Positions 1-64,000 of a DNA stretch of 64,000 nucleotides are shown piece after piece (the first letter of the stretch is position 1; each line of letters opens with the position of its first letter). The position numbers and the translations under genes are program-made. This DNA comes from an uncultured Dehalococcoidia bacterium (GTDB lineage Bacteria > Chloroflexota > Dehalococcoidia > Lucifugimonadales > Lucifugimonadaceae): NCBI GenBank assembly GCA_958295935.1, contig OY282385.1, forward strand, positions 2,087,545 to 2,151,544, written 5' to 3'. Under the pieces are notes generated by a model, which worked only from the letters and a program-made list of their open reading frames with translations, searched no databases and was not told the DNA's origin.

Positions 1-808
1 CCGTCACGATGCGAGGCGCAGGCCGACCAGGAACCGCCGCCGTAGTGATAAGCGCATCAGACGCCGAAACGTGGCCCTTCAAAAACTCACGCTGACGTTC
101 GCGCTCCTCTTCCGACTGCTCACGCGCATACCCCCCCGCCGTCTCCGCATCCTCCTGCGCAGGCGCCTCGATGAACTCCGCACCCAAACTCTCCACCTGC
201 TCGCGAGCCGCAGCGCGAACATCGTACGCATTCACCACCGAACCCAGCCGCCGCGCCGTTGCGATGGCCTGCAAGCCGGCCACCCCCGCGCCCAGCACCA
301 GCACCTTGGCAGGAGGAATCGTCCCCGCCGCGGTCATCATCATAGGAAAATACTTGCCAAGAGAAGAGGCCGCGATCAGAACCGCCTTGTAGCCCGCGAT
401 AGAAGCCTGCGATGAGAGAACGTCCATCCGCTGAGCGCGAGCAATGCGAGGAACCAGCTCCATGCTCAGCGCAGACACCTTGCGCCCCGCAAGGGACTTT
501 ACGACTCCCGGATCGCTCCGAGCCTGCAGCAACGCGATTACGACGGTATCTTCCCGCAAAGCCGAGACCACGGCCTCCGAAGGCTTCTGCACCCCCGCAA
601 CTATCGCGGCCTGCGCCGAGATTGCAACTCCATCGACGACGCTGCCGCCCGCCGATTCGTACGCAGCGTCCGTAAAATTCGCTCCATCGCCCGCGCCGGA
701 CTCGATCAACACCTCGTGACCCGCTCGAACCAAGCGCTCCACGCTCTCCGGTACGAGGGCCACGCGCCGCTCACCAAGCGCCGTCTCTCTCAATATGCCA
801 ATCTTCAA
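1..808 (-). CDS. pntA: NAD(P) transhydrogenase subunit alpha, 3' end cut by window edge
   Basis: Proton-translocating transhydrogenase alpha subunit, which binds NAD(H) and helps make NADPH from NADH at the cytoplasmic membrane. The N-terminus GILRETALGERRVALVPE is the hallmark of the AlaDH/PNT family. A Rossmann motif VLGAGVAGLQAI lies near residue 170, followed by the family's SVVNAYDVR segment. The start is a TTG at 808; no ATG fits the family N-terminus, so the start is inferred from homology. About 269 codons are present and the C-terminal part lies outside the window. It is divergent from the small gene at 1012, with about 200 bp between them for promoters. The neighbouring pentose phosphate genes suggest a role in NADPH balance. 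Confidence 0.88.
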   Translation of the reverse strand, partial: MKIGILRETALGERRVALVPESVERLVRAGHEVLIESGAGDGANFTDAAYESAGGSVVDGVAISAQAAIVAGVQKPSEAVVSALREDTVVIALLQARSDPGVVKSLAGRKVSALSMELVPRIARAQRMDVLSSQASIAGYKAVLIAASSLGKYFPMMMTAAGTIPPAKVLVLGAGVAGLQAIATARRLGSVVNAYDVRAAAREQVESLGAEFIEAPAQEDAETAGGYAREQSEEERERQREFLKGHVSASDALITTAAVPGRPAPRIVT

Positions 809-1011
809 GAAGCGCGTCCAGTCAACCTATTCGCCGATCGATCATGAGAATGATAGCCCCTGCCCGCGATACGTGCATCAAGGATTCGTAACAGGTAGCG
901 CTTCGTGGAAGAGCAGGCCCCGCCCCGGAACTACTGCCGCGTCGAACCTTGAAACAGCCTCCCTCAGGTATGATGAGCGCCTGACTGAAGTGTGAAAAAC
1001 GGGGAGGAAAC

Positions 1012-1332
1012 ATGTACCTCATTCGGCGCGTATGGAAAGTGAAGCCGGGCACACCGCGCAAGGCCGCCGAGCTGCTCGCAAAGATCGCAGCGGCCTATCA
1101 GGAAGCCGGCCAGAGGGAAGAGGCCCGCATCTACTTCAACGGGGGCACCTGCCCAGGAGAGATAGATCGCGTCTACATGGAATGGACCGCGCCAAGCCTC
1201 GAATCGCCCTACAGAGCGGAAAACCGGATCCCCGACGCCGTGAGGAAGTGGGGGCGGCAGGTGAGGGAATTGGCCGAGGAAAGCCGCATCGAGTTCTACG
1301 AGCTCCTCACACCCGAAAAATACGAGGAATGA
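1012..1332 (+). CDS. small ABM/NIPSNAP-like dimeric alpha-beta barrel protein
   Basis: A 106-residue soluble protein. The opening MYLIRRVWKVKPGTPRKAAE, a first strand followed by a helix rich in Ala and Lys, and the later strand with VYMEWTAPSLES look like the ferredoxin-like fold of antibiotic-biosynthesis-monooxygenase or NIPSNAP-type proteins. I recognise the fold pattern only, not a specific function. A strong ribosome binding site (GGGGAGGAAAC) lies directly before the ATG. It is transcribed alone, divergently from pntA. No catalytic residues can be pointed to. The high charge and lack of a signal peptide indicate a cytoplasmic protein. Confidence 0.75.
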   Translation: MYLIRRVWKVKPGTPRKAAELLAKIAAAYQEAGQREEARIYFNGGTCPGEIDRVYMEWTAPSLESPYRAENRIPDAVRKWGRQVRELAEESRIEFYELLTPEKYEE

Positions 1333-1351
1333 TCAACCGCGCATACGCGCC

Positions 1352-1552
1352 CTAACCGCCCCGCGGCGCAGGCTCGTCGCTATGGCGCTCCCGACGCTCC
1401 CGGCTGATCTCCACCAGCTTCTCCTCCACAGCCTCCACAGCCTCGTCGTCCGGCGCATCCGAAAGAGGCGCAGAGTAGGCCCGATCCAGCCACTCCGACA
1501 GACTCTCGTGCGCCGCCCGCAGCTCCTGCGCGCTCATGATCGCCGGATCCAT
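1352..1552 (-). CDS. small charged hypothetical protein
   Basis: A 66-codon frame just downstream of gnd on the same strand, starting near the gnd stop. The predicted peptide is highly charged and helical, with ELRAAHESLSEWLDRAYS followed by an acidic stretch and EEKLVEISRERRERH. I recognise no family. A TTG start about 30 bases further upstream with a GAGG site is also possible. It may be a real small gene at the end of the operon, but the evidence is only its reading frame and helical character. Confidence 0.35.
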   Translation of the reverse strand: MDPAIMSAQELRAAHESLSEWLDRAYSAPLSDAPDDEAVEAVEEKLVEISRERRERHSDEPAPRGG

Positions 1553-1584
1553 GGCCGACAGATCTGGCGGATCGCTCAACTTCC

Positions 1585-2511
1585 TCAAGGCCCTTTGCCG
1601 CTCCCGTCCGCCAGCCTCACCGAATGCCCCCCGAACTGGTTCCTCAGAGCCGACAAGATGCGACCGCTCAGAGGGTTCTCCTGACGAGACCGGAACCTGG
1701 CCTGTAGCGCCGCAGTGATCGCAGGCGCAGGAACCCCCAACTCCACGGACGCATCCACGGTCCACCGACCCCCGCCCGAGTCCTCAACGTAACCGCTCAA
1801 CGACGAAAGCTCCCCGTCGTCCGACAGCGCCGAGGCGCAAAGATCCAGCAGCCAGGAACGAATCACGCTGCCGCTCCGCCAGTTCTCCGCAATCAAGCCC
1901 AGATCCAGACCGAACTCCTCCTTGGCAGACAACAACTCGAAACCCTCCGCATAAGCCTGCATCAACCCGTACTCGATCCCGTTGTGCACCATCTTGACGA
2001 AATGACCCGAACCGCTGGGCCCCACCCACGCCTGCCCTCTGCCCAGACCGGGAGCCAGAGCCTCGAAGATAGGCAAGTTGCGCTCGTAAGCTCCCCGGCT
2101 GCCCCCAATCGTGAGGCAGTAACCATTCTCCAGCCCCAGCACGCCCCCGCTCGTACCCGAATCGAGCAGGTCTACGCCTGCTTCAGCAGCCTTCGCCGCC
2201 CGCGCCTGAGTATCCTTGTAGTTCGAGTTGCCGCCGTCGATCAACGTGTCGCCCGATGACATCATCCCCGACAGCGACGAGATGACCGACCCCGTAACCT
2301 CCCCGGCAGGCACCATCACCCACACCGACCGCGGCGCCGAGAGGTTCTCCACCAGACCCTCCAGGGACAGCGCACCCGTGGCCCCCGCTTCCACAGCAGC
2401 GGCCACCGCCTCCGGGCTTTGGTCGAACACAACCGCCTCGTGCCCCGCGCGCAGCAAGCGCTGCGTCATGGCCCCGCCCATACGCCCAGCCCCGACCATC
2501 CCAAACTTCAT
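1585..2511 (-). CDS. gnd: 6-phosphogluconate dehydrogenase, decarboxylating (short, YqeC/GndA-like type)
   Basis: Oxidatively decarboxylates 6-phosphogluconate to ribulose 5-phosphate in the cytoplasm. At 308 residues it belongs to the short class, often NAD-dependent, not the 470-residue enterobacterial type. The N-terminus MKFGMVGAGRMGGAMTQRLL is the dinucleotide-binding motif. LIDGGNSNYKDT and DSGTSGGVLGLENG form the substrate-binding region, and GHFVKMVHNGIEYGLMQAYA carries the catalytic Lys and Asn. A C-terminal helical domain completes the protein. It lies at the downstream end of the - strand pentose phosphate operon, 325 bp after the DUF2090 gene. Glucose-6-phosphate dehydrogenase is not in the window, so 6-phosphogluconate must come from a gene elsewhere or from gluconate. 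Confidence 0.92.
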   Translation of the reverse strand: MKFGMVGAGRMGGAMTQRLLRAGHEAVVFDQSPEAVAAAVEAGATGALSLEGLVENLSAPRSVWVMVPAGEVTGSVISSLSGMMSSGDTLIDGGNSNYKDTQARAAKAAEAGVDLLDSGTSGGVLGLENGYCLTIGGSRGAYERNLPIFEALAPGLGRGQAWVGPSGSGHFVKMVHNGIEYGLMQAYAEGFELLSAKEEFGLDLGLIAENWRSGSVIRSWLLDLCASALSDDGELSSLSGYVEDSGGGRWTVDASVELGVPAPAITAALQARFRSRQENPLSGRILSALRNQFGGHSVRLADGSGKGP

Positions 2512-2836
2512 GACCGAACTCCCCGGCCCACAAGCCGCTCTCTTTCAGCTTCCATCATGCCCTCTCCAATCAACTCGCCAACCTCATCATAGTCGTAAGC
2601 GCTCCAACGCCCGCTCGCCGCGAAGCCGGCGCCCTGACGATGAGGCAGCGCGTTCATTGGCCGTACACGACCGGCGTATGCCGGACGCTATCTCAGCATA
2701 CCCCCATAGCGGCGAATCCCTCGTCACGAGCCTCTCGGAGCGCGCGTCGAGCGCCTCGATGGCCTTGAGCGGCCCGATGGCTGCCGGCCTGCCGGCCAGA
2801 TTGGAGACCACCGCCCGAACTAATGCCCCACGCGTC
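2512..2836. other. intergenic, 325 bp, no convincing gene
   Basis: This gap separates the DUF2090 gene from gnd. A 94-codon open frame runs through it on the - strand (2587-2871) but overlaps the end of the DUF2090 gene and has no recognisable domain or good ribosome binding site. A promoter for gnd could lie here; I see no clear -35/-10 pair and no repeat copy. Confidence 0.5.
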
Positions 2837-3826
2837 TCACGTGACCTCCGAGGTCTCGCCGCTTTGGGCAAATTCCCTCCACACCTCGCTAAGGTATCCC
2901 GTTATTCCATCCACCGCCGACTCGCGGTCCGTCAGAGATTGGTTCAACCGGGCCAACTGACCGAAGAAAGCGCACCCGCCCACCATGATCCCGTCCACGC
3001 CAGGCGTCTCCGCAGCCAGCTTCACCGCCTTGCGCTCATCTTTCACCGGGCCCGATGACGCACGCACCCTATCCCGTTTCGCAGACACTCCGAACATCGA
3101 GCAGGTGCGGCAACCACAAGGTCGCTCATGCACCCTATCCCGTTTTCCACCCACTCCGAACAGTACCGAAACATTGAACCTGTCGTCCACGTGAGCCTGC
3201 GCCGCTATCACCGCAGCAGCCTTGGCGTCCAAAGGCGGCTCCACGACCCACACGTCCGCATTCACCCCCGCATCCTGCAACTGACGGATCCCCTCTACCA
3301 GGTGCATCGCGCTCATTTCCGTCGACCCATTGGCCAGCGCGGGAAGGGGCAGCAACTCCACCGCAAACTGCAATCCCGACTCGCCGCAACGCTCGCTCAC
3401 AAGACGCAAGCGATCCCGCTGACTATCGCGAGCCTCAGAGGAATCACCAGGGTCATAAGCCGTCGCCGCCAGAGCCGCACCCGCCCCCAGGTGCGCAGCC
3501 GATTTGATCGCATCGTAAGCCTCCCCAAGCACCGCAGGCTCGCTCACGAGACGCGACATCACCACCCCGGAACCCAAGGACATCGCACGCGCACGAAGGT
3601 GTACCCCCTCCCCCAAGTCCGCATCGGCCCACACCGTCACCGAGGATTTCGGTACACCCGACTCGATGGCCTGAACCAGCCCGTCGAACACCACCTCCTT
3701 CAGAGAAGCCGCCTGCTGACGCTGAGCAGCCGTAGGCTCCACGCCGCCCCCGACCAGATCGCGGCAGAAATCGAGACGGTCGTCTATCGCGACGCCAAGC
3801 TTGGGAGCGCCACTTTCAGATTGCAT
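2837..3826 (-). CDS. DUF2090 aldolase-like TIM-barrel protein with in-frame repeat insertion
   Basis: A 329-residue protein. Its second half follows the DUF2090 pattern known from the C-terminal domain of IolC and related sugar-phosphate aldolases: GVNADVWVVEPPLDAKAAA, a strand FNVSVLFGVG where family members usually have LGRG, then GVDGIMVGGCAFFGQLARL. That suggests a lyase of the tagatose-bisphosphate aldolase superfamily, but the substrate is unknown. Right after the FGVG strand, about 40 residues hold two copies of a KRDRV motif (DNA copies at 3064-3095 and 3130-3161) that look inserted into a loop. It sits between tal-pgi and gnd in the operon, consistent with sugar-phosphate catabolism. 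Confidence 0.65.
   Translation of the reverse strand: MQSESGAPKLGVAIDDRLDFCRDLVGGGVEPTAAQRQQAASLKEVVFDGLVQAIESGVPKSSVTVWADADLGEGVHLRARAMSLGSGVVMSRLVSEPAVLGEAYDAIKSAAHLGAGAALAATAYDPGDSSEARDSQRDRLRLVSERCGESGLQFAVELLPLPALANGSTEMSAMHLVEGIRQLQDAGVNADVWVVEPPLDAKAAAVIAAQAHVDDRFNVSVLFGVGGKRDRVHERPCGCRTCSMFGVSAKRDRVRASSGPVKDERKAVKLAAETPGVDGIMVGGCAFFGQLARLNQSLTDRESAVDGITGYLSEVWREFAQSGETSEVT
3064..3161. repeat. in-frame 66-bp-period direct repeat inside the DUF2090 gene
   Basis: Two 32-bp copies (3064-3095 and 3130-3161) share GCACCCTATCCCGTTT and end in ACTCCGAAC. They are spaced 66 bp apart, exactly 22 codons, and encode FGVxxKRDRV twice. The frame is preserved. Confidence 0.85.
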
Positions 3827-3885
3827 CTCTCACCAAACCGCCGCAGTCACGCGCGGCCGCAGGCAATCTACGATTCCCCTGATTT

Positions 3886-6627
3886 TCATTTCCCACTGCT
3901 CGATGACGCCGACGCCGCTTCTATGGCCTCCACGTAGTCCGAACTCACCCGCGCCAGACACGCAAACCGACCGTTTTCGTTCATCACCGAAACGTCGGCA
4001 GCCGCCTGAGCCGCCGACAATCCACCCAAAGTGTACGACTCTTCGGGAATCGGCAGGTCCGGCCCCTCACCGCTCACCACGGACAGCAGCAGAACCGACC
4101 GAACACCGCCCTTGTAAAGCTGACCGGTCGAATGGAGATAGCGCGGACCGTAACCAAACATCGTCGCCATGCCGGTGCGCCTCGATATCGCCTGCCGAAG
4201 ATGGGAAAACGCCCTCGTCAGACCCTCCGACTCGGGCAGAAACGCGCAGATCGCCGCGTACGCCCCGGCCAGTCTAGGCGCCTCCAGCACCGCCCTCAGA
4301 GCCGAATCCAGGCTGGACGCCGAAACGTCCACCACGCCGCCGCTCATGAGCGAAAGCGCCTTTCGCTTCGCAGACTCCACGTCCGGCTCGTCAAACGGAT
4401 ACACCCCAAGCGGAATTGCCGCCGCCACCGTCGAAAACTCCCACCGGAAGAACTCCGCACCCACCGAATACACGTCCGGCATCACCAGACGGATCACGGG
4501 ATGCCCAGCATCCTGCAACTCCGACGCCAAACCATCCCGATCCCGGTTGTCCGCCCCGGAAAGACGCAGGTACACGAACTGCCGATCCTCACCATAGTCC
4601 CCAATGTCCAAACGGGGCTCCGATACCACCGGCACGGCCCCCTTGCCGCTCTTACCCGTCGACTCCGCCAACAACTGCTCCGCCCAAAGACCGAATCGCT
4701 CCAGACCCGGCGACGTGATCAGCGTCACCTTGTCACGGCCAGCCGCGGCCAGCCGGCCCAAAGTCGCTCCCAGCCACAGACCGGGATTCGACGCGTCGCT
4801 CGAACGGCACGCAAGCGCCATCCCTAACGCCGACCGACCGATCCGGTCGAGGTCTACCCCCATCAGGGCCGCCGGAAGCAAGCCGAACCCCGTGAAAGCC
4901 GAGTAGCGCCCACCCACGTCCGCAGGCGTCGCAAAATACCAACCAAACTCCCCCGCAGAAGCACGATCCGAAAGAGGAGAACCCGGATCCGAAAGAGCCA
5001 GGAAGTGGCGCTCCACCTCCGACACCCCCGCAGCAGACACCTCCGCCCGAAAGAACTTCTCCAACGACATCGTCTCGGCCGTCGTGCCAGACTTGCTGGC
5101 CACCAGGAAGATAGTCCGCGCAAGGTCGAGCTCGCCGACCGTCGAAGCCACCGTCTCCGGGTTCAGAGTGTCCAGTACCCGCAGCCTCAGCCAGCCGGGA
5201 GACGGCTCGAAGAGCGAGCTGAACACCGCCGACGCAAGGCTGCTCCCGCCCATGCCAAGCAAAACCGCCTCCGTGAATCCCCCGGCGCGAATCCGCTCCG
5301 CCAGAGGCAGAATCTCACGCTGCAGGGATGGAAGCGCCCAAGGCAACTCAAGCCAACCCAGGTACTGCTCCGCCTCCGCCGCCCCCGGCGAAGGATCCGT
5401 CCACACCGAATTGTCCCTACCCCAGATCCGGCCCGACACGTCCGACTCGATCATGCGCTCCACGGCCGCCCCCGTAATCGCATCATGATTCCCCAAAGAG
5501 GCCCTGCCCCTGCCACCGCCCAAAAGGTTCAACTTGCCCTCTATACGATCCAGCAGGCTGTACCACGACTCCGAGAACGCATCGATACCAGCCCCCAGCA
5601 GCTCGCCGGTAATCGCGTCGAGCGAAATCCCATGCGACTCCAACGCATCGATCTGAGCCTGAGCATCCTCAGCGCCCGCCGTCAGCCTGTCCTCGATCTC
5701 CCCGTGCTCCAACAGCGCAGTCAACGTCGTCTCGGGAACAGTATTCACCGTATCCGGCCCCATCAACCCGTCAACGTACATCGTGTCCGCATAGTCGGGA
5801 TTCTTAACCGACGTGGAAGCCCAAAGAGGCCGCTGAACCTGCGCGCTCAAGGCAGCCAGATCCGCAAACTCAACGCCGCGGAACATCCTCAGAAACTCCC
5901 CGTAAGCCACCCGCGCGTTCGTGATGCCGATCGTACCCCGCAAATCCTCCAACTCCGCCTCAGGATCCGCAGCCGCAGCCTCCGACAACAGCTTGTCCGC
6001 GGCCGTGTCCACCCGGCTAACGAAGAAGGACGCCACCGACGCCACGCCGCTAGGATCCCCGCCCCCCGCCGCGTAGTCCCGCAGCCCCGCCGCGTAAGCC
6101 GCAGCCGAAGCCTTGTACGCCGCCAGGGAAAACAACAGCGTAACGTTCACGTTGATACCCGCGCCGATCAACGACCTCACCGCAGGCATACCCTCAGGAG
6201 TGCCAGGCACCTTGATCATCACGTTCGGACGACCTATCGACTCGAACAAACGCCGCGCCTCCTCCACCGTACCCTCGCTGTCCCGCGCTAGAGTGGGACT
6301 AACCTCGATGCTAACGTAACCGTCCCGGCTGCCCGTCGATTCGTACACCGGCCGAAGTACGTCCGCCGTGTCACGGATGTCATCCATCGCCAGACTCTCG
6401 AAAACCCGCTTTGCATCGCCCCCGCTGTCCGCAAATTCAAGCAAGGCATCGTCATACGAAGCTCCCTCCGCAACCGCCTTCTCGAAAATCGTAGGGTTCG
6501 ACGTTACCCCCGACACCCCCAGACCAACGAGACGAGCCAACTCCCCGGAACGGATCAGGTCGCGGCTTATCGAATCCAGCCAGATCGACTGACCAATCTC
6601 ATTCGCAAGACCGATAGCGTTAGGCAT
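3886..6627 (-). CDS. tal-pgi: bifunctional transaldolase / glucose-6-phosphate isomerase fusion
   Basis: One polypeptide (about 913 residues) joins transaldolase, which moves a dihydroxyacetone unit between sugar phosphates, to phosphoglucose isomerase. The N-terminal half has IWLDSISRDLI, GVTSNPTIFEKA and the Schiff-base lysine segment VMIKVPGTPEGMPAV. The C-terminal half, from about residue 400, has the isomerase phosphate-binding segments LGMGGSSLASAVF and LVASKSGTTAET. I chose the ATG at 6627, directly after the rpiB stop, because MPNAIGLANEIGQS matches transaldolase N-termini; an ATG at 6675 overlaps rpiB. Such fusions are known in Chloroflexota, Cyanobacteria and Actinobacteria. Both halves look intact, so the operon can interconvert F6P and G6P as well as run the transaldolase step. 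Confidence 0.92.
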   Translation of the reverse strand: MPNAIGLANEIGQSIWLDSISRDLIRSGELARLVGLGVSGVTSNPTIFEKAVAEGASYDDALLEFADSGGDAKRVFESLAMDDIRDTADVLRPVYESTGSRDGYVSIEVSPTLARDSEGTVEEARRLFESIGRPNVMIKVPGTPEGMPAVRSLIGAGINVNVTLLFSLAAYKASAAAYAAGLRDYAAGGGDPSGVASVASFFVSRVDTAADKLLSEAAAADPEAELEDLRGTIGITNARVAYGEFLRMFRGVEFADLAALSAQVQRPLWASTSVKNPDYADTMYVDGLMGPDTVNTVPETTLTALLEHGEIEDRLTAGAEDAQAQIDALESHGISLDAITGELLGAGIDAFSESWYSLLDRIEGKLNLLGGGRGRASLGNHDAITGAAVERMIESDVSGRIWGRDNSVWTDPSPGAAEAEQYLGWLELPWALPSLQREILPLAERIRAGGFTEAVLLGMGGSSLASAVFSSLFEPSPGWLRLRVLDTLNPETVASTVGELDLARTIFLVASKSGTTAETMSLEKFFRAEVSAAGVSEVERHFLALSDPGSPLSDRASAGEFGWYFATPADVGGRYSAFTGFGLLPAALMGVDLDRIGRSALGMALACRSSDASNPGLWLGATLGRLAAAGRDKVTLITSPGLERFGLWAEQLLAESTGKSGKGAVPVVSEPRLDIGDYGEDRQFVYLRLSGADNRDRDGLASELQDAGHPVIRLVMPDVYSVGAEFFRWEFSTVAAAIPLGVYPFDEPDVESAKRKALSLMSGGVVDVSASSLDSALRAVLEAPRLAGAYAAICAFLPESEGLTRAFSHLRQAISRRTGMATMFGYGPRYLHSTGQLYKGGVRSVLLLSVVSGEGPDLPIPEESYTLGGLSAAQAAADVSVMNENGRFACLARVSSDYVEAIEAASASSSSGK

Positions 6628-6635
6628 TCCCTGCG

Positions 6636-7154
6636 TCACGACTGCCTGACCCCCTTCTCTACGCGCTTCCTGCAACTCGCGCTCAGATCCTGTCTACCGT
6701 CAATCAACTGCTCCCGCTCTATCGCGTTCAGCTTCTCAAGCCTGCGCCGGAAGCGAGGATGACTGTCCATCTCCGCGCCCAGGAAGGCCGATACGACCGC
6801 AAGCGCCAGCGAAACACCCACCACCCTGGCTCCAAGGCAAAGAACGTTCATGTCATCATGCTCAACGCCCTGCGCAGCCGAATAAGTGTCGTGGCACACA
6901 GACGCACGAACCCCCGCGAACTTGCTCGCAGTCACCGCAGCCCCCACGCCGCTGCCGCAAATGATGATCCCCCGCTCGCAAAGACCAGACTGCACCGACC
7001 GGGCAACCGGCGCGGCAAGGTCCGGGTAATCGTCATCCGGATCTAACTCGTACGCGCCGAGATCGAGCGCCTCATGACCAAGAAACTCCGCGTAACGCAC
7101 AATCTCACCCCTCAGATTGAAACCGCCGTGATCGGCTCCTATCGCCACCCGCAC
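6636..7154 (-). CDS. rpiB: ribose-5-phosphate isomerase B
   Basis: Interconverts ribulose 5-phosphate and ribose 5-phosphate. The RpiB/LacAB signature is clear: [16 protein letters not shown] at the N-terminus, then [40 protein letters not shown] and [11 protein letters not shown]. The conserved aspartate-histidine of the first motif and the active-site region around ICGSGVG are present. The start is a GTG at 7154, just after the transketolase stop, which places the two genes in tight translational coupling. The C-terminus is longer than in E. coli RpiB (about 172 residues) and very basic. It sits between tkt and tal-pgi, completing the non-oxidative branch. Confidence 0.92.
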
Positions 7155-7155
7155 C

Positions 7156-9201
7156 TCAACCGCTCCTGCCCAACACCCGGCGAGCAGCCGCAGCCACCTT
7201 CTCAGCCGTGAAGCCGAATCTTTCCATGTTCTCCGCCCCGGGAGCCGATGCACCATATCCATCCATGCAAACGACCGCCCCGTCAAGGCCCGTGTAGCGC
7301 TCCCAGCCAATCATGGTACCCGCCTCGACCGCCACCCGCGCACGCACCGACGAGGGAAGCGCTGACTCACGATACTCTTCAGGCTGCGATTCGAATAACT
7401 CCCACGACGGCATCGACACCACCCGCACCTTCACCCCTTCCGCCTCCAACGCCATGGCCGCTCCCAGCGCGTGCTGCACCTCAGACCCCGTGCCGATCAG
7501 TATCACGTCCGGCACGCCGTCGCACCCCCGCACCGCGTACGCCCCGCGCTCCACGTTCCCGCGAGCGCCGCACTGAGCGCCGGCCTTCGACAGAGAAGGC
7601 ACCGCCTGCCGGGTCAATATCAGCGCCACGGGCCCCGCGGAGTGGCTCACCGCAACGCGCCAGGCCTCGATAGTCTCGTCCGCGTCCGCAGGCCGAAGCG
7701 TTGTCAGACCCGGAATCAGCCTCAGACCCATCAATTGGGAAATCGGCTCATGCGTCGGCCCGTCCTCACCAACACCTATCGAGTCGTGCGTATAAACCCA
7801 AATCACCCGATAACCGCTCATCGCGCTCAGCCGAACCGCTGCACGCATGTAGTCCGAAAAGATCAGAAACGTCCCGCCGAACGGAATCAACCCGCCGTGC
7901 AGCGCGACCCCGTTGCACACCGCCCCCATCGCGTGCTCCCTAACGCCAAAGCGGATCGTCCTGCCGGACCGATTCTCCGACGAAAAATCCCCCCGACCCG
8001 GCACAGTCGTATTGTTGGAAGGCGCAAGATCCGCAGAACCGCCCGTCAACAACGGCGCCCGACTCACTATCGCAGCAATCGACTTGCCAGAAACCGCACG
8101 CGTCGCCGTGTCATCCCCAAACGAGCCGATCAATTCATCCAACCCGAGATCCCAGCCCGCCGGCAACTCCCCTGAAAGATCCCGCTCCAGATCCTCCGCA
8201 AGATCCGGGTAGTCCGACCGATAGGACGCAAGAGCGCGCAGCCACGCAGATTCGCGCTCCATCCCGCGCTCCAACGCCGCTCCCATGTGCGCCGACACGT
8301 CGCTAGGAACAACGAACGGCTCATGATCCCAGCCCAACGCCTCGCGAGTCAGCGCAACCTCCTCTTCACCCAACGCCTCCCCATGCGCCGAAGCCGTACC
8401 CGCCTTGTTCGGACTCCCAAAACCGATCGTCGTCTCCACCGGCACCAGGGACGGCCTCTCCGTCTCCCCGATGCCCTCCGAGATAGCCCGTTCGATGGCA
8501 TCCAAATCGTTCCCGTCCACCGGATCCGTCACGTGCCAGCCGTAAGCGACAAAACGCTCCCGAACGTTCTCCCGAAAAGCCAGATCCGTGTCCCCCTCGA
8601 TGCTGATCCCGTTGTCGTCATACAGGTAGACCAGCTTCCCCAGCTTCAGGCTCCCCGCCAACGAGGCCGCTTCCGACGCAACCCCCTCCATCATGTCCCC
8701 GTCGGAACACAGCGCAAAGGTGTGGTGATCGATGACCTTGTGACCCGGGCGGTTGTACGTAGCCGACAGCATCCGTTCCGCCATCGCCATCCCCACCCCG
8801 TTCGCAAAACCCTGCCCAAGCGGGCCCGTCGTAGCCTCCACGCCCGGAGTCAGCCCGTGCTCAGGGTGGCCCGGGGTGATGCTGCCCCACTGACGAAACC
8901 GCATGATCTCCTCGATCGAAACCTTGTAACCCGTCAGATGCAGCAGAGAGTACAGCAGCATCGAGGCATGGCCCGCTGAAAGAACGAAGCGGTCCCGATC
9001 CGGCCAGTTCGGGTTTGCGGGATTGTGTTTCAGAAACCTCGACCAGAGCGTATACGCCATCGGCGCAGCCCCCATCGGCGCACCCGGATGCCCCGAAGAT
9101 GCACGCTGAACCGCGTCCGCCGAGAGAAAGCGAATCGCGTTGATGCTGCGCCAGTGAATGTCCGTGCCGGTGCCCGAGCTCATCTTCTCAACCAAAGTCA
9201 T
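7156..9201 (-). CDS. tkt: transketolase
   Basis: Thiamine-diphosphate enzyme of the non-oxidative pentose phosphate pathway, 681 residues from the chosen ATG. The start at 9201 overlaps the upstream SMP-30 stop by ATGA and gives [10 protein letters not shown]; longer starts read into the SMP-30 gene. Visible motifs: [19 protein letters not shown] at the N-terminus, [14 protein letters not shown], the TPP-binding [19 protein letters not shown], and [14 protein letters not shown] with the activating glutamate in the pyrimidine domain. The C-terminal domain reads through [14 protein letters not shown]. Length and motif order are normal. It is coupled to rpiB downstream. Confidence 0.95.
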
Positions 9202-10118
9202 ACTGCCGTCGCGCCCGTCGCGCCCTTGGTCGCCGTCTCGATCGCATACAGCGCGGTGGATGCCGTTATGAACAGCGTAGAACCATCCTCGCCCCCGAAC
9301 GCGCAATTGGACGTAGCACGCTCAGGAACCAGTACCTTGCCAAGCATCTCCCCCGCGGCCGTCAAAACGTGGATGCCGTCGAAAGCGCTCGTAAACACGT
9401 TCCCGCCTATGTCGACGCGCAGCCCGTCCGCAAACCCCGGACTGATCTCCGCAAACACCCGCCCGTTGCTAAGAGAAGAACCGCCAACCACGTCGAACGC
9501 CCGTATGTGGTGAGGACCGTCGGGAGTATGGCTGCCCCCTGTGTCCGCAACATACAACACCGACTCGTCAGGCGAAAACGCAATACCGTTCGGTTTGTCG
9601 AAATCGTCCGACACGATCGACAACTCGCCCACACTCGGATCGAAGCGAAAGACGAAATTGCCGCCCAACTCGCTCGCCGAACGCCTGCCCTCATAGTCGC
9701 TCAGAATGCCATACGGCGGATCCGTGAACCAGATCGAACCATCTGACTTCACTACCAGATCGTTCGGAGAGTTGAACCGCTTACCCTCGTAGCCGTCCAC
9801 TACCGTAACCACCGAACCGTCCGGCTCGGTGCGGGAAATCCGGCGCGTCAGATGCTCGCACGTAAGCAATCTACCGCAATGATCCAACGCATTCCCATTC
9901 GAATAGTTCGACGGCGCACGATGAACGGAGCCCCCAGCCGACCTCGACCAACGATACATGCGGTTGTTCGGAACGTCGCTCCAAACCAGGTAACCCCCGT
10001 CCCGCACGTACACCGGCCCCTCCGCCCAAGCCGTGCCCGAAAACAACCGCTCCAGTACGGCCCCGCGAGGTACCAGAGACCAAAACAGGCTGTCGTATGC
10101 TTCCAGCCGCGTAATCAT
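9198..10118 (-). CDS. SMP-30/gluconolactonase family protein
   Basis: Six-bladed beta-propeller lactonase that opens sugar lactones to aldonic acids using a divalent cation. Family marks are [14 protein letters not shown] with the metal-binding glutamate, [22 protein letters not shown] and [23 protein letters not shown] with the Asn and Asp ligands. I prefer the ATG at 10118 ([14 protein letters not shown]); an earlier ATG at 10166 would overlap the upstream paralogue. It overlaps the transketolase start by 4 bases. About half its residues match its neighbour at 10141-11052, so the two arose by tandem duplication. The exact lactone is unknown. Confidence 0.9.
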
Positions 10119-10140
10119 TGGACCAAAGAGACTAAACCCA

Positions 10141-11052
10141 TCATGGACGACGAGCCCCCGCAGCATTCAGACGAACCTTCCACACGCAGGTCGTCGCCGC
10201 GATGAACAAAGTCTGATAGTCAGACATCCCAAACGCACAGTTAGCCGCCACCTCAGGCGTCCGAATCTTGCCCAACATGTCCCCGGCAGGCGAAAAGACC
10301 TGCACCCCGTCGCCAGCGGCAACGTACAGGTTGCCATCCGTATCCACGCGCATACCGTCCGGAACCACTGGATCCACCACCGCCACAACACGAGGATTCT
10401 CGATAGCGCGCCCGCCCTCCGTAACGTCGAACGACATCACGTGGTGATTGCGAAACTCCCCGTGCGTGCGACCGCTGTCACCCGCGTACAACACCGACTC
10501 GTCAGGTGAGAACGCCAACCCGTTCGGTTTGTCGAACTCCTCGCACATCGATTCCACCTCGCCGGAAACAGGGTCCACCCGGTACAACCGGTTGCGGTCC
10601 TGCTCCTGCATCCTTCCGTCCCCGATCTCACCGATCAGTACCCCGTAGTCAGGATCCGTGAACCAGATCGAACCGTCCGACTTCACCACTACGTCGTTCG
10701 GAGACGTAAAGCGCCCGCCGCGGTAGCGCTCCGCCACGGGAACTAGCGAGCCGTCCTCCTCCTCCCGCACGATACGACGCCCGGAGGTCTCGCAAGACAC
10801 CACCAGACCCTCCCGGTCTATCGTGTTCCCGTTTGCCCGACCCGCCGGCTGCCTGAACACACCCACGCCCCCGGACTCCGACCACTGCATGATCCGGTCG
10901 TTGAAGAAATCGCTCCAGATCAACACGCCCGCGCGAGGATGCCAGGTAGTCCCCTCGCTGAAGATCATCCCGTCCGAAACGAGATCCACGCCGCGGGCCC
11001 CGCCCGCGATACGTTGGAACTCTGGGGAAAACGACTCGAAACTCTCAGGCAT
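10141..11052 (-). CDS. SMP-30/gluconolactonase family protein
   Basis: 303-residue beta-propeller lactonase, paralogue of the next gene downstream. Key segments are [42 protein letters not shown] and [22 protein letters not shown], holding the metal-binding Glu, Asn and Asp of the family. The start has a near-perfect AGGAGG ribosome binding site about 6 bases upstream, the best in this operon. It follows the aldehyde dehydrogenase by 57 bp. Together, a dehydrogenase that makes a lactone or acid and a lactonase that opens it fit a sugar-oxidation route into 6-phosphogluconate or 2-keto-3-deoxy acids; that pathway is inference. Confidence 0.9.
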   Translation of the reverse strand: MPESFESFSPEFQRIAGGARGVDLVSDGMIFSEGTTWHPRAGVLIWSDFFNDRIMQWSESGGVGVFRQPAGRANGNTIDREGLVVSCETSGRRIVREEEDGSLVPVAERYRGGRFTSPNDVVVKSDGSIWFTDPDYGVLIGEIGDGRMQEQDRNRLYRVDPVSGEVESMCEEFDKPNGLAFSPDESVLYAGDSGRTHGEFRNHHVMSFDVTEGGRAIENPRVVAVVDPVVPDGMRVDTDGNLYVAAGDGVQVFSPAGDMLGKIRTPEVAANCAFGMSDYQTLFIAATTCVWKVRLNAAGARRP

Positions 11053-11109
11053 CCGGCAACCTCCTTCACAAGAAAAGGGCAGAGACAGCCCCGAGGTCCG
11101 CGCAACCGC

Positions 11110-12525
11110 TCAAGAGCGGTGCACGACAACCATCTTCACCTCGGTCATCTCATCGATTGCGTACGGAGGGCCTTCCTTGCCCATACCGCTGTCCTTAAGG
11201 CCCCCGTAAGGCATCAGGTCCGCACGGAACTGAGTCCCGCCGTTGATGTTCAAATTCCCGGAATCCACCTCCAACGCAAACTTCAACGCACTGTCGATGT
11301 TCTCCGTGAATATCGCCGCCGAAAGACCAAACCGAGTGTCATTCGCATACTCGATCGCCTCGTCTATGTCGCTCACCGGAGTCACCCCCACCGCCGGCCC
11401 AAAAAGCTCGTCACGAGAAAAGCGCATGTCCGGGGTAACGTCCGCAAGCACCGCAGGCATCACCATCGCATGATCCCTACCGCCCCCGGTTACCAGACGA
11501 GCCCCGGAACCAACGGCCTCCCCGATCCAACTCTCCACACGCTCCGCATCGTTCTGACGAACCATAGGCCCAACCTTTATAGCGCTGTTCTCAGGGTCCC
11601 CAACCGACAACGCCTCCACCTTCGGCGTAAGCGCGTCGAGATAGTCCCCATACACCGACCGATCCACTATCACCCGCTGCGTCGATATGCACACCTGCCC
11701 CGCGTTGGAATAACCGCTCTGAACGGTCGCGTCCGTCACCTTCTCCATGTCAGCGTCAGGAAGGACGATCAACGGAGAATTGGAACCCAACTCCATAGTC
11801 ACCTTCTTCAAACCCGCGGTGTGAGTGATGTGCTCCCCAACCTCTTGGCTCCCCGTGAACGACACCTTTCTGACCCCCGGATGAGACACCAGCGCATCGC
11901 CGATAGCGCCGCCCGATCCCGTCACGCACTGGATCGCCTCCGGGGGCAAACCCGCCTCCAGAAACGCCTCGGTCAACTTGAGCGACGAAAGAGGAGTGTC
12001 GCTCGCAGGCTTGATGATCACAGCATTCCCCCCGGCAATCGCAGGCCCCACCTTGTGCGCCACCAGGTTCAGGGGAAAGTTGAACGGAGCTATCGCCGCT
12101 ACCACTCCAACAGGACAACGAACCGTGAAGCCGAACTTCATCGCGTTGCCGGGCGCAGCATCCAGCGGTATCACCTCCCCGTAGAGACGCTTCGCCTCCT
12201 CAGCAGACCACGTTATCGTCTGGATCGCACGATCCGCCTCCATCAGACCCTCGCCAATGATCTTCCCCTCTTCACGCGTGATCGTCCTCCCAAAGTCCTC
12301 CTTCCGCTCCCGTATGATCTCCGCAACCCGCATCAGCAACTCATAGCGCTCATACGACGTCAATCCACGCATCGCCTTGGCCCCGCGCTCAGCGCTCCTG
12401 ACCGCAAGGTCTATGTCCTCCGCCGTAGCCATCGGAACCGTATCGAACGCCTCGCCGGTGAAAGGATTCACAACCTCCATCTGACGGGAACCCTCCAACC
12501 ACTCTCCGCACGCATACATCTTCAT
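11110..12525 (-). CDS. NAD(P)-dependent aldehyde dehydrogenase
   Basis: A 471-residue ALDH-superfamily enzyme that oxidises an aldehyde to a carboxylate. Motifs: PFNFPLNLVAHKVGPAIAGG (oxyanion-hole Asn and cofactor binding), KPASDTPLSSLKL, SFTGSQEVGEHI, the general-base glutamate in VTMELGSNSPLIV and the catalytic cysteine in NAGQVCISTQRV. The start is the ATG at 12525 (MKMYACGEWLEG) with GGAGCGAT in front; upstream in-frame ATGs give a non-homologous extension. The closest resemblance is to the lactaldehyde/glyceraldehyde-3-phosphate (GapN-like) branch, but the substrate cannot be read from the sequence. It is first in the - strand operon leading to the lactonases and transketolase. Confidence 0.9.
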   Translation of the reverse strand: MKMYACGEWLEGSRQMEVVNPFTGEAFDTVPMATAEDIDLAVRSAERGAKAMRGLTSYERYELLMRVAEIIRERKEDFGRTITREEGKIIGEGLMEADRAIQTITWSAEEAKRLYGEVIPLDAAPGNAMKFGFTVRCPVGVVAAIAPFNFPLNLVAHKVGPAIAGGNAVIIKPASDTPLSSLKLTEAFLEAGLPPEAIQCVTGSGGAIGDALVSHPGVRKVSFTGSQEVGEHITHTAGLKKVTMELGSNSPLIVLPDADMEKVTDATVQSGYSNAGQVCISTQRVIVDRSVYGDYLDALTPKVEALSVGDPENSAIKVGPMVRQNDAERVESWIGEAVGSGARLVTGGGRDHAMVMPAVLADVTPDMRFSRDELFGPAVGVTPVSDIDEAIEYANDTRFGLSAAIFTENIDSALKFALEVDSGNLNINGGTQFRADLMPYGGLKDSGMGKEGPPYAIDEMTEVKMVVVHRS

Positions 12526-12924
12526 GTCATCGCTCCATGTCCATCTACGCCCGCGCGATTCCAACGCGCACGGCATGACCGATTCGCCCCTGTTGCCGTG
12601 CATTGTAGCCGCCCCGTCTCGACAGTGAACAAAACCGTCCAATCTTCCTCACCGTCACCCCTGCCCAACCCCCAAGTCCATACCCGTCATAACGCCCCCT
12701 ACACTCCGCGCCGCCCGCCTTGCTCATTTCCTGCCAGCCCCCGCACAGCGCCCGTACCGCTGTCGTCGTACTCGTCCGACTTGTCCGGGCCCGCCCAGTA
12801 CCGCGTGGAAACCGCGACCTTCCCACTCTCCGCCGCGATGCCGGCCTTACGTAGACGCCCCCATTCTGCGACACTCTCCCGCGACGGAAAGCCCCATAAC
12901 CCTCGCAAGCAAAGCCCCCACTGC
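12526..12924. other. divergent intergenic region, about 400 bp
   Basis: This lies between the aldehyde dehydrogenase (-) and the alcohol dehydrogenase (+) and must hold promoters for both. A 75-codon frame on the - strand (12699-12926) has a plausible amino-acid make-up (AEWGRLRKAGIAAESGK) but no ribosome binding site or family, so I do not call it. No dispersed repeat copy is present. Confidence 0.5.
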
Positions 12925-13914
12925 ATGACCGACACCGAAAAGACGATGCCCGCGGTGCAGGCCCTCGCTCCCGGCGACCTCCGATGCATCGAGGCCAAGA
13001 CACCCGAACCCGCCCCCGGAGAAGCCCTCGTGCAAACCGCCGTCGCTTCCATATGCGGCAGCGACCTGCACATGGCAGGACTCGGATGGGGCATACCCCG
13101 ATGGCCCGCCCCGCCGGGACACCCCGGACATGAGGCCGCAGGAACCGTTATCCAATCGCGCACCCCCAGATATAGACCCGGCGACCGCGTTCTCACCGCG
13201 CCGCACATCTGGAACGCAAAATGCTTCGCCCGCTACCAGGCCATAGACGACGCACACCTCACCCCCATACCGCACGGCCTCCCGTTCCGACAAGCCGCCA
13301 TGGCACAGCAACTCGGCACCGTCATATACGCCGCCAGAAGACTCGAGAACGTACAAGGCGCCGCCTGTGCCGTCGTCGGACAGGGATCCGCAGGACTCTT
13401 CTGGAACTACATGCTAAACAGACTCGGAGCCGCCACCGTCATCGCACTAGAACCGGTCGAACACAGAAGATCCCTCGCCTCAACCTACGCGGCCGACCAC
13501 GCGCTCGATCCGGCAGACCCCTCCGCAGCCGAGTCGCTGATGGACCTGACCCGCGGCAGAGGCGCCGACATAGTCGTCGAGGCGGTCGGCAAGGCGGAAA
13601 CCCTCAGCTCAGCCTTCGACCTCGTAAGGGATGAAGGGCAGGTCATGCTGTTCGGCCTCCCCGAAACAGACGACGAAGTACCCTTCCGATTCGGCGCATT
13701 CTTCCGCAAGAGAGCCACCGCACACACCGCATTCGGCTCGCAGGAAGAACCGGGACAGCCGTGCTACGTACAGGCCCTGAACTGGATAGCCCGCGGAGAA
13801 ATAGACGTAAAGCCCATAGCCTCCCACACCCTGCCCGTAGAACACGTCCAACGCGCCTTCCAAATCGCTCGCTCCAAAGACGACCGCGCCGTCAAAGTGG
13901 CCCTGTCCTTCTGA
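12925..13914 (+). CDS. zinc-type alcohol/polyol dehydrogenase (MDR superfamily)
   Basis: 329-residue medium-chain dehydrogenase. ICGSDLHMAG gives the catalytic-zinc Cys and the following SDLH. GHPGHEAAGTVIQ carries the His-Glu ligands. GPVTVVG-type nucleotide binding is represented by CAVVGQGSAGLFWNYMLNRLG, and DIVVEAVGKAETLSSAF follows. The cysteine cluster of the structural zinc site is absent, as in sorbitol/threonine-type and shorter members. The ATG at 12925 is supported by the family N-terminus. It runs opposite to the operon and ends 14 bp from the galactonate dehydratase stop, so the two genes converge. A sugar-alcohol or sugar-acid substrate is inferred from context. Confidence 0.85.
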   Translation: MTDTEKTMPAVQALAPGDLRCIEAKTPEPAPGEALVQTAVASICGSDLHMAGLGWGIPRWPAPPGHPGHEAAGTVIQSRTPRYRPGDRVLTAPHIWNAKCFARYQAIDDAHLTPIPHGLPFRQAAMAQQLGTVIYAARRLENVQGAACAVVGQGSAGLFWNYMLNRLGAATVIALEPVEHRRSLASTYAADHALDPADPSAAESLMDLTRGRGADIVVEAVGKAETLSSAFDLVRDEGQVMLFGLPETDDEVPFRFGAFFRKRATAHTAFGSQEEPGQPCYVQALNWIARGEIDVKPIASHTLPVEHVQRAFQIARSKDDRAVKVALSF

Positions 13915-13927
13915 CCCCCCCCGCCGT

Positions 13928-15088
13928 CTACCAATCCGCCACCGATCCATCCTCGAAATAACTCTCCCCGCCCAACTCGCGGTGATAGCCGTACTCCTCG
14001 CCCTCATACCGCCCCGTCGCAACCCCCTCGTCCACCTCCACCCCCAAACCCGGCGTCTCCCACAAATCCACGTACCCGTCCACCACCCGCCAGGGACGCT
14101 TCAGCAAACCAGCGCCCAATGAAGCGTCCACCTGCTCCTGGATGAGGAAATTCGGTACGACCGCATCCACCATCATGCACGCAGCCAGAGCCAGCGGCCC
14201 GATCGCAGAGTGAGGCATGATGTGCTGGTAATACACCTCCGCATAATTCGCTATCTTCTTCAACTCCGTCGGACCTCCGCAATGCGCAACGTCCGGCTGC
14301 AACAGAGAAACGCACTGCTTCTCGATCACCTCACGGAACTCCCAACGAGAAAGCAGACGCTCACCCGTCGCTATCGGAAACGCCGCATGGTCCGATACCA
14401 GCTTCAGAGCGTCCGGGTTCTCCTGAGGAACCGGCTCCTCCACGAACATCGGACGCATACCCCGTAGCTCGTTGCAAACCTCTATCGCCAAGCCAGGCGT
14501 CATCTTGCCGTGAAAATCGAAACACAACTCAACCTCCGGCCCCACCCACTCGCGCATCATGTACGCACACTTCACGAACCTGTCGATAGTAGACGGAGGC
14601 TCGTGCGCCCGGAAAGTCTGACTCCCGGTACCAGACTTGTAGGCCGTATAGCCGGACTTGCTCAACTCAGACAAACGCGCCCGCGAACGCTCCAAACCCT
14701 CGTCCGTCAGATCGTCTATACCCCAGTGGGCATACACCCGCACCCGGTCACGCACCCGGCCACCCATCAGCGCATACGAAGGAACGCCGTAATGCTTCCC
14801 CGCAATGTCCCACAACGCAGCGTCCAGCGCAGCAATCGCCGTCATGTTGTGCGCGCCGCCACGGAAGAACGCCGACCGATACATCTGCTGCCAGTGATGC
14901 TCGATCCGCAAAGGATCCTTGCCCACCAGATACTCCGAGTACTCCCCGATCGCAGCAGGAACGGAAAAAGGCTTGCCCTCCAAAGTCCCCTCCGACCACC
15001 CATCGATGCCGCTGTCAGTAGACACCCGCACCAGCCGGGTACGAGGCCCCGGCGAAAACTGATCGACTCTCGTGACCTTCATCTTCAT
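13928..15088 (-). CDS. mandelate racemase/enolase-superfamily sugar-acid dehydratase, D-galactonate dehydratase-like
   Basis: 386 residues with the bidomain layout of the enolase superfamily. MTAIAALDAALWDIAGKHYG is the capping/barrel junction. The metal ligands are in ELCFDFHGKMTPG (Asp, followed by the His typical of the galactonate/gluconate dehydratase group), FVEEPVPQEN (Glu) and IATGERLLSRWEFREV (Glu). The C-terminal MPHSAIGPLALAAC supplies the active-site His. These features match GalD/DgoD-like dehydratases, which turn aldonic acids into 2-keto-3-deoxy acids. The substrate is not certain. It is followed 60 bp downstream of an SMP-30 lactonase on the same strand, separated by a palindromic repeat. 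Confidence 0.85.
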   Translation of the reverse strand: MKMKVTRVDQFSPGPRTRLVRVSTDSGIDGWSEGTLEGKPFSVPAAIGEYSEYLVGKDPLRIEHHWQQMYRSAFFRGGAHNMTAIAALDAALWDIAGKHYGVPSYALMGGRVRDRVRVYAHWGIDDLTDEGLERSRARLSELSKSGYTAYKSGTGSQTFRAHEPPSTIDRFVKCAYMMREWVGPEVELCFDFHGKMTPGLAIEVCNELRGMRPMFVEEPVPQENPDALKLVSDHAAFPIATGERLLSRWEFREVIEKQCVSLLQPDVAHCGGPTELKKIANYAEVYYQHIMPHSAIGPLALAACMMVDAVVPNFLIQEQVDASLGAGLLKRPWRVVDGYVDLWETPGLGVEVDEGVATGRYEGEEYGYHRELGGESYFEDGSVADW

Positions 15089-15112
15089 AACCCCCGAGAC
15101 CGTATCGTCTGT

Positions 15113-15138
15113 CGTAGGGGCGGATCGTGATCCGCCCT
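15113..15138. repeat. GTAGGGGCGG palindromic repeat, copy 1
   Basis: GGGGCGGATC and GATCCGCCCT form a perfect inverted repeat around GT. It lies between the SMP-30 and dehydratase genes. Confidence 0.85.
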
Positions 15139-15147
15139 GAGAGCAGC

Positions 15148-16065
15148 CTATGCCGGCCAGCCAAAATCCGTCTCGAACTCCGCCTTGCCCCTCGCATCCA
15201 CCCGCACCCGGTACAACTCGCCGCCCCGATGAGCCGAAAAGTCATAGCCATCAGGCTCCAGCCCGCTCGGATCCGCCCCCTCCCCCATACGAGCCGTCGT
15301 CACGTACAGATCGTTCAACTCACGCCCCCCAAACATCGCCGATGAAGTCTGAGTAGCAGGAAAATCCACCCGGCCAATCTCATTGCCGCAAGGATCGTAC
15401 TGAATCACGCAGCCGCTCCCCCATACCGCACCCCACACGTTGCCCAACGCATCCACCGTCATACCGTCCGGAACCCCCATGTCCGACCCCAAGCGCACGA
15501 ACTCCCGACGATTCGAAATCTCATGCGTCGAAGAATCGTAATCATACCGATAGATCGTCTTCGGACCGCAATCCGTGTGATAGAAAGCCCGCAGGTCGGG
15601 CGAAAACCCCATCCCGTTCGATATCGAAAGACCCGTAGCCAACTCCTCCACCGCACCGTCCGGCCTGAATCGATACAACACCCCGTTGCTCGCGCCGTCG
15701 AACATGCTGCCCGCGTAGAAACTGCCGTCCGGACCCGCAATCACGTCGTTGAAACGGTACTTGTCATCGTGATGCAGCCAAACCCAATCCGAATCCGAAC
15801 GCCACAACATAACCCCCTCCCACGTGCCCAACGTCAACCCGCCCTGCCGATTGACCGCCAGGCCGCCAACGAAAATCCCGCTATGGATAGTCCTGTGCTC
15901 GCCGCTACCGGGTGAATACTCGAAAAAACGCCCCGTGCGAATATCCGTCCAATAGAGCTTCTGCGAAGCAGGGTCCCACACCGGCCCCTCACCCACCAAC
16001 GCCTCCTCATCCCGGATCAACTCGATCTCTGAAATCAACGCGCTACTCCAATCGTCTCTGTGCAT
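15148..16065 (-). CDS. SMP-30/gluconolactonase family protein (third paralogue)
   Basis: 305-residue beta-propeller lactonase. VGEGPVWDPASQKLYWTDIR carries the metal-binding Glu of the family in its SMP-30-like form. KYRFNDVIAGPDGSFYAGSM has the Asn and Asp, and ATGLSISNGMGFSPDLRAFY and VPDGMTVDALGNVWGAVWG complete the propeller ligands. It is closer to the L-arabinolactonase/regucalcin type than to its two paralogues at 9-11 kb. The ATG at 16065 (MHRDDWSSAL) gives the normal family start. It is upstream of and probably co-transcribed with the galactonate dehydratase-like gene, which would use the opened aldonate. Confidence 0.9.
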   Translation of the reverse strand: MHRDDWSSALISEIELIRDEEALVGEGPVWDPASQKLYWTDIRTGRFFEYSPGSGEHRTIHSGIFVGGLAVNRQGGLTLGTWEGVMLWRSDSDWVWLHHDDKYRFNDVIAGPDGSFYAGSMFDGASNGVLYRFRPDGAVEELATGLSISNGMGFSPDLRAFYHTDCGPKTIYRYDYDSSTHEISNRREFVRLGSDMGVPDGMTVDALGNVWGAVWGSGCVIQYDPCGNEIGRVDFPATQTSSAMFGGRELNDLYVTTARMGEGADPSGLEPDGYDFSAHRGGELYRVRVDARGKAEFETDFGWPA

Positions 16066-16210
16066 GTACAAACGGATTCTAAGCGCCGAACCGCCCGTAG
16101 GCGAGTACCCCCGCCGCGCCATCCGCGCCCGCACCACCCGCCGCAAGCGCCCCCTGCTAGCCGCACCCACCAAATCCAAACCCAAAATCCCATGCCAGCC
16201 GCGCCCTGCG

Positions 16211-16336
16211 CTCCACCCAGGCGAGCCCCTCGATGAACCCCAATCCTATGCCGGCGCCCCTAATGCTCCACCCAGGTGAGCCCCTCGATGAACCCCAATC
16301 CTATGCCGCCGCGTCCCCCTATGCTCCACCTAGGCG
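16211..16336. repeat. imperfect tandem repeat upstream of tRNA-Leu
   Basis: A unit starting CTCCACCCAGG and running through GAGCCCCTCGATGAACCCC occurs at 16211 and 16266 (period 55) with a third partial copy at 16324. The units differ by a few substitutions. Function unknown; the remaining part of the 16066-16364 gap has no gene. Confidence 0.85.
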
Positions 16337-16364
16337 GTAAACTCAACCGTAGGACAACCTCGCC

Positions 16365-16448
16365 GGGGGAGTGGCGAAATGGTAGACGCGCATGCCTTAG
16401 GAGCATGTGCCTTCGGGCGTGTGGGTTCGAATCCCTCCTCCCCCACCA
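16365..16448 (+). tRNA. tRNA-Leu (TAG)
   Basis: Acceptor GGGGGAG pairs with CTCCCCC; the anticodon loop CTTAGGA gives TAG. A long variable arm with a TTCG loop, a GGGTTCGAATCCC T-arm and an encoded CCA end are all present. The T-stem has one apparent T:T mismatch. Confidence 0.96.
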
Positions 16449-16579
16449 ACCCAAACCACCCAGCCGCAATTCCGGTTGCCAGCGTAGGTTCTGCCTCCAA
16501 CAAATTGCATCAAGACTTGCTAGGCATGAGCGGATGAGATCGAATCGCCGGCCTCTTACGACATCGGAAAGATAGCCGC

Positions 16580-17293
16580 ATGACCTCAGAGACGCGCCCC
16601 ATAGCCATGCTCATCGATGGCGACAACGCACAGCCATCACTGATCGAACACGTGCTCGCCGAGACAGCCAGGTACGGAATCGTGACCACGCGACGCATCT
16701 ACGGCGACTGGACGACGCCGCAAATGTCCGGGTGGAAGGACTCCCTCCACTCTCACGCAGTCCAGCCCATGCAACAATTCCAATACACCGTTGGCAAGAA
16801 CGCCACCGACAGCGCTCTGATAATCGATGCCATGGACCTGCTGCACGGCGGAACCGTCCGAGGCTTCTGCATCGTTTCCAGCGACAGCGACTACACCCGG
16901 TTGGCCACGAGAATTCGTGAACAGGGGCTGTTCGTAATGGGTGTCGGGCGGTCTCACACACCCAAGGCCTTCGTGAACGCCTGCGAGGTCTTCGTCTACA
17001 CCGAAAACCTGTCTCCACAAGAGGAGAGCGAGACTCAGTTGGCCTCCTCCAACTGGACCGAGACGGCCGCGCGCGCCATTGAGATGGCCGCACAGGACGA
17101 CGGTTGGGCATTTCTAGGAGCCGTTGGCAACTACCTACGTCAATTGGACTCCGCGTTCGACTCCCGCAGCCACGGCCATAAGCAATTGTCGCTGCTCATC
17201 AAATCCCGCCCCGAGCTGTTCGAAATGCGAGAATCAAAAACCAATGGCGGACCTTCAGTCCTTTACGTGAAACTAAAATCCCAAGAGCTATAA
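16580..17293 (+). CDS. NYN-domain RNase-like protein with C-terminal OST-HTH/LOTUS domain
   Basis: 237 residues. The N-terminal NYN (PIN-like) domain shows IAMLIDGDNAQPSLIEHVL with the first catalytic aspartates, ATDSALIIDAMDLLHGG, and FCIVSSDSDYTRLATRIREQG, the classic LabA/DUF88 acidic cluster. Residues from about 165 to the end form a winged-helix OST-HTH module (GWAFLGAVGNYLRQLDSAFD), thought to bind RNA. Such proteins are predicted nucleases acting on structured RNA; the target is unknown. It starts about 130 bp after tRNA-Leu and ends before the CRISPR region. It is transcribed alone on the + strand. Confidence 0.85.
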   Translation: MTSETRPIAMLIDGDNAQPSLIEHVLAETARYGIVTTRRIYGDWTTPQMSGWKDSLHSHAVQPMQQFQYTVGKNATDSALIIDAMDLLHGGTVRGFCIVSSDSDYTRLATRIREQGLFVMGVGRSHTPKAFVNACEVFVYTENLSPQEESETQLASSNWTETAARAIEMAAQDDGWAFLGAVGNYLRQLDSAFDSRSHGHKQLSLLIKSRPELFEMRESKTNGGPSVLYVKLKSQEL

Positions 17294-17416
17294 CTCCCCG
17301 CCAGTTCCTAATTAACCCGCGCCGAACCACCCCCATAACCCCCCAACGCCCATCCATAACCCAGCCCGCCGCGCATCTTCACCACGTGCCAACCCCAGAA
17401 CCCCATCACCGCCCAT

Positions 17417-17463
17417 CCTCACCCCCATCACAAAAATCACACGAATCACAGTTCAGACCCCCG
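17417..17463. repeat. 9-bp-periodic dispersed element, copy 1
   Basis: Four successive 9-mers beginning ATCA (ending AATCACAGTT) then CAGACCCCC. Its right end overlaps the first degenerate CRISPR repeat. Confidence 0.85.
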
Positions 17464-17662
17464 CGCCTGCGAGGAAACCTATCTGGATGGCCAGAAGATA
17501 GAGAGTGCTGTGGGTCTATCCCCGCGCGTGCGGGGGAACCGAGGTGTCCACCAAATGGACGCCCTCGAAGGGAGGTCTATCCCCGCGGCTGCGGGGTAAC
17601 CGGTTGCTGCCACGTTAACCACTTGCGCCACTCAGGACTATCCCCGCGCGTGCGGGGGAACC
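17452..17662. CRISPR. CRISPR sub-array A, four repeats
   Basis: Repeats at 17452-17479 (degenerate), 17513-17540, 17574-17601 and 17635-17662 are separated by 33-bp spacers, giving a 61-bp period. The 28-bp repeat begins GGTCTATCCCCGCGCG and ends GCGGGGGAACC, with CCCCGC and GCGGGG as palindrome arms. It resembles the reverse complement of the E. coli type I-E repeat, so crRNA is probably transcribed from the - strand. No cas gene is in the window. Confidence 0.93.
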
Positions 17663-17706
17663 TTGCCTACGCCTTGCTGGATGCCCCGCTATGGCCCGAT
17701 GCTGGG

Positions 17707-18180
17707 CTACTTGGGGCCAAACACCTTGCAATCAACAACCATAAGTATATCCCCTCGATTGACCCTCGTTGTTTCGTCCCCGCCATGCATTCTCATGCCG
17801 CCAAAATTGTCCTTCATTAGGGTTACGTCCCCCATATTCCCACAAGTGAAGTCATACCTGCCTACTGGAATGTCATCACCTCCAGTCCAAGTGTTGACTC
17901 TATCCAAAGAATCGTAGAACAATTTTGGTTGGCTTGTTTTTGTTGGAGTAACGCGGGATGTTCGTTGTGCAACTGGCGTAGCCGTAGGGGGGATGTTGAG
18001 TTGCGTTGGTTGTTTGGGTTGTGCAACTGGCATGACCGTAGGCGGCGGGCTGGGTTGCACAAGTTGTGACTCATTCGTCGGTTGATTGCAGGTGCTTATG
18101 ACAATCGCGACAATTATGAGTAACACAAATGCCGTGCAAACAACGCCGATTCCGATTCCAATCTTCTTGATCATGATCAT
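17707..18180 (-). CDS. membrane-anchored secreted protein inside a CRISPR spacer position (insert 1)
   Basis: 157 residues. A single N-terminal membrane segment (GVVCTAFVLLIIVAIVIS) is followed by a Pro/Thr-rich linker of about 65 residues with PTxxPVAQ repeats, and a C-terminal domain of about 60 residues (GGDDIPVGRYDFTCGNMGDV). That domain resembles the GxDIxPGxY extracellular modules of Gram-positive-type bacteria; function unknown. The gene fills the 597 bp between CRISPR repeats at 17635-17662 and 18260-18287, with a ribosome binding site (AAGGAAG). Both flanks are near-identical copies of one 33-bp spacer (17663-17695 and 18227-18259). Its GC content is visibly lower than that of the chromosomal genes, which suggests foreign origin. 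Confidence 0.7.
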   Translation of the reverse strand: MIMIKKIGIGIGVVCTAFVLLIIVAIVISTCNQPTNESQLVQPSPPPTVMPVAQPKQPTQLNIPPTATPVAQRTSRVTPTKTSQPKLFYDSLDRVNTWTGGDDIPVGRYDFTCGNMGDVTLMKDNFGGMRMHGGDETTRVNRGDILMVVDCKVFGPK

Positions 18181-18259
18181 TCTTCCTTTTCGACCTACTC
18201 AACCATCCTGGCGTTGCAGTGTCTGATTGCCTACGCCGTCCTGGATGCCCCGCTATGGC

Positions 18260-18348
18260 CAACTATCCCCGCGCGTGCGGGGGAACCGGGAAGAATCGGA
18301 AGCCTACGCGGCGCAGGAAGCAACTATCCCCGCGCGTGCGGGGGAACC
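18260..18348. CRISPR. CRISPR sub-array B, two repeats
   Basis: Repeats at 18260-18287 and 18321-18348 with one 33-bp spacer. Both start CAACTATCC instead of GGTCTATCC, a variant shared only by this pair, and end GCGGGGGAACC. Confidence 0.92.
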
Positions 18349-18651
18349 TCAGCCATCCTTGCGTTCCTGCGCTACCTCGTCATTCAGTGCCTTGAAACGG
18401 CGTAGAGATTCCCCAACGCTTACAATCTTGGCCCAATTTGTCGCTATCCACGCCCACCCCAACGCTGTAGGAATGAGTAGGCCAATCGCCAGCAACGCAC
18501 GCTGAACGGCCGGGTTGGGAACAACGGGAGAGCGAAGTAGCAGCCACCAGCTCATCGTTTCCATCGCGTCGAAAACCGACCGCGTGTAAAACGCCGTGTA
18601 GACCAACAATCCAGAGATCGCCAGCATCAATATCACAAATCCTATTGCCAT
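18349..18651 (-). CDS. small two-TM membrane protein inside a CRISPR spacer position (insert 2)
   Basis: 100 residues with two hydrophobic helices: an N-terminal FVILMLAISGLLVYTAFY and a second around ALLAIGLLIPTALGWAWIAT. A charged tail follows. I recognise no family; size and layout would suit a phage or plasmid small membrane protein. The last base of its stop codon directly abuts the CRISPR repeat ending at 18348. The start codon has an AAGGAG ribosome binding site, and the insert ends 40 bp later at the next repeat (18692). The whole insert of 343 bp is thus one complete gene with its translation signal and nothing else. Confidence 0.7.
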   Translation of the reverse strand: MAIGFVILMLAISGLLVYTAFYTRSVFDAMETMSWWLLLRSPVVPNPAVQRALLAIGLLIPTALGWAWIATNWAKIVSVGESLRRFKALNDEVAQERKDG

Positions 18652-18691
18652 CTTTCAGTTCTCCTTGCCACCGCTCACGCGGTACCAGCCC

Positions 18692-19270
18692 GGTCTATCC
18701 CCGCGTGTGCGGGGTAACCATGATGCTGCCACATTGACCACTTCCGCCACTCAAGTCTATCCCCGCGCGTGCGGGGGAACCGGGGATCGTGACGTGCTTG
18801 TCATCCTCTATCACTGTCTATCCCCGCGCGTGCGGGGGAACCCGGGGCGGGTATTCCGCACGAGGCGTTATACAAGGTCTATCCCCGCGCGTGCGGGGGA
18901 ACCGAAGGTACTACTTCCTTCTTTGTGTCATCGCCAGGTCTATCCCCGCGCGTGCGGGGTAACCACTACATCCCCAAGACGGCAAACACGCCAATCCGGT
19001 CTATCCCCGCGCGTGCGGGGGAACCGGAGCGAGCATGACCGCAGCGATGATCATACCCGGTCTATCCCCACGCCTGCGGGGGAACCCACCATGATCGCTA
19101 GTGATTTCTTCACCAACACCGGTCTATCCCCGCGCGTGCGGGGGAACCGATTCAACGCCGAAGTCTATGCGCTTTCCGCTGGGTCTATCCCCGCGCGTGC
19201 GGGGGAACCCGTCGATGGCTGCGGCTGCCTGTAGGTGCATCGGGTCTATCCCCGCGCGTGCGGGGGAACC
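18692..19270. CRISPR. CRISPR sub-array C, ten repeats
   Basis: Repeats start at 18692, 18754, 18815, 18876, 18937, 18998, 19059, 19121, 19182 and 19243, with 33-34 bp spacers. Most match the GGTCTATCC...GGGGGAACC form; the copies at 18692 and 18937 end GGGGTAACC, and 19059 has CACGCCTGC in the loop. No leader-like A/T-rich stretch is present at either end. Confidence 0.96.
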
Positions 19271-19334
19271 TCTTGTTGCGCTTTCGTCATTGTGTCTCTC
19301 CTCGCGCTTGCCTACGTCGTTGTTGGCGGGTCAA

Positions 19335-19631
19335 CTATCCTTCCCCCTTGTCCGTCCGCCCCCTTAGCGCCCTCACATTGGGCACTTCCAGCGGCAAGGT
19401 TGCCTTGAACCCGTCAAGCCACAAATCCTGTTCCGCTCTGTCAAGGATTGGGCAATGCGCCACCATGTAGGCAATCCTGCTTATCAAGTCGGCGGACGTG
19501 ACTCCTTTCTTCCACGCGTCCGCCGTTACTGTGGCGGCAATGGTTCCTAGCGTGAAAGCCGCCGCCCTATCACACAGTGGTTCCATTTCAGCGGGAACCT
19601 TGTGGTCTTGGTCGTCCGTCGATTTCGTCAT
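19335..19631 (-). CDS. hypothetical protein inside a CRISPR spacer position (insert 3)
   Basis: 98 residues starting MTKSTDDQDHKVPAEMEP, soluble and mostly helical, with a Cys-containing AHCPILDRAEQD segment. I recognise no family. Start codon ATG at 19631 is preceded by GGGAG. The gene lies in the 377 bp between repeats ending 19270 and starting 19648. At the left end of the insert, 19271-19312, there is a second ribosome binding site plus ATGACGAAAG start that is cut off by the CRISPR repeat. The insert therefore looks like a contiguous slice of another replicon carrying one full gene and the first codons of the next. Confidence 0.65.
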   Translation of the reverse strand: MTKSTDDQDHKVPAEMEPLCDRAAAFTLGTIAATVTADAWKKGVTSADLISRIAYMVAHCPILDRAEQDLWLDGFKATLPLEVPNVRALRGRTDKGEG

Positions 19632-19647
19632 TGTGTGTCTCCCTTGC

Positions 19648-20286
19648 GGTCTATCCCCGCGCGTGCGGGGGAACCCACAAGGCCATCCCGCACATGCCGC
19701 AGGATACGGGTCTATCCCCGCGTGTGCGGGGTAACCATGATGCTGCCACGTTGACCACTTCCGCCACTCAGGTCTATCCCCACGCGTACGGGGAACCCGA
19801 TTCCCCGTCCCATACGTCAACGGTCGTCCCTAGTCTATCCCCGCGCCTGCGGGGAACCCGTGCCGCACCATCTCAACCTTGCAATCCCCGAAGGTCTATC
19901 CCCGCGCGTGCGGGGAACCCTGTCTTCGTCCAGCCGCCGTTCCATGTAGTCGAGGTCTATCCCCGCGCGTGCGGGGAACCCGTGTAGACGGCCCGCTCTT
20001 CTTCTTTAACAGCCGGTCTATCCCCGCGCGTGCGGGGAACCCTTGCCCCAGCATTGGGCAAAGATCGCGTACAAGGGTCTATCCCCGCGCGTGCGGGGAA
20101 CCCCTAACTGCCATCCAGGGAATATAATGCGGATTAGGTCTATCCCCGCGCGTGCAGGGGAACCGATGGCTCCAGAATCTGCGACCGACTCACTTCGGGT
20201 CTATCCCCACGCCTGCGGGGAACCGTACCAACGACCGAGATACTTGCTACGATACCGCAGTCCATCCCCACGCCTACGAGGAAGCC
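19648..20286. CRISPR. CRISPR sub-array D, eleven repeats
   Basis: Repeats start at 19648, 19709, 19771, 19832, 19893, 19954, 20015, 20076, 20137, 20198 and 20259. From 19771 to 20103 the repeat end is GGGGAACCC, not GGGGGAACC. The last copy (20259-20286) is degenerate (GTCCATCCCCACGCCTACG) and runs directly into a dispersed 9-bp-periodic element. Confidence 0.96.
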
Positions 20287-20287
20287 C

Positions 20288-20317
20288 CTCATCCCCATCA
20301 CGAAAATCACAGTTTGT
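20288..20317. repeat. 9-bp-periodic dispersed element, copy 2 (short)
   Basis: ATCCCCATCACGAAAATCAC followed by AGTTTG; abuts the last CRISPR repeat, so the array is bounded by direct copies of this element. Confidence 0.75.
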
Positions 20318-20339
20318 CCCGACGTTCGAGGAGAGCCAA

Positions 20340-20540
20340 ATGCGAATACCACTGATTGGAAAGAGAAAGCCCAAGGCTATCGATCCGGTCTGCCGCATGA
20401 GCGTGGATACGGAGAAGCCGCCCGGAGGCAGATGGGAGTACGAGGGCGCTGCCTACTACTTCTGCGGACCGGGATGCAACCGGGCCTTCCAGAAAGATGC
20501 AGAGTCCTACCTGTCCGGCGAAAAGCGCCTCGATATGTAG
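20340..20540 (+). CDS. YHS-domain small protein
   Basis: 66 residues. After a basic N-terminus comes a YHS/TRASH-like metal-binding module: DPVCRMSVDTEKPPGGRWEY, then YYFCGPGCNRAFQKD. The three cysteines (CRM, CGPGC) are those expected to bind a transition metal such as copper. Such small proteins often act in metal handling or are fused to P-type ATPases. The ATG has a GAGGAG site. It precedes the cytochrome c gene by 29 bp, so they are probably co-transcribed. Confidence 0.85.
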   Translation: MRIPLIGKRKPKAIDPVCRMSVDTEKPPGGRWEYEGAAYYFCGPGCNRAFQKDAESYLSGEKRLDM

Positions 20541-20569
20541 GACCGAAACCGGAGAGAGGAACTCCCGCT

Positions 20570-21040
20570 ATGACCAGACGCCGAAGCCCGGCACCCGGGC
20601 TCTCTCTGTACGCGATTGCCTTGACCCTTGCCCTGCTAACGACGATCGCATGTAGCGGAGAGAGCGGCCCACAGCGCGCTGCTACCGAACCGAAGGGCAG
20701 CGACCAAACTTCGGCAGCAGGGTCCTCCTTGTCAGACGCTGCTCGCGCCGGCGAGGACCTGTTCAACGCCAACTGCTCCGTCTGTCACGGCGTAGGCGCC
20801 GCCGGCACAGATCGAGGCCCGCCTCTGATCCACGAGGTCTACCACCCCGGCCACCACCCGGACTTCAGCATCCGCAACGCCGTGCGCCAGGGAGTCAAGC
20901 AGCACCACTGGTTCTTCGGCGACATGGCCCCCATAGCCGGCGTCTCACCGGACGACGTGGAAAAGATCATCTGCTACGTCCGGGACAAGCAGCGCGCCGA
21001 AGGCATCTTCGAAGGGAATGCCTATGAAACCGTATGCTAA
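20570..21040 (+). CDS. c-type cytochrome lipoprotein
   Basis: 156 residues. A basic start is followed by a hydrophobic core and the lipobox-like LLTTIACSG, indicating lipid attachment outside the membrane. The haem-binding CSVCHG motif lies around residue 75. The distal ligand is likely the Met in FGDMAPIAGVSP, and DVEKIICYVRDKQR gives the C-terminal helix of class I cytochromes. A short-range electron carrier role is expected. With the YHS protein upstream, a copper- or oxygen-linked respiratory function is possible, but the partner is not in the window. Confidence 0.88.
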   Translation: MTRRRSPAPGLSLYAIALTLALLTTIACSGESGPQRAATEPKGSDQTSAAGSSLSDAARAGEDLFNANCSVCHGVGAAGTDRGPPLIHEVYHPGHHPDFSIRNAVRQGVKQHHWFFGDMAPIAGVSPDDVEKIICYVRDKQRAEGIFEGNAYETVC

Positions 21041-21044
21041 GCCA

Positions 21045-21135
21045 CTTCAAACCAGCTCCAATTGGAGGCTCACGTAACCCATAGGAACAGCTAGCCCAGT
21101 TGTTTGGGAGTTCAAACCAGGTCCAATAGGAGGCG
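21045..21135. repeat. 25-bp direct repeat pair
   Basis: TTCAAACCAGSTCCAATWGG followed by AGGC occurs at 21045-21069 and 21110-21135. It marks the left border of the block that also contains the duplicated segment at 21134. Confidence 0.8.
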
Positions 21136-21280
21136 CGATTCTCGCCCTCTGCCTTGCCGACTGGCCATTCGCAGTCTTCATCAGCCTCCGCCGCGTCACC
21201 CCCCTCGCCCGTCCCCTCTCCCGTCCCTTCCTCCCAATCATCCCCATCACGAAAATCCCACGAATCACAGTCCAGACCCC
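21134..21280. repeat. left copy of a 150-bp direct repeat bracketing the 21437-22540 gene
   Basis: The segment with GACTGGCCATTCGCAGTCTTC, translated as DWPFAVF on the + strand, ends in 9-bp-periodic element copy 3 (21231-21280). It recurs at 22692-22831 with mostly third-position-like differences. Confidence 0.8.
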
Positions 21281-21436
21281 CTCACCCCGTCCCCTCTCAA
21301 TGGTGATGGTCTTCGTGTTCCTGGCTTTGGCGGGCACGGCTTCTCTTTTTGTCCTTTGTGGTATTACGTGGTCTATACGCCATGGGCCAACCGTCCCTCC
21401 GCTGTCAAAGAATCACGGGCACGGGCGCCGTCTGCT

Positions 21437-22540
21437 TCAGAGGCACGAGCCACAGGTAGGGTTGCCTGTCATCGTTACCTCTATCGGCTCGTCGCCCTTC
21501 TCCCTGTCGATTCCACAGGCAGTGAACCTTCCATCGGGAAAGCCCCTGTGAATCACTGCTACTTTGGCAATGTCCGTCACCACGTCTCCAAGGGGCGGGC
21601 GTGACTGGATACCGGCTTGGATCAGAGTCGGGAGGCAACTGAGTCGATACTCTCTCAACCTGCGCCAGGCGAGCGCGGTCCGAACGCAGTTGTCGTGATT
21701 CCACGCGAACAGTGCAGGACCAGGCGGCCTGTCCCATGCGGGCGCGCCGATGGGTTGAAGCAGCCTCTGTCCATTGTTCCAGTCTCCCGAGTTGAACGCG
21801 GCATCCACCTCGTCCAGGCGATCAGCCGTCTGCGTCTCCGGCGACCGCGCCTCTTCGGACTTGGCGGTTCGGTTGGTCCAGACCATCGCCCAAAAGTCCG
21901 CGTCAGAGAACGACAGGAACAGATCGAGCACGTCCGCGTCCGGGCCGGGAATCCTAGTGAACATCTCCTCCTCCCCCCACAATAGATCCGATAGGTAGGA
22001 AGCATAACTAAGGTAGCCTCCCAACCGACGATGATCACCGCAGTCTCTCCCCACCATACCCATGGCCGCGCACTCGATGCAGACGAGCGGCGAGCAGCAG
22101 CCTCTGAGAACGTAAGGGAACTCCAAGGTGTAGTAGGGCCGATTACAGCCCTCACAAGCTGGAACGCTCCAGGGTGAGACGTTCTCTTCGGCCCGGTGCG
22201 TCCAGCAGAATGGCGAGCAATATCCGGAGAAGCCGTCGTCGAGCGCGTCCAGCGTGACGTAGAACGCCGACGCCAATTCCGACTGCGCGGCGAGGGTTTG
22301 CTCGTTGGGCGGGTTCGTGTTCACTATCTCAACCACCGCGACGACCTGCCCGCGTCGGTTTAAGGCCGCGACGTCGGCCCTGAACGGTCGATGGGTGTGC
22401 TCGGTTACGACGTGAGCGACCCCTTCCGTAGGGAGCGGCGTCTCGTACTTGCAGAACCGGCAGTTGAGTGGGGGAAGGTTAAAATACTCCTGCGCGACTG
22501 TGTCCCTGACCTCATTGTGGGTTCCACTGCGTTTCGGCAT
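21437..22540 (-). CDS. uncharacterised cysteine-rich protein
   Basis: 367 residues of unknown function. The N-terminal part (CRFCKYETPLPTEGVAHVVTE, then ADVAALNRRGQVVAVVEIVN) recalls the nuclease-like region of CoiA-type proteins, where an Asp and a following strand ending in E-I-V would be catalytic; this is a weak resemblance. The middle has several CxxC pairs (CSPFC, CEGCNRPYY, CCSPLVCIECA) that probably bind zinc. The C-terminus ends in CGIDREKGDEP and GNPTCGSCL, another zinc-ribbon-like pair. It lies in the defence island, is monocistronic, and is bracketed by direct repeats (21134-21280 and 22692-22831), which suggests movement as a unit. Confidence 0.7.
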   Translation of the reverse strand: MPKRSGTHNEVRDTVAQEYFNLPPLNCRFCKYETPLPTEGVAHVVTEHTHRPFRADVAALNRRGQVVAVVEIVNTNPPNEQTLAAQSELASAFYVTLDALDDGFSGYCSPFCWTHRAEENVSPWSVPACEGCNRPYYTLEFPYVLRGCCSPLVCIECAAMGMVGRDCGDHRRLGGYLSYASYLSDLLWGEEEMFTRIPGPDADVLDLFLSFSDADFWAMVWTNRTAKSEEARSPETQTADRLDEVDAAFNSGDWNNGQRLLQPIGAPAWDRPPGPALFAWNHDNCVRTALAWRRLREYRLSCLPTLIQAGIQSRPPLGDVVTDIAKVAVIHRGFPDGRFTACGIDREKGDEPIEVTMTGNPTCGSCL

Positions 22541-22691
22541 ATCTTCCTCCTCCTCCGATGCTGGTTGGCGCCCCGTTCCCTATCACAACACCACGTCGCA
22601 ACTGCGCCGCTACCCAAGTTGTTGCCACCGCCCGGCATTCCCCTCGACACTGCGGGGCTTGTGCCTCACGACCACGCGACGCCCGCCATAG

Positions 22692-22831
22692 CTATTCTCG
22701 CCATCGGCCTTGTCGACTGGCCGTTCGCAGTCTTCATCATCGTCCGCCGCGTCACCCCCGCCCATCCCCCCCAGTCCCCCCTCCCAATCATCCCCATCAC
22801 GAAAATCACACGAATCACAGTTCAGACCCCC
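22692..22831. repeat. right copy of the direct repeat bracketing the 21437-22540 gene
   Basis: GACTGGCCGTTCGCAGTCTTC within DWPFAVFI, followed by 9-bp-periodic element copy 4 (22781-22831). Direct orientation relative to the left copy. Confidence 0.8.
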
Positions 22832-22917
22832 GCCCGATAGCCTGCTCTCCAGGAATGCTATAGTCTCCCCGATAGTACGCCGGCATTTCTATCATAACCA
22901 CACACGGACGACCGTCC

Positions 22918-24354
22918 ATGCAATTCACACCCAGTGGATCCGCGGCACATCTTAAAGAAGCGATCGCGGGCTACACCGAATCGCAATACAGGATTTCACA
23001 CCCGCTAGTATTCACCGAAAGATCAGCCCTCCTCCGACGACCGGGAGTCATAGCCCAAGACCCCTTCATCGAGGCAACACCAGCTTTTACCCCCGCCCGG
23101 CTGCTGAGCCAACTGGAACGAGCGCACCCGGAAATCATCCCAACGGGCCTCTCCAGGCTCATCGAACACGGCGTCCCCGTAGACAGGTTTCCCCTGTACA
23201 CCCACCAGGAAGAAGCGCTCCTCGCCAGCTTTACCGACGCCCCCAACCTGCTCGTCGCCACCGGAACCGGATCCGGCAAGACCGAAGCATTCGTCCTCCC
23301 CATACTCGCCAGAATTCTCAGCGAGGCATCCGCATGGACCTCTCCAAACGCCCCCGCCTCTGATGGCTACTACAGCGCAGAGGAAAGTAAGTGGCAACAC
23401 TCGCGGCGCCATGAAACCAGGCAAGCCGCGCTTAGAGCCATAATCCTGTACCCCATAAACGCCCTGGTAAACGACCAAATGTCCAGACTTCGCAGGGTGC
23501 TCGCGTTGAACGGATCACCCGACTGGCAGCGGCAACACCTCAGCGGCAACCTGATCCACTTCGGAATGTACACCAGCCTGACACCCCCAACCAGAGGACC
23601 CGAACACAGGGCCAAACGCCAGCAGTTTGAGGAATACCTGCAGCACCTGGAAGAGGAATGGGAGAGCCTCACCGACGAATTGCGCAGCGCCGGCAATTGG
23701 CCAGCCGTTGGAGGCCCCGAAATGCTGTGCCGATGGGACATGCAAGCCGCGCCCCCGGACATACTCGTCACCAACTACTCCATGCTGGAGTACATGCTCA
23801 TCCGACCCATCGAAAGCCCAATCTTCGATGCCGCAAAAGCCTGGCTCGATGAGGCCGACGACCGAGCCGTCACGCTTGTTATAGACGAGGCCCACACCTA
23901 CACCGGCGCTAAAGGCACAGAGGTCGCACACCTCGTCCGACGCCTCAAGGAAAGACTGGGCATAAGCCCCGGCTCCAACAAACTCCGCGCCATAGCCACC
24001 AGCGCGTCGATCCCGAATCTAAAGCGCGCACAAGGCGACATCCTCACGTTCACCTCCGAACTATTCGGAGAGCCCCAGGATAGCTTCTCAAGTGCCAAGC
24101 CAAGAGCCAGTCTCAAGGCCACCGACCCGAGTCTCCATTTGTCTAGATCCGAGTCAGTATCTGAACCACTTGTGAAAGAACCGCCAAGGGGGCATCCACA
24201 CCCCGCTGAAGCACCGTGCCTTCCTGAAACGGTCAAGGGCTCTACCTATCTTGATCTTGAATTTTGGAAGGCGCCGAGCCCAGCGCACCTGGTTGCGATG
24301 GATCCAATAGTGGGATTGGCAAGCCAGGCTCCAATTTCCAATCGACGGACATAG
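22918..24354 (+). pseudogene. N-terminal fragment of a DEAH-type helicase (DUF1998-helicase family)
   Basis: The first ~400 residues are a superfamily 2 helicase ATPase core: PLYTHQEEALLASF, Walker A LLVATGTGSGKTEAFVLP, AIILYPINALVNDQMSRLR, VTNYSMLEYMLIRP, the DEAH box TLVIDEAHTYTGAKGTEV and motif III AIATSASI. Homology fades after FTSELFGEPQDS, near 24083; the frame then runs antisense through the DUF6527 gene to a stop at 24354. The matching C-terminus is found at 27145-27720. Helicases of this kind occur in Druantia- and DISARM-like defence loci. The second RecA-like domain is missing, so the gene is broken. Confidence 0.82.
24074..24083. repeat. left copy of 10-bp direct repeat at insert border
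   Basis: CCCAGGATAG, repeated at 27135-27144 at the other border of the ubiquitin-like module. May be a junction signature or chance. Confidence 0.5.
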
Positions 24355-24546
24355 GGAGACGGACTTCCCATCGAATGTCATCTCCCAATCGGTGGGGTCT
24401 AGCGGTGTCACCACCTCGTTCCCACATCCACAGCAACATCTGTGCATGGCTGTGGCGAAAGGTATTGACACGTATAGCACGTTGTCATCCGGGGTATCTG
24501 GGATGTAGTTGACGAACTCGTGCTGGAGCGATTTGATTCTAGTCAA
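24154..24546 (-). CDS. DUF6527-family metal-binding protein of the ubiquitin-like module
   Basis: 130 residues. The pattern LYVSIPFATAMHRCCCGCGN, VVTPLDPTDWEM, SVSLCPSIGNWSLACQSHYW and IHRNQVRWA is what I recall of DUF6527, a small family found beside multiubiquitin and ThiF genes. Cysteines and histidines in the CCCGCG and CxSHYW segments are probable zinc ligands. Its biochemical role is unknown. The ATG overlaps the ThiF stop codon (ATGA), so the two are translationally coupled. Its 3' end marks the left border of the module inserted in the helicase gene. Confidence 0.78.
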   Translation of the reverse strand: MTRIKSLQHEFVNYIPDTPDDNVLYVSIPFATAMHRCCCGCGNEVVTPLDPTDWEMTFDGKSVSLCPSIGNWSLACQSHYWIHRNQVRWARRLPKFKIKIGRALDRFRKARCFSGVWMPPWRFFHKWFRY

Positions 24547-25715
24547 CCTTTGTCCTCGTTGATCAGTTTATTGCCGTCGATTTGGTATAAGTTCGAATGC
24601 TCCTTCTCAAGATCGACGTAGAACCCGAGGGTCTTCTTCCACTTGATAACGGCCAGAGCCGCGTTCAGTGCGTTGAGGTCAGCAATCTGGATGTTGCGTG
24701 AGTAGTCGTCTTCGATGTCGCCATCCGAAAGCTGGAGTGTCGGGCGGACTTGGTCACGAGATCGGTCCGTGCTCAGGGTCACCCTCAGTTGCCCAATTAG
24801 TGACCTTCCATCTTTAAGCACGCCCATCCCTACATCGATGAAAGGGATGCCGAACTCCTCTAGTTTTTCTACTACGAGCCTTCTGGGGCGACCCTTGTCA
24901 ACGGCTATGAACACGAAGTCCATTCCTCTCAGGGAGTCCACCACCGATTCATCCACGTATCCGTGGGCGAAGATGTTGCGCCGCATCTCAGAGTACGTGT
25001 CTCTGTAGTAGGCCGCCTTCTCTGGTGCGGCCTTCAATGTTTCCACGGATGGCGCGCCCGGAGATCGGAAAGCGTTGTGCTGTCCAAATTTGTCGCCATC
25101 GAACAAGTGGATTTCTCTCACCGGGGTCTTGGCTACCAAGTCGAGTATGTATGAGCCCGTGCCTCCTAGCCCCACGATGGCTACTGAGCCAACCTTTAGC
25201 TTTTCTGTTATGGCCCCGATGCCAACACGGCTCGAAGCCGTATCGATGTACTTGAACACCGAGTCTTCGTCCTGAGCCTCAAGGACCGCAAAAGTCTGAG
25301 CGGTGACACTCGGGTCAATTGACCGGGCTGGTCCAGAAATGATGGCTTCGTAAGTGGTCATCTTCTGGTAGTAGTCGGGATAGCCTTCAGGCGGCTTACT
25401 CGAAAACACGTGGTCTACTACCAACCCGTTGCCTAACTCTTGGCGACCGCTAAAGTTAAGTATCTGGGTGAGTGGCTCACCTTCTCGGTCGCAAGGCATG
25501 TCTCCAGCGAACATGACTTGATGCTTATCGGGCTTTGCCGTGACATCACCCGCTAGAGTCAATTCCGAAACCAGAGTCCCGTACTCAATGGCTCTACCTT
25601 GCCTGACATACGGGATGTGCTTCAGGAGAAGGTAATCGGACCGCACTTCGACTTCGTAGCCGTCGTCCTCAAGCTCCTTGAGGTCGGCGCTACGACTTAT
25701 CAGTGAATGAGACAT
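24543..25715 (-). CDS. ThiF/E1-like adenylyltransferase with N-terminal DUF6791-type domain
   Basis: About 390 residues. The C-terminal half is an E1/ThiF adenylation domain: VAIVGLGGTGSYILDLVAKT is the nucleotide-binding glycine loop, EIHLFDGDKFGQHNAFRSPG the ATP/Mg segment, and DFVFIAVDKGRPRRLV the Asp-Arg region. It should adenylate the C-terminus of the ubiquitin-like protein encoded just upstream. The N-terminal half matches DUF6791 (KPPEGYPDYYQKMTTYEAII). The protein has one cysteine only, in MFAGDMPCDREGEPL, within that N-terminal domain; none lies in the ThiF domain. I chose the ATG at 25715; one at 25745 is possible. It overlaps its neighbours on both sides. Confidence 0.82.
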   Translation of the reverse strand: MSHSLISRSADLKELEDDGYEVEVRSDYLLLKHIPYVRQGRAIEYGTLVSELTLAGDVTAKPDKHQVMFAGDMPCDREGEPLTQILNFSGRQELGNGLVVDHVFSSKPPEGYPDYYQKMTTYEAIISGPARSIDPSVTAQTFAVLEAQDEDSVFKYIDTASSRVGIGAITEKLKVGSVAIVGLGGTGSYILDLVAKTPVREIHLFDGDKFGQHNAFRSPGAPSVETLKAAPEKAAYYRDTYSEMRRNIFAHGYVDESVVDSLRGMDFVFIAVDKGRPRRLVVEKLEEFGIPFIDVGMGVLKDGRSLIGQLRVTLSTDRSRDQVRPTLQLSDGDIEDDYSRNIQIADLNALNAALAVIKWKKTLGFYVDLEKEHSNLYQIDGNKLINEDKG

Positions 25716-25977
25716 TGAAGACCGTCCCGTCCTGAATTTTGACATTCTGACCTGGTGAGAGCCTTCCCTCTAGCGGCCTCCCCGCGCCGTTCCGGTAGCT
25801 CACAGTGAACATGATGTCCGGCCTAGAGGGAGGTTGGGCAAATGCTTGCCTCACCACTTCGTCGAAGGAGAGTTCGCCATTGGTCGACGGTACGATCCTC
25901 TTCCGTCCATTCACAATAATGGCGACCTTGTCCTTCTCCTCGTCCTCAATGGTGACAACCTTCTTGTCCTCAATCAT
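25690..25977 (-). CDS. ubiquitin-like protein (multiubiquitin-domain family), single domain
   Basis: 95 residues starting MIEDKKVVTIED after an AAAGGAG site. The sequence VAIIVNGRKRIVPSTNGELS, FDEVVRQAF and DIMFTVSYRNGAGRPLEG, LSPGQNVKIQDGTVFNVS matches the beta-grasp multiubiquitin family (PF14452 as I recall it), but with only one domain. The C-terminus is FTDKS with no di-glycine, as is usual in this family, so the nature of the conjugated end is open. It is first in a three-gene operon with E1-like and DUF6527 genes and has the best promoter in the module. A role in protein tagging in antiphage defence is inferred from family context. Confidence 0.8.
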   Translation of the reverse strand: MIEDKKVVTIEDEEKDKVAIIVNGRKRIVPSTNGELSFDEVVRQAFAQPPSRPDIMFTVSYRNGAGRPLEGRLSPGQNVKIQDGTVFNVSFTDKS

Positions 25978-26014
25978 CGTCAGACTCCTTTCGTCTGTCC
26001 TGTAAGATGCGGCA

Positions 26015-26030
26015 GTACCAATGCCGGTAC
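26015..26030. promoter_or_regulatory. inverted repeat, probable operator O1
   Basis: GTACC and GGTAC separated by 6 bp, just downstream of the -10 box of the ubiquitin-like operon promoter. Shares the GGTAC half-site with the palindrome at 26073-26087. Confidence 0.55.
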
Positions 26031-26038
26031 CTATGACT

Positions 26039-26067
26039 AGGATAAGCGACACCTTGGCGTGTGTCAA
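26039..26067 (-). promoter_or_regulatory. sigma70-type promoter for the ubiquitin-like operon
   Basis: On the - strand, TTGACA (26067-26062), a 17-bp spacer and TATCCT (26044-26039) give a near-consensus promoter about 60 bp upstream of the start codon at 25977. Two GGTAC-type palindromes flank it. Confidence 0.65.
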
Positions 26068-26081
26068 GCAAATGGTACACT
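26054..26081 (+). promoter_or_regulatory. probable promoter for the XRE-ImmA/IrrE pair
   Basis: TTGGCG (26054-26059), 16 bp, TACACT (26076-26081). The -10 box lies inside the TGGTACA-C-TGTACCA palindrome, so repressor binding would block it (autoregulation). Confidence 0.5.
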
Positions 26082-26087
26082 GTACCA
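26073..26087. promoter_or_regulatory. perfect palindrome TGGTACACTGTACCA, probable operator O2
   Basis: Two perfect 7-bp arms around a central C, lying over the -10 region of the rightward promoter and upstream of the leftward -35. It is the natural binding site for the dimeric XRE protein encoded at 26109. Confidence 0.7.
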
Positions 26088-26108
26088 ATTCCTGTACGGG
26101 GAGGCCGC

Positions 26109-26594
26109 ATGGACAAAGACAGGCTGGAACTCAGCGACCTAGGTCGTCTAGTCGTAGATGAACGGAACCGGAGGGGGATGAGCCTCCGCGAGGCGTCATC
26201 TGCCATAGGAATCCCCTTCAACACCCTGGCGAGAGTCGAGAAGGGGCATGTCCCGGACCTCCCTAAGTTCAAGAGACTCGTCGAGTGGTGCGGTGCCGAC
26301 ATCAGGCAGTTCTTTGAAGTCCAAGAAAAGGCTGCGGCTACCACGGACGTAATCGCTGAGCACCTCCGGGCAGATCGCAACCTCCCGCCCGCAGCTGCTG
26401 ATCAGATAGCAGGCATCGTCAGCGAGCTCTATCAGGCACTGGCGCGCCCCAAAGAAATCGCTGCCGTGCATCTGCGGGCTGCTAAGACATTTCGTCCAGA
26501 TGCGGCTCGCGCCTTGGCGGTGTTGCTCAACGACCTGAATGAAGCGCTCATAGAGGAACTTACTGATGGCCCTGAGGAGAGGCTTCAAGTCTGA
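26109..26594 (+). CDS. XRE-family transcriptional repressor
   Basis: 161 residues. The N-terminal helix-turn-helix is clear: DLGRLVVDERNRRGMSLREA, then SAIGIPFNTLARVEKGHVPD and FKRLVEWCGAD. The C-terminal half is helical and probably mediates dimerisation or protease recognition. ATG at 26109 follows GGGGAGG. It is paired with an ImmA/IrrE-type metalloprotease, the layout known from ImmR-ImmA of ICEBs1 and DdrO-IrrE of Deinococcus, where the protease cleaves the repressor. The operators at 26015-26030 and 26073-26087 suggest it represses both itself and the divergent ubiquitin-like operon. Confidence 0.85.
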   Translation: MDKDRLELSDLGRLVVDERNRRGMSLREASSAIGIPFNTLARVEKGHVPDLPKFKRLVEWCGADIRQFFEVQEKAAATTDVIAEHLRADRNLPPAAADQIAGIVSELYQALARPKEIAAVHLRAAKTFRPDAARALAVLLNDLNEALIEELTDGPEERLQV

Positions 26595-27144
26595 AGCTGA
26601 GAGAATCGCTAGGCGCGTGCGAGCGGAGTTGGGGATGAGTGCCGGTCATTCTGTCACGCCCGAGGTACTCGCCAAGCTACTAGGCATTGAGGTCCGAGCG
26701 GGGGACGAGTTGATCCACCCACAGAGATTCGCTGAACTTGAACAGATTCAGCCCGGCGCTTTCTCGGCCTGTACGTTTCGGCCTTCGGCTGATCGCATAG
26801 TCGTTGTATACAATCCGCGCTCCCCCAAATCGCGCCGGCGGAGCGATCTAGCCCATGAACTTGCACATGTCCTTCTCGATCACGAGTTGAGTAGGGTTGA
26901 GAAGCTAGGCGCTGCCACATTCCTCTCGTGCGATGCGATTCAGGAGGAGGAGGCTGCTTGGTTGTCCGGATGCCTTCTTCTTCCTAGGCCATTGCTCTTG
27001 GCAGAAGTACGTAGTGGATTAAGCGCGAAAGACATCGCAACGAGATGTGGAGTCAGCGAAGGGATGGCACGGTACAGACTGAATGTCACTGGCGTACTCA
27101 GGCAGAACCAAGCCCTCCAGAAGAAGAGCCCGTTCCCAGGATAG
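26566..27144 (+). CDS. ImmA/IrrE-family metallo-endopeptidase
   Basis: 192 residues. The zinc protease motif HELAHVLLDHE lies near residue 105, preceded by RRSDLA, with a downstream acidic EEEAAWLSGCLLLPR that supplies the third ligand as in IrrE/ImmA. The C-terminal part (SAKDIATRCGVSEGMARYRL) looks like a small helix-turn-helix. The start overlaps the repressor gene by 29 bp, with AGAGGA as ribosome binding site. By analogy it would cut the XRE repressor on a signal such as DNA damage or infection and switch on the ubiquitin-like operon. Its stop codon marks the right border of the module inside the helicase gene. Confidence 0.88.
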   Translation: MALRRGFKSEAERIARRVRAELGMSAGHSVTPEVLAKLLGIEVRAGDELIHPQRFAELEQIQPGAFSACTFRPSADRIVVVYNPRSPKSRRRSDLAHELAHVLLDHELSRVEKLGAATFLSCDAIQEEEAAWLSGCLLLPRPLLLAEVRSGLSAKDIATRCGVSEGMARYRLNVTGVLRQNQALQKKSPFPG

Positions 27145-27720
27145 GTTGGAGTCCGTCCCACACAAGACTCCTTCGGCCGTATCCAGGGCGAGGTGTTCAT
27201 CTACGACGACGTTCCCGGAGGCGCCGGTTACGCACGCGCAATTCAGGACAACCTGGAAGAAATCGCCCGCCTGGCCCTGCACGTCGGCAAAAACTGCCCT
27301 AACCAAGATTGCAGCGGAGCCTGCTACCACTGCCTACTTGGATACAGGAATCAACAAATACACAACTTGCTAGACCGCCGCCTGGCCGTTTCAGTCCTTG
27401 AATACCTGCTGGAAAACCGGTGCCCCAGTCTGAGCAGACAAGACGCATTTAACATGGCCTTGGGGCTGGAAGCGTATATGCGGAATTGGGAAATCACGGG
27501 CCCCGATGAATGCCCCGAACAGTTCGGCGCAGTATTCAAGACCTACAACGACTCCCCGATAGGGATACGGCCCATACACCCCCTTTCCACTCGACCCAAG
27601 TTGGACGTGATCGACAGGATCAGAGAGGCGACAGGTATATTGCCGAAAATCTATACCAGCTTCGACCTGCTGCGAAGACCGTTCTGGGTGGCAAACCACC
27701 TTTTCCGATCTCTAAGGTAA
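27145..27720 (+). pseudogene. C-terminal fragment of the DUF1998 helicase
   Basis: The frame resumes immediately after the protease stop with GVRPTQDSFGRIQGEVFIYD, then DVPGGAGYARAIQDNL, the four-cysteine zinc motif CPNQDCSGACYHCLLGYRNQ and LLDRRLAVSVLEYLL, which is the DUF1998 module at the end of these helicases. About 100 more residues follow (TYNDSPIGIRPIHPLS), possibly a nuclease-like or accessory end. There is no good start codon, so it is a remnant. Compared with intact family members, the second RecA-like domain and a long central region (several hundred residues) are absent between 24083 and 27145. Confidence 0.82.
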
Positions 27721-27760
27721 CTAACAAACCCGGCACACCTCAACGGCCCTGATGAAATCC

Positions 27761-27815
27761 TCCCTCCTAATCATCCCCATCACAAAAATCCCAAAAATCA
27801 CAGTTCAGACCTCTG
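27761..27815. repeat. 9-bp-periodic dispersed element, copy 5
   Basis: ATCATCCCC / ATCACAAAA / ATCCCAAAA / ATCACAGTT / CAGACC, in the gap after the helicase fragment. Confidence 0.85.
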
Positions 27816-27893
27816 TCACTAGGCGGCTTCCCCATCCCCCCAACCCAATCCTCTCCCCCCGCTTACCGCGACCACATACAACGTCGCCCAAAG

Positions 27894-28514
27894 CTAGACG
27901 GACGGAAAAGCGCTTAGCAGCTTATCCGCATGGGTCTCAAACAGGATCTGACGGGCTAACGCAGTGCTCACTTTGTGACTAAATCCAGTCATCTCAGTTG
28001 GCGGCTTACAGGCAATCTTCATCGGAATCACATTGTCAGCATCCCCTATCAATCCCCGTAACCCATTTGCAGTAAGCGTCGTGCCGTCACCAGTATCTTG
28101 AATGTTCCCTGGGTCCACCATATCCGGCGCGCCAAATACGATACCTGTACCTGAAATTACGAAAAGCGTAGCAGTGTCCCACTTCCGCCATCCGCCGCCC
28201 ATCTTGTTCAACAGTTTCACAGACGCGATGCCGCGAAACGACCCTTTGATGGACAGCTTGCGATCGCGCGGCAACAGAATATCTCCCGCCGAAGATTGAT
28301 CGCTATAGAGCTTGCAATCGATACCAACAGACCGGAGGAGAGCGTAGGTGAACACCTCCACCGCGCCGCCAACCACAAATCGGTTCTCATGGATGGTGGT
28401 GTTATACCGCTCTAACAGCGTCGCTACCGCCTCTTCATACTGTCCCTGCGCCGTGCTCGAACAGTCCGCCTTTAGACGATCAAACACGCGTCGCTCAGAC
28501 GTGAACCGCGTCAT
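27894..28514 (-). CDS. probable type II restriction endonuclease
   Basis: 206 residues, overlapping the methyltransferase stop by ATGA. The segment SSAGDILLPRDRKLSIKGSF has the shape of a PD-(D/E)XK core: an Asp at GD, about ten residues, then S-I-K with the catalytic lysine. EVFTYALLRSVGIDCKLYSD precedes it as the expected helix and strand. I cannot assign a recognition site or a named subfamily; the call rests on this core and the partner gene. It may itself be intact. Confidence 0.7.
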   Translation of the reverse strand: MTRFTSERRVFDRLKADCSSTAQGQYEEAVATLLERYNTTIHENRFVVGGAVEVFTYALLRSVGIDCKLYSDQSSAGDILLPRDRKLSIKGSFRGIASVKLLNKMGGGWRKWDTATLFVISGTGIVFGAPDMVDPGNIQDTGDGTTLTANGLRGLIGDADNVIPMKIACKPPTEMTGFSHKVSTALARQILFETHADKLLSAFPSV

Positions 28515-29413
28515 GCCGTAATACGCTCGACGCGCGGCACCAGCTGAAATTCGCGCTGAGGAGGCGGTGCAAGTATACGTCGCTCAGCAAGGTCGAGGTA
28601 AGACCGCTCAATATCGTATCCAACGCAACGACGCCCATTCCGCAAGGCGGCAAGAGCAGTCTGCCCGCTGCCCAGGAACGGATCCAACACCTCGTCCCCC
28701 TCTTCGGAGTAGAGCAAGATCAATCGACGTGCAAGCTCTTCAGGATAGGGACATGGGTGGTCGATGGTATTCGGAGGAACTGGCGCAACGTGCCAGATAT
28801 TGTTTGCGATATCGCGCTTGAAAAGCTCATCGATATCCAAAACCTTTGCCTTGCCGCGCCTAGGCTCCCCAGGCTTGCGGAATATCAAGATGTATTCCGT
28901 CATGATGTTCGGGTAATAGTAACCGGCTTTTGGGTGCTGAATGAACACACCCGCACGCTTTACCCCGCCGGTAACCTTATTCCAGATAATGTCTTGGTGA
29001 AACTCCCATCCGATGCTGCACATGCGCTCGGTTATCAACATGGGAGTCGGATAATGCTTGCCCTTATAGAGAATAGTTCCAACCACAATCGCACAAAACC
29101 CACCCTTGACCGTCACGCGTAATGTTTCCGCAAAGACCTTCGATATGTTCTCAAGATAATCCTCGAAGGTATTGCCAAAAACTTGATACTCACGCTCGCG
29201 ATGCCACGCATCCTTATCCCCCGTAGCATGGATGTCGTAATCAACCGAATTCCAATACGGCGGAGAAGTAACAGTAAGCGCAACCGACTCACCGCCGCAC
29301 TGCGGCATCGTTATAGAAGACTTGCAATAGAAGCGGTAACCGGCCCCTTCAACCATGCCAGGGCGCCGATTCAGCTTGACCACCGCCCGCCCCGGCTCCG
29401 GGAATGATTGCAT
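28511..29413 (-). CDS. DNA methyltransferase, beta class (type II R-M partner)
   Basis: About 300 residues. Motif IV TSPPYWNSVDYD near the N-terminus and motif I DPFLGSGQTALAAL near the C-terminus give the beta-class order, so it methylates adenine N6 or cytosine N4. The AdoMet and target segments GFCAIVVGTILYKGKHYPTP and WHVAPVPPNTIDHPCPYPEE are typical. The start is uncertain: ATG at 29413 has a GGGGAG site, ATG at 29356 gives a shorter protein. It precedes the endonuclease gene, which ensures protection comes first. An IS1595-like remnant lies immediately upstream and overlaps the 5' region. Confidence 0.85.
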   Translation of the reverse strand: MQSFPEPGRAVVKLNRRPGMVEGAGYRFYCKSSITMPQCGGESVALTVTSPPYWNSVDYDIHATGDKDAWHREREYQVFGNTFEDYLENISKVFAETLRVTVKGGFCAIVVGTILYKGKHYPTPMLITERMCSIGWEFHQDIIWNKVTGGVKRAGVFIQHPKAGYYYPNIMTEYILIFRKPGEPRRGKAKVLDIDELFKRDIANNIWHVAPVPPNTIDHPCPYPEELARRLILLYSEEGDEVLDPFLGSGQTALAALRNGRRCVGYDIERSYLDLAERRILAPPPQREFQLVPRVERITA

Positions 29414-29598
29414 AAACAGACCAGCTCCCCATAAGTCAATCGCTTTGCCTTCAGCATCACAGCACCCGTCCGCACCGAAAAACGTTCCCGGCACTCTTTA
29501 CACCGGCAAGGCGCCTCCTGCCCGAGTGCCTTGCGAGGCTCGCACGAATAGTCCCGATTTGTCAAGACTTTTGGGACTCTTCTGCCCGAGCCTCGCAC
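29371..29598 (-). pseudogene. remnant of an IS1595-type transposase (zinc-ribbon part)
   Basis: CRCKECRERFSVRTGAVM and the following RLTYGELVCL resemble the zinc ribbon and start of the linker of IS1595-family transposases. No DDE catalytic part follows and the sequence before it is unrelated, so only about 40 codons remain. It may date from insertion of the restriction-modification genes. Confidence 0.5.
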
Positions 29599-29760
29599 AC
29601 TATCACAGTGCCAAGCCTGATATTACCTACCCACCGCCGAACCTCAAACCCTGCTGACACCCCTCACCCCGTCCCCGTCCGATCACACACCTCTGTCACC
29701 GAGCACCGCCCTCACCCCCCGCTCCCCGTCCCACCCTCCTGCCCCGTTCCCTCTCCCGTT

Positions 29761-29816
29761 CCTCCCTCCTAATCATCCCCATCAAACAAATCACAAAAAT
29801 CACAGTTCAGACCCCC
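29761..29816. repeat. 9-bp-periodic dispersed element, copy 6
   Basis: AATCATCCCC / ATCAAACAA / ATCACAAAA / ATCACAGTT / CAGACCCCC. The rest of 29599-29891 is C-rich sequence without a gene. Confidence 0.85.
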
Positions 29817-29891
29817 ACCTTCACGCTTTCTCCAAAGTAGCCGCCTAGACTGCTCCCACTTTCGACCCCCGCAACGAGAAAGAAGAATCCA

Positions 29892-30569
29892 GTGAAAACC
29901 CCCGCAACGCTCCTGGCAGCCATCATCATCATCCTGCTACTAGCCTTAGCCGCCGCCGGCTGCCGGAACAACTCAGAAACCAGTAAACCCGGCGAAGCCG
30001 GCGCAATCAGCAAAGCCGGCGGCGAGCACGACGACGAAGCCAGCGAACCCGGCGAACCCGGTGAATCCGGTGAACACACTGCCGACAGCGAAACCAGTAA
30101 ACCCGGCGACGAGAGCAGCGAACCCGGCGAAGCCGGTGAAACCGGCGGCGGAGAAGGAGAAGAGTCTGGCACGCAATACGCCCGCGGCGACACCTTCGAC
30201 CAAATTCGAGCCGGAGCCAGGCTCATACTCACCTACGACCCAGCCGCCGGCGCCTTCACCGGCACCGTCGAAAACACCACCACGGCCACCCTCCGCAAAG
30301 TCCGAATCGAAGTACACCTCTCGAACGGCATCGAACTAGGCCCCACGACCCCCACCGACCTGCCTCCCGGCCGCACCATCCCCATCACCCTACCCGCCGG
30401 CAGCCAGCCCTTCACCACCTGGAGCGCCCACCCGGAAGTCGGTCCCTCGGGTACCAGTGAGTCCGGCGAAACCGGCAGTGAGCACACCGAAGGCAGCGAG
30501 CACGACGACGAGCGCAGCGAACCCGGCGAAAGCCGCGAATCCAGCGGTGAACACAGCTCCGGCAGCTAA
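29892..30569 (+). CDS. low-complexity lipoprotein with Ser-Glu-Pro-Gly repeats
   Basis: 225 residues from a GTG start. A signal sequence (LLAAIIIILLLALAAAGC) ends in a lipobox cysteine. An acidic stretch follows with many SKPGE, SEPGE and GESGEH units. The central part from about residue 95 (GDTFDQIRAGARLILTYDPA, TGTVENTTTATLRKVRIEVH) is a beta-rich FxLYD-like domain of the kind found in surface proteins. The C-terminus returns to SEHDDERSEPGES repeats. It is probably anchored on the cell surface; the role is unknown. The repeats are GC-rich and slippage-prone, and similar PGE-type fragments continue past the stop (30570-30640). Confidence 0.75.
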   Translation: MKTPATLLAAIIIILLLALAAAGCRNNSETSKPGEAGAISKAGGEHDDEASEPGEPGESGEHTADSETSKPGDESSEPGEAGETGGGEGEESGTQYARGDTFDQIRAGARLILTYDPAAGAFTGTVENTTTATLRKVRIEVHLSNGIELGPTTPTDLPPGRTIPITLPAGSQPFTTWSAHPEVGPSGTSESGETGSEHTEGSEHDDERSEPGESRESSGEHSSGS

Positions 30570-30640
30570 ACCAGTAAACCCGGCGAGCCGGCAGCAACCC
30601 CGCCACTGGCAGCGAAGCAAGTAAACCCGGCGAACGCCGG

Positions 30641-30717
30641 TGGTAGCCCCTGCGGGATTCGAACCCGCGATCTCCGCCTTGAGAGGGCGGTGTCCTGGGC
30701 CGCTAGACGAAGGGGCC
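30641..30717 (-). tRNA. tRNA-Glu (CTC)
   Basis: Anticodon stem CCGCC/GGCGG with loop CTCTCAA gives CTC. The T-arm GCGGGTTCGAATCCCGC is perfect, the acceptor pairs GGCCCCT with AGGGGCT (first pair G-U), and CCA is encoded. Confidence 0.95.
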
Positions 30718-30753
30718 GCCTAATCACCCGGCCGCAAAGAGCCGGCGATCGAA

Positions 30754-30827
30754 TGGCTGGCGATCCAGGATTCGAACCTGGGCTCCCAGATTCAGAGTCT
30801 GGTGTCCTACCACTAGACGAATCGCCA
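30754..30827 (-). tRNA. tRNA-Gln (CTG)
   Basis: Acceptor TGGCGAT/ATCGCCA, anticodon stem CCAGA/TCTGG with loop CTCTGAA giving CTG, T-arm CCAGGTTCGAATCCTGG, encoded CCA. It lies 36 bp upstream of tRNA-Glu on the same strand, probably co-transcribed. Confidence 0.95.
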
Positions 30828-31121
30828 CTGCCAGACCCCCCAAGTCTAACAGCGCCAACGCCCAGGCTCAATTCTGCATTGGCCCCAGCCCCAATCCTCC
30901 GCGCCCCGCGCCCCGCGTCCCGCGCGCCGCGACACCGGCACACCAAAACACCCGCAAGCCGGCCATACCCGCGCCGCGCAACAGCGCACTCACCCGCGCC
31001 TCTCCCTTGGAGCGCAGCAAAGCGTTTAACCGCAAATTAAGACGGGCAGGCCGATAATGTCCTCGACGACGACCCCGACCCCGCACCGTGTCCCTCCCGC
31101 ACCCTGCGCGAGAGACCTCGT

Positions 31122-31904
31122 ATGCCCGCAGGAACCGCCGCGCTTGTGACCCACCAACTCAAGGAACCGGAAACCTGGCGAGCCGCCGCCGCCGAATTCC
31201 TCGGCGTCTTCACCCTCGTATTCATAGCCGTCGGAACAACCGGCATCGCCATCGGCCTCGACAGCGGCCCCCACGACGCAGCCGGCCTCCTGCTCATGGG
31301 CCTCGCCAACGGCATCGCAGTAGCAGTAGCCGTAGCAGCATTCGCCAGAATCTCCGGCGCTCACGTAAACCCCGCCGTCACGCTCGCAGCGCTCATCACC
31401 GGCAACATCGACCTCCCCCGGGCCCTCATATACCTACTCTTCCAACTAGCAGGCGCCGCCGCAGCCACAGCCCTCACCCACCTCATATTCCAAATACCCA
31501 ACCTCGGCGTCCACAACCTCAACCCCGCGCTCAGCGCACCCGCAGGCTTCGGACTCGAAGCTATACTCACCTTCCTCCTCGTAATCGTCGTATTCGCCAC
31601 CGCAATCGACAAACGAGCCAACCAGATACTCGCGCCCCTGGCCATCGGAGCCATCGTCGCAATAGACAGCTTCGCCGGACTCCCCCTCACCGGCGCATCC
31701 ATGAACCCGGCCAGAAGCTTCGGCCCGGCCCTCATACACCTATCCTGGGAACATCACTGGCTATACTGGGCCGCCCCCATCACCGGCGCGCTCGCCGCCG
31801 CAACCACATACACCCTCCTATTTGGAACCCCCCAAATGCGGCAACGCCTCCGCCTCCGCCTCTCCCCGCCCTGGTCACCCACCCCCAGCCCCCACGACGA
31901 CTAA
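31122..31904 (+). CDS. MIP-family aquaporin, AqpZ-like
   Basis: 260 residues, six transmembrane helices and two NPA half-helices: ISGAHVNPAVTLAALITGNI and LTGASMNPARSFGPALIHLS. The Arg after the second NPA (NPARS) and the His near the first fit the narrow water-selective filter. The N-terminus has a ~15-residue cytoplasmic extension, and the C-terminal tail is Pro-rich and basic. ATG at 31122 follows CGTATG; the next ATGs are internal. The gene uses C-rich codons, in line with the strand bias of the region. It stands alone between the tRNA pair and the DUF805 cluster. Confidence 0.9.
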   Translation: MPAGTAALVTHQLKEPETWRAAAAEFLGVFTLVFIAVGTTGIAIGLDSGPHDAAGLLLMGLANGIAVAVAVAAFARISGAHVNPAVTLAALITGNIDLPRALIYLLFQLAGAAAATALTHLIFQIPNLGVHNLNPALSAPAGFGLEAILTFLLVIVVFATAIDKRANQILAPLAIGAIVAIDSFAGLPLTGASMNPARSFGPALIHLSWEHHWLYWAAPITGALAAATTYTLLFGTPQMRQRLRLRLSPPWSPTPSPHDD

Positions 31905-31920
31905 CCCGCCCCGTGATCCG

Positions 31921-31974
31921 CCCCTCCCAATCATCCCCATCAAACAAATCACACGAATCACAGTTCAGACACCC
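31921..31974. repeat. 9-bp-periodic dispersed element, copy 7
   Basis: Four 9-mers ATCATCCCC, ATCAAACAA, ATCACACGA, ATCACAGTT then CAGACACCC. Its right end touches the stop of the triple DUF805 gene. Confidence 0.85.
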
Positions 31975-33409
31975 GCCCCTTCACCACCCCCACCAACACC
32001 AGGGCCCACACGAAGAACACGGCGCATAGAACCAAGATGACCACCGAGAAGACACCGCCTGCATCCAACCCATCAAAGCTGATTGGACCCCCTACCTCCG
32101 CAGCAATGTAGGCGATGGGTGGGGGCACGAATAGGCCGATTGACCACCGCCCCGAACGGCCTAAGTCATGCCAGCGCTTGGCGCACAACGCCAGGAGCCA
32201 GTAAAGCTCGAGGGCCGCTAGCAAAAAGAGGGGCACCCACGCAAGGAGGATACCGGATTCCCCCAAGTCGATTCCCGAGAAAGCGAGGCTCCACATGACG
32301 AAGAACCACACGACTCCGATTATGATGAACCCCAAAAGGGCGAGCAGCAGCAGCCCAACCCCATTCCAGAATTGCTCACGACCGATCCGCCCTTCAAACC
32401 TCCAAATCTCCAACGCCCACGCTCGCACCCCTACCGCCCCTCTTCCCCGCGGCGTCCCCTCCCCCTTCACCACCCCCAACAACACCAGGGTCCACACGAA
32501 GAACGCGGCGCATACGAACAAGATGACCACCGATAAGACGCCGCCGGCATCCAGGAAGGCGCCGGCATCCAACCGATCAAAGCCGTTTTGAACCGCTCCC
32601 TCCGCAGCCATGTAGGCGATGGGTGGGGGCACAACTAGGCCGATTGAGCCCCACCCCGACCGGCCCAAGTCGCGCCAGCGCTTGGCGCACAACGCCAGGA
32701 GCCAGTACAGCTCGAGGGCATATAGCGGATAGATAGGCTCCGATGTAAAGAGCCTAACGATAAAGCTATCCAGGTCGCCTCTCCACGTGACGAAGAGCCA
32801 CCCAGCTTCGATTACGCCGAACACGAGACTGCTAAGCGCCAGCAGCCCAACCCCATTCCAGAATTGCCGGCGACCGACCCGCCCGTCAAACCTCCAAATC
32901 CCGTATGCCCACGCTCGCACCCCTACTGCCCCCCTTCCCCGCGGCGTCCCCTCCCCCTTCACCACCCCCAACAACACCAGGGTCCACACGAAGAACGCGG
33001 CGCATACGAGCAAGATGATGATCCCCGCCAAGCCGATTGGAGCCCATTCCCACGCAACCATGTAAGCGATGGGTGGGGGCGCAACGAAGCCGATTGAGCC
33101 CCACCCAGACCGGCCCAAGTCGCGCCAGCGCTTGGAGCACAACGCCAGGAGCCAGTACAGCTCCAGGGCATATAGCGGATAGATAGGCCACGATGTAAAG
33201 AGCCTAACGATAAAGCTATCCAGGTCGGCTCCCCATGTGACCAAGAGCCACACGCCTACCATTATGATGAACCCCAAATAGGCGAGCAGCAGCAGCCCAA
33301 CCCCATTCCAGAATTGGCGGCGACCGATCCGCCCGTCAAACCTCCAAATCCCCGACGCCCACGCTCGCACCGCAGCTAACCCCCGTCCTCGCTGCGTTCC
33401 CTCTCCCAT
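31958..33409 (-). CDS. DUF805 membrane protein, three tandem domains
   Basis: About 483 residues made of three similar DUF805 units of about 150 residues. Each unit begins RAWAxGIWRFDGRIGRRQFW, has three to four hydrophobic helices, and contains LYWLLALCAKRWRDLGRSGW and VPPPIAYM; joining segments read KGEGTPRGRGAVGVRAW. DUF805 proteins are small inner-membrane proteins of unknown function, normally with one domain, so a triple fusion is unusual. The start at 33409 (MGEGTQRGRG) lies just inside a 9-bp-periodic element copy; longer starts would read the repeat as protein. The near-identical units suggest recent unequal duplication. Confidence 0.85.
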   Translation of the reverse strand: MGEGTQRGRGLAAVRAWASGIWRFDGRIGRRQFWNGVGLLLLAYLGFIIMVGVWLLVTWGADLDSFIVRLFTSWPIYPLYALELYWLLALCSKRWRDLGRSGWGSIGFVAPPPIAYMVAWEWAPIGLAGIIILLVCAAFFVWTLVLLGVVKGEGTPRGRGAVGVRAWAYGIWRFDGRVGRRQFWNGVGLLALSSLVFGVIEAGWLFVTWRGDLDSFIVRLFTSEPIYPLYALELYWLLALCAKRWRDLGRSGWGSIGLVVPPPIAYMAAEGAVQNGFDRLDAGAFLDAGGVLSVVILFVCAAFFVWTLVLLGVVKGEGTPRGRGAVGVRAWALEIWRFEGRIGREQFWNGVGLLLLALLGFIIIGVVWFFVMWSLAFSGIDLGESGILLAWVPLFLLAALELYWLLALCAKRWHDLGRSGRWSIGLFVPPPIAYIAAEVGGPISFDGLDAGGVFSVVILVLCAVFFVWALVLVGVVKGRVSEL

Positions 33410-33411
33410 CA

Positions 33412-33467
33412 CTCCCTCCCAATCATCCCCATCAAACAAATCACACGAATCACAGTTCAGACCCCCC
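33412..33467. repeat. 9-bp-periodic dispersed element, copy 8
   Basis: Same four-unit form as copy 7, lying between the triple DUF805 gene and the next DUF805 gene. Confidence 0.85.
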
Positions 33468-33947
33468 CTTCACCGCCCCCAACAACACTAGGGCCCACAC
33501 GAAGAACACGGCGCATACGAGCAAGACGATGGTCACCGCAAAGTCGATTTCATCCCATCCCTCCGCAGCCATGTAGGCGAAGGCGATGGCTGGGGGCGCA
33601 ACGAGACCGATTGAACACCGTCCCGACCGGCCTAAGTCGTGCCAGCGCTTGGCGCACAACGCCAGAAGCCAGTACAGCTGGAGGGCAAATAGCGAAAGAA
33701 AGAGAAGGGAGAATGCAAAGAAACCAAGGATAAAGTCATTCAAGTTTCTCGAGAACGCGAGAGCAAGGATCCACCCGGCGGCTACCAACCCGGCTCCGAT
33801 TACGCCGAACACAAGATTGCTAATTATCAGCAGCCCAACCCCATTCCAGAATTGGCGGCGACCGATCCGCCCATCAAACCTCCAAATCTCGTATGCCCAC
33901 GCTCGCACCGCAGCTAACCCCCGTCCTCGCTGCGTTCCCTCTCCCAT
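33450..33947 (-). CDS. DUF805 membrane protein, single domain
   Basis: About 165 residues: MGEGTQRGRGLAAVRAWAYE, IWRFDGRIGRRQFWNGVGLL, hydrophobic helices, LYWLLALCAKRWHDLGRSGR and a final helix ending LVLLGAVKGG. It is one more member of the local DUF805 family, with a start region identical in sequence to that of the triple-domain gene. Its helices two and three differ most from the neighbours. The ends are flanked by 9-bp-periodic element copies, so gene and element have been duplicated together. Function unknown. Confidence 0.83.
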   Translation of the reverse strand: MGEGTQRGRGLAAVRAWAYEIWRFDGRIGRRQFWNGVGLLIISNLVFGVIGAGLVAAGWILALAFSRNLNDFILGFFAFSLLFLSLFALQLYWLLALCAKRWHDLGRSGRCSIGLVAPPAIAFAYMAAEGWDEIDFAVTIVLLVCAVFFVWALVLLGAVKGGSEL

Positions 33948-33949
33948 CA

Positions 33950-34006
33950 CTCCCTCCCAATCACCCCCATCACGAAAATCACACAAATCACAGTTCAGAC
34001 CCCCCC
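33950..34006. repeat. 9-bp-periodic dispersed element, copy 9
   Basis: Variant with ATCACCCCC and ATCACACAA units; located between the second and third DUF805 genes. Confidence 0.85.
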
Positions 34007-34434
34007 TTCACCACCCCCACCAACACCAGGGCCCACACGAAGAACACGGCGCATACGAGCACGACGATGGCCGCCATAGAGTCGATTCGACTCCCTCCCT
34101 CCGCGGCCGTGTAGGCGATGGGTGGGGGCACGACTAGGCCGATTGAACACCATCCCGACCGGCCCAAGTCGTGCCAACGCTTGGCGCACAACGCCAGAAG
34201 CCAGTACAGCTGGAGGGCCGCTAGCGAAAAGAGGGGCCCCAGCACAAGGAGGATACCGGTAGATTCCGCCAAGCCGATTCCCGAGAGAGCGAGGATCCAC
34301 ATAAAGGCTAGCCACGCGACTCCGATTATGCCGAACCCAAAACCGCTAATTATCAATAGCCCAATCCCATTCCAGAATTGCTCACGGCCGATCCGCCCGT
34401 CAAACCTCCAAATCCCCGACGCCCACGCTCGCAC
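33988..34434 (-). CDS. DUF805 membrane protein, single domain, GTG start
   Basis: 148 residues beginning RAWASGIWRFDGRIGREQFW, with the same LYWLLALCAKRWHDLGRSGW and VPPPIAYTAAEGG marks as its neighbours. Upstream of the GTG the usual linker is interrupted by a stop (TAA) in frame, so this copy has lost the longer MGEG start seen in the others. It is the first copy in transcription order. A palindromic repeat (34477-34502) lies upstream. Confidence 0.8.
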   Translation of the reverse strand: MRAWASGIWRFDGRIGREQFWNGIGLLIISGFGFGIIGVAWLAFMWILALSGIGLAESTGILLVLGPLFSLAALQLYWLLALCAKRWHDLGRSGWCSIGLVVPPPIAYTAAEGGSRIDSMAAIVVLVCAVFFVWALVLVGVVKGGSEL

Positions 34435-34476
34435 CCCTACTGCCCCCCTTTACCCATCACCGACCGTATCGTCCCG

Positions 34477-34502
34477 CGTAGGGGCGGATCACGATCCGCC
34501 CT
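34477..34502. repeat. GTAGGGGCGG palindromic repeat, copy 2
   Basis: GGGGCGGATC / GATCCGCCCT around AC; directly joined to 9-bp-periodic element copy 10. Confidence 0.85.
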
Positions 34503-34543
34503 CTTAATCATCCCCATCACACGAATCACAGTTCAGACACCCG
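34501..34543. repeat. 9-bp-periodic dispersed element, copy 10 (three units)
   Basis: ATCATCCCC / ATCACACGA / ATCACAGTT / CAGACACCC: one 9-mer fewer than copy 7. Overlaps the amidase 3' end. Confidence 0.85.
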
Positions 34544-35956
34544 CGGCCTGACCCCTATCCACGGCCGCGCCCGCTCGAACGCCGCCGACGCCGAAAGCAC
34601 CGTCGCCTCATCATACTTCCTACCCACAACGTGCAGACCCACAGGCAAACCACCCCGCGACAAACCGGCAGGAACAGCCGCAGCAGGATGACCAGCCACG
34701 TTCACAGGCAGCGTGAAAGCCCCGTTCCAATACTGATCAGGGTAACGAGACACACCAGACACCTCACCCGGAAACTCCCCGTACGAAAACGCCGGAAAGC
34801 AAGACGTCGGAGAAAGAAGCAAGTCGTAACGCTCGAACAAATCACCCATCACGCCCCTGAGACGATCCATCTCCCCAAGCGCACGAGCGTAAGACCCAAC
34901 CGTAACCCCGCTGCCTATCTCCAACAGAAAACGCGCATAATCCGTCATCTGCTCCACCTGCCCCGCACCGTAACCCCCGTAATTCGCATAGAAATCACCC
35001 GCAATGACCGCCCCGAACGTGTTATAAGGCGGCTCGATCGCAAAATCCGCCTCCTCTACGACGCACCCAAGCTCCTCGAAAACCGCCGCCGCCCCCGACG
35101 TGATCGCTACAACCTCCGGATCCACACGCGCAAATCCAAAATCCTCACTCCAACCAACACGCAACCGACCCAACGGCCTGTCCACCGCAGCCATGAAGTC
35201 CGGCGCCGCCACGCGCAGAGAAGTAGGATCTCTCGAATCGTGCCCCGACAGTACCTCCAGCATCAGCGCAGCATCCCGAACCGTACGAGTCAAAGGCCCG
35301 TTCTGAGACAACGAGTAGGGCATCGCAGGCCCGCACAGACCCGTATAGCCCGAAACACGCCCCTGCGTAGGCTTGATACCGTACACACCGCAGAAATTCG
35401 CAGGAATGCGGATCGAACCACCCCCATCGCTGCCCGTCGCAACAGCGCACAAACCAGCCGCAACACCCGCCGCAGCGCCCCCGCTAGACCCCCCAGGCGT
35501 CCGCTCTGTGTCCCACGGATTCCGGCCAAAACCACCCAGAAGATTCTCGCACGTACCCACCAAACCAAACTCAGGAACGTTCGTCTTGCCGAGAATCACC
35601 GCACCAGCCCCCTTCACACGCTCCACAACCGCCGAATCGCGCTCCGGAACACGATCCCTGAACAACACAGAACCCGAAGTAGTACGCACCCCGCCGGTCA
35701 TCTGAGTGTCCTTGATCGACATCGGAAGACCATGCAGACGACCCAACTCATCACCGCGCACCAACGCCGCCTCAGCCGCGCGAGCCGAATCCATAGCCAA
35801 ATCCACAGTTACCAGCAAGAACGAATTCAACGCACCGTCCACACGCTCGATGCGGCCAAGAAACGCCTCAGTCGCCTCAACCGGAGAAACCTGCCGCGAA
35901 GAAATCAACTCCAGCAACTCCGTCGCAGAAGCAAAAGCAAACTCCTCGACCATCAC
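34526..35956 (-). CDS. amidase-signature-family amidohydrolase
   Basis: 476 residues. The Ser-cisSer-Lys triad is visible: Lys in LPMSIKDTQMTGG, the Gly/Ser-rich TPGGSSGGAAAGVAAGLC with the cis-Ser, and the nucleophilic Ser region GSDGGGSIRIPANFCG. SPTSCFPAF and PAAAVPAGLS follow the family. It hydrolyses an amide or aryl amide; substrate unknown. It resembles general amidases more than GatA, and no gatB/gatC is nearby. Its start (ATG 35956 or 35953) lies next to a palindromic repeat and a 9-bp-periodic element, and its last codons overlap another copy of the element. Confidence 0.88.
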   Translation of the reverse strand: MMVEEFAFASATELLELISSRQVSPVEATEAFLGRIERVDGALNSFLLVTVDLAMDSARAAEAALVRGDELGRLHGLPMSIKDTQMTGGVRTTSGSVLFRDRVPERDSAVVERVKGAGAVILGKTNVPEFGLVGTCENLLGGFGRNPWDTERTPGGSSGGAAAGVAAGLCAVATGSDGGGSIRIPANFCGVYGIKPTQGRVSGYTGLCGPAMPYSLSQNGPLTRTVRDAALMLEVLSGHDSRDPTSLRVAAPDFMAAVDRPLGRLRVGWSEDFGFARVDPEVVAITSGAAAVFEELGCVVEEADFAIEPPYNTFGAVIAGDFYANYGGYGAGQVEQMTDYARFLLEIGSGVTVGSYARALGEMDRLRGVMGDLFERYDLLLSPTSCFPAFSYGEFPGEVSGVSRYPDQYWNGAFTLPVNVAGHPAAAVPAGLSRGGLPVGLHVVGRKYDEATVLSASAAFERARPWIGVRPRVSEL

Positions 35957-35980
35957 ACCATCCCCGCCCGCATCATCCCG

Positions 35981-36006
35981 CGTAGGGGCGGATCGTGATC
36001 CGCCCT
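35981..36006. repeat. GTAGGGGCGG palindromic repeat, copy 3
   Basis: GGGGCGGATC / GATCCGCCCT around GT, fused to 9-bp-periodic element copy 11, as at 34477. Confidence 0.85.
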
Positions 36007-36046
36007 CCCAATCATCCCCATCACACGAATCACAGTTCAGACACCC
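36003..36046. repeat. 9-bp-periodic dispersed element, copy 11 (three units)
   Basis: ATCATCCCC / ATCACACGA / ATCACAGTT / CAGACACCC, overlapping the last codons of dinB. Confidence 0.85.
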
Positions 36047-37212
36047 CCGCCAAAGCTCGCCAACCGACCGCGCACTATAGCCCCATCCCCATAGCGCTCG
36101 CGGATAGCGTCTATCGCCACACTCACCGCCGAATCCTCCAGACCCGACGAATCCCCCAACATCGACAACTGAGTCTCACGCTCCACCAAACCGCTCACCG
36201 CCACACCGATCAGACGCACAGGATCCAGCCGCTCACGCAAAACCTCCCAAAGAAGCCCGCTAGCAGCCCCGTGAATCGCAAGATCCCCGTCCACCGCCGG
36301 AGACAACGTGCACCGGCGGCTAACCGTCGTGAAATCCCCGTAACGAAGCTTCAAAACCACCACGCGAGCCTTACGCTCAGCCCTGCGCAAACGACGCCCA
36401 ACCTTCTCCGAAAGAGAAAGAGCCACCGCATCCAGACGATCCCGATCCAACACGTCGTAATCGAACGTCCGCTCCGAACTGATCGACTTCGCAGCCTCCC
36501 GAACCGACCGAGTCGAACTCCCCTCACCAGCCGCACGACGCCGCAGATACTCCGCATGGCGCTGACCGAAAGAACGAACCAGAACACCCAAAGGCGCACG
36601 CGCCAACTCCCCAAGTGTCCCGATCCCAAGAGCCTGCAAACGCTCCGTAGCCTTCGGACCAATACCCGGAAGCTTCCTCACCGCAAGAGGAGCCAAGAAC
36701 TCCGCCGCATCCGAGCCCCTCACTATCAAGAGGCCGTCAGGCTTCGACTCCTCGGAAGCAACCTTCGCCACGACGTCGTTCGGACCAACACCCACAGAAG
36801 CCACCACCGACAACTCATCCCGAACACGACGCTTTATCGCACTAGCGCTCTCGAACGGAGGACCAAGCAGACGCTCGCAACCCGTCATGTCCAGATACGC
36901 CTCATCGATGCTCGCAGAATGCACGTCCGGAGAAAAATCCTCCAAAATCGACTTGAAGCGCCTGCTCACCTTCCCGTAAACACCATGAGTAGGACTCATG
37001 AAGATAGCCCGAGGAGCCAGACGCCGCGCCGTCGACATCGGAAGCGCAGAGTGAACCCCGAACTTCCGCACCTCGTACGACGCCGCACTCACCACCCCGC
37101 GCGGACCCATCCCACCCACTACGACAGGCTTGCCAACGAGAGACGGATCCAAAAGCCTTTCCACCGCAACGAAGAAAGCATCCAGATCCACGTGAAAAAT
37201 CGTTCGCTCCAC
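36037..37212 (-). CDS. dinB: DNA polymerase IV (Y family)
   Basis: 391 residues. Error-prone translesion polymerase. FHVDLDAFFVAVERL carries the first catalytic Asp pair, SIDEAYLDMTG the second (Asp-Glu), and LPGIGPKATERLQALGIGTL is the helix-hairpin-helix of the thumb. The little-finger domain (SERTFDYDVLDRDRL, RVVVLKLRYGDFTTVSRRCT) is complete. The GTG at 37212 gives VERTIFHVDLDAFF, the normal start. The C-terminus is short and lacks an obvious QLxLF-type beta-clamp peptide, although ETQLSMLGDS could serve as one. It is downstream of ribH on the same strand, with 118 bp between. Confidence 0.93.
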   Translation of the reverse strand: MERTIFHVDLDAFFVAVERLLDPSLVGKPVVVGGMGPRGVVSAASYEVRKFGVHSALPMSTARRLAPRAIFMSPTHGVYGKVSRRFKSILEDFSPDVHSASIDEAYLDMTGCERLLGPPFESASAIKRRVRDELSVVASVGVGPNDVVAKVASEESKPDGLLIVRGSDAAEFLAPLAVRKLPGIGPKATERLQALGIGTLGELARAPLGVLVRSFGQRHAEYLRRRAAGEGSSTRSVREAAKSISSERTFDYDVLDRDRLDAVALSLSEKVGRRLRRAERKARVVVLKLRYGDFTTVSRRCTLSPAVDGDLAIHGAASGLLWEVLRERLDPVRLIGVAVSGLVERETQLSMLGDSSGLEDSAVSVAIDAIRERYGDGAIVRGRLASFGGGV

Positions 37213-37285
37213 CGCAGAACCCCCACGAAAAGCATACAACCCAACACAGAATACACCCCAACCCTCCCCCATTCCTCCCCTCCGT

Positions 37286-37312
37286 CGTAGGGGCGGATCA
37301 CGATACGCCCTG
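37286..37312. repeat. GTAGGGGCGG palindromic repeat, copy 4
   Basis: GGGGCGGATC / GATACGCCCT, one arm mismatch; sits between ribH and dinB. Confidence 0.8.
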
Positions 37313-37330
37313 CAATCCCGCCCCGTCCCC

Positions 37331-37777
37331 TCACCCCATCCCATCCCCCAAAGACCGCGCAAGCCGCGCCATCTCAACCGCAGAATCCGCATACGACGCA
37401 CCCTGACCCGCCCGCGCAACCGCCTGCTCCGCTGTATCCGTCGTAAGCACACCGAAGATCACCGGCTTGCCCAACTCCAACGCCACGCGAGCTATACCCA
37501 ACGAAGCCCCATAGGCGACGTGATCGAAGTGAGACGTCTCGCCCCGTATCACAGACCCAAGGCAGATCACCGCATCCACATCCTCCAACTCCCCAAGCTT
37601 ACGCGCAGCAAACGGCAACTCGAAAGCCCCAGGCGTCCAGCACACACGAACCGCATCCCCAAACACCCCAAGCTCCGCAAGACGAGCTAGCGAACACTCC
37701 AGAAGCCGACCCGTCACGTACTCGTTGAAACGAGCAACCGCAATACCCACCCGAACACCGTCACACCCCCCCATCAA
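37331..37777 (-). CDS. ribH: 6,7-dimethyl-8-ribityllumazine synthase
   Basis: 148 residues. Makes the lumazine precursor of riboflavin from the RibD and RibB products. [57 protein letters not shown] (with the catalytic His) and [20 protein letters not shown] are the four family signatures. The start overlaps the ribBA stop by ATGA (37774-37777), so the genes are translationally coupled. Length and motifs are normal. It is last in the riboflavin set dcd-ribD-ribE-ribBA-ribH. Confidence 0.95.
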
Positions 37778-39027
37778 TCCGAACCACCGGCCCCAAGCAA
37801 GTGACCCATCTTCTCCCGCTTCGTATCCAGATACTGCCGATTCTCCTCACGAGACGGAGCCACCAGAGGAACGCGCTCCACCATCTCCAGACCGAAACCC
37901 TCCAGGCCAACCAGCTTCTTCGGATTGTTCGTAAGAGCCCGGAAACGACGAACCCCAAGATCGAGAAGAATCTGCGCCCCAACTCCGTACTTCCGAAGAT
38001 CCATCGGAAATCCAAGCCGCTCGTTAGCCTCCACAGTGTCAAGACCCTGGTCCTGCAGAGCATAAGCCTTGATCTTGTTGTGAAGACCGATCCCGCGACC
38101 CTCCTGACGCATCAACACGAAGATACCCCGACCCTCCCGCTCTATCGCACGCAGCGCCATACCCATCTGATCCCCGCAATCGCAGCGCAAACTGCCAAAC
38201 ACGTCCCCCGTAAGACACTCCGAATGCACACGGATCAACACCGGAGACGAATCGTCGATCTCGCCCTTCACCAACGCCACGTGCTCCGAAGGATCAACCG
38301 TGCTCCGAAACGCTATAGCCCTGAAATCACCGTACTTCGTAGGAAGACCCGTCTCCGCCACACGCTCCACGAACTTCTCCGTAGACATCCGAAACGAAAT
38401 CAACTCCGCAACCGTCACCATCGGAAGACCCCGCTCACGAGAAATCGCCTCCAACTGAGGCATACGAGCCATGCTCCCATCCTCGTTCATGATCTCGCAG
38501 ATCACCGCAGCAGGACGCTTGCCCGCAAGTATCGAAAGATCCACCGAAGCCTCCGTCTGCCCCGCACGAACCAACACCCCGCCATCCTGGTACGCAAGAG
38601 GGAACACGTGACCCGGACGAGCGAACTCAGACGCATGAGAACCCTCGTCGGCAAGAAGCCTGATCGTACGCGCCCGGTCCGAAGCCGATATACCCGTCGT
38701 AACACCCGACAGAGCATCCACGGACACCGTGAACGCAGTACCCATAGGCGCTGTGTTCTTGTCCACCATCGGAGGAAGCTCCAAACGATCCAGATCCGCC
38801 TTCTGCATCGGAGTACAGATCAAACCCCGACCGTGAAGAGCCATGAAGTTGATAGCCTCGGGAGTCACCATCTCCGCAGCCATCGCAAAATCACCCTCGT
38901 TCTCTCGATCCTCATCATCCACGATGATCACCATACCCCCGGAACGAAGATGCTCTATCGCAGACAGAACCGAAGACACCCCCACCGATTCCACCCCCCC
39001 CGTACCGCCAACACTGCTAAAGCTCAT
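37774..39027 (-). CDS. ribBA: bifunctional 3,4-dihydroxy-2-butanone 4-phosphate synthase / GTP cyclohydrolase II
   Basis: 417 residues. The RibB half has [45 protein letters not shown] and [20 protein letters not shown]. The RibA half follows with [20 protein letters not shown] (zinc cysteines), [20 protein letters not shown] and [18 protein letters not shown]. It supplies both substrates of riboflavin synthesis. The start is ATG at 39027 ([11 protein letters not shown]). Between it and ribE lies 300 bp of degenerate ribE-like sequence, so the operon may have a promoter or attenuation there. Confidence 0.96.
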
Positions 39028-39334
39028 CAGTCAACCCCCATTCCGGGTAAACCGCACCAACCCAAAATGCACCGCGACGAAACATCCCCCTCCCCCGCGC
39101 GTTCTTTCGCGCGCTCTTCCGCGCGTAAAAAATCACCCGCGTGGCCCCCCGCCTTCCGACGGCCAATCGTCGTGTTCCCCCGCGCGTAGAAAAACCGACG
39201 TAGGGGCCGTTCGCGAACGGTCCTAACCCGCCGTTCCCCCCCGCGTTCTCCCGCGCGCTCTTCCGCGCGTTCTTTCGCGCGTAAAAAGTCACCCGCGTGG
39301 CCCCCCGACGTCGCGACGATCCGAGAACCGCCGC
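39028..39334 (-). pseudogene. degenerate repeats of the ribE 3' end plus palindromic copy
   Basis: On the - strand one frame reads FLRAKERAEERAGERGGE and [17 protein letters not shown], then [15 protein letters not shown]. These copy the ribE C-terminus (YTRENTTIGGRKAGDS and FMRAEERAEEGAGDSAGE). The block thus carries two or three partial, diverged duplicates of ribE's last codons, rich in GCGCG runs. A palindrome variant lies at 39199-39224. Confidence 0.7.
39199..39224. repeat. palindromic repeat, GTTCGCGAAC variant
   Basis: CGTAGGGGCCGTTC then GAACGGTCCT; same GTAGGGG head as the main family but a different stem core. Confidence 0.7.
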
Positions 39335-39979
39335 TCACCCGCCTTCTCCCGCGCTGTCCCCCGCGCCCTCTTCCGCGCGTTCTTCCGCGCGCATAAAACC
39401 CGGGTACGCACCCGCAAAACGCTCCACGTACTTCGCAATCACGTCAACCTCCAAGTTCACCGAGTCCCCAGCCTTCCGACCGCCAATCGTCGTGTTCTCC
39501 CGCGTATACGGCACTATCGCAACCCAAAAACCCGACTCCCAGAGACCCGCAACCGTCAGACTGATCCCGTCAACCGAAATGAAACCCTTGCTCACCGCGT
39601 ACCTCATTATATTTGCAGGCGCCCTCACCAACACGCGAGTCGAAACACCCTCCTCCACCAAACCCTCCAACTCCCCAACACCATCCACGTGACCCTGCAC
39701 CAAGTGCCCCCCCACACGCCCACCATACGCAAGCGCACGCTCCAGGTTCACGCCGTCCCCAGCCTCCAGACAACCCAGGTTCGTCCGCCGCACCGTCTCC
39801 GGAACCGTCTCCACCGCGAAACAACCATCCCCCCGCTCGACCACCGTCAAACACGCACCCGAAACCAGAACACTGTCCGAAACACACAGACCCCGCAAAA
39901 CCCGCTCAGCCCTGATCGACAGACGAACGCCGTCGTAACTCTCCACCACACCCACCTCCTCCACTATACCGCTGAACAT
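39335..39979 (-). CDS. ribE: riboflavin synthase alpha chain
   Basis: 214 residues with the two repeated beta-barrel lumazine-binding halves. MFSGIVEEVGVVESYDGVR begins the first half, SGACLTVVERGDGCFAVETVPE and RTNLGCLEAGDGVNLERAL follow, and the second half shows GGHLVQGHVDGVG, KGFISVDGISLTVAG and YTRENTTIGGRKAGD. Both binding-site motifs are intact. The C-terminal tail from FMRAEERAEEGAGDSAGE is longer and lower in complexity than usual and is the part that has been duplicated downstream. ATG overlaps or abuts the ribD stop (39981). Confidence 0.95.
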   Translation of the reverse strand: MFSGIVEEVGVVESYDGVRLSIRAERVLRGLCVSDSVLVSGACLTVVERGDGCFAVETVPETVRRTNLGCLEAGDGVNLERALAYGGRVGGHLVQGHVDGVGELEGLVEEGVSTRVLVRAPANIMRYAVSKGFISVDGISLTVAGLWESGFWVAIVPYTRENTTIGGRKAGDSVNLEVDVIAKYVERFAGAYPGFMRAEERAEEGAGDSAGEGG

Positions 39980-39980
39980 C

Positions 39981-41090
39981 TCATAACCCTCCCAACCCCC
40001 TCACGTATCCGCTGATCAACGAGTCGCGCCCCAGCTGCACCCGCCGCACCCCGTCCAGCGCAAACCCGTCCGAAACCTCGCCAACCCCCACACCGCCCAC
40101 CGGACCCGGCGCATCCCGCCCCCCCAGAATGACCGGAGCCACAAACGCCGCAACCTTGTCCACCAGACCAAGATCGAACAAACCGCCCAGCAGAGCCCCA
40201 CCGCCCTCGAACAACACGTTGTGAACGTCCCGCCGACCAAGCAGACCAACCAGAGAACCCAGGTCCACACCGCCCCCGGCCCGACCCAACTCCACCACCT
40301 CCACACCCGGCCGCGGCGACCGCGCCCCAGCCCCCTCTCCCACCGCCCACAACACCGCACCCGGCTCCGTGAACACCCGCGAATCCAAAGACGCACGACC
40401 GCCGGTATCCACCACCACCCGAAGCCTCGGACGACCCGTCGCCCGGCCCTCGCCGTCCCGGGCCGTCAGCCGAGGATCATCCGCGACCACCGTACCCGCG
40501 CCCACCGCCACCGCATCCGCCGACCCCCGCATCACATGAGCCGCAGCGCGAGCCGCAGCGCCCGTGATCCAACGAGAACTGCCCCGACGAGTCGCTATCT
40601 TCCCATCCAGACTCATCGCAAACTTCGCCGTCACAAACGGAAAACCCGTCCCCATGTGCTTCACGTAACCCTCGATCAACTCCCGAGCCCCATCCCAGTC
40701 CGCATCCGAACACTCACGCGAAACCTCCACACCCGCAGAACGCAACTCCGCAAACCCCCTCCCGCTAACCGAAGGATTCGGATCCTCCAGAGGACACACC
40801 ACCCGACGGATACCAGCGCCAATGATCGCACCCGTGCACGGAGGCGAAACCCCCCGGAATCCATGAGGCTCCAGAGAACAGTACAACGTAGCCCCAACCG
40901 CACCCGCGCCCGCCGCCGCCAGAGCCGCAGCCTCCGCATGACGACCCGGACGAGCCTCCGTACGACCGCTCCCCAACACCCGACCATCCTTCACCACCAC
41001 AGCGCCCACCGGAGGACGAGGCGCCACTACGCCCGACGCCAACCGACCCAACTCGATCGCTACGCGCAAAAATGGATCAGACATACGCAC
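39981..41090 (-). CDS. ribD: bifunctional pyrimidine deaminase/reductase
   Basis: 369 residues. N-terminal deaminase: GAVVVKDGRVLGSGRTEARP, the zinc-site GRHAEAAALAAAGAGAV with His and catalytic Glu, and LYCSLEPHGFRGVSPPCTGA. The usual EPC cysteine is a His in a segment one residue shorter. C-terminal reductase: FVTAKFAMSLDGKIATRRGS, SADAVAVGAGTVVADDPRLT, VHNVLFEGGGALLGGLFD. The deaminase half may bind zinc with an altered ligand set. The gene is downstream of dcd by 37 bp and upstream of ribE by 1 bp. Confidence 0.93.
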   Translation of the reverse strand: MRMSDPFLRVAIELGRLASGVVAPRPPVGAVVVKDGRVLGSGRTEARPGRHAEAAALAAAGAGAVGATLYCSLEPHGFRGVSPPCTGAIIGAGIRRVVCPLEDPNPSVSGRGFAELRSAGVEVSRECSDADWDGARELIEGYVKHMGTGFPFVTAKFAMSLDGKIATRRGSSRWITGAAARAAAHVMRGSADAVAVGAGTVVADDPRLTARDGEGRATGRPRLRVVVDTGGRASLDSRVFTEPGAVLWAVGEGAGARSPRPGVEVVELGRAGGGVDLGSLVGLLGRRDVHNVLFEGGGALLGGLFDLGLVDKVAAFVAPVILGGRDAPGPVGGVGVGEVSDGFALDGVRRVQLGRDSLISGYVRGLGGL

Positions 41091-41127
41091 TCATCGCGCT
41101 AAAACCGGGCGCCCCCATACCCATGCG

Positions 41128-41712
41128 TCACCGATAATGACGCCGAGCGTCGAAATCCAGATGCGCACGACTCGCCGTCGCATCCCGCTGACCCTGATAA
41201 CGGCTCCCCAACTCCGGAGAACCGTAAGGACGGTCCACGCGCGTCGAAAGCTGCAAAAACGAAATCTGACCGATGCGCATACCATAATAGAGCGTAACCG
41301 GAATGCGAGATACGTTCGTCAACTCCAACGTCAGATGACCCCGCCAGCCAGGATCCACGTAACCAGCAGTCGAATGGATCAACAAGCCAATGCGCCCAAG
41401 AGAACTCTTGCCCTCAAGACGGGCAACCAGATCGTCCGGTATCTCGATGTGCTCCAAAGTGCTCCCCAAGATGAACTCCCCCGGATGAAGCATGAAAGGC
41501 ACGTCATCCTCCATGTACACCGGCTCCGTCAACCCCCCCGTATCCTCCCGCAAATCCAGATAACCCGCAGAATTGTTCCGAAACACCAGCACCCGCCGGT
41601 CCAGATGCAAATCCACGCTAGCAGGCTGCAAGTCAACCGGATCGTAGGGATCGATCACGATACGACCACCCGAAATAAGCTCGCTTATGCTCCGGTCGCT
41701 CAGAACCATCAA
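41128..41712 (-). CDS. dcd: dCTP deaminase
   Basis: 194 residues. Deaminates dCTP to dUTP, or to dUMP if bifunctional. ILSDRSISELISGGRIVIDP starts the protein. QPASVDLHLDRRVLVFRNN, FILGSTLEHIEIPDDLVARL with the nucleotide loop, EGKSSLGRIGLLIHSTAGYV with the catalytic region, PGWRGHLTLELTNVSRIPV and MRIGQISFLQLS are all family features. Start ATG at 41712 or 41709. It opens the transcription unit with the riboflavin genes; the shared use of pyrimidine nucleotides does not explain the pairing. Confidence 0.94.
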   Translation of the reverse strand: MMVLSDRSISELISGGRIVIDPYDPVDLQPASVDLHLDRRVLVFRNNSAGYLDLREDTGGLTEPVYMEDDVPFMLHPGEFILGSTLEHIEIPDDLVARLEGKSSLGRIGLLIHSTAGYVDPGWRGHLTLELTNVSRIPVTLYYGMRIGQISFLQLSTRVDRPYGSPELGSRYQGQRDATASRAHLDFDARRHYR

Positions 41713-41719
41713 ACCCTCC

Positions 41720-41761
41720 CTCCTAAATCATCCCCATCACAAAAATCACGGCTCAGACCTC
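41720..41761. repeat. 9-bp-periodic dispersed element, copy 12
   Basis: ATCATCCCC / ATCACAAAA / ATCACGGCT / CAGACCTCT, next to the dcd start. Confidence 0.8.
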
Positions 41762-41924
41762 TGTCCAAAAACCCGCGCCAACCCCCAAATTGTACCCCCA
41801 CCACCACACCCCCACACCGCCCCCTGATCCGCCCCCGTGACCCACCGCATCCACCCGCGCAACGGTCGTTCAACCAACCCCCGCCGCATGGCCGAATCGC
41901 GACCCTCTCTCCCTCCCCCATTCC

Positions 41925-41968
41925 TCCCTCCCAATCATCCCCATCACACGAATCACAGTTCAGACCGC
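41925..41968. repeat. 9-bp-periodic dispersed element, copy 13 (three units)
   Basis: ATCATCCCC / ATCACACGA / ATCACAGTT / CAGACC. The last copy in the window; none was seen from 42 kb on. Confidence 0.85.
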
Positions 41969-42034
41969 ACCCACACCGGTCACCTTCAGTAGAATTGCAG
42001 TAAGTCGCAGAGCGGTCTACCCTGAGGCCTTGTC

Positions 42035-42628
42035 ATGTTTACTCAACTCGGCGCGGTTGTTTTTTCGATTATGCTCGCATTGGCCCTTGTGGGGAGCGGC
42101 AGCGTATTCACCAGTATCGCCGACTATAGCGCGGAGAACGTAGCTTGGATTTCGCGTTCACCCATAACCGGAAATGACAATGACTATGGGGATGATGACC
42201 AAGGTGACGATGACGACGACATAGACACCCCATACACCGACTACGACGGCGTAGACACCCCGCCGACCGACTACGACGGCATCGATACGCCCACTCCGAC
42301 CGATGGCGACGGCATAGACACTCCAACCCCGACTGACGACGACATAGACACTCCGACCCCGACCGACGACGACATAGACACCCCGACCCCGACCGACGAC
42401 GACATAGACACCCCGACCCCGACCGACGACGACATAGACACCCCGCCGACCGACTACGACGACATAGACACCCCGACCCCTACCGACGACGACATAGACA
42501 CTCCTACCCCGACCGATGACGACATAGACACTCCTACCCCGACCGATGACGACATAGACACTCCTACCCCGACTGACGACGACATAGACACTCCTACCCC
42601 GACCGACGACAGCGACGATAGCGACTAA
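42035..42628 (+). CDS. membrane-anchored acidic tandem-repeat protein
   Basis: 197 residues. An N-terminal hydrophobic segment (GAVVFSIMLALALVGSGSVF) acts as signal or anchor, followed by DNDYGDDDQGDDDDD and then about 13 tandem units of about ten residues of the type DDDIDTPTPT. In DNA this is a ~30-bp repeat from about 42230 to 42620. The composition, Asp every few residues alternating with Thr-Pro, resembles calcium-binding or stalk-like surface segments; no enzymatic domain exists. The stop is 5 bp before the phosphotransferase start, suggesting co-expression. Copy number is likely to vary between strains. Confidence 0.65.
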   Translation: MFTQLGAVVFSIMLALALVGSGSVFTSIADYSAENVAWISRSPITGNDNDYGDDDQGDDDDDIDTPYTDYDGVDTPPTDYDGIDTPTPTDGDGIDTPTPTDDDIDTPTPTDDDIDTPTPTDDDIDTPTPTDDDIDTPPTDYDDIDTPTPTDDDIDTPTPTDDDIDTPTPTDDDIDTPTPTDDDIDTPTPTDDSDDSD

Positions 42629-42633
42629 GGGCG

Positions 42634-43854
42634 ATGGCCTCTTCGCCGCCCGCCGTATCAATATATCCGGAAGTCTCCTTCCCTGAAGACCCCGGCTTGG
42701 ATGACCTACCCAAACTCTTCGATTCAGAGTGGATATGGAGAGCCTACCGATGTCAGTTCGGCAGGCCAGGTACAGACCCGCAGCGCATTCGCATTCGCCA
42801 GTTCACCCACAGCCCCGGCAGGCTCGCGCTCGTCAGCCATGAAATGGAATGGCGAACTGACGAGTATGTCCCCTCACAACATTTGGCAATCAAAATCGAA
42901 CGGGACAAGCCTGTCGAAATGTTTCGCTACCCGGAGGACCATCAGCTGCCGGGACTGAGCGAAGCGGCACATCCCGAAACTGCACGCAAGCTGCTCAACA
43001 GCCACGTGTTAGCTATGCCCGCCCGACGCGTGCGTGTCGAACTCATTCGATATAGGCCTGCCGGGCGTGCCGTGTTGAGGCACAGCGTGGGTAGACTCCG
43101 ATTCTATGCCCGAGTCCATCGCCCCCATGCAGTCACGCCATTGCTTACCGCACAAGAAATGATCCGGCAGTCCGATTTCGTCTTGCCTCAAATGGCAGGA
43201 TACTGGGCGGAAGGAGGAGTCGTATGGCTCTCGGAAATACCAGGCAAAAACCTCCACCGCAACATACAACGCGGCAACTTGCCGAACCCAGGCCCACTTC
43301 TCGACGGCCTTCAAACCCTGTGGAGTACGCCGCACGTACCCGACGGCGCCCGCCCATTCAACCTGGCGAGGGCATATCGGAGGGCTAAACTCAGCTTCAC
43401 GCACAACCTGCGAGATGCCGACCGCGCTATACGCAGTCTGAATCACGCTACTAAATTCTTGGACCCGTTTGTTCAATCATGGCGGCCAACCGGCATTGCC
43501 CATAACGACTTCTACGATGACCAAATGCTGGTTCTGAACGATGGAAGAATTGCCCTCGTGGACTTCGAGGAAACAGGCCCAGGCGATCCAATGCTGGACG
43601 TGGGCAACTTTCTGGCGCATCTGCGATGGTCATACTCCCTTGGACGCAAGCGAAGAAAGAATGGAAGCAGCGAATTTTACCGGCAATTCCGCAGCGCAGC
43701 CCTTGACCGTCTCCGCTGGACTGAAAGAGATCTGGACTTTCGTGAAGCCGTATGCCTCTTCAGAATATGCACCAACGCCATCCGCCGCCCACAACCAGAC
43801 TGGCGCAACAGATTGGAAGCAGGTCTATCCCTCGTGAACGAAACCCTGGGATGA
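42634..43854 (+). CDS. aminoglycoside phosphotransferase-like kinase (APH/choline kinase fold)
   Basis: 406 residues. The kinase C-lobe is visible: PTGIAHNDFYDDQMLVLNDG corresponds to Brenner's motif HxDxxxxN with Gln in place of Asn, and IALVDFEETGPGDPMLDVGN gives the metal-binding segment with Asp-Phe-Glu. The N-lobe is poorly conserved (VRVELIRYRPAGRAVLRHSV holds the Lys-like strand). The family phosphorylates small hydroxyl substrates; this substrate is unknown and drug resistance should not be assumed. A long N-terminal extension of about 100 residues is unassigned. GC content is a little lower than around it. Confidence 0.75.
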   Translation: MASSPPAVSIYPEVSFPEDPGLDDLPKLFDSEWIWRAYRCQFGRPGTDPQRIRIRQFTHSPGRLALVSHEMEWRTDEYVPSQHLAIKIERDKPVEMFRYPEDHQLPGLSEAAHPETARKLLNSHVLAMPARRVRVELIRYRPAGRAVLRHSVGRLRFYARVHRPHAVTPLLTAQEMIRQSDFVLPQMAGYWAEGGVVWLSEIPGKNLHRNIQRGNLPNPGPLLDGLQTLWSTPHVPDGARPFNLARAYRRAKLSFTHNLRDADRAIRSLNHATKFLDPFVQSWRPTGIAHNDFYDDQMLVLNDGRIALVDFEETGPGDPMLDVGNFLAHLRWSYSLGRKRRKNGSSEFYRQFRSAALDRLRWTERDLDFREAVCLFRICTNAIRRPQPDWRNRLEAGLSLVNETLG

Positions 43855-43951
43855 AGCCCCTTCACCGCAGACCCCCCCAGCCCCCCGTTCGTACTCCCCA
43901 CGCGCAGCCCCCGCACTGCCAGCCGTAACCGCTCCCGTCCGTATCGTCCCC

Positions 43952-43979
43952 CGTAGGGGCGGATCGCGCGATCCGCCCC
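43952..43979. repeat. GTAGGGGCGG palindromic repeat, copy 5
   Basis: GGGGCGGATCGCGCGATCCGCCCC is a fully self-complementary stem; located between the converging kinase and SIMPL genes, where it might also act as a bidirectional transcription end. Confidence 0.85.
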
Positions 43980-43993
43980 CTCTTCCAACCCCC

Positions 43994-44803
43994 CTACGGA
44001 AGAATCGAAAAACCCGCCGTCACGCTCACCGAAATCCTGTAACCCCCAGACTCGATAGGCGTCGGAGTCGCCGCCGCCCGCAAACTCTCCATCCCCGCAT
44101 CATAGGCAAACTGAGGAGACACCGGAGAAATCGGCCCAACCTCCTGCAGATACACCAACGGACCCAGCCTCAAACCGGACGCCGCCGCATACACACGAGC
44201 CTTCTCCATCGCATCCTCAGTAGCAAGCATACGAACCTCCTCGCTGTAACGAGACGGATCGTCAACCCCGAAAGACACGCTGTTCACCCTGATCAAATCG
44301 CCCGCCGCCGCCGCCGCACCGTCGATCACATCACCAACGGAACCAATCTCCCTCACCGTCACACCCACCGAGTTGCTCACCGTGTAACCCGTCAAACGAC
44401 GCTCGCTGCGACTACCACCATCCTTCATAGGTACCTCCACCCACACCCAAAGAGGCGAAATGTCGAACGACGTCGTAACGATGTCCTCATCCCGGATGCG
44501 AAAACTACGCACCGACCGCAAAACCGCCTCCATACCCGACGCCGCAACATCCCGAGCCTCTGCAACCGTATCAGCGCTCGACTCAACCCCCAGAGACACA
44601 CGAGCAACGTCCGCCTCCAACGTCTTCGAGCCCACGCCCGTCACCCAGATACCGCTCCGGTCCGACGAACCCGACTGCGAGCCCGATACGTCCACCGACT
44701 CAGACCTGCTCCCGTCATCCCCCAGGCACCCAACAGCCCCAAGAACAACGACGCACGCCGCCGCAACCGCGAAAACCCGTACAAAACTTCTCGACAACCG
44801 CAT
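43994..44803 (-). CDS. SIMPL-domain (DUF541) lipoprotein
   Basis: 269 residues. Signal peptide with lipobox (VAAACVVVLGAVGCLGD), then a Ser-rich linker and a SIMPL/DUF541 domain: IWVTGVGSKTLEADVARVSL, GVESSADTVAEARDVAA, ITTSFDISPLW-like VTTSFDISPLWVWVEV, LTGYTVSNSVGVTVREIG and RVNSVSFGVDDPSRYSEEVR. The ATG at 44803 fits the signal peptide; the longer frame does not. SIMPL proteins are periplasmic or surface proteins of uncertain function, sometimes linked to oxidative stress. It is downstream of the phage head genes on the same strand but separated by 266 bp. Confidence 0.85.
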   Translation of the reverse strand: MRLSRSFVRVFAVAAACVVVLGAVGCLGDDGSRSESVDVSGSQSGSSDRSGIWVTGVGSKTLEADVARVSLGVESSADTVAEARDVAASGMEAVLRSVRSFRIRDEDIVTTSFDISPLWVWVEVPMKDGGSRSERRLTGYTVSNSVGVTVREIGSVGDVIDGAAAAAGDLIRVNSVSFGVDDPSRYSEEVRMLATEDAMEKARVYAAASGLRLGPLVYLQEVGPISPVSPQFAYDAGMESLRAAATPTPIESGGYRISVSVTAGFSILP

Positions 44804-45036
44804 GACCAAAAACCTGCCCTTCCTGAAATCTCCATGCCAAACCTTACCACTCGCCCACCGAAACCCGCAGCCGCCGGAACCACCCGCCAAATGACGGACA
44901 ACCCCGACTACCCCTACATACTACTGACGCACAACCCCATTCATTTGTTCCATCCAACAACACGTCCCCCCCAACCCCCTTCAAACCCGCGCCATCCGCC
45001 GCATCCCCGCCCGCATCATCCGCCCCCGTATCGTCG

Positions 45037-45062
45037 CGTAGGGGCGGATCGCGATCCGCCCC
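45037..45062. repeat. GTAGGGGCGG palindromic repeat, copy 6
   Basis: GGGGCGGATC / GATCCGCCCC around GC, just downstream of the last phage-type gene. Confidence 0.85.
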
Positions 45063-45069
45063 CCTCCCC

Positions 45070-45330
45070 TCAAACCGGCACTATCCGACCAACAACAGCG
45101 CCGATCAAACCCACCACCTGCGCCCCCAGCAGGAATATCACCCACTTCAAATCCCGATCGATCTTCTCCAACCGAAGCTGGTGATCGTTCTCCACAAGCC
45201 GCCGAAGCCTCTCCAGAGAACTCGCCAACCCGTCCAGATTCTTCAATGGATCCTCCAACGAAACCACCTTCCAAAGCCCGCCGCACGCAGCAAGCAACTC
45301 AAACCAATCGCAAAACACTCCACGGATCAC
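45070..45330 (-). CDS. small coiled-coil protein with C-terminal TM segment
   Basis: 86 residues. The middle is a predicted coiled coil (LASSLERLRRLVENDHQLRL), followed by a single hydrophobic helix (VIFLLGAQVVGLIGAVVG). The ATG overlaps the stop of the preceding neck-type gene by ATGA, tying it to the head module. Size and layout recall phage accessory membrane proteins, e.g. XhlA-like or holin partners, but there is no lysin gene nearby. Function unassigned. The partial gene at the window's right edge has the same architecture. Confidence 0.6.
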   Translation of the reverse strand: MIRGVFCDWFELLAACGGLWKVVSLEDPLKNLDGLASSLERLRRLVENDHQLRLEKIDRDLKWVIFLLGAQVVGLIGAVVGRIVPV

Positions 45331-45698
45331 CCATCCGTCGCAACCACCGTCACGTCAACACCCGGCAAACGGGAGCCATTCACCTCCCGCCAGCCAACCT
45401 CGCCCGCCGAAACCGTCAGACATGCCGACTGACCATCCACCGCTGCACGCACGCTCTTCGATCCACGAGACTCCAGAAACGGATGAAGTGACCGCTCAGC
45501 CTCACCCGCCGACCAACCCCCAGCCAACAGAGACACCACGAACGTAAAAGTCCCGTCCGTGTAGTTCGCTGACCGCAGCCACACCAACGCCGCAGGAAAC
45601 TCCGACACCGACTCCGGCCGGTGATCGTACACACGCAACCCGCCGATCCCCTCCAGAGCCGCAACAATACCCTGCCTGATCGAAACAACCCCCATCAC
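45327..45698 (-). CDS. phage neck/tail-completion-like protein
   Basis: 123 residues: MMGVVSIRQGIVAALEGIGG, YDHRPESVSEFPAALVWLRS, FTFVVSLLAGGWSAGEAERS. A protein of about 120 residues with an N-terminal helix and several strands right after the connector is typical of the HK97-type gp10/tail-terminator position. I base this on position and size; sequence resemblance is weak. Start and stop overlap both neighbours by 4 bases. Confidence 0.55.
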   Translation of the reverse strand: MMGVVSIRQGIVAALEGIGGLRVYDHRPESVSEFPAALVWLRSANYTDGTFTFVVSLLAGGWSAGEAERSLHPFLESRGSKSVRAAVDGQSACLTVSAGEVGWREVNGSRLPGVDVTVVATDG

Positions 45699-46537
45699 AC
45701 ACCCAGCCGACGCAACTCTGAAAGCAACACCGAAAGATCGGAATCGCCGCCGGGAAATATCCGCGAACCACCCAAACCCAAAGACCCATACGCCGCATCC
45801 TTACCCTTCCACGTATGACCCGCCAATACCAACGTCGCCTCCACGGCCCCCGCCGGATAGACGTGAACCCCCAACGCCGTAGAACCCGGATGCGCCGCCG
45901 CAGAAGTGCCGTTCACGCCCCGAACAACCGTCAAACTATTCCCCGACACTCCCCGAACGAAAACCTGCTCCGCCTCCAACTGAAGAGTCTGACCACCCGC
46001 CGCAAGCGACCCGTCAACCACCTCCAACGTCGTCGACTCCCGCAGCGCAGACCCGCCCCCGTCCAGCTCCAGACCCGGACGCGCCACGTGCAGCCGATAG
46101 CCCCAAAGACCCTCGATCCGCACCCTGCAACGACCCGTCGTGAACCGCGGACGAGACCCCCTCGGATCTGCCGCCACGCGAGAAAACGGACGACCCCATG
46201 CAGACTCCGGATCCGCATTCGAAGGATGAAGAACGTAATCCCCGGCCCCGCGCACAAACTCGAACATCCGGTCCCCATACACGTCCTCACGAAAACTCAA
46301 CACCCGGATCAAATCCGGAGATGCAAACCCGCCGCTGTCGGCAACGTCGAAGACGCGCGTCGCAAGCAACGTGTAGAAACGACGGTTGCAATAACCCTCC
46401 ACCACACGGCTCGCAGCATTCAACGCCATCCACAAACTCACGTCAGACCCGGTACCCGTAACGCCAAGCCTGCGCTTCAACTCCCCCAACTCCCCGTAAG
46501 TGTTCAGCACGCCCGACGGCGCAAAAACGTCAGCCAC
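45695..46537 (-). CDS. head-tail connector (gp6/adaptor-like) protein
   Basis: 280 residues. The first part, MADVFAPSGVLNTYGELGEL with LWMALNAASRVVEGYCNRRF, is the helical bundle seen in HK97 gp6-type adaptors, in which a NRRF segment ends the bundle. The rest is beta-rich (TLEVVDGSLAAGGQTLQLEA, VFVRGVSGNSLTVVRGVNGT). The latter resembles a small jelly-roll or carbohydrate-binding extension. It sits after the capsid and two decoration-like genes, at the usual adaptor position. Confidence 0.65.
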   Translation of the reverse strand: MADVFAPSGVLNTYGELGELKRRLGVTGTGSDVSLWMALNAASRVVEGYCNRRFYTLLATRVFDVADSGGFASPDLIRVLSFREDVYGDRMFEFVRGAGDYVLHPSNADPESAWGRPFSRVAADPRGSRPRFTTGRCRVRIEGLWGYRLHVARPGLELDGGGSALRESTTLEVVDGSLAAGGQTLQLEAEQVFVRGVSGNSLTVVRGVNGTSAAAHPGSTALGVHVYPAGAVEATLVLAGHTWKGKDAAYGSLGLGGSRIFPGGDSDLSVLLSELRRLGV

Positions 46538-46576
46538 CGAAGAACCATCCTCTCCAAAATGCCCGCTCGATCAACT

Positions 46577-46858
46577 TCAACGCGCCGCTCCCGCATAATC
46601 CACACGGTCACCCGCCGTATCACCCGTAACGTAGATCCGACGCAAATCCAACGCATCACGGAAACCCAGAAACACCTCCTCGCCCGCGCCCAGGCAATAC
46701 CCGTTCGACGACGACACCCCCTCATCCCCAACGTAAACCAGCCCCGTATTCCCAGACCGAGCCTTCACCGTCACCCGAAGCACCGCACGCCCGCCCCTGC
46801 ACAACGGATAGCGACTGCCAGCAACCGCCACCCGCACCGTTCCAATCGGCAAGCTCAT
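46577..46858 (-). CDS. small phage structural protein, decoration-like (paralogue 1)
   Basis: 93 residues, all strands: RVAVAGSRYPLCRGGRAVLR, VTVKARSGNTGLVYVGDEGV, EEVFLGFRDALDLRRIYVTG. It shares ARSGNxGLVYVGD and the following FxDxxDL...IYVxxD order with the gene upstream (46855-47319), so the two are tandem paralogues. The start overlaps the upstream stop by ATGA. A role as a head surface or fibre protein is inferred from position. Confidence 0.6.
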   Translation of the reverse strand: MSLPIGTVRVAVAGSRYPLCRGGRAVLRVTVKARSGNTGLVYVGDEGVSSSNGYCLGAGEEVFLGFRDALDLRRIYVTGDTAGDRVDYAGAAR

Positions 46859-47319
46859 ACCAACACCCTCCCCCGTAGGGGCGGATCACCATCCGCCCCC
46901 GCATACCGCACAACGACGTCGGATCCACCCCCGCCGCGAGCTGGAAAAACGTCCGCCGTAGGCGCGGATCGTGATCCGCCCTGCAAGACCGCCTCGTGAT
47001 CCGTCCCCGCGTACCGCGCAACCACACTCGATCCACCCCCACCCGGAACGCTGAAATACGCATCCACACCGTCACCCCCCCAATCCGCCGCAACGAACAC
47101 CTCGAACAAATCCACCCGCGGATCACCGCGCAAGCCCAGAGTACGCCCCGGAGACAAACCCGGATCATTACGCGTCACCGAAGCGTCACCCACGTACACC
47201 AACCCTCGATTGCCAGACCGAGCGCGCACCAGAACGCACCCAACGCTCACCCGAGCCCCGCTCAACCGCTCAGCCATGCCCTCGCAGCGCACCGACAGCC
47301 CGATAGTCTCGATCCTCAC
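46855..47319 (-). CDS. phage structural protein, decoration-like (paralogue 2), with palindromic repeats in its 3' end
   Basis: 154 residues from GTG at 47319, which has AGGAGG in front. The first ~100 residues match the gene downstream (VRARSGNRGLVYVGDASVT). After YFSVPGGGGSSVVARYAG the last 50 residues are encoded by two copies of the GTAGGGGCGG palindrome (46957-46982 and 46874-46899), reading LQGGSRSAPTADV and ADGDPPLRGRV. These add a nonfamily tail, an open-frame insertion of a repeat element in a coding gene. Confidence 0.65.
   Translation of the reverse strand: MRIETIGLSVRCEGMAERLSGARVSVGCVLVRARSGNRGLVYVGDASVTRNDPGLSPGRTLGLRGDPRVDLFEVFVAADWGGDGVDAYFSVPGGGGSSVVARYAGTDHEAVLQGGSRSAPTADVFPARGGGGSDVVVRYAGADGDPPLRGRVLV
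46874..46899. repeat. GTAGGGGCGG palindromic repeat, copy 7 (in a coding sequence)
   Basis: GGGGCGGATC then CCATCCGCCC with one mismatch; translated as the C-terminus of the 46855-47319 gene. Confidence 0.85.
46957..46982. repeat. GTAGGGGCGG palindromic repeat, copy 8 (in a coding sequence)
   Basis: GTAGGCGCGGATCGTGATCCGCC, one change in the head; 83 bp from copy 7 with similar flanks, so the pair may be one duplication. Confidence 0.85.
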
Positions 47320-47353
47320 CGGCAAGCCTCCTATCGCACGGCGCACCGGGCGC

Positions 47354-47782
47354 CTACGTGTACTCCACGGCAGCAATGATCTCAGCGCCCGAAAGATCCG
47401 TAGGACTCCCGCCCTTCGTTACCTGAAGCTCCAGAGCCTCCCCGCCAAGGAAGATCTCGTTCTGATCCGGCGCCAACTCATACACCCCGTCCGCCTCGAT
47501 CGCACGGCCCCCCGAAGCACGCGTCGTCTGACGACTGCCCAGCAGAGACGAAGACTGACCCAGATTCCGCAACTGAAACGCATAGTAGTTCGCGTCGTTG
47601 GCCCCAACCCCCGTGTCCGAAAGCAGCCGCACACGCTCGATGCGGCAGTCATACGGCGCAATGAACAGGTAACGCTGATCCACGCCGCTCCAACCCTTCA
47701 GGTAAACCACGCTCGTCTTCTGCAACGCACGCTCCGCAATCTCCGCAACCGGATCCGTACGCCTCTTGTTGTCAGCCATCAT
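47354..47782 (-). CDS. phage structural protein (head accessory)
   Basis: 142 residues: MADNKRRTDPVAEIAERALQ with a helical start, then strands around QRYLFIAPYDCRIERVRLLS, TGVGANDANYYAFQLRNLGQ, EIFLGGEALELQVTKGG. The order of strands and the FIAPYDCRIERV segment look like head-fibre or trimeric decoration proteins. The start (47782 or 47779) has an AAGGAGGG site. It comes directly after the major capsid gene (173 bp gap), a common place for capsid decoration genes. Confidence 0.65.
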   Translation of the reverse strand: MMADNKRRTDPVAEIAERALQKTSVVYLKGWSGVDQRYLFIAPYDCRIERVRLLSDTGVGANDANYYAFQLRNLGQSSSLLGSRQTTRASGGRAIEADGVYELAPDQNEIFLGGEALELQVTKGGSPTDLSGAEIIAAVEYT

Positions 47783-47955
47783 TTCCCTCCTTCAGTCAAT
47801 CCTCTTGAATCGCCGCCGCCGGACAGCGCCCCAACCTCACGCGCCCGCCGGCAAAACCAACCGCACGTTTCCTCGTATTACCTCGATGTGGAGGGGGCGT
47901 TGGAAGAGGCGCGGCCCTGCCCCCCTGGGGCCCGACACCCACCCAACGCCCCCTC

Positions 47956-49263
47956 TCAACCCGTCACCCCCGTAACGTTGTACTGAAGCGCCGTGTGAGT
48001 CGCCTTCGAACGAACACCCGAACGCTCGGCAAAAGCCAACCGAAGGCTCACCACCATCACGTTCTGACGCTTCTGAAGCACCCGCTCCGTCTCGATCGAA
48101 AGCTCCCGGCGAAACCCCACACGCCACTGAGAACGATTCACCGCCAGGATCCGACCCGTCGTGTTCCCCGCCCCATTCGCCTTCACCTTCCCGCTCGCAG
48201 ACGCAAGACCCATCTGCTCCGAAACGATCAGCGGATGCCCGTACACCACCCCCAACTGACCCGTCAAGATCGTCGCCGCAGAACCCAGCTTGTCCACCGT
48301 CTCCACCTCCGATATCGACAAACTCGTCAGATACGTGTTCACGTCCGTCACGAACACAGACTCGTTGCTGCGAACCCCGTACTTGCCAAGCAACTTCAGA
48401 AGCTGGCTGTAAGCCCCGGCCGTCACGCCCCCGCCCAGATCGTTCCCCTGCGAAACGTTATCCACCAACGGCAGATGCAACAGACCGTCGAAACCAACCA
48501 GCCACTGAGCCTTACCCGGCTCCGTACGCCTGATCGTCCCCCCCTCCGAATTGATCCCACCCGAAGCCGTACGGTCCCCGTTCAGCAACACGTCGTCGAT
48601 CACCTCCGAAGCGTTGCGAACCAACGTCCGACGAACCTCCGGAAGCATCGCGATCACCGCATCCTCCTCCAACGTCAACGACCAGGGAACCTCCGCAACC
48701 AACTCATGCGCCGTCAGAGTCTGCTTGCCCGTCGATGCCTCGCTCGACCGCACCGAAACGTTCTCCTCACCCGGATACCAACTCACGTCCCCAAGCTGAA
48801 GAGGCACGTCGAAAGGGTTCGTAGGCATACTGATCCGGCTGAACAGAGAAGCCACCATCGTCTCCAGGTGAACGTCCCGCCACAACTGAGACGCCTGAGC
48901 AGTGTGCGTCAGCTCATCCCCGCTGCCCGACGTCAGACTGTCCATAGCCGCACGCAGATGAGCTCCCCACTCATCCAGCCTCGAACCGCCCCCGTGCGCC
49001 CGAGCAGCCCCAAGCAAACTCCGGCAGATCGAAAGATCCAACGCGTCGAAACCCATGTACGGCCCCGACTCCACGCGCCCGCCCGCCGCCTCCGCACCCG
49101 ACGTCAGCGCACGACGACGCAGGTCCTTGCCCATCTCCGCCAACCCGCTCACCGCATCCGCCAACCGAACCTGCTCCTCCCGCACCGGCGCAACGCGGCC
49201 CTTCACGAACGCCGATATCTCAGATAGCTCTCTCCTCAACGTGTCCAATTCCTGCGTCGTCAT
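47956..49263 (-). CDS. major capsid protein, HK97 fold, with N-terminal scaffold-like coiled coil
   Basis: About 435 residues. The first ~60 residues (MTTQELDTLRRELSEISAFV) form a coiled coil that acts as the delta/scaffold region removed by the protease. The capsid domain follows: MPTNPFDVPLQLGDVSWYPG, LTAHELVAEVPWSLTLEEDA, NASEVIDDVLLNGDRTASGG (the typical NGDGT-like loop), VTDVNTYLTSLSISEVETVD and AVNRSQWRVGFRRELSIETE. These are HK97-type features. ATG at 49263 is preferred to 49296 because of the GGAG site. It follows the protease gene by about 100 bp, in standard order. Confidence 0.88.
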   Translation of the reverse strand: MTTQELDTLRRELSEISAFVKGRVAPVREEQVRLADAVSGLAEMGKDLRRRALTSGAEAAGGRVESGPYMGFDALDLSICRSLLGAARAHGGGSRLDEWGAHLRAAMDSLTSGSGDELTHTAQASQLWRDVHLETMVASLFSRISMPTNPFDVPLQLGDVSWYPGEENVSVRSSEASTGKQTLTAHELVAEVPWSLTLEEDAVIAMLPEVRRTLVRNASEVIDDVLLNGDRTASGGINSEGGTIRRTEPGKAQWLVGFDGLLHLPLVDNVSQGNDLGGGVTAGAYSQLLKLLGKYGVRSNESVFVTDVNTYLTSLSISEVETVDKLGSAATILTGQLGVVYGHPLIVSEQMGLASASGKVKANGAGNTTGRILAVNRSQWRVGFRRELSIETERVLQKRQNVMVVSLRLAFAERSGVRSKATHTALQYNVTGVTG

Positions 49264-49366
49264 CGCAACTCCATATCCTCGTTCAACTTCCCCCAACGGA
49301 GGAAGAAACCGCCCCGGCCTGACCGGGATTGAAAACTCAGCCGATCCAAAACCGCAACGCCGGAGA

Positions 49367-50149
49367 TCAAACGCCTCGACCCCCGACCAGCTCGCCCAGA
49401 CCCCGCCACACCCCCACCAGATCCCTCAGCGCATCCAACGCCATACGACGCTCAGCGCCCGCACCCGAAGACTCCGCCCCAGCCGCCAAAGTGCCCGGAT
49501 GCAACGGCACCGGCGCAGCGCTTATCTCCAACAACTCCTGACGCCTGAAAATCGTCCCGCCGCCGCTGCCTGAACCGCGAGGCCCAATCTCCAGCGCACG
49601 AAAACCCACCGAAACGCCACGCATGAAACCCGTCGCATACAAACGAAGAACCTCCTGCGCAAACGACGTACCCGCAAACTCGATCGACGCCTTCAGTGAA
49701 TCACCCTCCACCCACACCCGAGTACTCCGCGCTATCGGAGGAAGATGGTACTGATGCGCCCAAAGAACCACCGGATTCTCACGATACGCATCCAGACGCC
49801 AACCACTCGCAACGATCACGTCACCCGACCGATCCTCCGACTCCACCGACGCCGTGATCGTCAACGAACCGCCCTCACGCAAACCCGCTCCCTCCCCCGA
49901 AGACGAGCCCCCGCGAACCTCCACCGTCCCGCCGTCCCCGCCCGAACCCCCATCCGCACCCTCCGCCGAACCGGCCCGCGACACCGACGAACCCCCGCCC
50001 TCCAACTCCCGCGCCGTCGCAACCGCAACACCGCCCGCAGCAGCAGGCGCCTCCACGCTCACCGGCAGCCAACCCAGATGCGTACCAACGCCGGTACGAA
50101 CGAAAAACCGACCGCCCGGACCATCAGGCCCGAAACTCAACTCGTCCAT
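49367..50149 (-). CDS. HK97-family prohead protease
   Basis: 260 residues. Family motifs begin after a Gly/Ser-rich N-terminal extension: SVESEDRSGDVIVASGWRLD, NPVVLWAHQYHLPPIARS with the catalytic His, and LYATGFMRGVSVGFRALEIG with the catalytic Ser in VSVGF, then RQELLEISAAPVPLHPG. It cleaves the capsid's N-terminal scaffold in assembly. The N-terminal ~100 residues (Gly-Ser-Glu-rich) are absent from typical members and are low complexity. The gene precedes the capsid gene as expected, but a Kef-type antiporter separates it from the portal gene. Confidence 0.85.
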   Translation of the reverse strand: MDELSFGPDGPGGRFFVRTGVGTHLGWLPVSVEAPAAAGGVAVATARELEGGGSSVSRAGSAEGADGGSGGDGGTVEVRGGSSSGEGAGLREGGSLTITASVESEDRSGDVIVASGWRLDAYRENPVVLWAHQYHLPPIARSTRVWVEGDSLKASIEFAGTSFAQEVLRLYATGFMRGVSVGFRALEIGPRGSGSGGGTIFRRQELLEISAAPVPLHPGTLAAGAESSGAGAERRMALDALRDLVGVWRGLGELVGGRGV

Positions 50150-50359
50150 CAAAACCCGCTCAACTAAAACGACCCGGCAAACAGCGCACGACACGCGCCA
50201 AATCCGGGTCAGTCCCTCTTCCGCCGCCGCTCGGGGCAGATCTACTTACAGAACATCAGTTCTTGATTCAGAGTCTCCAACAAACTACCCAATACGTCAA
50301 CCATCACTTGTCGCTAACAACACAACCCCCCGGCCCCTAACAACCCCCTGCCCCTGCCC

Positions 50360-52162
50360 CTACTCCTTCTCCTTCCAATTCTCCCGACTCGTAGAACCCC
50401 CCAGAAACGTCCGATTGAACGTTCGAGTCAATCCCCGGTGAACCTGGAACGCAGCGCGAGCCGTAAGCAATATCGGACCAGCCACTATCGCTATCGAAAT
50501 CGGCGTCGCAAAACTCCCCCCGATCGATAGCAACTCCAGCACCAACGGCATCGCCCAAAGAGCCAACAAGATCAGCGCAGCCGCCAGCAGAGACTGCTCC
50601 AGCAGACGAGCCAACGCCAGACGCCGAGATCGATCCGGCAACACCGAACGACGGAATGACGTCTGCTCCACAAGCTCCTCCATGAACCGCGACAGCGCAC
50701 GCCAAACCATCACCGAAGGAGGAATCGAAAGAGTGATCACCACAGCCCCGATGATCAACGCAATCACACCCTCGCTTACGTTCAGAGGTGTCGCTATCGA
50801 AGAGGTGAAATGCACCGCAGCAGTGCCCGCAGCAAGCAACGCCGCGATAACGCCAATGTTCACCAACAACCGACGAAGAGCACGACGAACCACCGCCGCA
50901 CTCTCCCCATGCATCGTTGTACCCTGACGCAAGATCCCCAACCCGTCCGAAAGAGCAGTCGAATACTGCTTCAACTTCGCCGGAGAACGACGCTCCAGAA
51001 AACCCGTCACCGCAGACGCAGAACCATAGATGAACGGATACGTGAACGAAGTCACGACCGTCGTAAGAGTAATCACCGGATACATAGCCCCGCTAACCAC
51101 ACCGTGCTCAGCGCCAACCTTCGCCATCGCAAGCGAAAACTCACCCGTCTGAGGACTCGCTGTACCCACCTGGATAGACGCCCGACCACCATGACCCGTC
51201 AGGAACGTACCCGCCGTAACCGCCAGAGACTTGCCCAGGATCACCACCAGCGTAACCACCACCGCAGGAACTATGTAACGGCCCACCTCCGCAAAGTTCG
51301 CAAGCATGCCTATCGATACGAAGAACACCGCCGATAGAAGATCCCGAACCGGCATCGTCGTCCGGTTGATCTTCGACGCATGCTTCGTATCTCCCAAAAC
51401 CGTGCCGATCAGAAAAGCCCCGGCAGCCGCTGACATCCCAAGATCATGCGCTATCAACGCCAGACCAAAACACAAACCCAGACTCCCCAGCAACAAGATC
51501 TCCGTCGAACGGAAACGAGCCAACATAGACACTATCCGAGGCGCCGCCATCCCGCCAAACACCAACGCAGCAATCCCGAATAGACCAAGCTTCCCCACGA
51601 TCGTCCAAACGTCCGAAGGAGAAGATGCCCCCGTCGTCGCTATGCTCGCAAGAATGCTCAGAAGAACCACCGCCGCAAAGTCCTCCACCACCAAGATACC
51701 CACCACCAACTGACCCCGAGCGCTCCGAAGCTCCCCCGAATCCCGCATCATCTTGATGATCACCGCAGAACTCGAAATCGAAACCGCAGCCCCTAGGAAA
51801 AACGCCTCCGTTGCATTCCAACCCAGCAGGAGACCCACCAGGTAACCCACCGCAACCATCAAACTAATCTCGAATCCACCGATCAGCACCACACGAAAAC
51901 CAACCCGACGGATCCGGTCCCAACCCAACTCCACACCCAGCGCAAACAGCAACACCACCAACCCAATGTCCGCAAGCATCCGGATCGTCTCCACGTTCCC
52001 AACCAGAGACACCGGAAGCGTGTAAGGCCCCAGAAGTACCCCCGTCAACAAATAACCCAGAATCGGAGGCTGATTTATCTTGCGAAATAGTACCAACGCA
52101 ACAGCGCCGGCCACGATGATAAGAGCAAAATCCTGGAGAAGAGAGGGTGAAGATTCCACCAC
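50360..52162 (-). CDS. CPA2-family cation/proton antiporter (KefB-like), no RCK domain
   Basis: 600 residues, about 12 to 13 membrane helices. FRKINQPPILGYLLTGVLLG, LADIGLVVLLFALGVELG, FLGAAVSISSSAVIIKMMRD and DLLSAVFFVSIGMLANF are the KefB/KefC (Na+/H+ exchanger) signatures, including the Asp of the transport core (VVEDFAAVVLL). No TrkA-N/RCK domain follows; the C-terminal ~200 residues contain three more hydrophobic helices (NIGVIAALLAAGTAAVHF, VIALIIGAVVITLSIP). It exchanges K+ or Na+ for H+. It lies between portal and protease genes of the phage head module, same strand, 144 bp from portal and 210 bp from the protease gene. A host-type gene in this place is odd. Confidence 0.88.
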   Translation of the reverse strand: MVESSPSLLQDFALIIVAGAVALVLFRKINQPPILGYLLTGVLLGPYTLPVSLVGNVETIRMLADIGLVVLLFALGVELGWDRIRRVGFRVVLIGGFEISLMVAVGYLVGLLLGWNATEAFFLGAAVSISSSAVIIKMMRDSGELRSARGQLVVGILVVEDFAAVVLLSILASIATTGASSPSDVWTIVGKLGLFGIAALVFGGMAAPRIVSMLARFRSTEILLLGSLGLCFGLALIAHDLGMSAAAGAFLIGTVLGDTKHASKINRTTMPVRDLLSAVFFVSIGMLANFAEVGRYIVPAVVVTLVVILGKSLAVTAGTFLTGHGGRASIQVGTASPQTGEFSLAMAKVGAEHGVVSGAMYPVITLTTVVTSFTYPFIYGSASAVTGFLERRSPAKLKQYSTALSDGLGILRQGTTMHGESAAVVRRALRRLLVNIGVIAALLAAGTAAVHFTSSIATPLNVSEGVIALIIGAVVITLSIPPSVMVWRALSRFMEELVEQTSFRRSVLPDRSRRLALARLLEQSLLAAALILLALWAMPLVLELLSIGGSFATPISIAIVAGPILLTARAAFQVHRGLTRTFNRTFLGGSTSRENWKEKE

Positions 52163-52243
52163 CTTATTCTATGCGCCGACGCCTAAAAACTACACGAATA
52201 CTTCGCTACGGACTTGAGGGAAACAACCCGAAACCGCCCCCGC

Positions 52244-52270
52244 CGTAGGGGCCGTTCACGAACGCCCCTA
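52244..52270. repeat. palindromic repeat, GTTCACGAAC variant
   Basis: CGTAGGGGCCGTTCAC then GAACGCCCCT; in the gap between portal and antiporter genes. Confidence 0.75.
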
Positions 52271-52305
52271 CTCCTCCGTGCCGTCCACGCATCACTCGCC
52301 CCCGC

Positions 52306-53529
52306 CTACCCGCCCAAAGGCCCCAGATTGTGCTCCGCACGAACCTCGTCAACGCTCAACACACCCGCCCCAACCAACTTCACCTGACGCTCCACACGGT
52401 CATTCTCGCTCTCCTTCAACGCCTCGATCTCGCTAACGTCGAACTCCACCCGACGCTCAACGCCAACCCCGGCGAACAACGGCGCAACCGAACGCGTCAC
52501 CGCCTCCTCGATCAAACGCAACTCCGGAACGATCGTGTTCCGCCAGAAGAAACGCTCGAACGTCGAGACGTTCGACAACGTAGCATCCTCCAAATGGCCC
52601 AGAAAAACCTTCGGAACCCCAAACGCACGAGACACCTCCTCCACAGGCCAACGCAAAACCTCCACGAACTCCATGTCCCGGTGCGATATCCCGAGGCGGC
52701 TAGCCTCCAGACCACCCGAAAGCAACACCGGACGATGCCCCTTGCCGGCGCCCCGAAAACGACTCTCCCAACGAGCGTAGAACTCCGAAATCTCCTCGTC
52801 CGTAGGAGTCCCCTTGCTCGTAATCACCAGGTCGCCAGGCAGAGCCGAATTGCGAAAGAAATCACGGTTGTACTGCAAAGCCTCATAACCCATGTCCACC
52901 GCCAGCCGAGCAGGAGGAACGCACGACATGCCGCCAAACTCGTCCAATGGATTCACCTGACGGAACCACACCACCTCCTCAGCCAGATAACCCACCCGCT
53001 CCCCCTGATGCTCATACACGAAACCCTTCACGTAACGATCCCGGTCCGGAACCACACGCACCCGATCAGGACGAAGAGGCCAAAGCTCACTCACACCCCC
53101 GGACTCATCGCGCTCGATACCCCAGTACGCCGAACCCCAAAGAGAAAGAAACGTCTCCGTAACCCGCAACAACTCCCCGGGACTCCACACCCCGTTCGGA
53201 CGATCCAACATCCGCTGCAAAGGATCGTCAGCGCCCGCAACGCGGTAACCACCCTCCCCGCCCAGCTCCCGAATCATCACCCGCAGCGAAGGACGGCTCA
53301 CCGCCTCCGCACGAACCCGCACCGCCGCATTCACCGCCGAAGACTTCGAATAGTAATCCGCGTAACCCACACCCGAAGAACCCAACCCCAAGCCAAACTC
53401 CGAATCGAAACCATCGACCATGATCCGAGCCGCACGATTCGAACGCTCCACCGAACCCAAACCGCCCAGACCACGCAAACGAGACCAACCAGCCCCAAGC
53501 GCAGCCCTCAAAGAACCAATCCCCCTCAT
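52306..53529 (-). CDS. phage portal protein, HK97 type
   Basis: 407 residues. The portal forms the dodecameric DNA entry ring of the head. DYYSKSSAVNAAVRVRAEAV, DPLQRMLDRPNGVWSPGELL, LSLWGSAYWGIERDESGGVS, EEVVWFRQVNPLDEFGGMSC and NRDFFRNSALPGDLVITSKG are the typical HK97-family segments, and AFGVPKVFLGHLEDATLSN the C-terminal helix. It directly follows terminase (41 bp), the canonical order. Complete length. Confidence 0.92.
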   Translation of the reverse strand: MRGIGSLRAALGAGWSRLRGLGGLGSVERSNRAARIMVDGFDSEFGLGLGSSGVGYADYYSKSSAVNAAVRVRAEAVSRPSLRVMIRELGGEGGYRVAGADDPLQRMLDRPNGVWSPGELLRVTETFLSLWGSAYWGIERDESGGVSELWPLRPDRVRVVPDRDRYVKGFVYEHQGERVGYLAEEVVWFRQVNPLDEFGGMSCVPPARLAVDMGYEALQYNRDFFRNSALPGDLVITSKGTPTDEEISEFYARWESRFRGAGKGHRPVLLSGGLEASRLGISHRDMEFVEVLRWPVEEVSRAFGVPKVFLGHLEDATLSNVSTFERFFWRNTIVPELRLIEEAVTRSVAPLFAGVGVERRVEFDVSEIEALKESENDRVERQVKLVGAGVLSVDEVRAEHNLGPLGG

Positions 53530-53570
53530 TACAGCGCCTCCAAATCACACGTTCGCAACCAAAATCCCCC

Positions 53571-54998
53571 TCATATCCATATCCCAAACGACTCACCCGC
53601 ACGACGAGCAAACGCCAGCATCACCGCATCCGCAAGATCAGGACTCGCCAGCCCCCGACCCCGCAAATCATCCTTGCTCTCGATACGCATCTGACCGCTG
53701 CTAGTGAACGAATAGCGGATCGACGCCAACTCGCTCACAAGACGCTCATCACGAGGAATCTCGATACGACCCTCCTGAAAGCGCTCACGCAAACCGTCGT
53801 ACAGCTCCGCACGCAAATTCGAAAAACGCTCCCAATCGTTCGCACGCTGAGAAACGTTCACACCAGTAAGACCCTGAACACCCCGCTCACGCAACCGGTC
53901 CACCACACCAGCACCCACCCCGATCACGTCCACACGAACACGGCTCGCCGAATAGCGACTCGCAAATGAACTCACCAGACCCGCCGTCTCCATCGTGTCC
54001 TTCTTCGAATACGAAACCAACTCCAACACACGAGAACCCTGACGAACGCAAATCGCAGTACGGTCGCTACCAAAACGAGCCACGTCAACGCCTATCTCCA
54101 CACCCTCACCCGACGCCGCGGAAACCCCCGCACACTCCCCGGCCGCAACCGCACGCTCGATCACCCTCAGCGAAATCAAAGTGTCCTCAGACTCCGAAGG
54201 AAACTCCCCAAGCACCCGGATCTGGTACAACGGGCTGCCCTCGCCCCAATTGATCAGAGCATCCTCCACCCACTTGCCAGTAACCAGATAAGGCCGCAAC
54301 AACTCACCCGCCGAAAGGTTCGGTGTGTCGAACGCAGATATGTGAATCGTACGCCAAAGACGACGACGACGATGGAAAGCCTCGTAGAAATAACCCGAAA
54401 GAGACGTCGGATTCCCCAAGAGCAGCAAGCGGGAATGATCCGAAGTCATCGAACCCTCGATAGCCTCGAAGATACCCTCCCGAACCCCCGAAGCCTCATC
54501 CACCACAAACAGAATGTGACCCTCGTGAAAACCCTGAAAGCGCTCCGGAAAATCCGTCGAAAAACCCCGCGCAAAATGCTTCTCCCCCAACTCCAGAGAC
54601 GTACGCAACAAACGACCCCCCATGAAACCCCCGCGACCACGGTAGATACGGCGAATCTCACGCCACAGAATCTCCCGCACCTGGTGCTCAGTAGGCGCCG
54701 TCGTGATCGCTATAGCGTCCGGAAAACACGCCAGCCACCACAAAGCCGCATGAGCCGCCGTGTAAGTCTTACCCGAACCATTGCACGAACGAACCGCAAC
54801 ACGAGGAAAATCTCGCACCGACTCCAGGATCTCCACCTGCTTCTCCCACAAATCCGCACCCAACTCCCGACGCGCAAAACCCGCAGGATCGCCGCTCCAC
54901 AACGCTCGAACCTCGCAGGAAGAAACCTCCCCGGAAGCAGCGCCCCCAAGATCCCCCAAAGACTTCAACCCAACAACGCCCCCGCTAACGCCGCTCAA
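53571..54998 (-). CDS. phage terminase large subunit
   Basis: 475 residues. ATPase domain: Walker A VAVRSCNGSGKTYTAAHAAL, Walker B HILFVVDEASGVREGIFEA, motif III LLLLGNPTSLSGYFYEAF. RNase H-like nuclease: EIGVDVARFGSDRTAICVRQ (first Asp), VRVDVIGVGAGVVDRLRERG, and GRGLASPDLADAVMLAFARR (last Asp). All catalytic sites are present, so it could package DNA. Start is a TTG at 54998 that overlaps the stop of the zinc-ribbon gene. No small terminase gene is recognisable; the zinc-ribbon protein is a possible partner only by position. Confidence 0.93.
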   Translation of the reverse strand: MSGVSGGVVGLKSLGDLGGAASGEVSSCEVRALWSGDPAGFARRELGADLWEKQVEILESVRDFPRVAVRSCNGSGKTYTAAHAALWWLACFPDAIAITTAPTEHQVREILWREIRRIYRGRGGFMGGRLLRTSLELGEKHFARGFSTDFPERFQGFHEGHILFVVDEASGVREGIFEAIEGSMTSDHSRLLLLGNPTSLSGYFYEAFHRRRRLWRTIHISAFDTPNLSAGELLRPYLVTGKWVEDALINWGEGSPLYQIRVLGEFPSESEDTLISLRVIERAVAAGECAGVSAASGEGVEIGVDVARFGSDRTAICVRQGSRVLELVSYSKKDTMETAGLVSSFASRYSASRVRVDVIGVGAGVVDRLRERGVQGLTGVNVSQRANDWERFSNLRAELYDGLRERFQEGRIEIPRDERLVSELASIRYSFTSSGQMRIESKDDLRGRGLASPDLADAVMLAFARRAGESFGIWI

Positions 54999-55363
54999 TC
55001 AGCAACGCGAGGACTGAAGATGTGACCGCAAGAACGACACCGATAGCACGTGTGAGCGGCAGGATCCCGCTTGTCCAAACGAATCCTCCGCACCGACCCG
55101 CAACGAGGACAACCCCCACCCCCACGCAACCCTCCCGGCGCATGCGACGCCGCACCCCCACGCGACCCTTCCGGCGCGCGCAAACCCGGCACATGCGGTG
55201 CCGCGCCCCCACGCGACCCTCCCGGCGCGTGCAAATCTGGCGCGCGTGAAAAACCCCTGCTCGCCCCCTCCACCGCGTAGGGGGCGTTCCCCTTCGTGAA
55301 CGACCCTGCCCGCCCGGCGACAACCCTATTCTCCTCGCCCCCCGAAACGCCTTCCTTGGACAT
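54995..55363 (-). CDS. zinc-ribbon protein with Gly/Ala/Pro-rich repeats
   Basis: 122 residues from ATG at 55363. The C-terminus is a four-cysteine zinc ribbon (GCPRCGSVRRIRLDKRD then CYRCRSCGHIFSPR). The N-terminal half is low complexity, with three imperfect units such as HAPGGSRGGAA and RAPEGSRGGAAS, encoded by DNA repeats between 55130 and 55250. The stop overlaps the terminase TTG start, so it is part of that operon. A DNA-binding partner for terminase is possible. The zinc ribbon is the only reliable part. Confidence 0.6.
   Translation of the reverse strand: MSKEGVSGGEENRVVAGRAGSFTKGNAPYAVEGASRGFSRAPDLHAPGGSRGGAAPHVPGLRAPEGSRGGAASHAPGGLRGGGGCPRCGSVRRIRLDKRDPAAHTCYRCRSCGHIFSPRVAD
55276..55308. 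repeat. palindromic repeat, long-loop variant
   Basis: CGTAGGGGGCGTTC, a CCCC loop segment, then GTGAACGACCCT; lies inside the zinc-ribbon gene's 5' part. Confidence 0.65.
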
Positions 55364-55467
55364 CGACAACCCCAATCTCGCTTCAAGAAACCTTACAGAA
55401 CACCCGTTCTATTATGCCCACACACAACCACAAAGGTCAACACCCACCCGACGCCCTAGCCCACCCC

Positions 55468-55627
55468 CCGTCGCCAGCGCAACCTACTACGACATTCCCC
55501 CAACCCCCGCCCCCAGCAACCCGCGAGTCCGCTAAAAAACAATCCGCCCCCCGTGACCCGCCCCCCAACCCCCACATTCACCGGCGCAACGGTTGCTCAA
55601 CAACCCCCACCGCGAGCTAGAAAGAAA
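55468..55627. repeat. GAGTCCGCTAG-type and GAGCTAG-type repeat cluster
   Basis: Contains CGTCGCCAGCGCAACCTACT, CCCGCGAGTCCGCTAAAAA at about 55530 and AACGGTTGCTCAACAACCCC plus GCGAGCTAGAAAG at about 55600. The same units recur at 57.6-57.8, 58.0-58.1, 61.8-62.05 and 63.6-63.8 kb. No gene. Confidence 0.8.
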
Positions 55628-57397
55628 CTAGAAATCGTTCGGCTGGTGCTTCCCGATGTAACCAATCACCACCCGCTTGTCCGCATCGTCCCACGCAAAC
55701 GCTATGCGCATCGTGTGCTTCTCGTTGTTCCGAATCCCACGACGAATGTGGTGACCCAACTCGTAAACCCTCCCGTTAGGACCCTTCGCAGTATACGCAT
55801 CCCGATACTTGCTCATAGCAACGTAAGAGTTGTCAGGCGCAAAAGACCAACCCGCACAAGCCTCACGAAGAGACTGATCCGGGTTCGGCATACCACCCTC
55901 TATTCGAGCCGACCGGTAATCCGTCGCAAGCCAACGCAAAACCGAAAACGCCTCCTCAGCACGCTCGAACTGCGTATCCACCTTCGAAGCGCTATTCAGG
56001 CAGAACAGCAACTCCTTACCCCCAAACTCCCCCTCAGCACGCTCCACAGCCTCCCGCACGTCCGAAACCGGAGCCAAAGAAACCCCCGACTCACCCGACT
56101 CCCCGCGCTCCACACGACCGCGCAAAGACTCCTCAGCCGCACGAGCAAAATGCAACTCCCGACGTAACCTCGCGTTCTCTTCACGCAAACCCTCCATCTC
56201 CAGCTGCAAAGCATCCCACTCCGCAGACCCCCCCTCATCCGCCGCCGCAACCCCATCCGCGCCCTCCTCCGCCTCCTCCTCGACCTCCTCCGGCACTGCC
56301 TCCACACGCTCCGGAAAAACCTCGTGCAGACGCTCGATTAATGAAAGAGCCCCCTCCGCTGCCAACCTCTCACGCTCTATCCCCTCAAGCCGACGACTCC
56401 AAGAAACGTGAACCGCCAGACGCTCACCGCGATACTCCTCCAATGCCCTACCCAGCCTGTCCAGAAGCGAAGACGCCTCAGACAAACTGCTCGACTCAAC
56501 CGGAGAAAGATTCAACTTCGGAGACAACACCCCAGGAAGCTCACGACCCAAATGCACCAACTCAGGCATGAAACGCAAACACAAACCCACCGCCTCCATC
56601 GCAAGATCGCGAACCTGCTTACTCTCATCCAAACGCTCAGACACCAGACGCTCAGCCTCTGACAAAAACTCCACCGACGCCTGCATACCAGAAGGATCAG
56701 ACATCATCTCACGCAACTCCGACAACCACACCGCAAAGGGAAAATCCGAAGACCGAACCGCCACGGCAGAAGACGAATGACCTATCACCCCCGGCAGACG
56801 ACCCGTAACCATGCACAACATCAAAGCCACGTCATCAGGATCCAAAGACACCTTCGACTCCCCCAAAATCCCCGCCGCCGCAGAATTCCACGAACCCAAA
56901 GACAAAGAACCACGAAAACAACGACCCTTGAAATCCGGACCATCCACCGGCAACCCGCGAGAAGCCGCATATCCCAAAACCAACTCGCGCAAATCCGGAC
57001 GAGACTCCACCCACACACGCAAAACCGCCCCCGACAACCTATCGTTGTCTATCATCTCCCCCACCAAAGGATCTATCAGAACAACCTTCGGAGCACGATA
57101 AGGATTCCGGTAACCAGGCAACTCCAAACCCAAAGACCCCAACGCAGACTCCAACTGATCAGCTGCCGACCTGCTCACCTTCTTCGCATCGCGCCAATCC
57201 AAAACCTCCTCGATCACCGCACGACAATGAAACGGAGAAGCCATCAAAAGAGCATGACGAAACACCAAACTGTAATCCTGACCGCCATCCACCGAAGAAC
57301 CCCCCGAACCGGCGCCCCCGGCGCCAGACCCGCGCCCAGACCCCGATGACCCACCCGAACCAACCCCGCCGCCCCTCTTGGATCCCGTACCAGTCAT
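55628..57397 (-). CDS. large coiled-coil protein of unknown function (paralogue A)
   Basis: 589 residues from ATG at 57397, AGGAGG in front. The N-terminal third is helical (DYSLVFRHALLMASPFHCRA, VLDWRDAKKVSRSAADQLES). An acidic linker (EEVEEEAEEGADGVAA) leads to a coiled coil (LQLEMEGLREENARLRRELH). The conserved C-terminal ~90 residues read EAFSVLRWLATDYRSARIEG, KGPNGRVYELGHHIRRG and HTMRIAFAWDDADKRVVIGY before a final GKHQPNDF. I recall similar RI-F-WD...VIGH-G-H ends in uncharacterised bacterial proteins, perhaps with a RelE-like sheet, but cannot name the family. Paralogue B at 58139-59881 is highly similar. Confidence 0.75.
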   Translation of the reverse strand: MTGTGSKRGGGVGSGGSSGSGRGSGAGGAGSGGSSVDGGQDYSLVFRHALLMASPFHCRAVIEEVLDWRDAKKVSRSAADQLESALGSLGLELPGYRNPYRAPKVVLIDPLVGEMIDNDRLSGAVLRVWVESRPDLRELVLGYAASRGLPVDGPDFKGRCFRGSLSLGSWNSAAAGILGESKVSLDPDDVALMLCMVTGRLPGVIGHSSSAVAVRSSDFPFAVWLSELREMMSDPSGMQASVEFLSEAERLVSERLDESKQVRDLAMEAVGLCLRFMPELVHLGRELPGVLSPKLNLSPVESSSLSEASSLLDRLGRALEEYRGERLAVHVSWSRRLEGIERERLAAEGALSLIERLHEVFPERVEAVPEEVEEEAEEGADGVAAADEGGSAEWDALQLEMEGLREENARLRRELHFARAAEESLRGRVERGESGESGVSLAPVSDVREAVERAEGEFGGKELLFCLNSASKVDTQFERAEEAFSVLRWLATDYRSARIEGGMPNPDQSLREACAGWSFAPDNSYVAMSKYRDAYTAKGPNGRVYELGHHIRRGIRNNEKHTMRIAFAWDDADKRVVIGYIGKHQPNDF

Positions 57398-57466
57398 TAC
57401 AAACCTCCTGCTTTCGCCTGACCAAACCCAGCGCGTGACCCGCTGCACGATTGACGCCCCGAGCCC

Positions 57467-57560
57467 CTAACCGCGCCCGTACTCGCCCTGAAAATCGAAA
57501 TGCCCCCACAAACCCGCCGCCGCCGAGCCGCACGCACCCCCCTCGCCGAACCGCCAACCC
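57467..57560 (-). pseudogene. fragment similar to the 3' end of the short-chain dehydrogenase gene
   Basis: On the - strand this reads GHFDFQGEYGRG, close to THFDSQGRYGRR at the end of the dehydrogenase at 60844-61710. It is a small piece of duplicated sequence lying upstream of paralogue A. Confidence 0.45.
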
Positions 57561-57790
57561 CTATCTCCACGCCCCCGTCGCCAGCGCCTACTACGACACC
57601 CCCCCAACCCCCGCCGCCCGCAACCCGCGAGTCCGCTAGAAAACAATCCGCCCCCGTCGCCAGCGCCTACTACGACATTCCCCCAGCCCCCGCCGCCAGC
57701 AACCCGCGGTCCGCTAGAAAAAGAAAACCAACCCGCCTCATTCCCCCTACCCCCGCCGCCCGCAACCCGCGAGTCCGCTAGAAAAACAAC
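57560..57790. repeat. GAGTCCGCTAG repeat cluster
   Basis: Three successive units: CGTCGCCAGCGCCTACTACG, a variable CCCCCAACCCCCGCCGC part, then CGCGAGTCCGCTAGAAAA, at about 57578-57640, 57650-57720 and 57740-57785. Confidence 0.85.
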
Positions 57791-57995
57791 CACAACCCGC
57801 GCCTCCGCATCGTCCCACGCAAACGCTATGCGCATCGTGTACCTCTCCTCATTCCTGATCCCTCGACGAATGTGCGCGCCCAACTCGTAAACCCTACCAT
57901 TAGGACCCCTCGCCTTGTAAACATCCGGGTACTTGTTCATCGAAAAGTCAGAATTGTCCGACGCATAAAACCAACCCGAACGACCCTCCCCGCCC
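57782..57995 (-). pseudogene. truncated third copy of the coiled-coil paralogue (C-terminal part only)
   Basis: Reads FYASDNSDFSMNKYPDVYKA, GPNGRVYELGAHIRRGIRNE and MRIAFAWDDAEARVVV, then runs into the GAGTCCGCTAG repeat (FLADSRVAGGGG) instead of GYVGKHQPNDF. Both ends are bounded by repeats, so a fragment of the C-terminal domain was left between the two full copies. Confidence 0.75.
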
Positions 57996-58004
57996 ACCAA
58001 CCCC

Positions 58005-58110
58005 CCATTCACCGGCGCAACGGTCGTTCAACCAACCCCCTCGGTGAGCTAGAAAAAAACGGTCGTTCAACAACCCCGGCAGCGAGCTAGAAAAAAGCCC
58101 TTCGTGAACG
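58005..58110. repeat. AACGGTCGTTCAAC / GAGCTAG repeat pair
   Basis: Two adjacent units (about 58012-58051 and 58058-58095): AACGGTCGTTCAACCAACCC, then GGTGAGCTAGAAAAAA. Same family as the unit at 55570-55627. Confidence 0.8.
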
Positions 58111-58138
58111 ACCCTGCCCAACCCCCTACCGCTCCCCC

Positions 58139-59881
58139 CTAGAAATCGTTCGGCTGGTGCTTGCCCACGTAACCAACCACAACCCGCGCCTCCGCATCGT
58201 CCCACGCAAACGCTATCCGCATCGTGTACCTTTCCTCATTCCGGACCCCTCGACGAATGTGCGCGCCCAGCTCGTAAACCCTCCCATTCGGACCCTTCGC
58301 CGTATACGCATCCGGGTACTTATTCATCGCAAAGTCAGAATTGTCCGACGCATAAGACCAACCCGAACACGCCTCCCGCAACGACAGATCCCAGTCCGGC
58401 GCATCACCGTCCATCCGACCCGAACGATAATCCATAGCAAGCCACCGCAGAACCGAAAACACCTCCTCAGCGCGCTCGAACTGAGTATCCACGTTCGACG
58501 CATTATTCAGGTAGAACAGCAACTCCTTACCCCCAAACTCCCGCTCAGCACGCTCGACAGCCTCCCTCACGTCCGAAACCGGAGCCGCAGAAACCCCCGA
58601 CTCGCCCGACTCCCCGCGCTCCACCCGACCCCGCAAAGACTCCTCAGCCGCACGAGCAAAATGCAACTCCCGACGTAACCTCGCGTTCTCTTCACGCAAA
58701 CCCTCGTTCTCTCCCCGCAACTCCTCGTTCTCCAGCCGCAAGGCATCCCACTCCCCGGACCCGCCCTCAGACCCCGACGCACCCCCATCCGAGGCCGCGT
58801 CCTCCCCGCCCTCCTCCGACACCGCCTCCACGCGCTCCGGAAAAACCTCGTGCAACTTCTCGATCAGTGAAAGCGCCTCGTCCGCAGCCGACTTCTTACC
58901 ATCAATACCCCGGCGCTCCAGATCCCAAGAGGCATAATCCCCCGCCTTAGCAGCATCCCGGTACTCCTCCAAAGCCGTACCCAGCCTCTCCAATAGCGAA
59001 GACGCCTCAGACAAACTGCTCGCCTCAACCGGAAAAAGGCTCAGATCGAACGACAACCCCGCCGGAAGCTCACGACCCAGATACACCAACTCAGGCATGA
59101 AACGCAAGCACAACCCCTCCGCGCTCTCCGCAAGCTCCCATACCCGCCTGCCCGCATCCAGCCGCGCATCCATGAGAGCAACCGCTTCTATTCTGAACCG
59201 CGCTGCCGCATCCAACCCCCCGCGACCGGACAGCATCCCCTGCAACTCCGGCAGCAAGCCCTCAAAGGGAAAATCAGCCAACGAACCCACACCCGCAGAT
59301 TCAGCACGCCCTAGCACACCCGGCAAACGACCCGTAACCATGCACAGCATCAAAGAAACCTCGCGAAGATCCAACTCCCCCTTGGACTCCCTCGAAATCT
59401 CCGCCAAAGCCCTATTCCACGAACCCAACAGCAAATAATCGCGAAAGCAACGACCCCTGAAATCCGGATCCTCAACCAGAATCCCAACCGACTCCGCACA
59501 CCCGCCAACCACCTCGCGCAACTCCGAACGAGACTCCACCCACACCCGCAACACCGCCCCCAACAACCTATCGTTATCTGTCATCACACCCGCCAGAGGA
59601 TCTATCAGCCGACCCTTCGGCGCCAGGTAAGAATTCCTGTAACCAGGCAGACCCAGCCCCAAGTCATTTATCGCAGACTCCAACTGATCAGCAGCCGACT
59701 GGCTTACCTTCTTCGCATCCCGCCAGTCCAAAACCTCCTCGATCATGTTGCGACAATCAAACGGAGAAACCATCGAAAGAGCATGACGAAACGCCAAACT
59801 GCGATCCTGACCACCGCCACCCGGAGAATCCCCCGAACCCGCACCAACCCCGCCGCCCCTCTTGAATCCCGTAGTCGCCAT
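58139..59881 (-). CDS. large coiled-coil protein of unknown function (paralogue B)
   Basis: 580 residues from ATG at 59881 with AGGAGG seven bases upstream. It aligns over its length with paralogue A: SLAFRHALSMVSPFDCRNMI, VLDWRDAKKVSQSAADQLES, SLSEASSLLERLGTALEEYR, ENARLRRELHFARAAEESLR and the C-terminal RIAFAWDDAEARVVVGYVGK. Identity is highest in the coiled coil and C-terminal domain and lowest in the N-terminal third. It is soluble, with no signal peptide or membrane helix. Position upstream of the terminase operon on the same strand suggests joint transcription, but no link to packaging is known. Function unknown. Confidence 0.75.
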   Translation of the reverse strand: MATTGFKRGGGVGAGSGDSPGGGGQDRSLAFRHALSMVSPFDCRNMIEEVLDWRDAKKVSQSAADQLESAINDLGLGLPGYRNSYLAPKGRLIDPLAGVMTDNDRLLGAVLRVWVESRSELREVVGGCAESVGILVEDPDFRGRCFRDYLLLGSWNRALAEISRESKGELDLREVSLMLCMVTGRLPGVLGRAESAGVGSLADFPFEGLLPELQGMLSGRGGLDAAARFRIEAVALMDARLDAGRRVWELAESAEGLCLRFMPELVYLGRELPAGLSFDLSLFPVEASSLSEASSLLERLGTALEEYRDAAKAGDYASWDLERRGIDGKKSAADEALSLIEKLHEVFPERVEAVSEEGGEDAASDGGASGSEGGSGEWDALRLENEELRGENEGLREENARLRRELHFARAAEESLRGRVERGESGESGVSAAPVSDVREAVERAEREFGGKELLFYLNNASNVDTQFERAEEVFSVLRWLAMDYRSGRMDGDAPDWDLSLREACSGWSYASDNSDFAMNKYPDAYTAKGPNGRVYELGAHIRRGVRNEERYTMRIAFAWDDAEARVVVGYVGKHQPNDF

Positions 59882-59937
59882 TGCAAACCTCCTGCTTTCG
59901 TCTCACCAGGTCCACCTGCCTCCCCCGCGCCCAGTCC

Positions 59938-60051
59938 CTACCTCGACCAGCGTTCCAGCAGTTCCCGGACCTTACCGCCGTACCGATCTTTGAACGCGGC
60001 AAGCTGTCCATCGGCGGCAGTGACGGCGGTCTGGTATTTGGGGTCGATCAT
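59938..60051 (-). CDS. very small hypothetical protein
   Basis: 37 residues beginning MIDPKYQTAVTAADGQLAAF. The ATG overlaps the upstream lipoprotein's stop (ATGA). Its start repeats the beginning of that gene, MIDLKYQAAV. It may be a real small product or a leftover of duplication. Confidence 0.4.
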   Translation of the reverse strand: MIDPKYQTAVTAADGQLAAFKDRYGGKVRELLERWSR

Positions 60052-60677
60052 CGTTGTCTCCTCTTCTCCGCGTTGAACGCTATCTTCGCTCTGCTCTTCG
60101 CAATCTGAAAATCCTTCCGAGCAGCATGATTGGCGTTCGAGACGATGGCGGTGTGCGAAAAGACGCCGACCCACCCGATGATGTCATCCGTTCGGAACTC
60201 CACGTCCTCGTCCTCCAGCTCATCGAGCAGATCATCCAGATCCCGCTTAATCTCAGCCGCCGGCGTGCGGCTGCCAATGTCTGGGTCGTTCACTATCCCA
60301 CGCCCCTCCGCAAGAAGGGCGATATTCCTGGATATGTCGTCCCCGATTGCCAGCAGCCGATCCAGGGCCGTTAGGCGCGTCAGAGCGGGCGCATCGGGTG
60401 TCGGCGTTGCGGTTGGAACCGGCGTTGCCGTAGCGACCGGCGGCGTGGACGTTGCCGTGAACGCTGCCTGCAACTCGTCGAGGACGGGGAGAACCTTGTC
60501 CCAGCACGCGTACACACCGGCGATGGTCGTGGTCGCGGTCGGCGTTGACATTTCGGTCCTGCCGGCGACGCACGCGTAGGCGTCTTTGGCTTCATCGCTC
60601 AGATGATCGGGCGCGCAGGCCATGAGCGCCATGAGCAATACGGCTATGACGGCGGCTTGATATTTGAGGTCAATCAT
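60048..60677 (-). CDS. lipoprotein with Thr/Pro linker
   Basis: 209 residues. Signal peptide MIDLKYQAAVIAVLLMALMA with Cys right after, then DHLSDEAKDAYACVAGRTEM, a Thr/Pro-rich linker (TSTPPVATATPVPTATPTPD), and a helical C-terminal part (RLTALDRLLAIGDDISRNIA, RDLDDLLDELEDEDVEFRTD). No known family. The TPTP linker resembles that of insert 1 at 17707 and other surface proteins of the genome. Very likely lipid-anchored and secreted. The following 37-codon gene is coupled to it. Confidence 0.65.
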   Translation of the reverse strand: MIDLKYQAAVIAVLLMALMACAPDHLSDEAKDAYACVAGRTEMSTPTATTTIAGVYACWDKVLPVLDELQAAFTATSTPPVATATPVPTATPTPDAPALTRLTALDRLLAIGDDISRNIALLAEGRGIVNDPDIGSRTPAAEIKRDLDDLLDELEDEDVEFRTDDIIGWVGVFSHTAIVSNANHAARKDFQIAKSRAKIAFNAEKRRQR

Positions 60678-60687
60678 CGGCGTTTTT

Positions 60688-60819
60688 CTACATCTCCGTC
60701 AGCAGTCCGATGGCTCGATCCAGGTGGATGCGGGCGTTCCTTGCGGTGTCGATGCGGCTCTCGACGGAAGCGTCTCCGGCGGCGTACTCAATGGCGTATC
60801 GCGCCCAGCCCCTTCCCAC
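60688..60819 (-). CDS. possible small helical protein
   Basis: 43 residues from a GTG with GGGAGG upstream: YAIEYAAGDASVESRIDTAR then IHLDRAIGLLTEM. A helical small product between the dehydrogenase and the lipoprotein gene; evidence is the frame and codon use only. Confidence 0.35.
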   Translation of the reverse strand: MGRGWARYAIEYAAGDASVESRIDTARNARIHLDRAIGLLTEM

Positions 60820-60843
60820 CGCCCTGCCTCCCCCGCCCCACCC

Positions 60844-61710
60844 CTACCTGCGCCCGTACCTACCTTGCGAATCGAAATGCGTCCGCAAACCCGCATTGTC
60901 ACGAATGTAATTCTTGACCTCCATCACAATGTCCTCCTGCAACTGGATCGACAAACCCCCGTCCACCGGAAGAGTCACACCCGTCACGAAAGACGCCTCA
61001 GCCGAACACAGAAAACCAATCGCATTCGCAATGTCGTCAGGAACGCCAGTACGCCTCACCGGATACTGCAACTCGAACAACCGAAAACCCGCAGCATTCC
61101 CGTGCTCCGACCACAAACGCTCCCCCCGCTCCGTCACAATGTGACCCGGCGCTATCGCATTCACCGTAATGCCAAGAGGACCAAAATCTATCGCCATCTG
61201 ACGAGTCATACCGATCACCGCAGACTTACCCGCCTCATACACCACAGACCGACTAGCCATCAGCAAACCATGCACCGAAGAAATATTCACGATGCGCCCG
61301 CCGTCACCCGAAACCTCCATCGCAGGAACCCCGTACTTCGCCCCCAGAAACAACGCCGTCGTCAAAAGATCCATACCCGCACGCCAGGAACCCGTAGACA
61401 CCTCCACCGCACTCCCCACACGATCAGCGCCGCCCCCATACGCATTCTGAACCAGGATGTCCAAGCGGCCAAACTCCCCCACCGCACGCTCCACCATCCC
61501 CCGCGCAACATCCTCATCGGAAACGTCACCGGCCATAACCGCCGCCCGCCCGCCCGCCGCCGCGATCCGCTCAGCATTCGCACGAGCCGCATCCTCCTCC
61601 ACGTCCACCACCAACACACAAGCCCCGTCACGCGCCAGACGACGAGCCGTAGCCCCCCCGATGCCCAGCGCACCCCCCGTCACAATCGCACTCTTGCCCC
61701 GTAAACTCAT
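60844..61710 (-). CDS. short-chain dehydrogenase/reductase
   Basis: 288 residues. The Rossmann start SAIVTGGALGIGGATARRLA, the NAG-like LVQNAYGGGADRV, the catalytic Ser in RIVNISSVHGLLMASR, and YEAGKSAVIGMTRQM with the Tyr and Lys are all classical SDR features. PVDGGLSIQLQEDIVMEV ends the core, after which about 25 extra residues follow. ATG at 61710 has GGAGGGAG. It oxidises or reduces a sugar or alcohol; substrate unknown. Its 3' end has a partial copy at 57467-57560, suggesting local duplication. Confidence 0.9.
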   Translation of the reverse strand: MSLRGKSAIVTGGALGIGGATARRLARDGACVLVVDVEEDAARANAERIAAAGGRAAVMAGDVSDEDVARGMVERAVGEFGRLDILVQNAYGGGADRVGSAVEVSTGSWRAGMDLLTTALFLGAKYGVPAMEVSGDGGRIVNISSVHGLLMASRSVVYEAGKSAVIGMTRQMAIDFGPLGITVNAIAPGHIVTERGERLWSEHGNAAGFRLFELQYPVRRTGVPDDIANAIGFLCSAEASFVTGVTLPVDGGLSIQLQEDIVMEVKNYIRDNAGLRTHFDSQGRYGRR

Positions 61711-62060
61711 AGCTCCCTCCATCAGCAAGGCCAGCGCCCACAAGACGACTCCATCAACACACACCCCCAAAAGCCAACTATACTCCAACCCCCGCCATCC
61801 ATCACCCGCCGGCCCCCCGGAAAACCAACCCCCCCCGCGACATTCCCCCAACCCCCGTCGCCCGCAACCCCGCAATCCCGCTAGAAAAACAGCCTCATTC
61901 CCCCAGCCCTCCCCGTCCAGCAACCCGCGAGTCCGCTAGAAAACCCCGCAATCCCGCTAGAAAAACAGCCTCATTCCCCCAGCCCTCCCCATCCAGCAAC
62001 CCGCGAGTCCGCTAAAAAAATGTCCACCACCCCTGAGTCCGCTAGAAAAACCCCACTGCG
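61711..62060. repeat. GAGTCCGCTAG repeat cluster in divergent promoter region
   Basis: After an unstructured part to about 61820, units CCCCGTCGCCCGCAACCCC, CAATCCCGCTAGAAAAACAG and CGCGAGTCCGCTAGAAAA repeat at 61845-61890, 61915-61940, 61940-61975 and 61985-62060. The last runs into the coding start of the next gene. Promoters for both divergent genes must lie here; none is clear. Confidence 0.75.
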
Positions 62061-63576
62061 CATCATCCTCGCCCTCGAACCATACCTCATCGTATTCATC
62101 GCCAGCGCCGTAACACTCATCATCGAAATCGTCGCCGCAAGAATACTCGCCCCGCACATAGGAGTATCCGTATACACCTGGACCAGCGTCATCGGAGTAA
62201 TACTCGCAGGAATAAGCATAGGAAACTGGCTCGGAGGAATACTCGCAGACCGAGCAGCATCCAGAACCAACCTCGGAATCATACTACTCGCAGGCGCAGC
62301 CGCAACACTACTAATACTGCCGCTCGCACAACTCGCACCCGCATGGGTCAATGCAACGCCCATACTGCTGCGAATAGTCCTACTCTCAACCATACTCTTC
62401 ATAACGCCAGCCGCCATAATCGGAATGGTCTCACCCCTCGTCATCAAACTCACACTACGAGACCTCTCAGTAACCGGAAACATAGTAGGACGAATATACG
62501 CCGTCTCAACCGCAGGAGCCATACTCGGAGTATTCCTGACCGGATTCATACTCATACAAGCCCTCGGCTCCAGAGAAACCATACTCTACCTAGCCATCGC
62601 AACCGGAATCCTGGCCGTCATCGCAGGACGACTATGGGACACACCACTCAAACTCATACTCCCAATGATCATCTTCGTAGCCGTCGCCGCCTTCGCTTCG
62701 ACACAACAACCACTCGCATCCATATGCACCGCCGAAAGCAACTACTTCTGCATAAGAGTCTCCGAAAGAACACTCGACGACGAATCCACCGTCCGAGTAC
62801 TCATCCTCGACAGACTCGTACATAGCTACGCCAAACCCGAAGAACCCGAATACCTGCACTACGGATACCAAAACGTATACGCAGGCATCGTAGAAATCAT
62901 CGCCCAAGAACGACCAGACTTCAACTCGCTCTTCATCGGAGGCGGAGGATACGAACTCCCCAGATACCTCGACGCAGTACACCCCCGAAGCTCCATCGAA
63001 GTCATCGAAATCGACCCCCAAGTCACCACCATCGCACTCGACTACCTAGGACTCGGAAGAACCCAACGCGTCGTCACCCAAAACGCAGACGCACGAATGG
63101 CCCTCCCCGAAAAACCACAACGAAAATACGACCTCGTAGTGGGAGACGCATTCAACGACCTCTCAGTCCCATACCACCTAACCACACTCGAATTCAACCA
63201 ACAGGTCAAACGAGTGCTCAAGCAAGACGGAATATACGCCGTCAACATCGTCGACGCACCAAACCCCGGCACATTCCTCAGAGCATTCGTACACACACTC
63301 CGCCAAACCTTCGAACACGTACAACTCCTGCCCATCGTACCCGACATGAACTTCCAGGACCGAGCCACCTCCATAGTAATCGCCTCCGACCTGCCCATAA
63401 CCCAGCAAGACCTCGACGCCGCTAACCAGAGACTAGGCACAACGGTCCTGCGAGCCCGCATCCTGGACCCCGAAGAACTCCAACAATGGATCGACCTACG
63501 AGAAAAAGTACTCCTCACAGACGACTACGCACCCATAGACAACTACCTCGCCCCCCTATTCATCAAAAGATCCTAA
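62020..63576 (+). CDS. membrane-fused spermidine synthase-like protein
   Basis: 518 residues. About seven to eight membrane helices at the N-terminus (EPYLIVFIASAVTLIIEIVA, TWTSVIGVILAGISIGNWLG, PAAIIGMVSPLVIKLTLRDL) are joined to a spermidine-synthase-fold domain with an AdoMet-type loop: NSLFIGGGGYELPRYLDAVH, SSIEVIEIDPQVTTIALDYL, YDLVVGDAFNDLSVPYHLTT. The GDAFND and DPQVT segments fit the family. Such MFS/spermidine synthase fusions are widespread but their product is unproven. The chosen ATG makes the first residues STTPESARKTP, encoded by the GAGTCCGCTAG repeat, so the repeat provides the start. A later start is not obvious. Codons favour ATA and C-ending forms. Confidence 0.85.
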   Translation: MSTTPESARKTPLRIILALEPYLIVFIASAVTLIIEIVAARILAPHIGVSVYTWTSVIGVILAGISIGNWLGGILADRAASRTNLGIILLAGAAATLLILPLAQLAPAWVNATPILLRIVLLSTILFITPAAIIGMVSPLVIKLTLRDLSVTGNIVGRIYAVSTAGAILGVFLTGFILIQALGSRETILYLAIATGILAVIAGRLWDTPLKLILPMIIFVAVAAFASTQQPLASICTAESNYFCIRVSERTLDDESTVRVLILDRLVHSYAKPEEPEYLHYGYQNVYAGIVEIIAQERPDFNSLFIGGGGYELPRYLDAVHPRSSIEVIEIDPQVTTIALDYLGLGRTQRVVTQNADARMALPEKPQRKYDLVVGDAFNDLSVPYHLTTLEFNQQVKRVLKQDGIYAVNIVDAPNPGTFLRAFVHTLRQTFEHVQLLPIVPDMNFQDRATSIVIASDLPITQQDLDAANQRLGTTVLRARILDPEELQQWIDLREKVLLTDDYAPIDNYLAPLFIKRS

Positions 63577-63589
63577 CCCCCCGTCCGCC

Positions 63590-63812
63590 CCGCGCCCCTA
63601 CCGCCCCCGTCGCCCGCGACCTGTGAACCCCCTAAAAAAACCAACCTGCCTCATTCCAACCAACCCCCGCCGCCAACAACCCGCGAGTCCGCTAGAAAAA
63701 CATCGTAGGGCCGAATCGCGATCCGCCCCCCTGATTCGCCTCATTCCCCCACCGCTCACCGCCCCACGCCCCTACCGCCCCCCCGTCGCCCGAAACCCCG
63801 CACGCCCGCTAA
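63590..63812. repeat. GAGTCCGCTAG repeats and a palindrome copy
   Basis: CGCGAGTCCGCTAGAAAAAC at about 63680, the GTAGGGCCGAATCGCGATCC palindrome at 63704-63730, and GCACGCCCGCTAAAAAAAC at the right end, which contains the stop of the next gene. No gene between 63577 and 63808. Confidence 0.8.
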
Positions 63813-64000
63813 AAAAACATGATAGCCGCGACCGCACCAAATCCTAGAAGGTGCAAGCCAGCCAGACCTAAAGCCAATGTACGAAGGTCCCTACGCAGAC
63901 CGCCGCGCAGATCGCCGAACGCCTTCTCGAGGTCAGCCTTCGTGACCAAGTGCTCATAAGCGCCTTCTAGGCGGCCAATGCGGACAAGCGCATCCTCTAC
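63809..64000 (-). CDS. small coiled-coil/TM protein, 5' end beyond window
   Basis: The - strand reads EDALVRIGRLEGAYEHLVTK, ADLEKAFGDLRGGLRRDLRT, then a hydrophobic helix LALGLAGLHLLGFGAVAAIM and FF-stop. The coiled coil plus C-terminal membrane anchor resembles DUF1640-like or phage XhlA-like proteins and the gene at 45070-45330. The stop codon TAG lies in the repeat unit CCGCTAAAAAAA. No upstream end is visible. Function unknown. Confidence 0.65.
   Translation of the reverse strand, partial: VEDALVRIGRLEGAYEHLVTKADLEKAFGDLRGGLRRDLRTLALGLAGLHLLGFGAVAAIMFF

Follow-up and report, generated by a model that had tools for sequence, protein, structure and literature searches.

Within the window, that is, the whole stretch of 64,000 nucleotides that was analysed, a cassette of five genes occupies positions 24154-27144, and Pfam searches confirm the families of all five proteins: DUF6527, DUF6791 joined to ThiF, Multi_ubiq, an XRE-type HTH protein and Peptidase_M78 (Table 1). 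The genes form two divergent groups, with the ubiquitin-like protein (Ubl) leading a minus-strand operon in which it is followed by an enzyme read here as an E2-E1 fusion and then by DUF6527, and with the XRE and M78 genes, which overlap by 29 nt, following one another on the plus strand; the M78 protein has an intact HELAH (HExxH) motif from residue 97 on. An earlier note, made from the sequence alone, had placed a Ubl, a ThiF protein, a DUF6527 protein, an XRE repressor and an ImmA/IrrE protease together here, all of them correctly, and the HMM searches for PF14452, DUF6791 and DUF6527 that it proposed returned matches to each of these families (E-values in Table 1). It had also seen no JAB gene, in agreement with the lack of any JAB Pfam match in the cassette, where neither an E3 nor a JAB was found.

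Table 1. Coordinates of the genes, domains and intergenic elements of the cassette, as positions in the window.
Feature	Position	Strand	Description
DUF6527 protein	24154..24546	-	130 aa, TTG start; Pfam PF20137 7e-25
E2-E1 fusion enzyme (best reading)	24543..25715	-	390 aa, refined ATG 25715; DUF6791 then ThiF/E1 adenylation domain
Longer open reading frame of the enzyme	24543-25745	-	Pfam DUF6791 7e-59, ThiF 7e-12
DUF6791 domain	25281..25715	-	Residues 1-145 of E2-E1; predicted E2 fold (model)
Single-domain multiubiquitin-family Ubl	25690..25977	-	95 aa, refined ATG 25977, ends ...FTDKS
Longer open reading frame of the Ubl	25690-26088	-	Pfam Multi_ubiq PF14452 1.9e-10
Overlap of Ubl 3' end with E2-E1 5' end	25690..25715	-	26 nt
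Operator-like site O2, GTACCAATGCCGGTAC	26015..26030		GTAC-N8-GTAC, downstream of the Ubl -10
Ubl operon promoter-like site	26039..26067	-	TTGACA-17-TATCCT; consensus match only
15-bp palindrome, TGGTACACTGTACCA	26073-26087		Overlaps O1; joint element 26073..26097
Operator-like site O1, GTACCAATTCCTGTAC	26082-26097		Adjoins the XRE start
XRE/Cro-type putative repressor	26109..26594	+	161 aa, refined ATG 26109; Pfam HTH_3 5.6e-6
Longer open reading frame of the XRE protein	26061-26594	+	Pfam HTH_3/HTH_31 about 5e-6
ImmA/IrrE (M78) metallopeptidase	26566..27144	+	192 aa; Pfam M78 4e-18; PADLOC capP 1e-9

The ThiF or E1 half of the enzyme is nearest to Citrobacter BubCD, which is its best PDB match by sequence profile (1.9e-11), by Foldseek and by VIA (fold Z 24). 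Across 102 aligned enzymes the invariant elements of this half are the GxGGxG motif, Asp206, Asp208, His213, Arg217, Lys233 and Tyr338, and no Cys is invariant among them. In the window protein this half is in fact free of Cys, the sole Cys of the whole protein being C75, and the same half lacks Cys in 16 of the 102 relatives, with two proteins that are entirely Cys-free. Neither the catalytic E1 Cys nor the C-terminal Gly of the mature Ubl that belong to the canonical thioester cascade (Bil, eukaryotic) is present. A Tyr ahead of the E1 helix that follows Tyr338 is also found in BubCD and in five JAB-type relatives, the correspondence of Tyr338 with BubCD Tyr370 having been drawn by eye from the flanking motifs; by its title, PDB entry 9eav is the BubCD Y370F mutant.

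The earlier note had recognised no E2 in the locus, a statement that has to be revised in view of the predicted fold of DUF6791. The AF2 model of DUF6791 alone has a pLDDT of 94 (83 for another model, of the E2-E1 fusion enzyme), and the first VIA-align match of the former is BubB (9eae_C; Z 9.2, 119 aligned, rmsd 3.5), with the remaining top rows all E2 or UEV folds: the TSG101 UEV in second place, the CBASS Cap2 E2 domain (7tqd, Z 5.5), UBE2S, UFC1, Atg3 and Ubc13. Foldseek alone returned weak matches only, and profile comparison of DUF6791 with BubB-type E2 sequences detected no similarity (hhalign probability 0.1), so that the predicted assignment of DUF6791 to the E2 (UBC) domains, with BubB as its nearest match, is one of modelled fold; a PDB sequence search with the domain gave nothing significant. 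Among the 102 aligned relatives, residues H65, P74, S105 and Y122 are invariant and Cys75 is found in 94 (92%), and because of the latter a thioester may still form on the E2 half. Given a predicted E2 fold in DUF6791 and a BubCD-like ThiF half, an E2-E1 fusion is the best reading of the protein, which in this resembles Cap2, and the model suggests a role and a fold for DUF6791, a family that is found in many bacterial phyla and on plasmids and that, like DUF6527, is not named in the literature found.

A different use of the same chemistry has to be weighed here, since MccB is also a strong match of the E1 half in both sequence and fold. MccB, an E1-like enzyme that needs no Cys, works on the C-terminal residue of a peptide, and the ThiF half could by analogy be an MccB- or ThiF-like modifier that adenylates the Ubl to cap it, or that yields a Ubl-nucleotide or sulfur-carrier product, with the E2 fold serving as a UEV-like clamp; the absence of an invariant Cys and the second rank of the TSG101 UEV, a non-catalytic E2 fold, are consistent with such an enzyme. 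However, BubCD is the better match in both searches, DUF6791 has invariant polar residues in addition to the widely kept C75, and the Ubl, predicted E2-fold, E1-like and DUF6527 parts are common to JAB-type Bub operons, which points to conjugation and makes a modifier of this kind unlikely.

The Ubl itself matches PDB 9cd2, a 'multi-ubiquitin domain protein' (4.6e-6), which likewise ends in TDKS. This Thr-x-x-Ser ending is nearly invariant, with a C-terminal Ser in 101 of 102 homologues (Ala in the other one) and Thr at position -4 in 100 of the 102. In 96 of 102 loci the overlap of the Ubl and E2-E1 genes measures exactly 26 nt, and since an overlap with the start of the enzyme could alone conserve the Ubl tail, third bases within it were compared with those elsewhere in the same genes: that of E1 codon 4 is A in 96 of 96 (background 0.156) and that of E1 codon 7 is T in 95 of 96 (background 0.217). 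These counts, taken from homologues that are not independent, argue against the view that the Ser is conserved merely because the E1 start overlaps it, and the Ubl tail is probably under selection of its own, because the overlapping enzyme codons are fixed at third bases that are mostly free. The Ubls of JAB-type Bub operons have a C-terminal FG (loci L107 and L116), with an extra tail past the FG in two others (L117 and L118), as would be expected given that JAB trims.

Longer members of the Ubl family, of a length for two to three Ubl domains, are common, and oligomerising bacterial Ubls were reportedly described by Gong and colleagues in 2025. The Ubls could on this basis be structural proteins that self-assemble into filaments or oligomers, with the E1-like enzyme regulating assembly rather than tagging; we consider this very unlikely for the present cassette, where the Ubl has a single domain, and where the near-invariant Thr-x-x-Ser end and the adjacent E2-E1 enzyme favour C-terminal chemistry.

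DUF6527 is the final gene of JAB-type Bub operons as well as of this one. A Cys/His motif of the form C-x-C-G-C ... PS ... C-x-SHY is kept in 17 and in 104 DUF6527 homologues, and a PDB sequence search with the protein gave nothing significant. It is a probable small metal-binding protein, zinc-ribbon- or treble-clef-like, and possibly a target-recognition or E3-like factor.

The coupling of the Ubl and its E1-like activator to a repressor-protease pair, which the earlier note had proposed, is borne out by the homologous loci. Within 3 kb of the E1 gene, M78 genes were counted at 54 upstream positions and at no downstream one; 40 of the 69 genome loci whose upstream sequence extends for 2.5 kb or more have such a gene, divergent in 35 of those 40, the surveyed genome loci being the best 80 of at least 587 and their counts not independent. 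When the presence of M78 is mapped onto a tree of 96 enzymes, it has to change 21 times, and well-supported branches force at least 8 of these changes; 29 of the 96 enzymes are labelled 'other' and have no XRE-M78 pair. The earlier note would have put the pairing down to chance if homologous operons lacked it; chance can be set aside because M78 is found only upstream and its presence changed at least 8 times on the E1 tree, but the pair recurs without being constant, other controllers standing in its place elsewhere. The HExxH motif is kept in 55 of 56 M78 proteins. No PDB homologue of the window protease was found at E<=0.01, its likeness to CapP is at the level of the family, and the XRE protein would have a CapH/ImmR/DdrO-like role.

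In addition to the placement of the genes, the intergenic region has features that would suit a repressed promoter. Sites of the form GTAC-N8-GTAC occur three times in the 64-kb window (0.19 expected), two of them between the divergent genes (O1 and O2), and a consensus scan gives a promoter-like site that faces the Ubl gene. A relative in Chloroflexota (L020), with 61% identity in the E1 and 73% in both the XRE and M78 proteins, keeps CTTGACA and the downstream GTAC site at equal spacing and in the same place, and its upstream site O1 is degenerate and partly kept. It is the sites and promoter shared with this relative that speak most strongly, at the level of sequence, for repression of the Ubl operon by the XRE protein. 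Among palindromes upstream of the Ubl in about 35 homologous loci there is no common motif beyond this nearest relative, so each repressor probably has operators of its own. The XRE-M78 pair could instead be a separate module, such as a toxin-antitoxin system or a mobile-element switch, that is a mere neighbour of the Ubl operon, given that such pairs are very common in prokaryotes and that the enzymes labelled 'other' do without one. The strictly upstream and mostly divergent position of M78, the forced changes on the tree, and the operator-like sites held around the Ubl promoter in common with a relative whose pair is 73% identical leave this decidedly unlikely.

Several other controllers are found in place of the XRE-M78 pair: WYL proteins (L004, L006, L009 and L087), CapK/CapS-like pairs of GHKL and STAS-wHTH proteins (L025 and L011 by Pfam; L031, L034 and L055 by eye), a fused XRE-M78 protein (L048), a UvrD helicase together with Ubls of three-domain length (L005, L007, L008 and L019) and, in some homologous loci, sigma-like genes. 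The exchange of XRE/M78, WYL and CapK/CapS-like controllers supports a DNA-damage response of these operons. The earlier note's idea that cleavage of a repressor would trigger conjugation was right in kind, but the novelty claimed for it does not hold, because control of immune operons by CapH+CapP has already been reported, CapW or CapH+CapP adjoin 219 of 544 Bub operons and CapP, activated by single-stranded DNA, cleaves CapH (PMC13373217). The present cassette resembles such loci in having an HTH repressor-type gene beside an M78 gene, with HExxH in the form of HELAH, at an immune-type operon.

Compared with the Bub system (BubA/BubB/BubCD; PDB 9ea4, 9eae, 9eav), the cassette has in common a multiubiquitin-family Ubl, a BubCD-like E1 half with a Tyr before the same helix and a late DUF6527 gene, and divergent XRE/M78 genes also stand beside the JAB-type members L116 and L120. 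Its putative E2 is nearest to BubB by predicted fold, yet it is fused to the E1 as DUF6791 and is without sequence similarity to BubB. The cassette also differs in having neither a phosphotransferase gene nor a JAB (DUF6791 replaces the E1-fused JAB), and in a Ubl that ends in Ser, whereas Bub Ubls have a Gly-containing tail. Iyer, Burroughs and Aravind had already described the sub-type in 2006 as polyUbl operons (their row 6e), in which a polyUbl is accompanied by an E1 that carries a 'distinct domain in place of the JAB domain', named domain X, and by a metal-binding protein Y (PMC1779556). From the passages of that paper on polyUbl operons, domain X corresponds to DUF6791 and protein Y to DUF6527, and the cassette fits the row 6e sub-type in its Ubl, its E1 with a non-JAB domain and its Cys/His protein; those passages leave domain X unassigned, where an E2 is predicted here, and mention neither controllers nor a Ser end nor a missing Cys. 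The polyUbl operons of 2006 are in this way linked to the Bub systems of 2025-26.

Type II CBASS likewise has E2 and E1 in one chain, a Cap2 E2 domain that is among the fold matches of DUF6791, and the CapH/CapP switch, but in the cassette the Ubl is a separate protein and the E1 half is Cys-free, and Pfam and PADLOC searches of the cassette and the genes directly beside it match no CD-NTase, effector or Cap3 JAB. The overlapping HTH and M78 genes, divergent from an effector operon, are shared with the CapH+CapP, ImmR-ImmA and DdrO-IrrE switches, in comparison with which the protease is shorter (192 aa) and the repressor longer (161 aa). BilABCD is a bacterial Ubl conjugation operon as well; unlike it, the cassette has no separate E2 or JAB gene, its Ubl ends in Ser and its E1 is nearer to BubCD.

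The gene content, the recurrence of the XRE-M78 pair, the Ser tail, the lack of an E1 cysteine and kinship with Bub are solid, and the E2 fold is well supported as a prediction. We propose, as the probable function, that the locus is a self-contained, mobile and stress-inducible Bub-type Ubl conjugation cassette that operates without an E1 thioester. At rest, the XRE protein would bind the paired GTAC sites flanking the Ubl promoter and repress the Ubl-E2E1-DUF6527 operon, and perhaps its own gene. The M78 protease would be activated under stress, the signal being most likely single-stranded DNA or DNA damage, as it is with CapP and IrrE, and by analogy with its family it would then cleave the XRE repressor. 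The Ser-ended Ubl, needing no trimming by a JAB, would be adenylated by the ThiF half, in which the appropriate motifs are present. No E1 thioester is proposed because the E1 half offers no Cys; the Ubl might rather be handed, possibly via Tyr338, to the fused DUF6791 domain, where the invariant Ser105 or the mostly conserved Cys75 may take it. DUF6527 may choose or present the target, and phage or host proteins would probably be tagged as a result, in the course of infection or of DNA damage. Such a cassette offers a natural test of whether Ubl transfer is possible without an E1 cysteine and without a C-terminal glycine.

The E1 is found in at least 587 genome stretches, and the three-gene core in 117 plasmid records (from the E1 search, with gene order checked); the order Ubl, E2-E1, DUF6527 is kept across phyla and on plasmids. 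More tentatively, and with somewhat less than even confidence, we suggest that these loci form a widespread class defined by a one-chain E2-E1, a Ser-ended Ubl, ester transfer through Tyr and Ser with Cys dispensable, no JAB, and interchangeable DNA-damage controllers.

The cassette contains the only copy of DUF6791 among 76 genomes of its family, and 3 of 251 genomes of the phylum have one, a pattern as for acquired DNA. It is flanked by the remaining ends of a broken Druantia DruE-like helicase gene, the middle of which is missing, a setting that the earlier note had not seen, and no convincing terminal repeats or target duplications were found around it inside DruE. The DruE context, the rarity of DUF6791 in family and phylum, and the 117 plasmid records together indicate that the setting is mobile, defence-island DNA. 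A phage-encoded origin is not favoured, because the viral and phage searches were nearly empty: phage records and a single-sequence query of viral contigs gave no match, and a profile search of viral contigs gave 7 loci, mostly partial. That DruE has lost all but about residues 7-390 and a fragment of its C-terminus, and that DUF6527 starts with TTG, might be taken to mean that the cassette is decayed or silent, a piece of non-functional debris in a destroyed gene. This is highly improbable, since none of the five genes is broken, active-site residues are conserved, and the 26-nt overlap and the promoter- and operator-like sites are in place. A DruE relative with an open frame of 1887 aa is present elsewhere in the genome.

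The cassette (Ubl, E2-E1 fusion, DUF6527 and the divergent XRE and M78 genes) stands in place of the middle of a gene for a Druantia DruE-like helicase, both ends of which remain in the window, and a relative with a 1887-aa open frame is encoded at another place in the genome. A dispersed repeat occurs five times in the window, against no copies expected by chance, with two of these copies bracketing the broken DruE gene together with the cassette. A short way to the left of the cassette lies a type I-E-like CRISPR array. The nearby DNA methylase and an adjoining 206-aa protein, the latter without a match in Pfam or PADLOC, possibly form a restriction-modification pair. Distant from the cassette lies a third GTAC-N8-GTAC site, one base away from the sequence of O2, the operator-like site downstream of the Ubl -10 element.

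Features of the window around and beyond the cassette
Feature	Position	Match or sequence
CRISPR array, interrupted	17513-20299	type I-E-like; period ~61 nt; repeat GTCTATCCCCGCGCGTGCGGGGGAACC
Dispersed repeat	17420, 22789, 27772, 29774, 33962	CATCCCCATCACAAAAATCAC...
DruE-like helicase, one end	22918-24114	DruE, 1e-118
DruE-like helicase, other end	27193-27720	MZB/DruE, 8e-23
DNA methylase, next to 206-aa protein	27894-29494	N6_N4_Mtase, 7e-38
Third GTAC-N8-GTAC site	50082-50097	GTACCAACGCCGGTAC

Among the homologous loci, DUF6527 is also present in JAB-type Bub (bacterial ubiquitination-like) operons (L107, L116-L118, L120). In L107 and L116-L118, E1 and DUF6527 are separated by a gene for a phosphotransferase, which in L107 is APH/TCAD9. 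Upstream of these operons are found a RES/Xre toxin-antitoxin pair in L107 and XRE with ImmA/IrrE in L116 and L120. Elsewhere, a co-oriented UvrD-type helicase, with no controller there, precedes Ubls of three-domain length (L005, L007, L008, L019, L065, L076), and a small DUF2188 gene separates the XRE/M78 pair from Ubl in L003, L013, L016, L017, L022, L041, L059 and L066, many of which are alphaproteobacterial.
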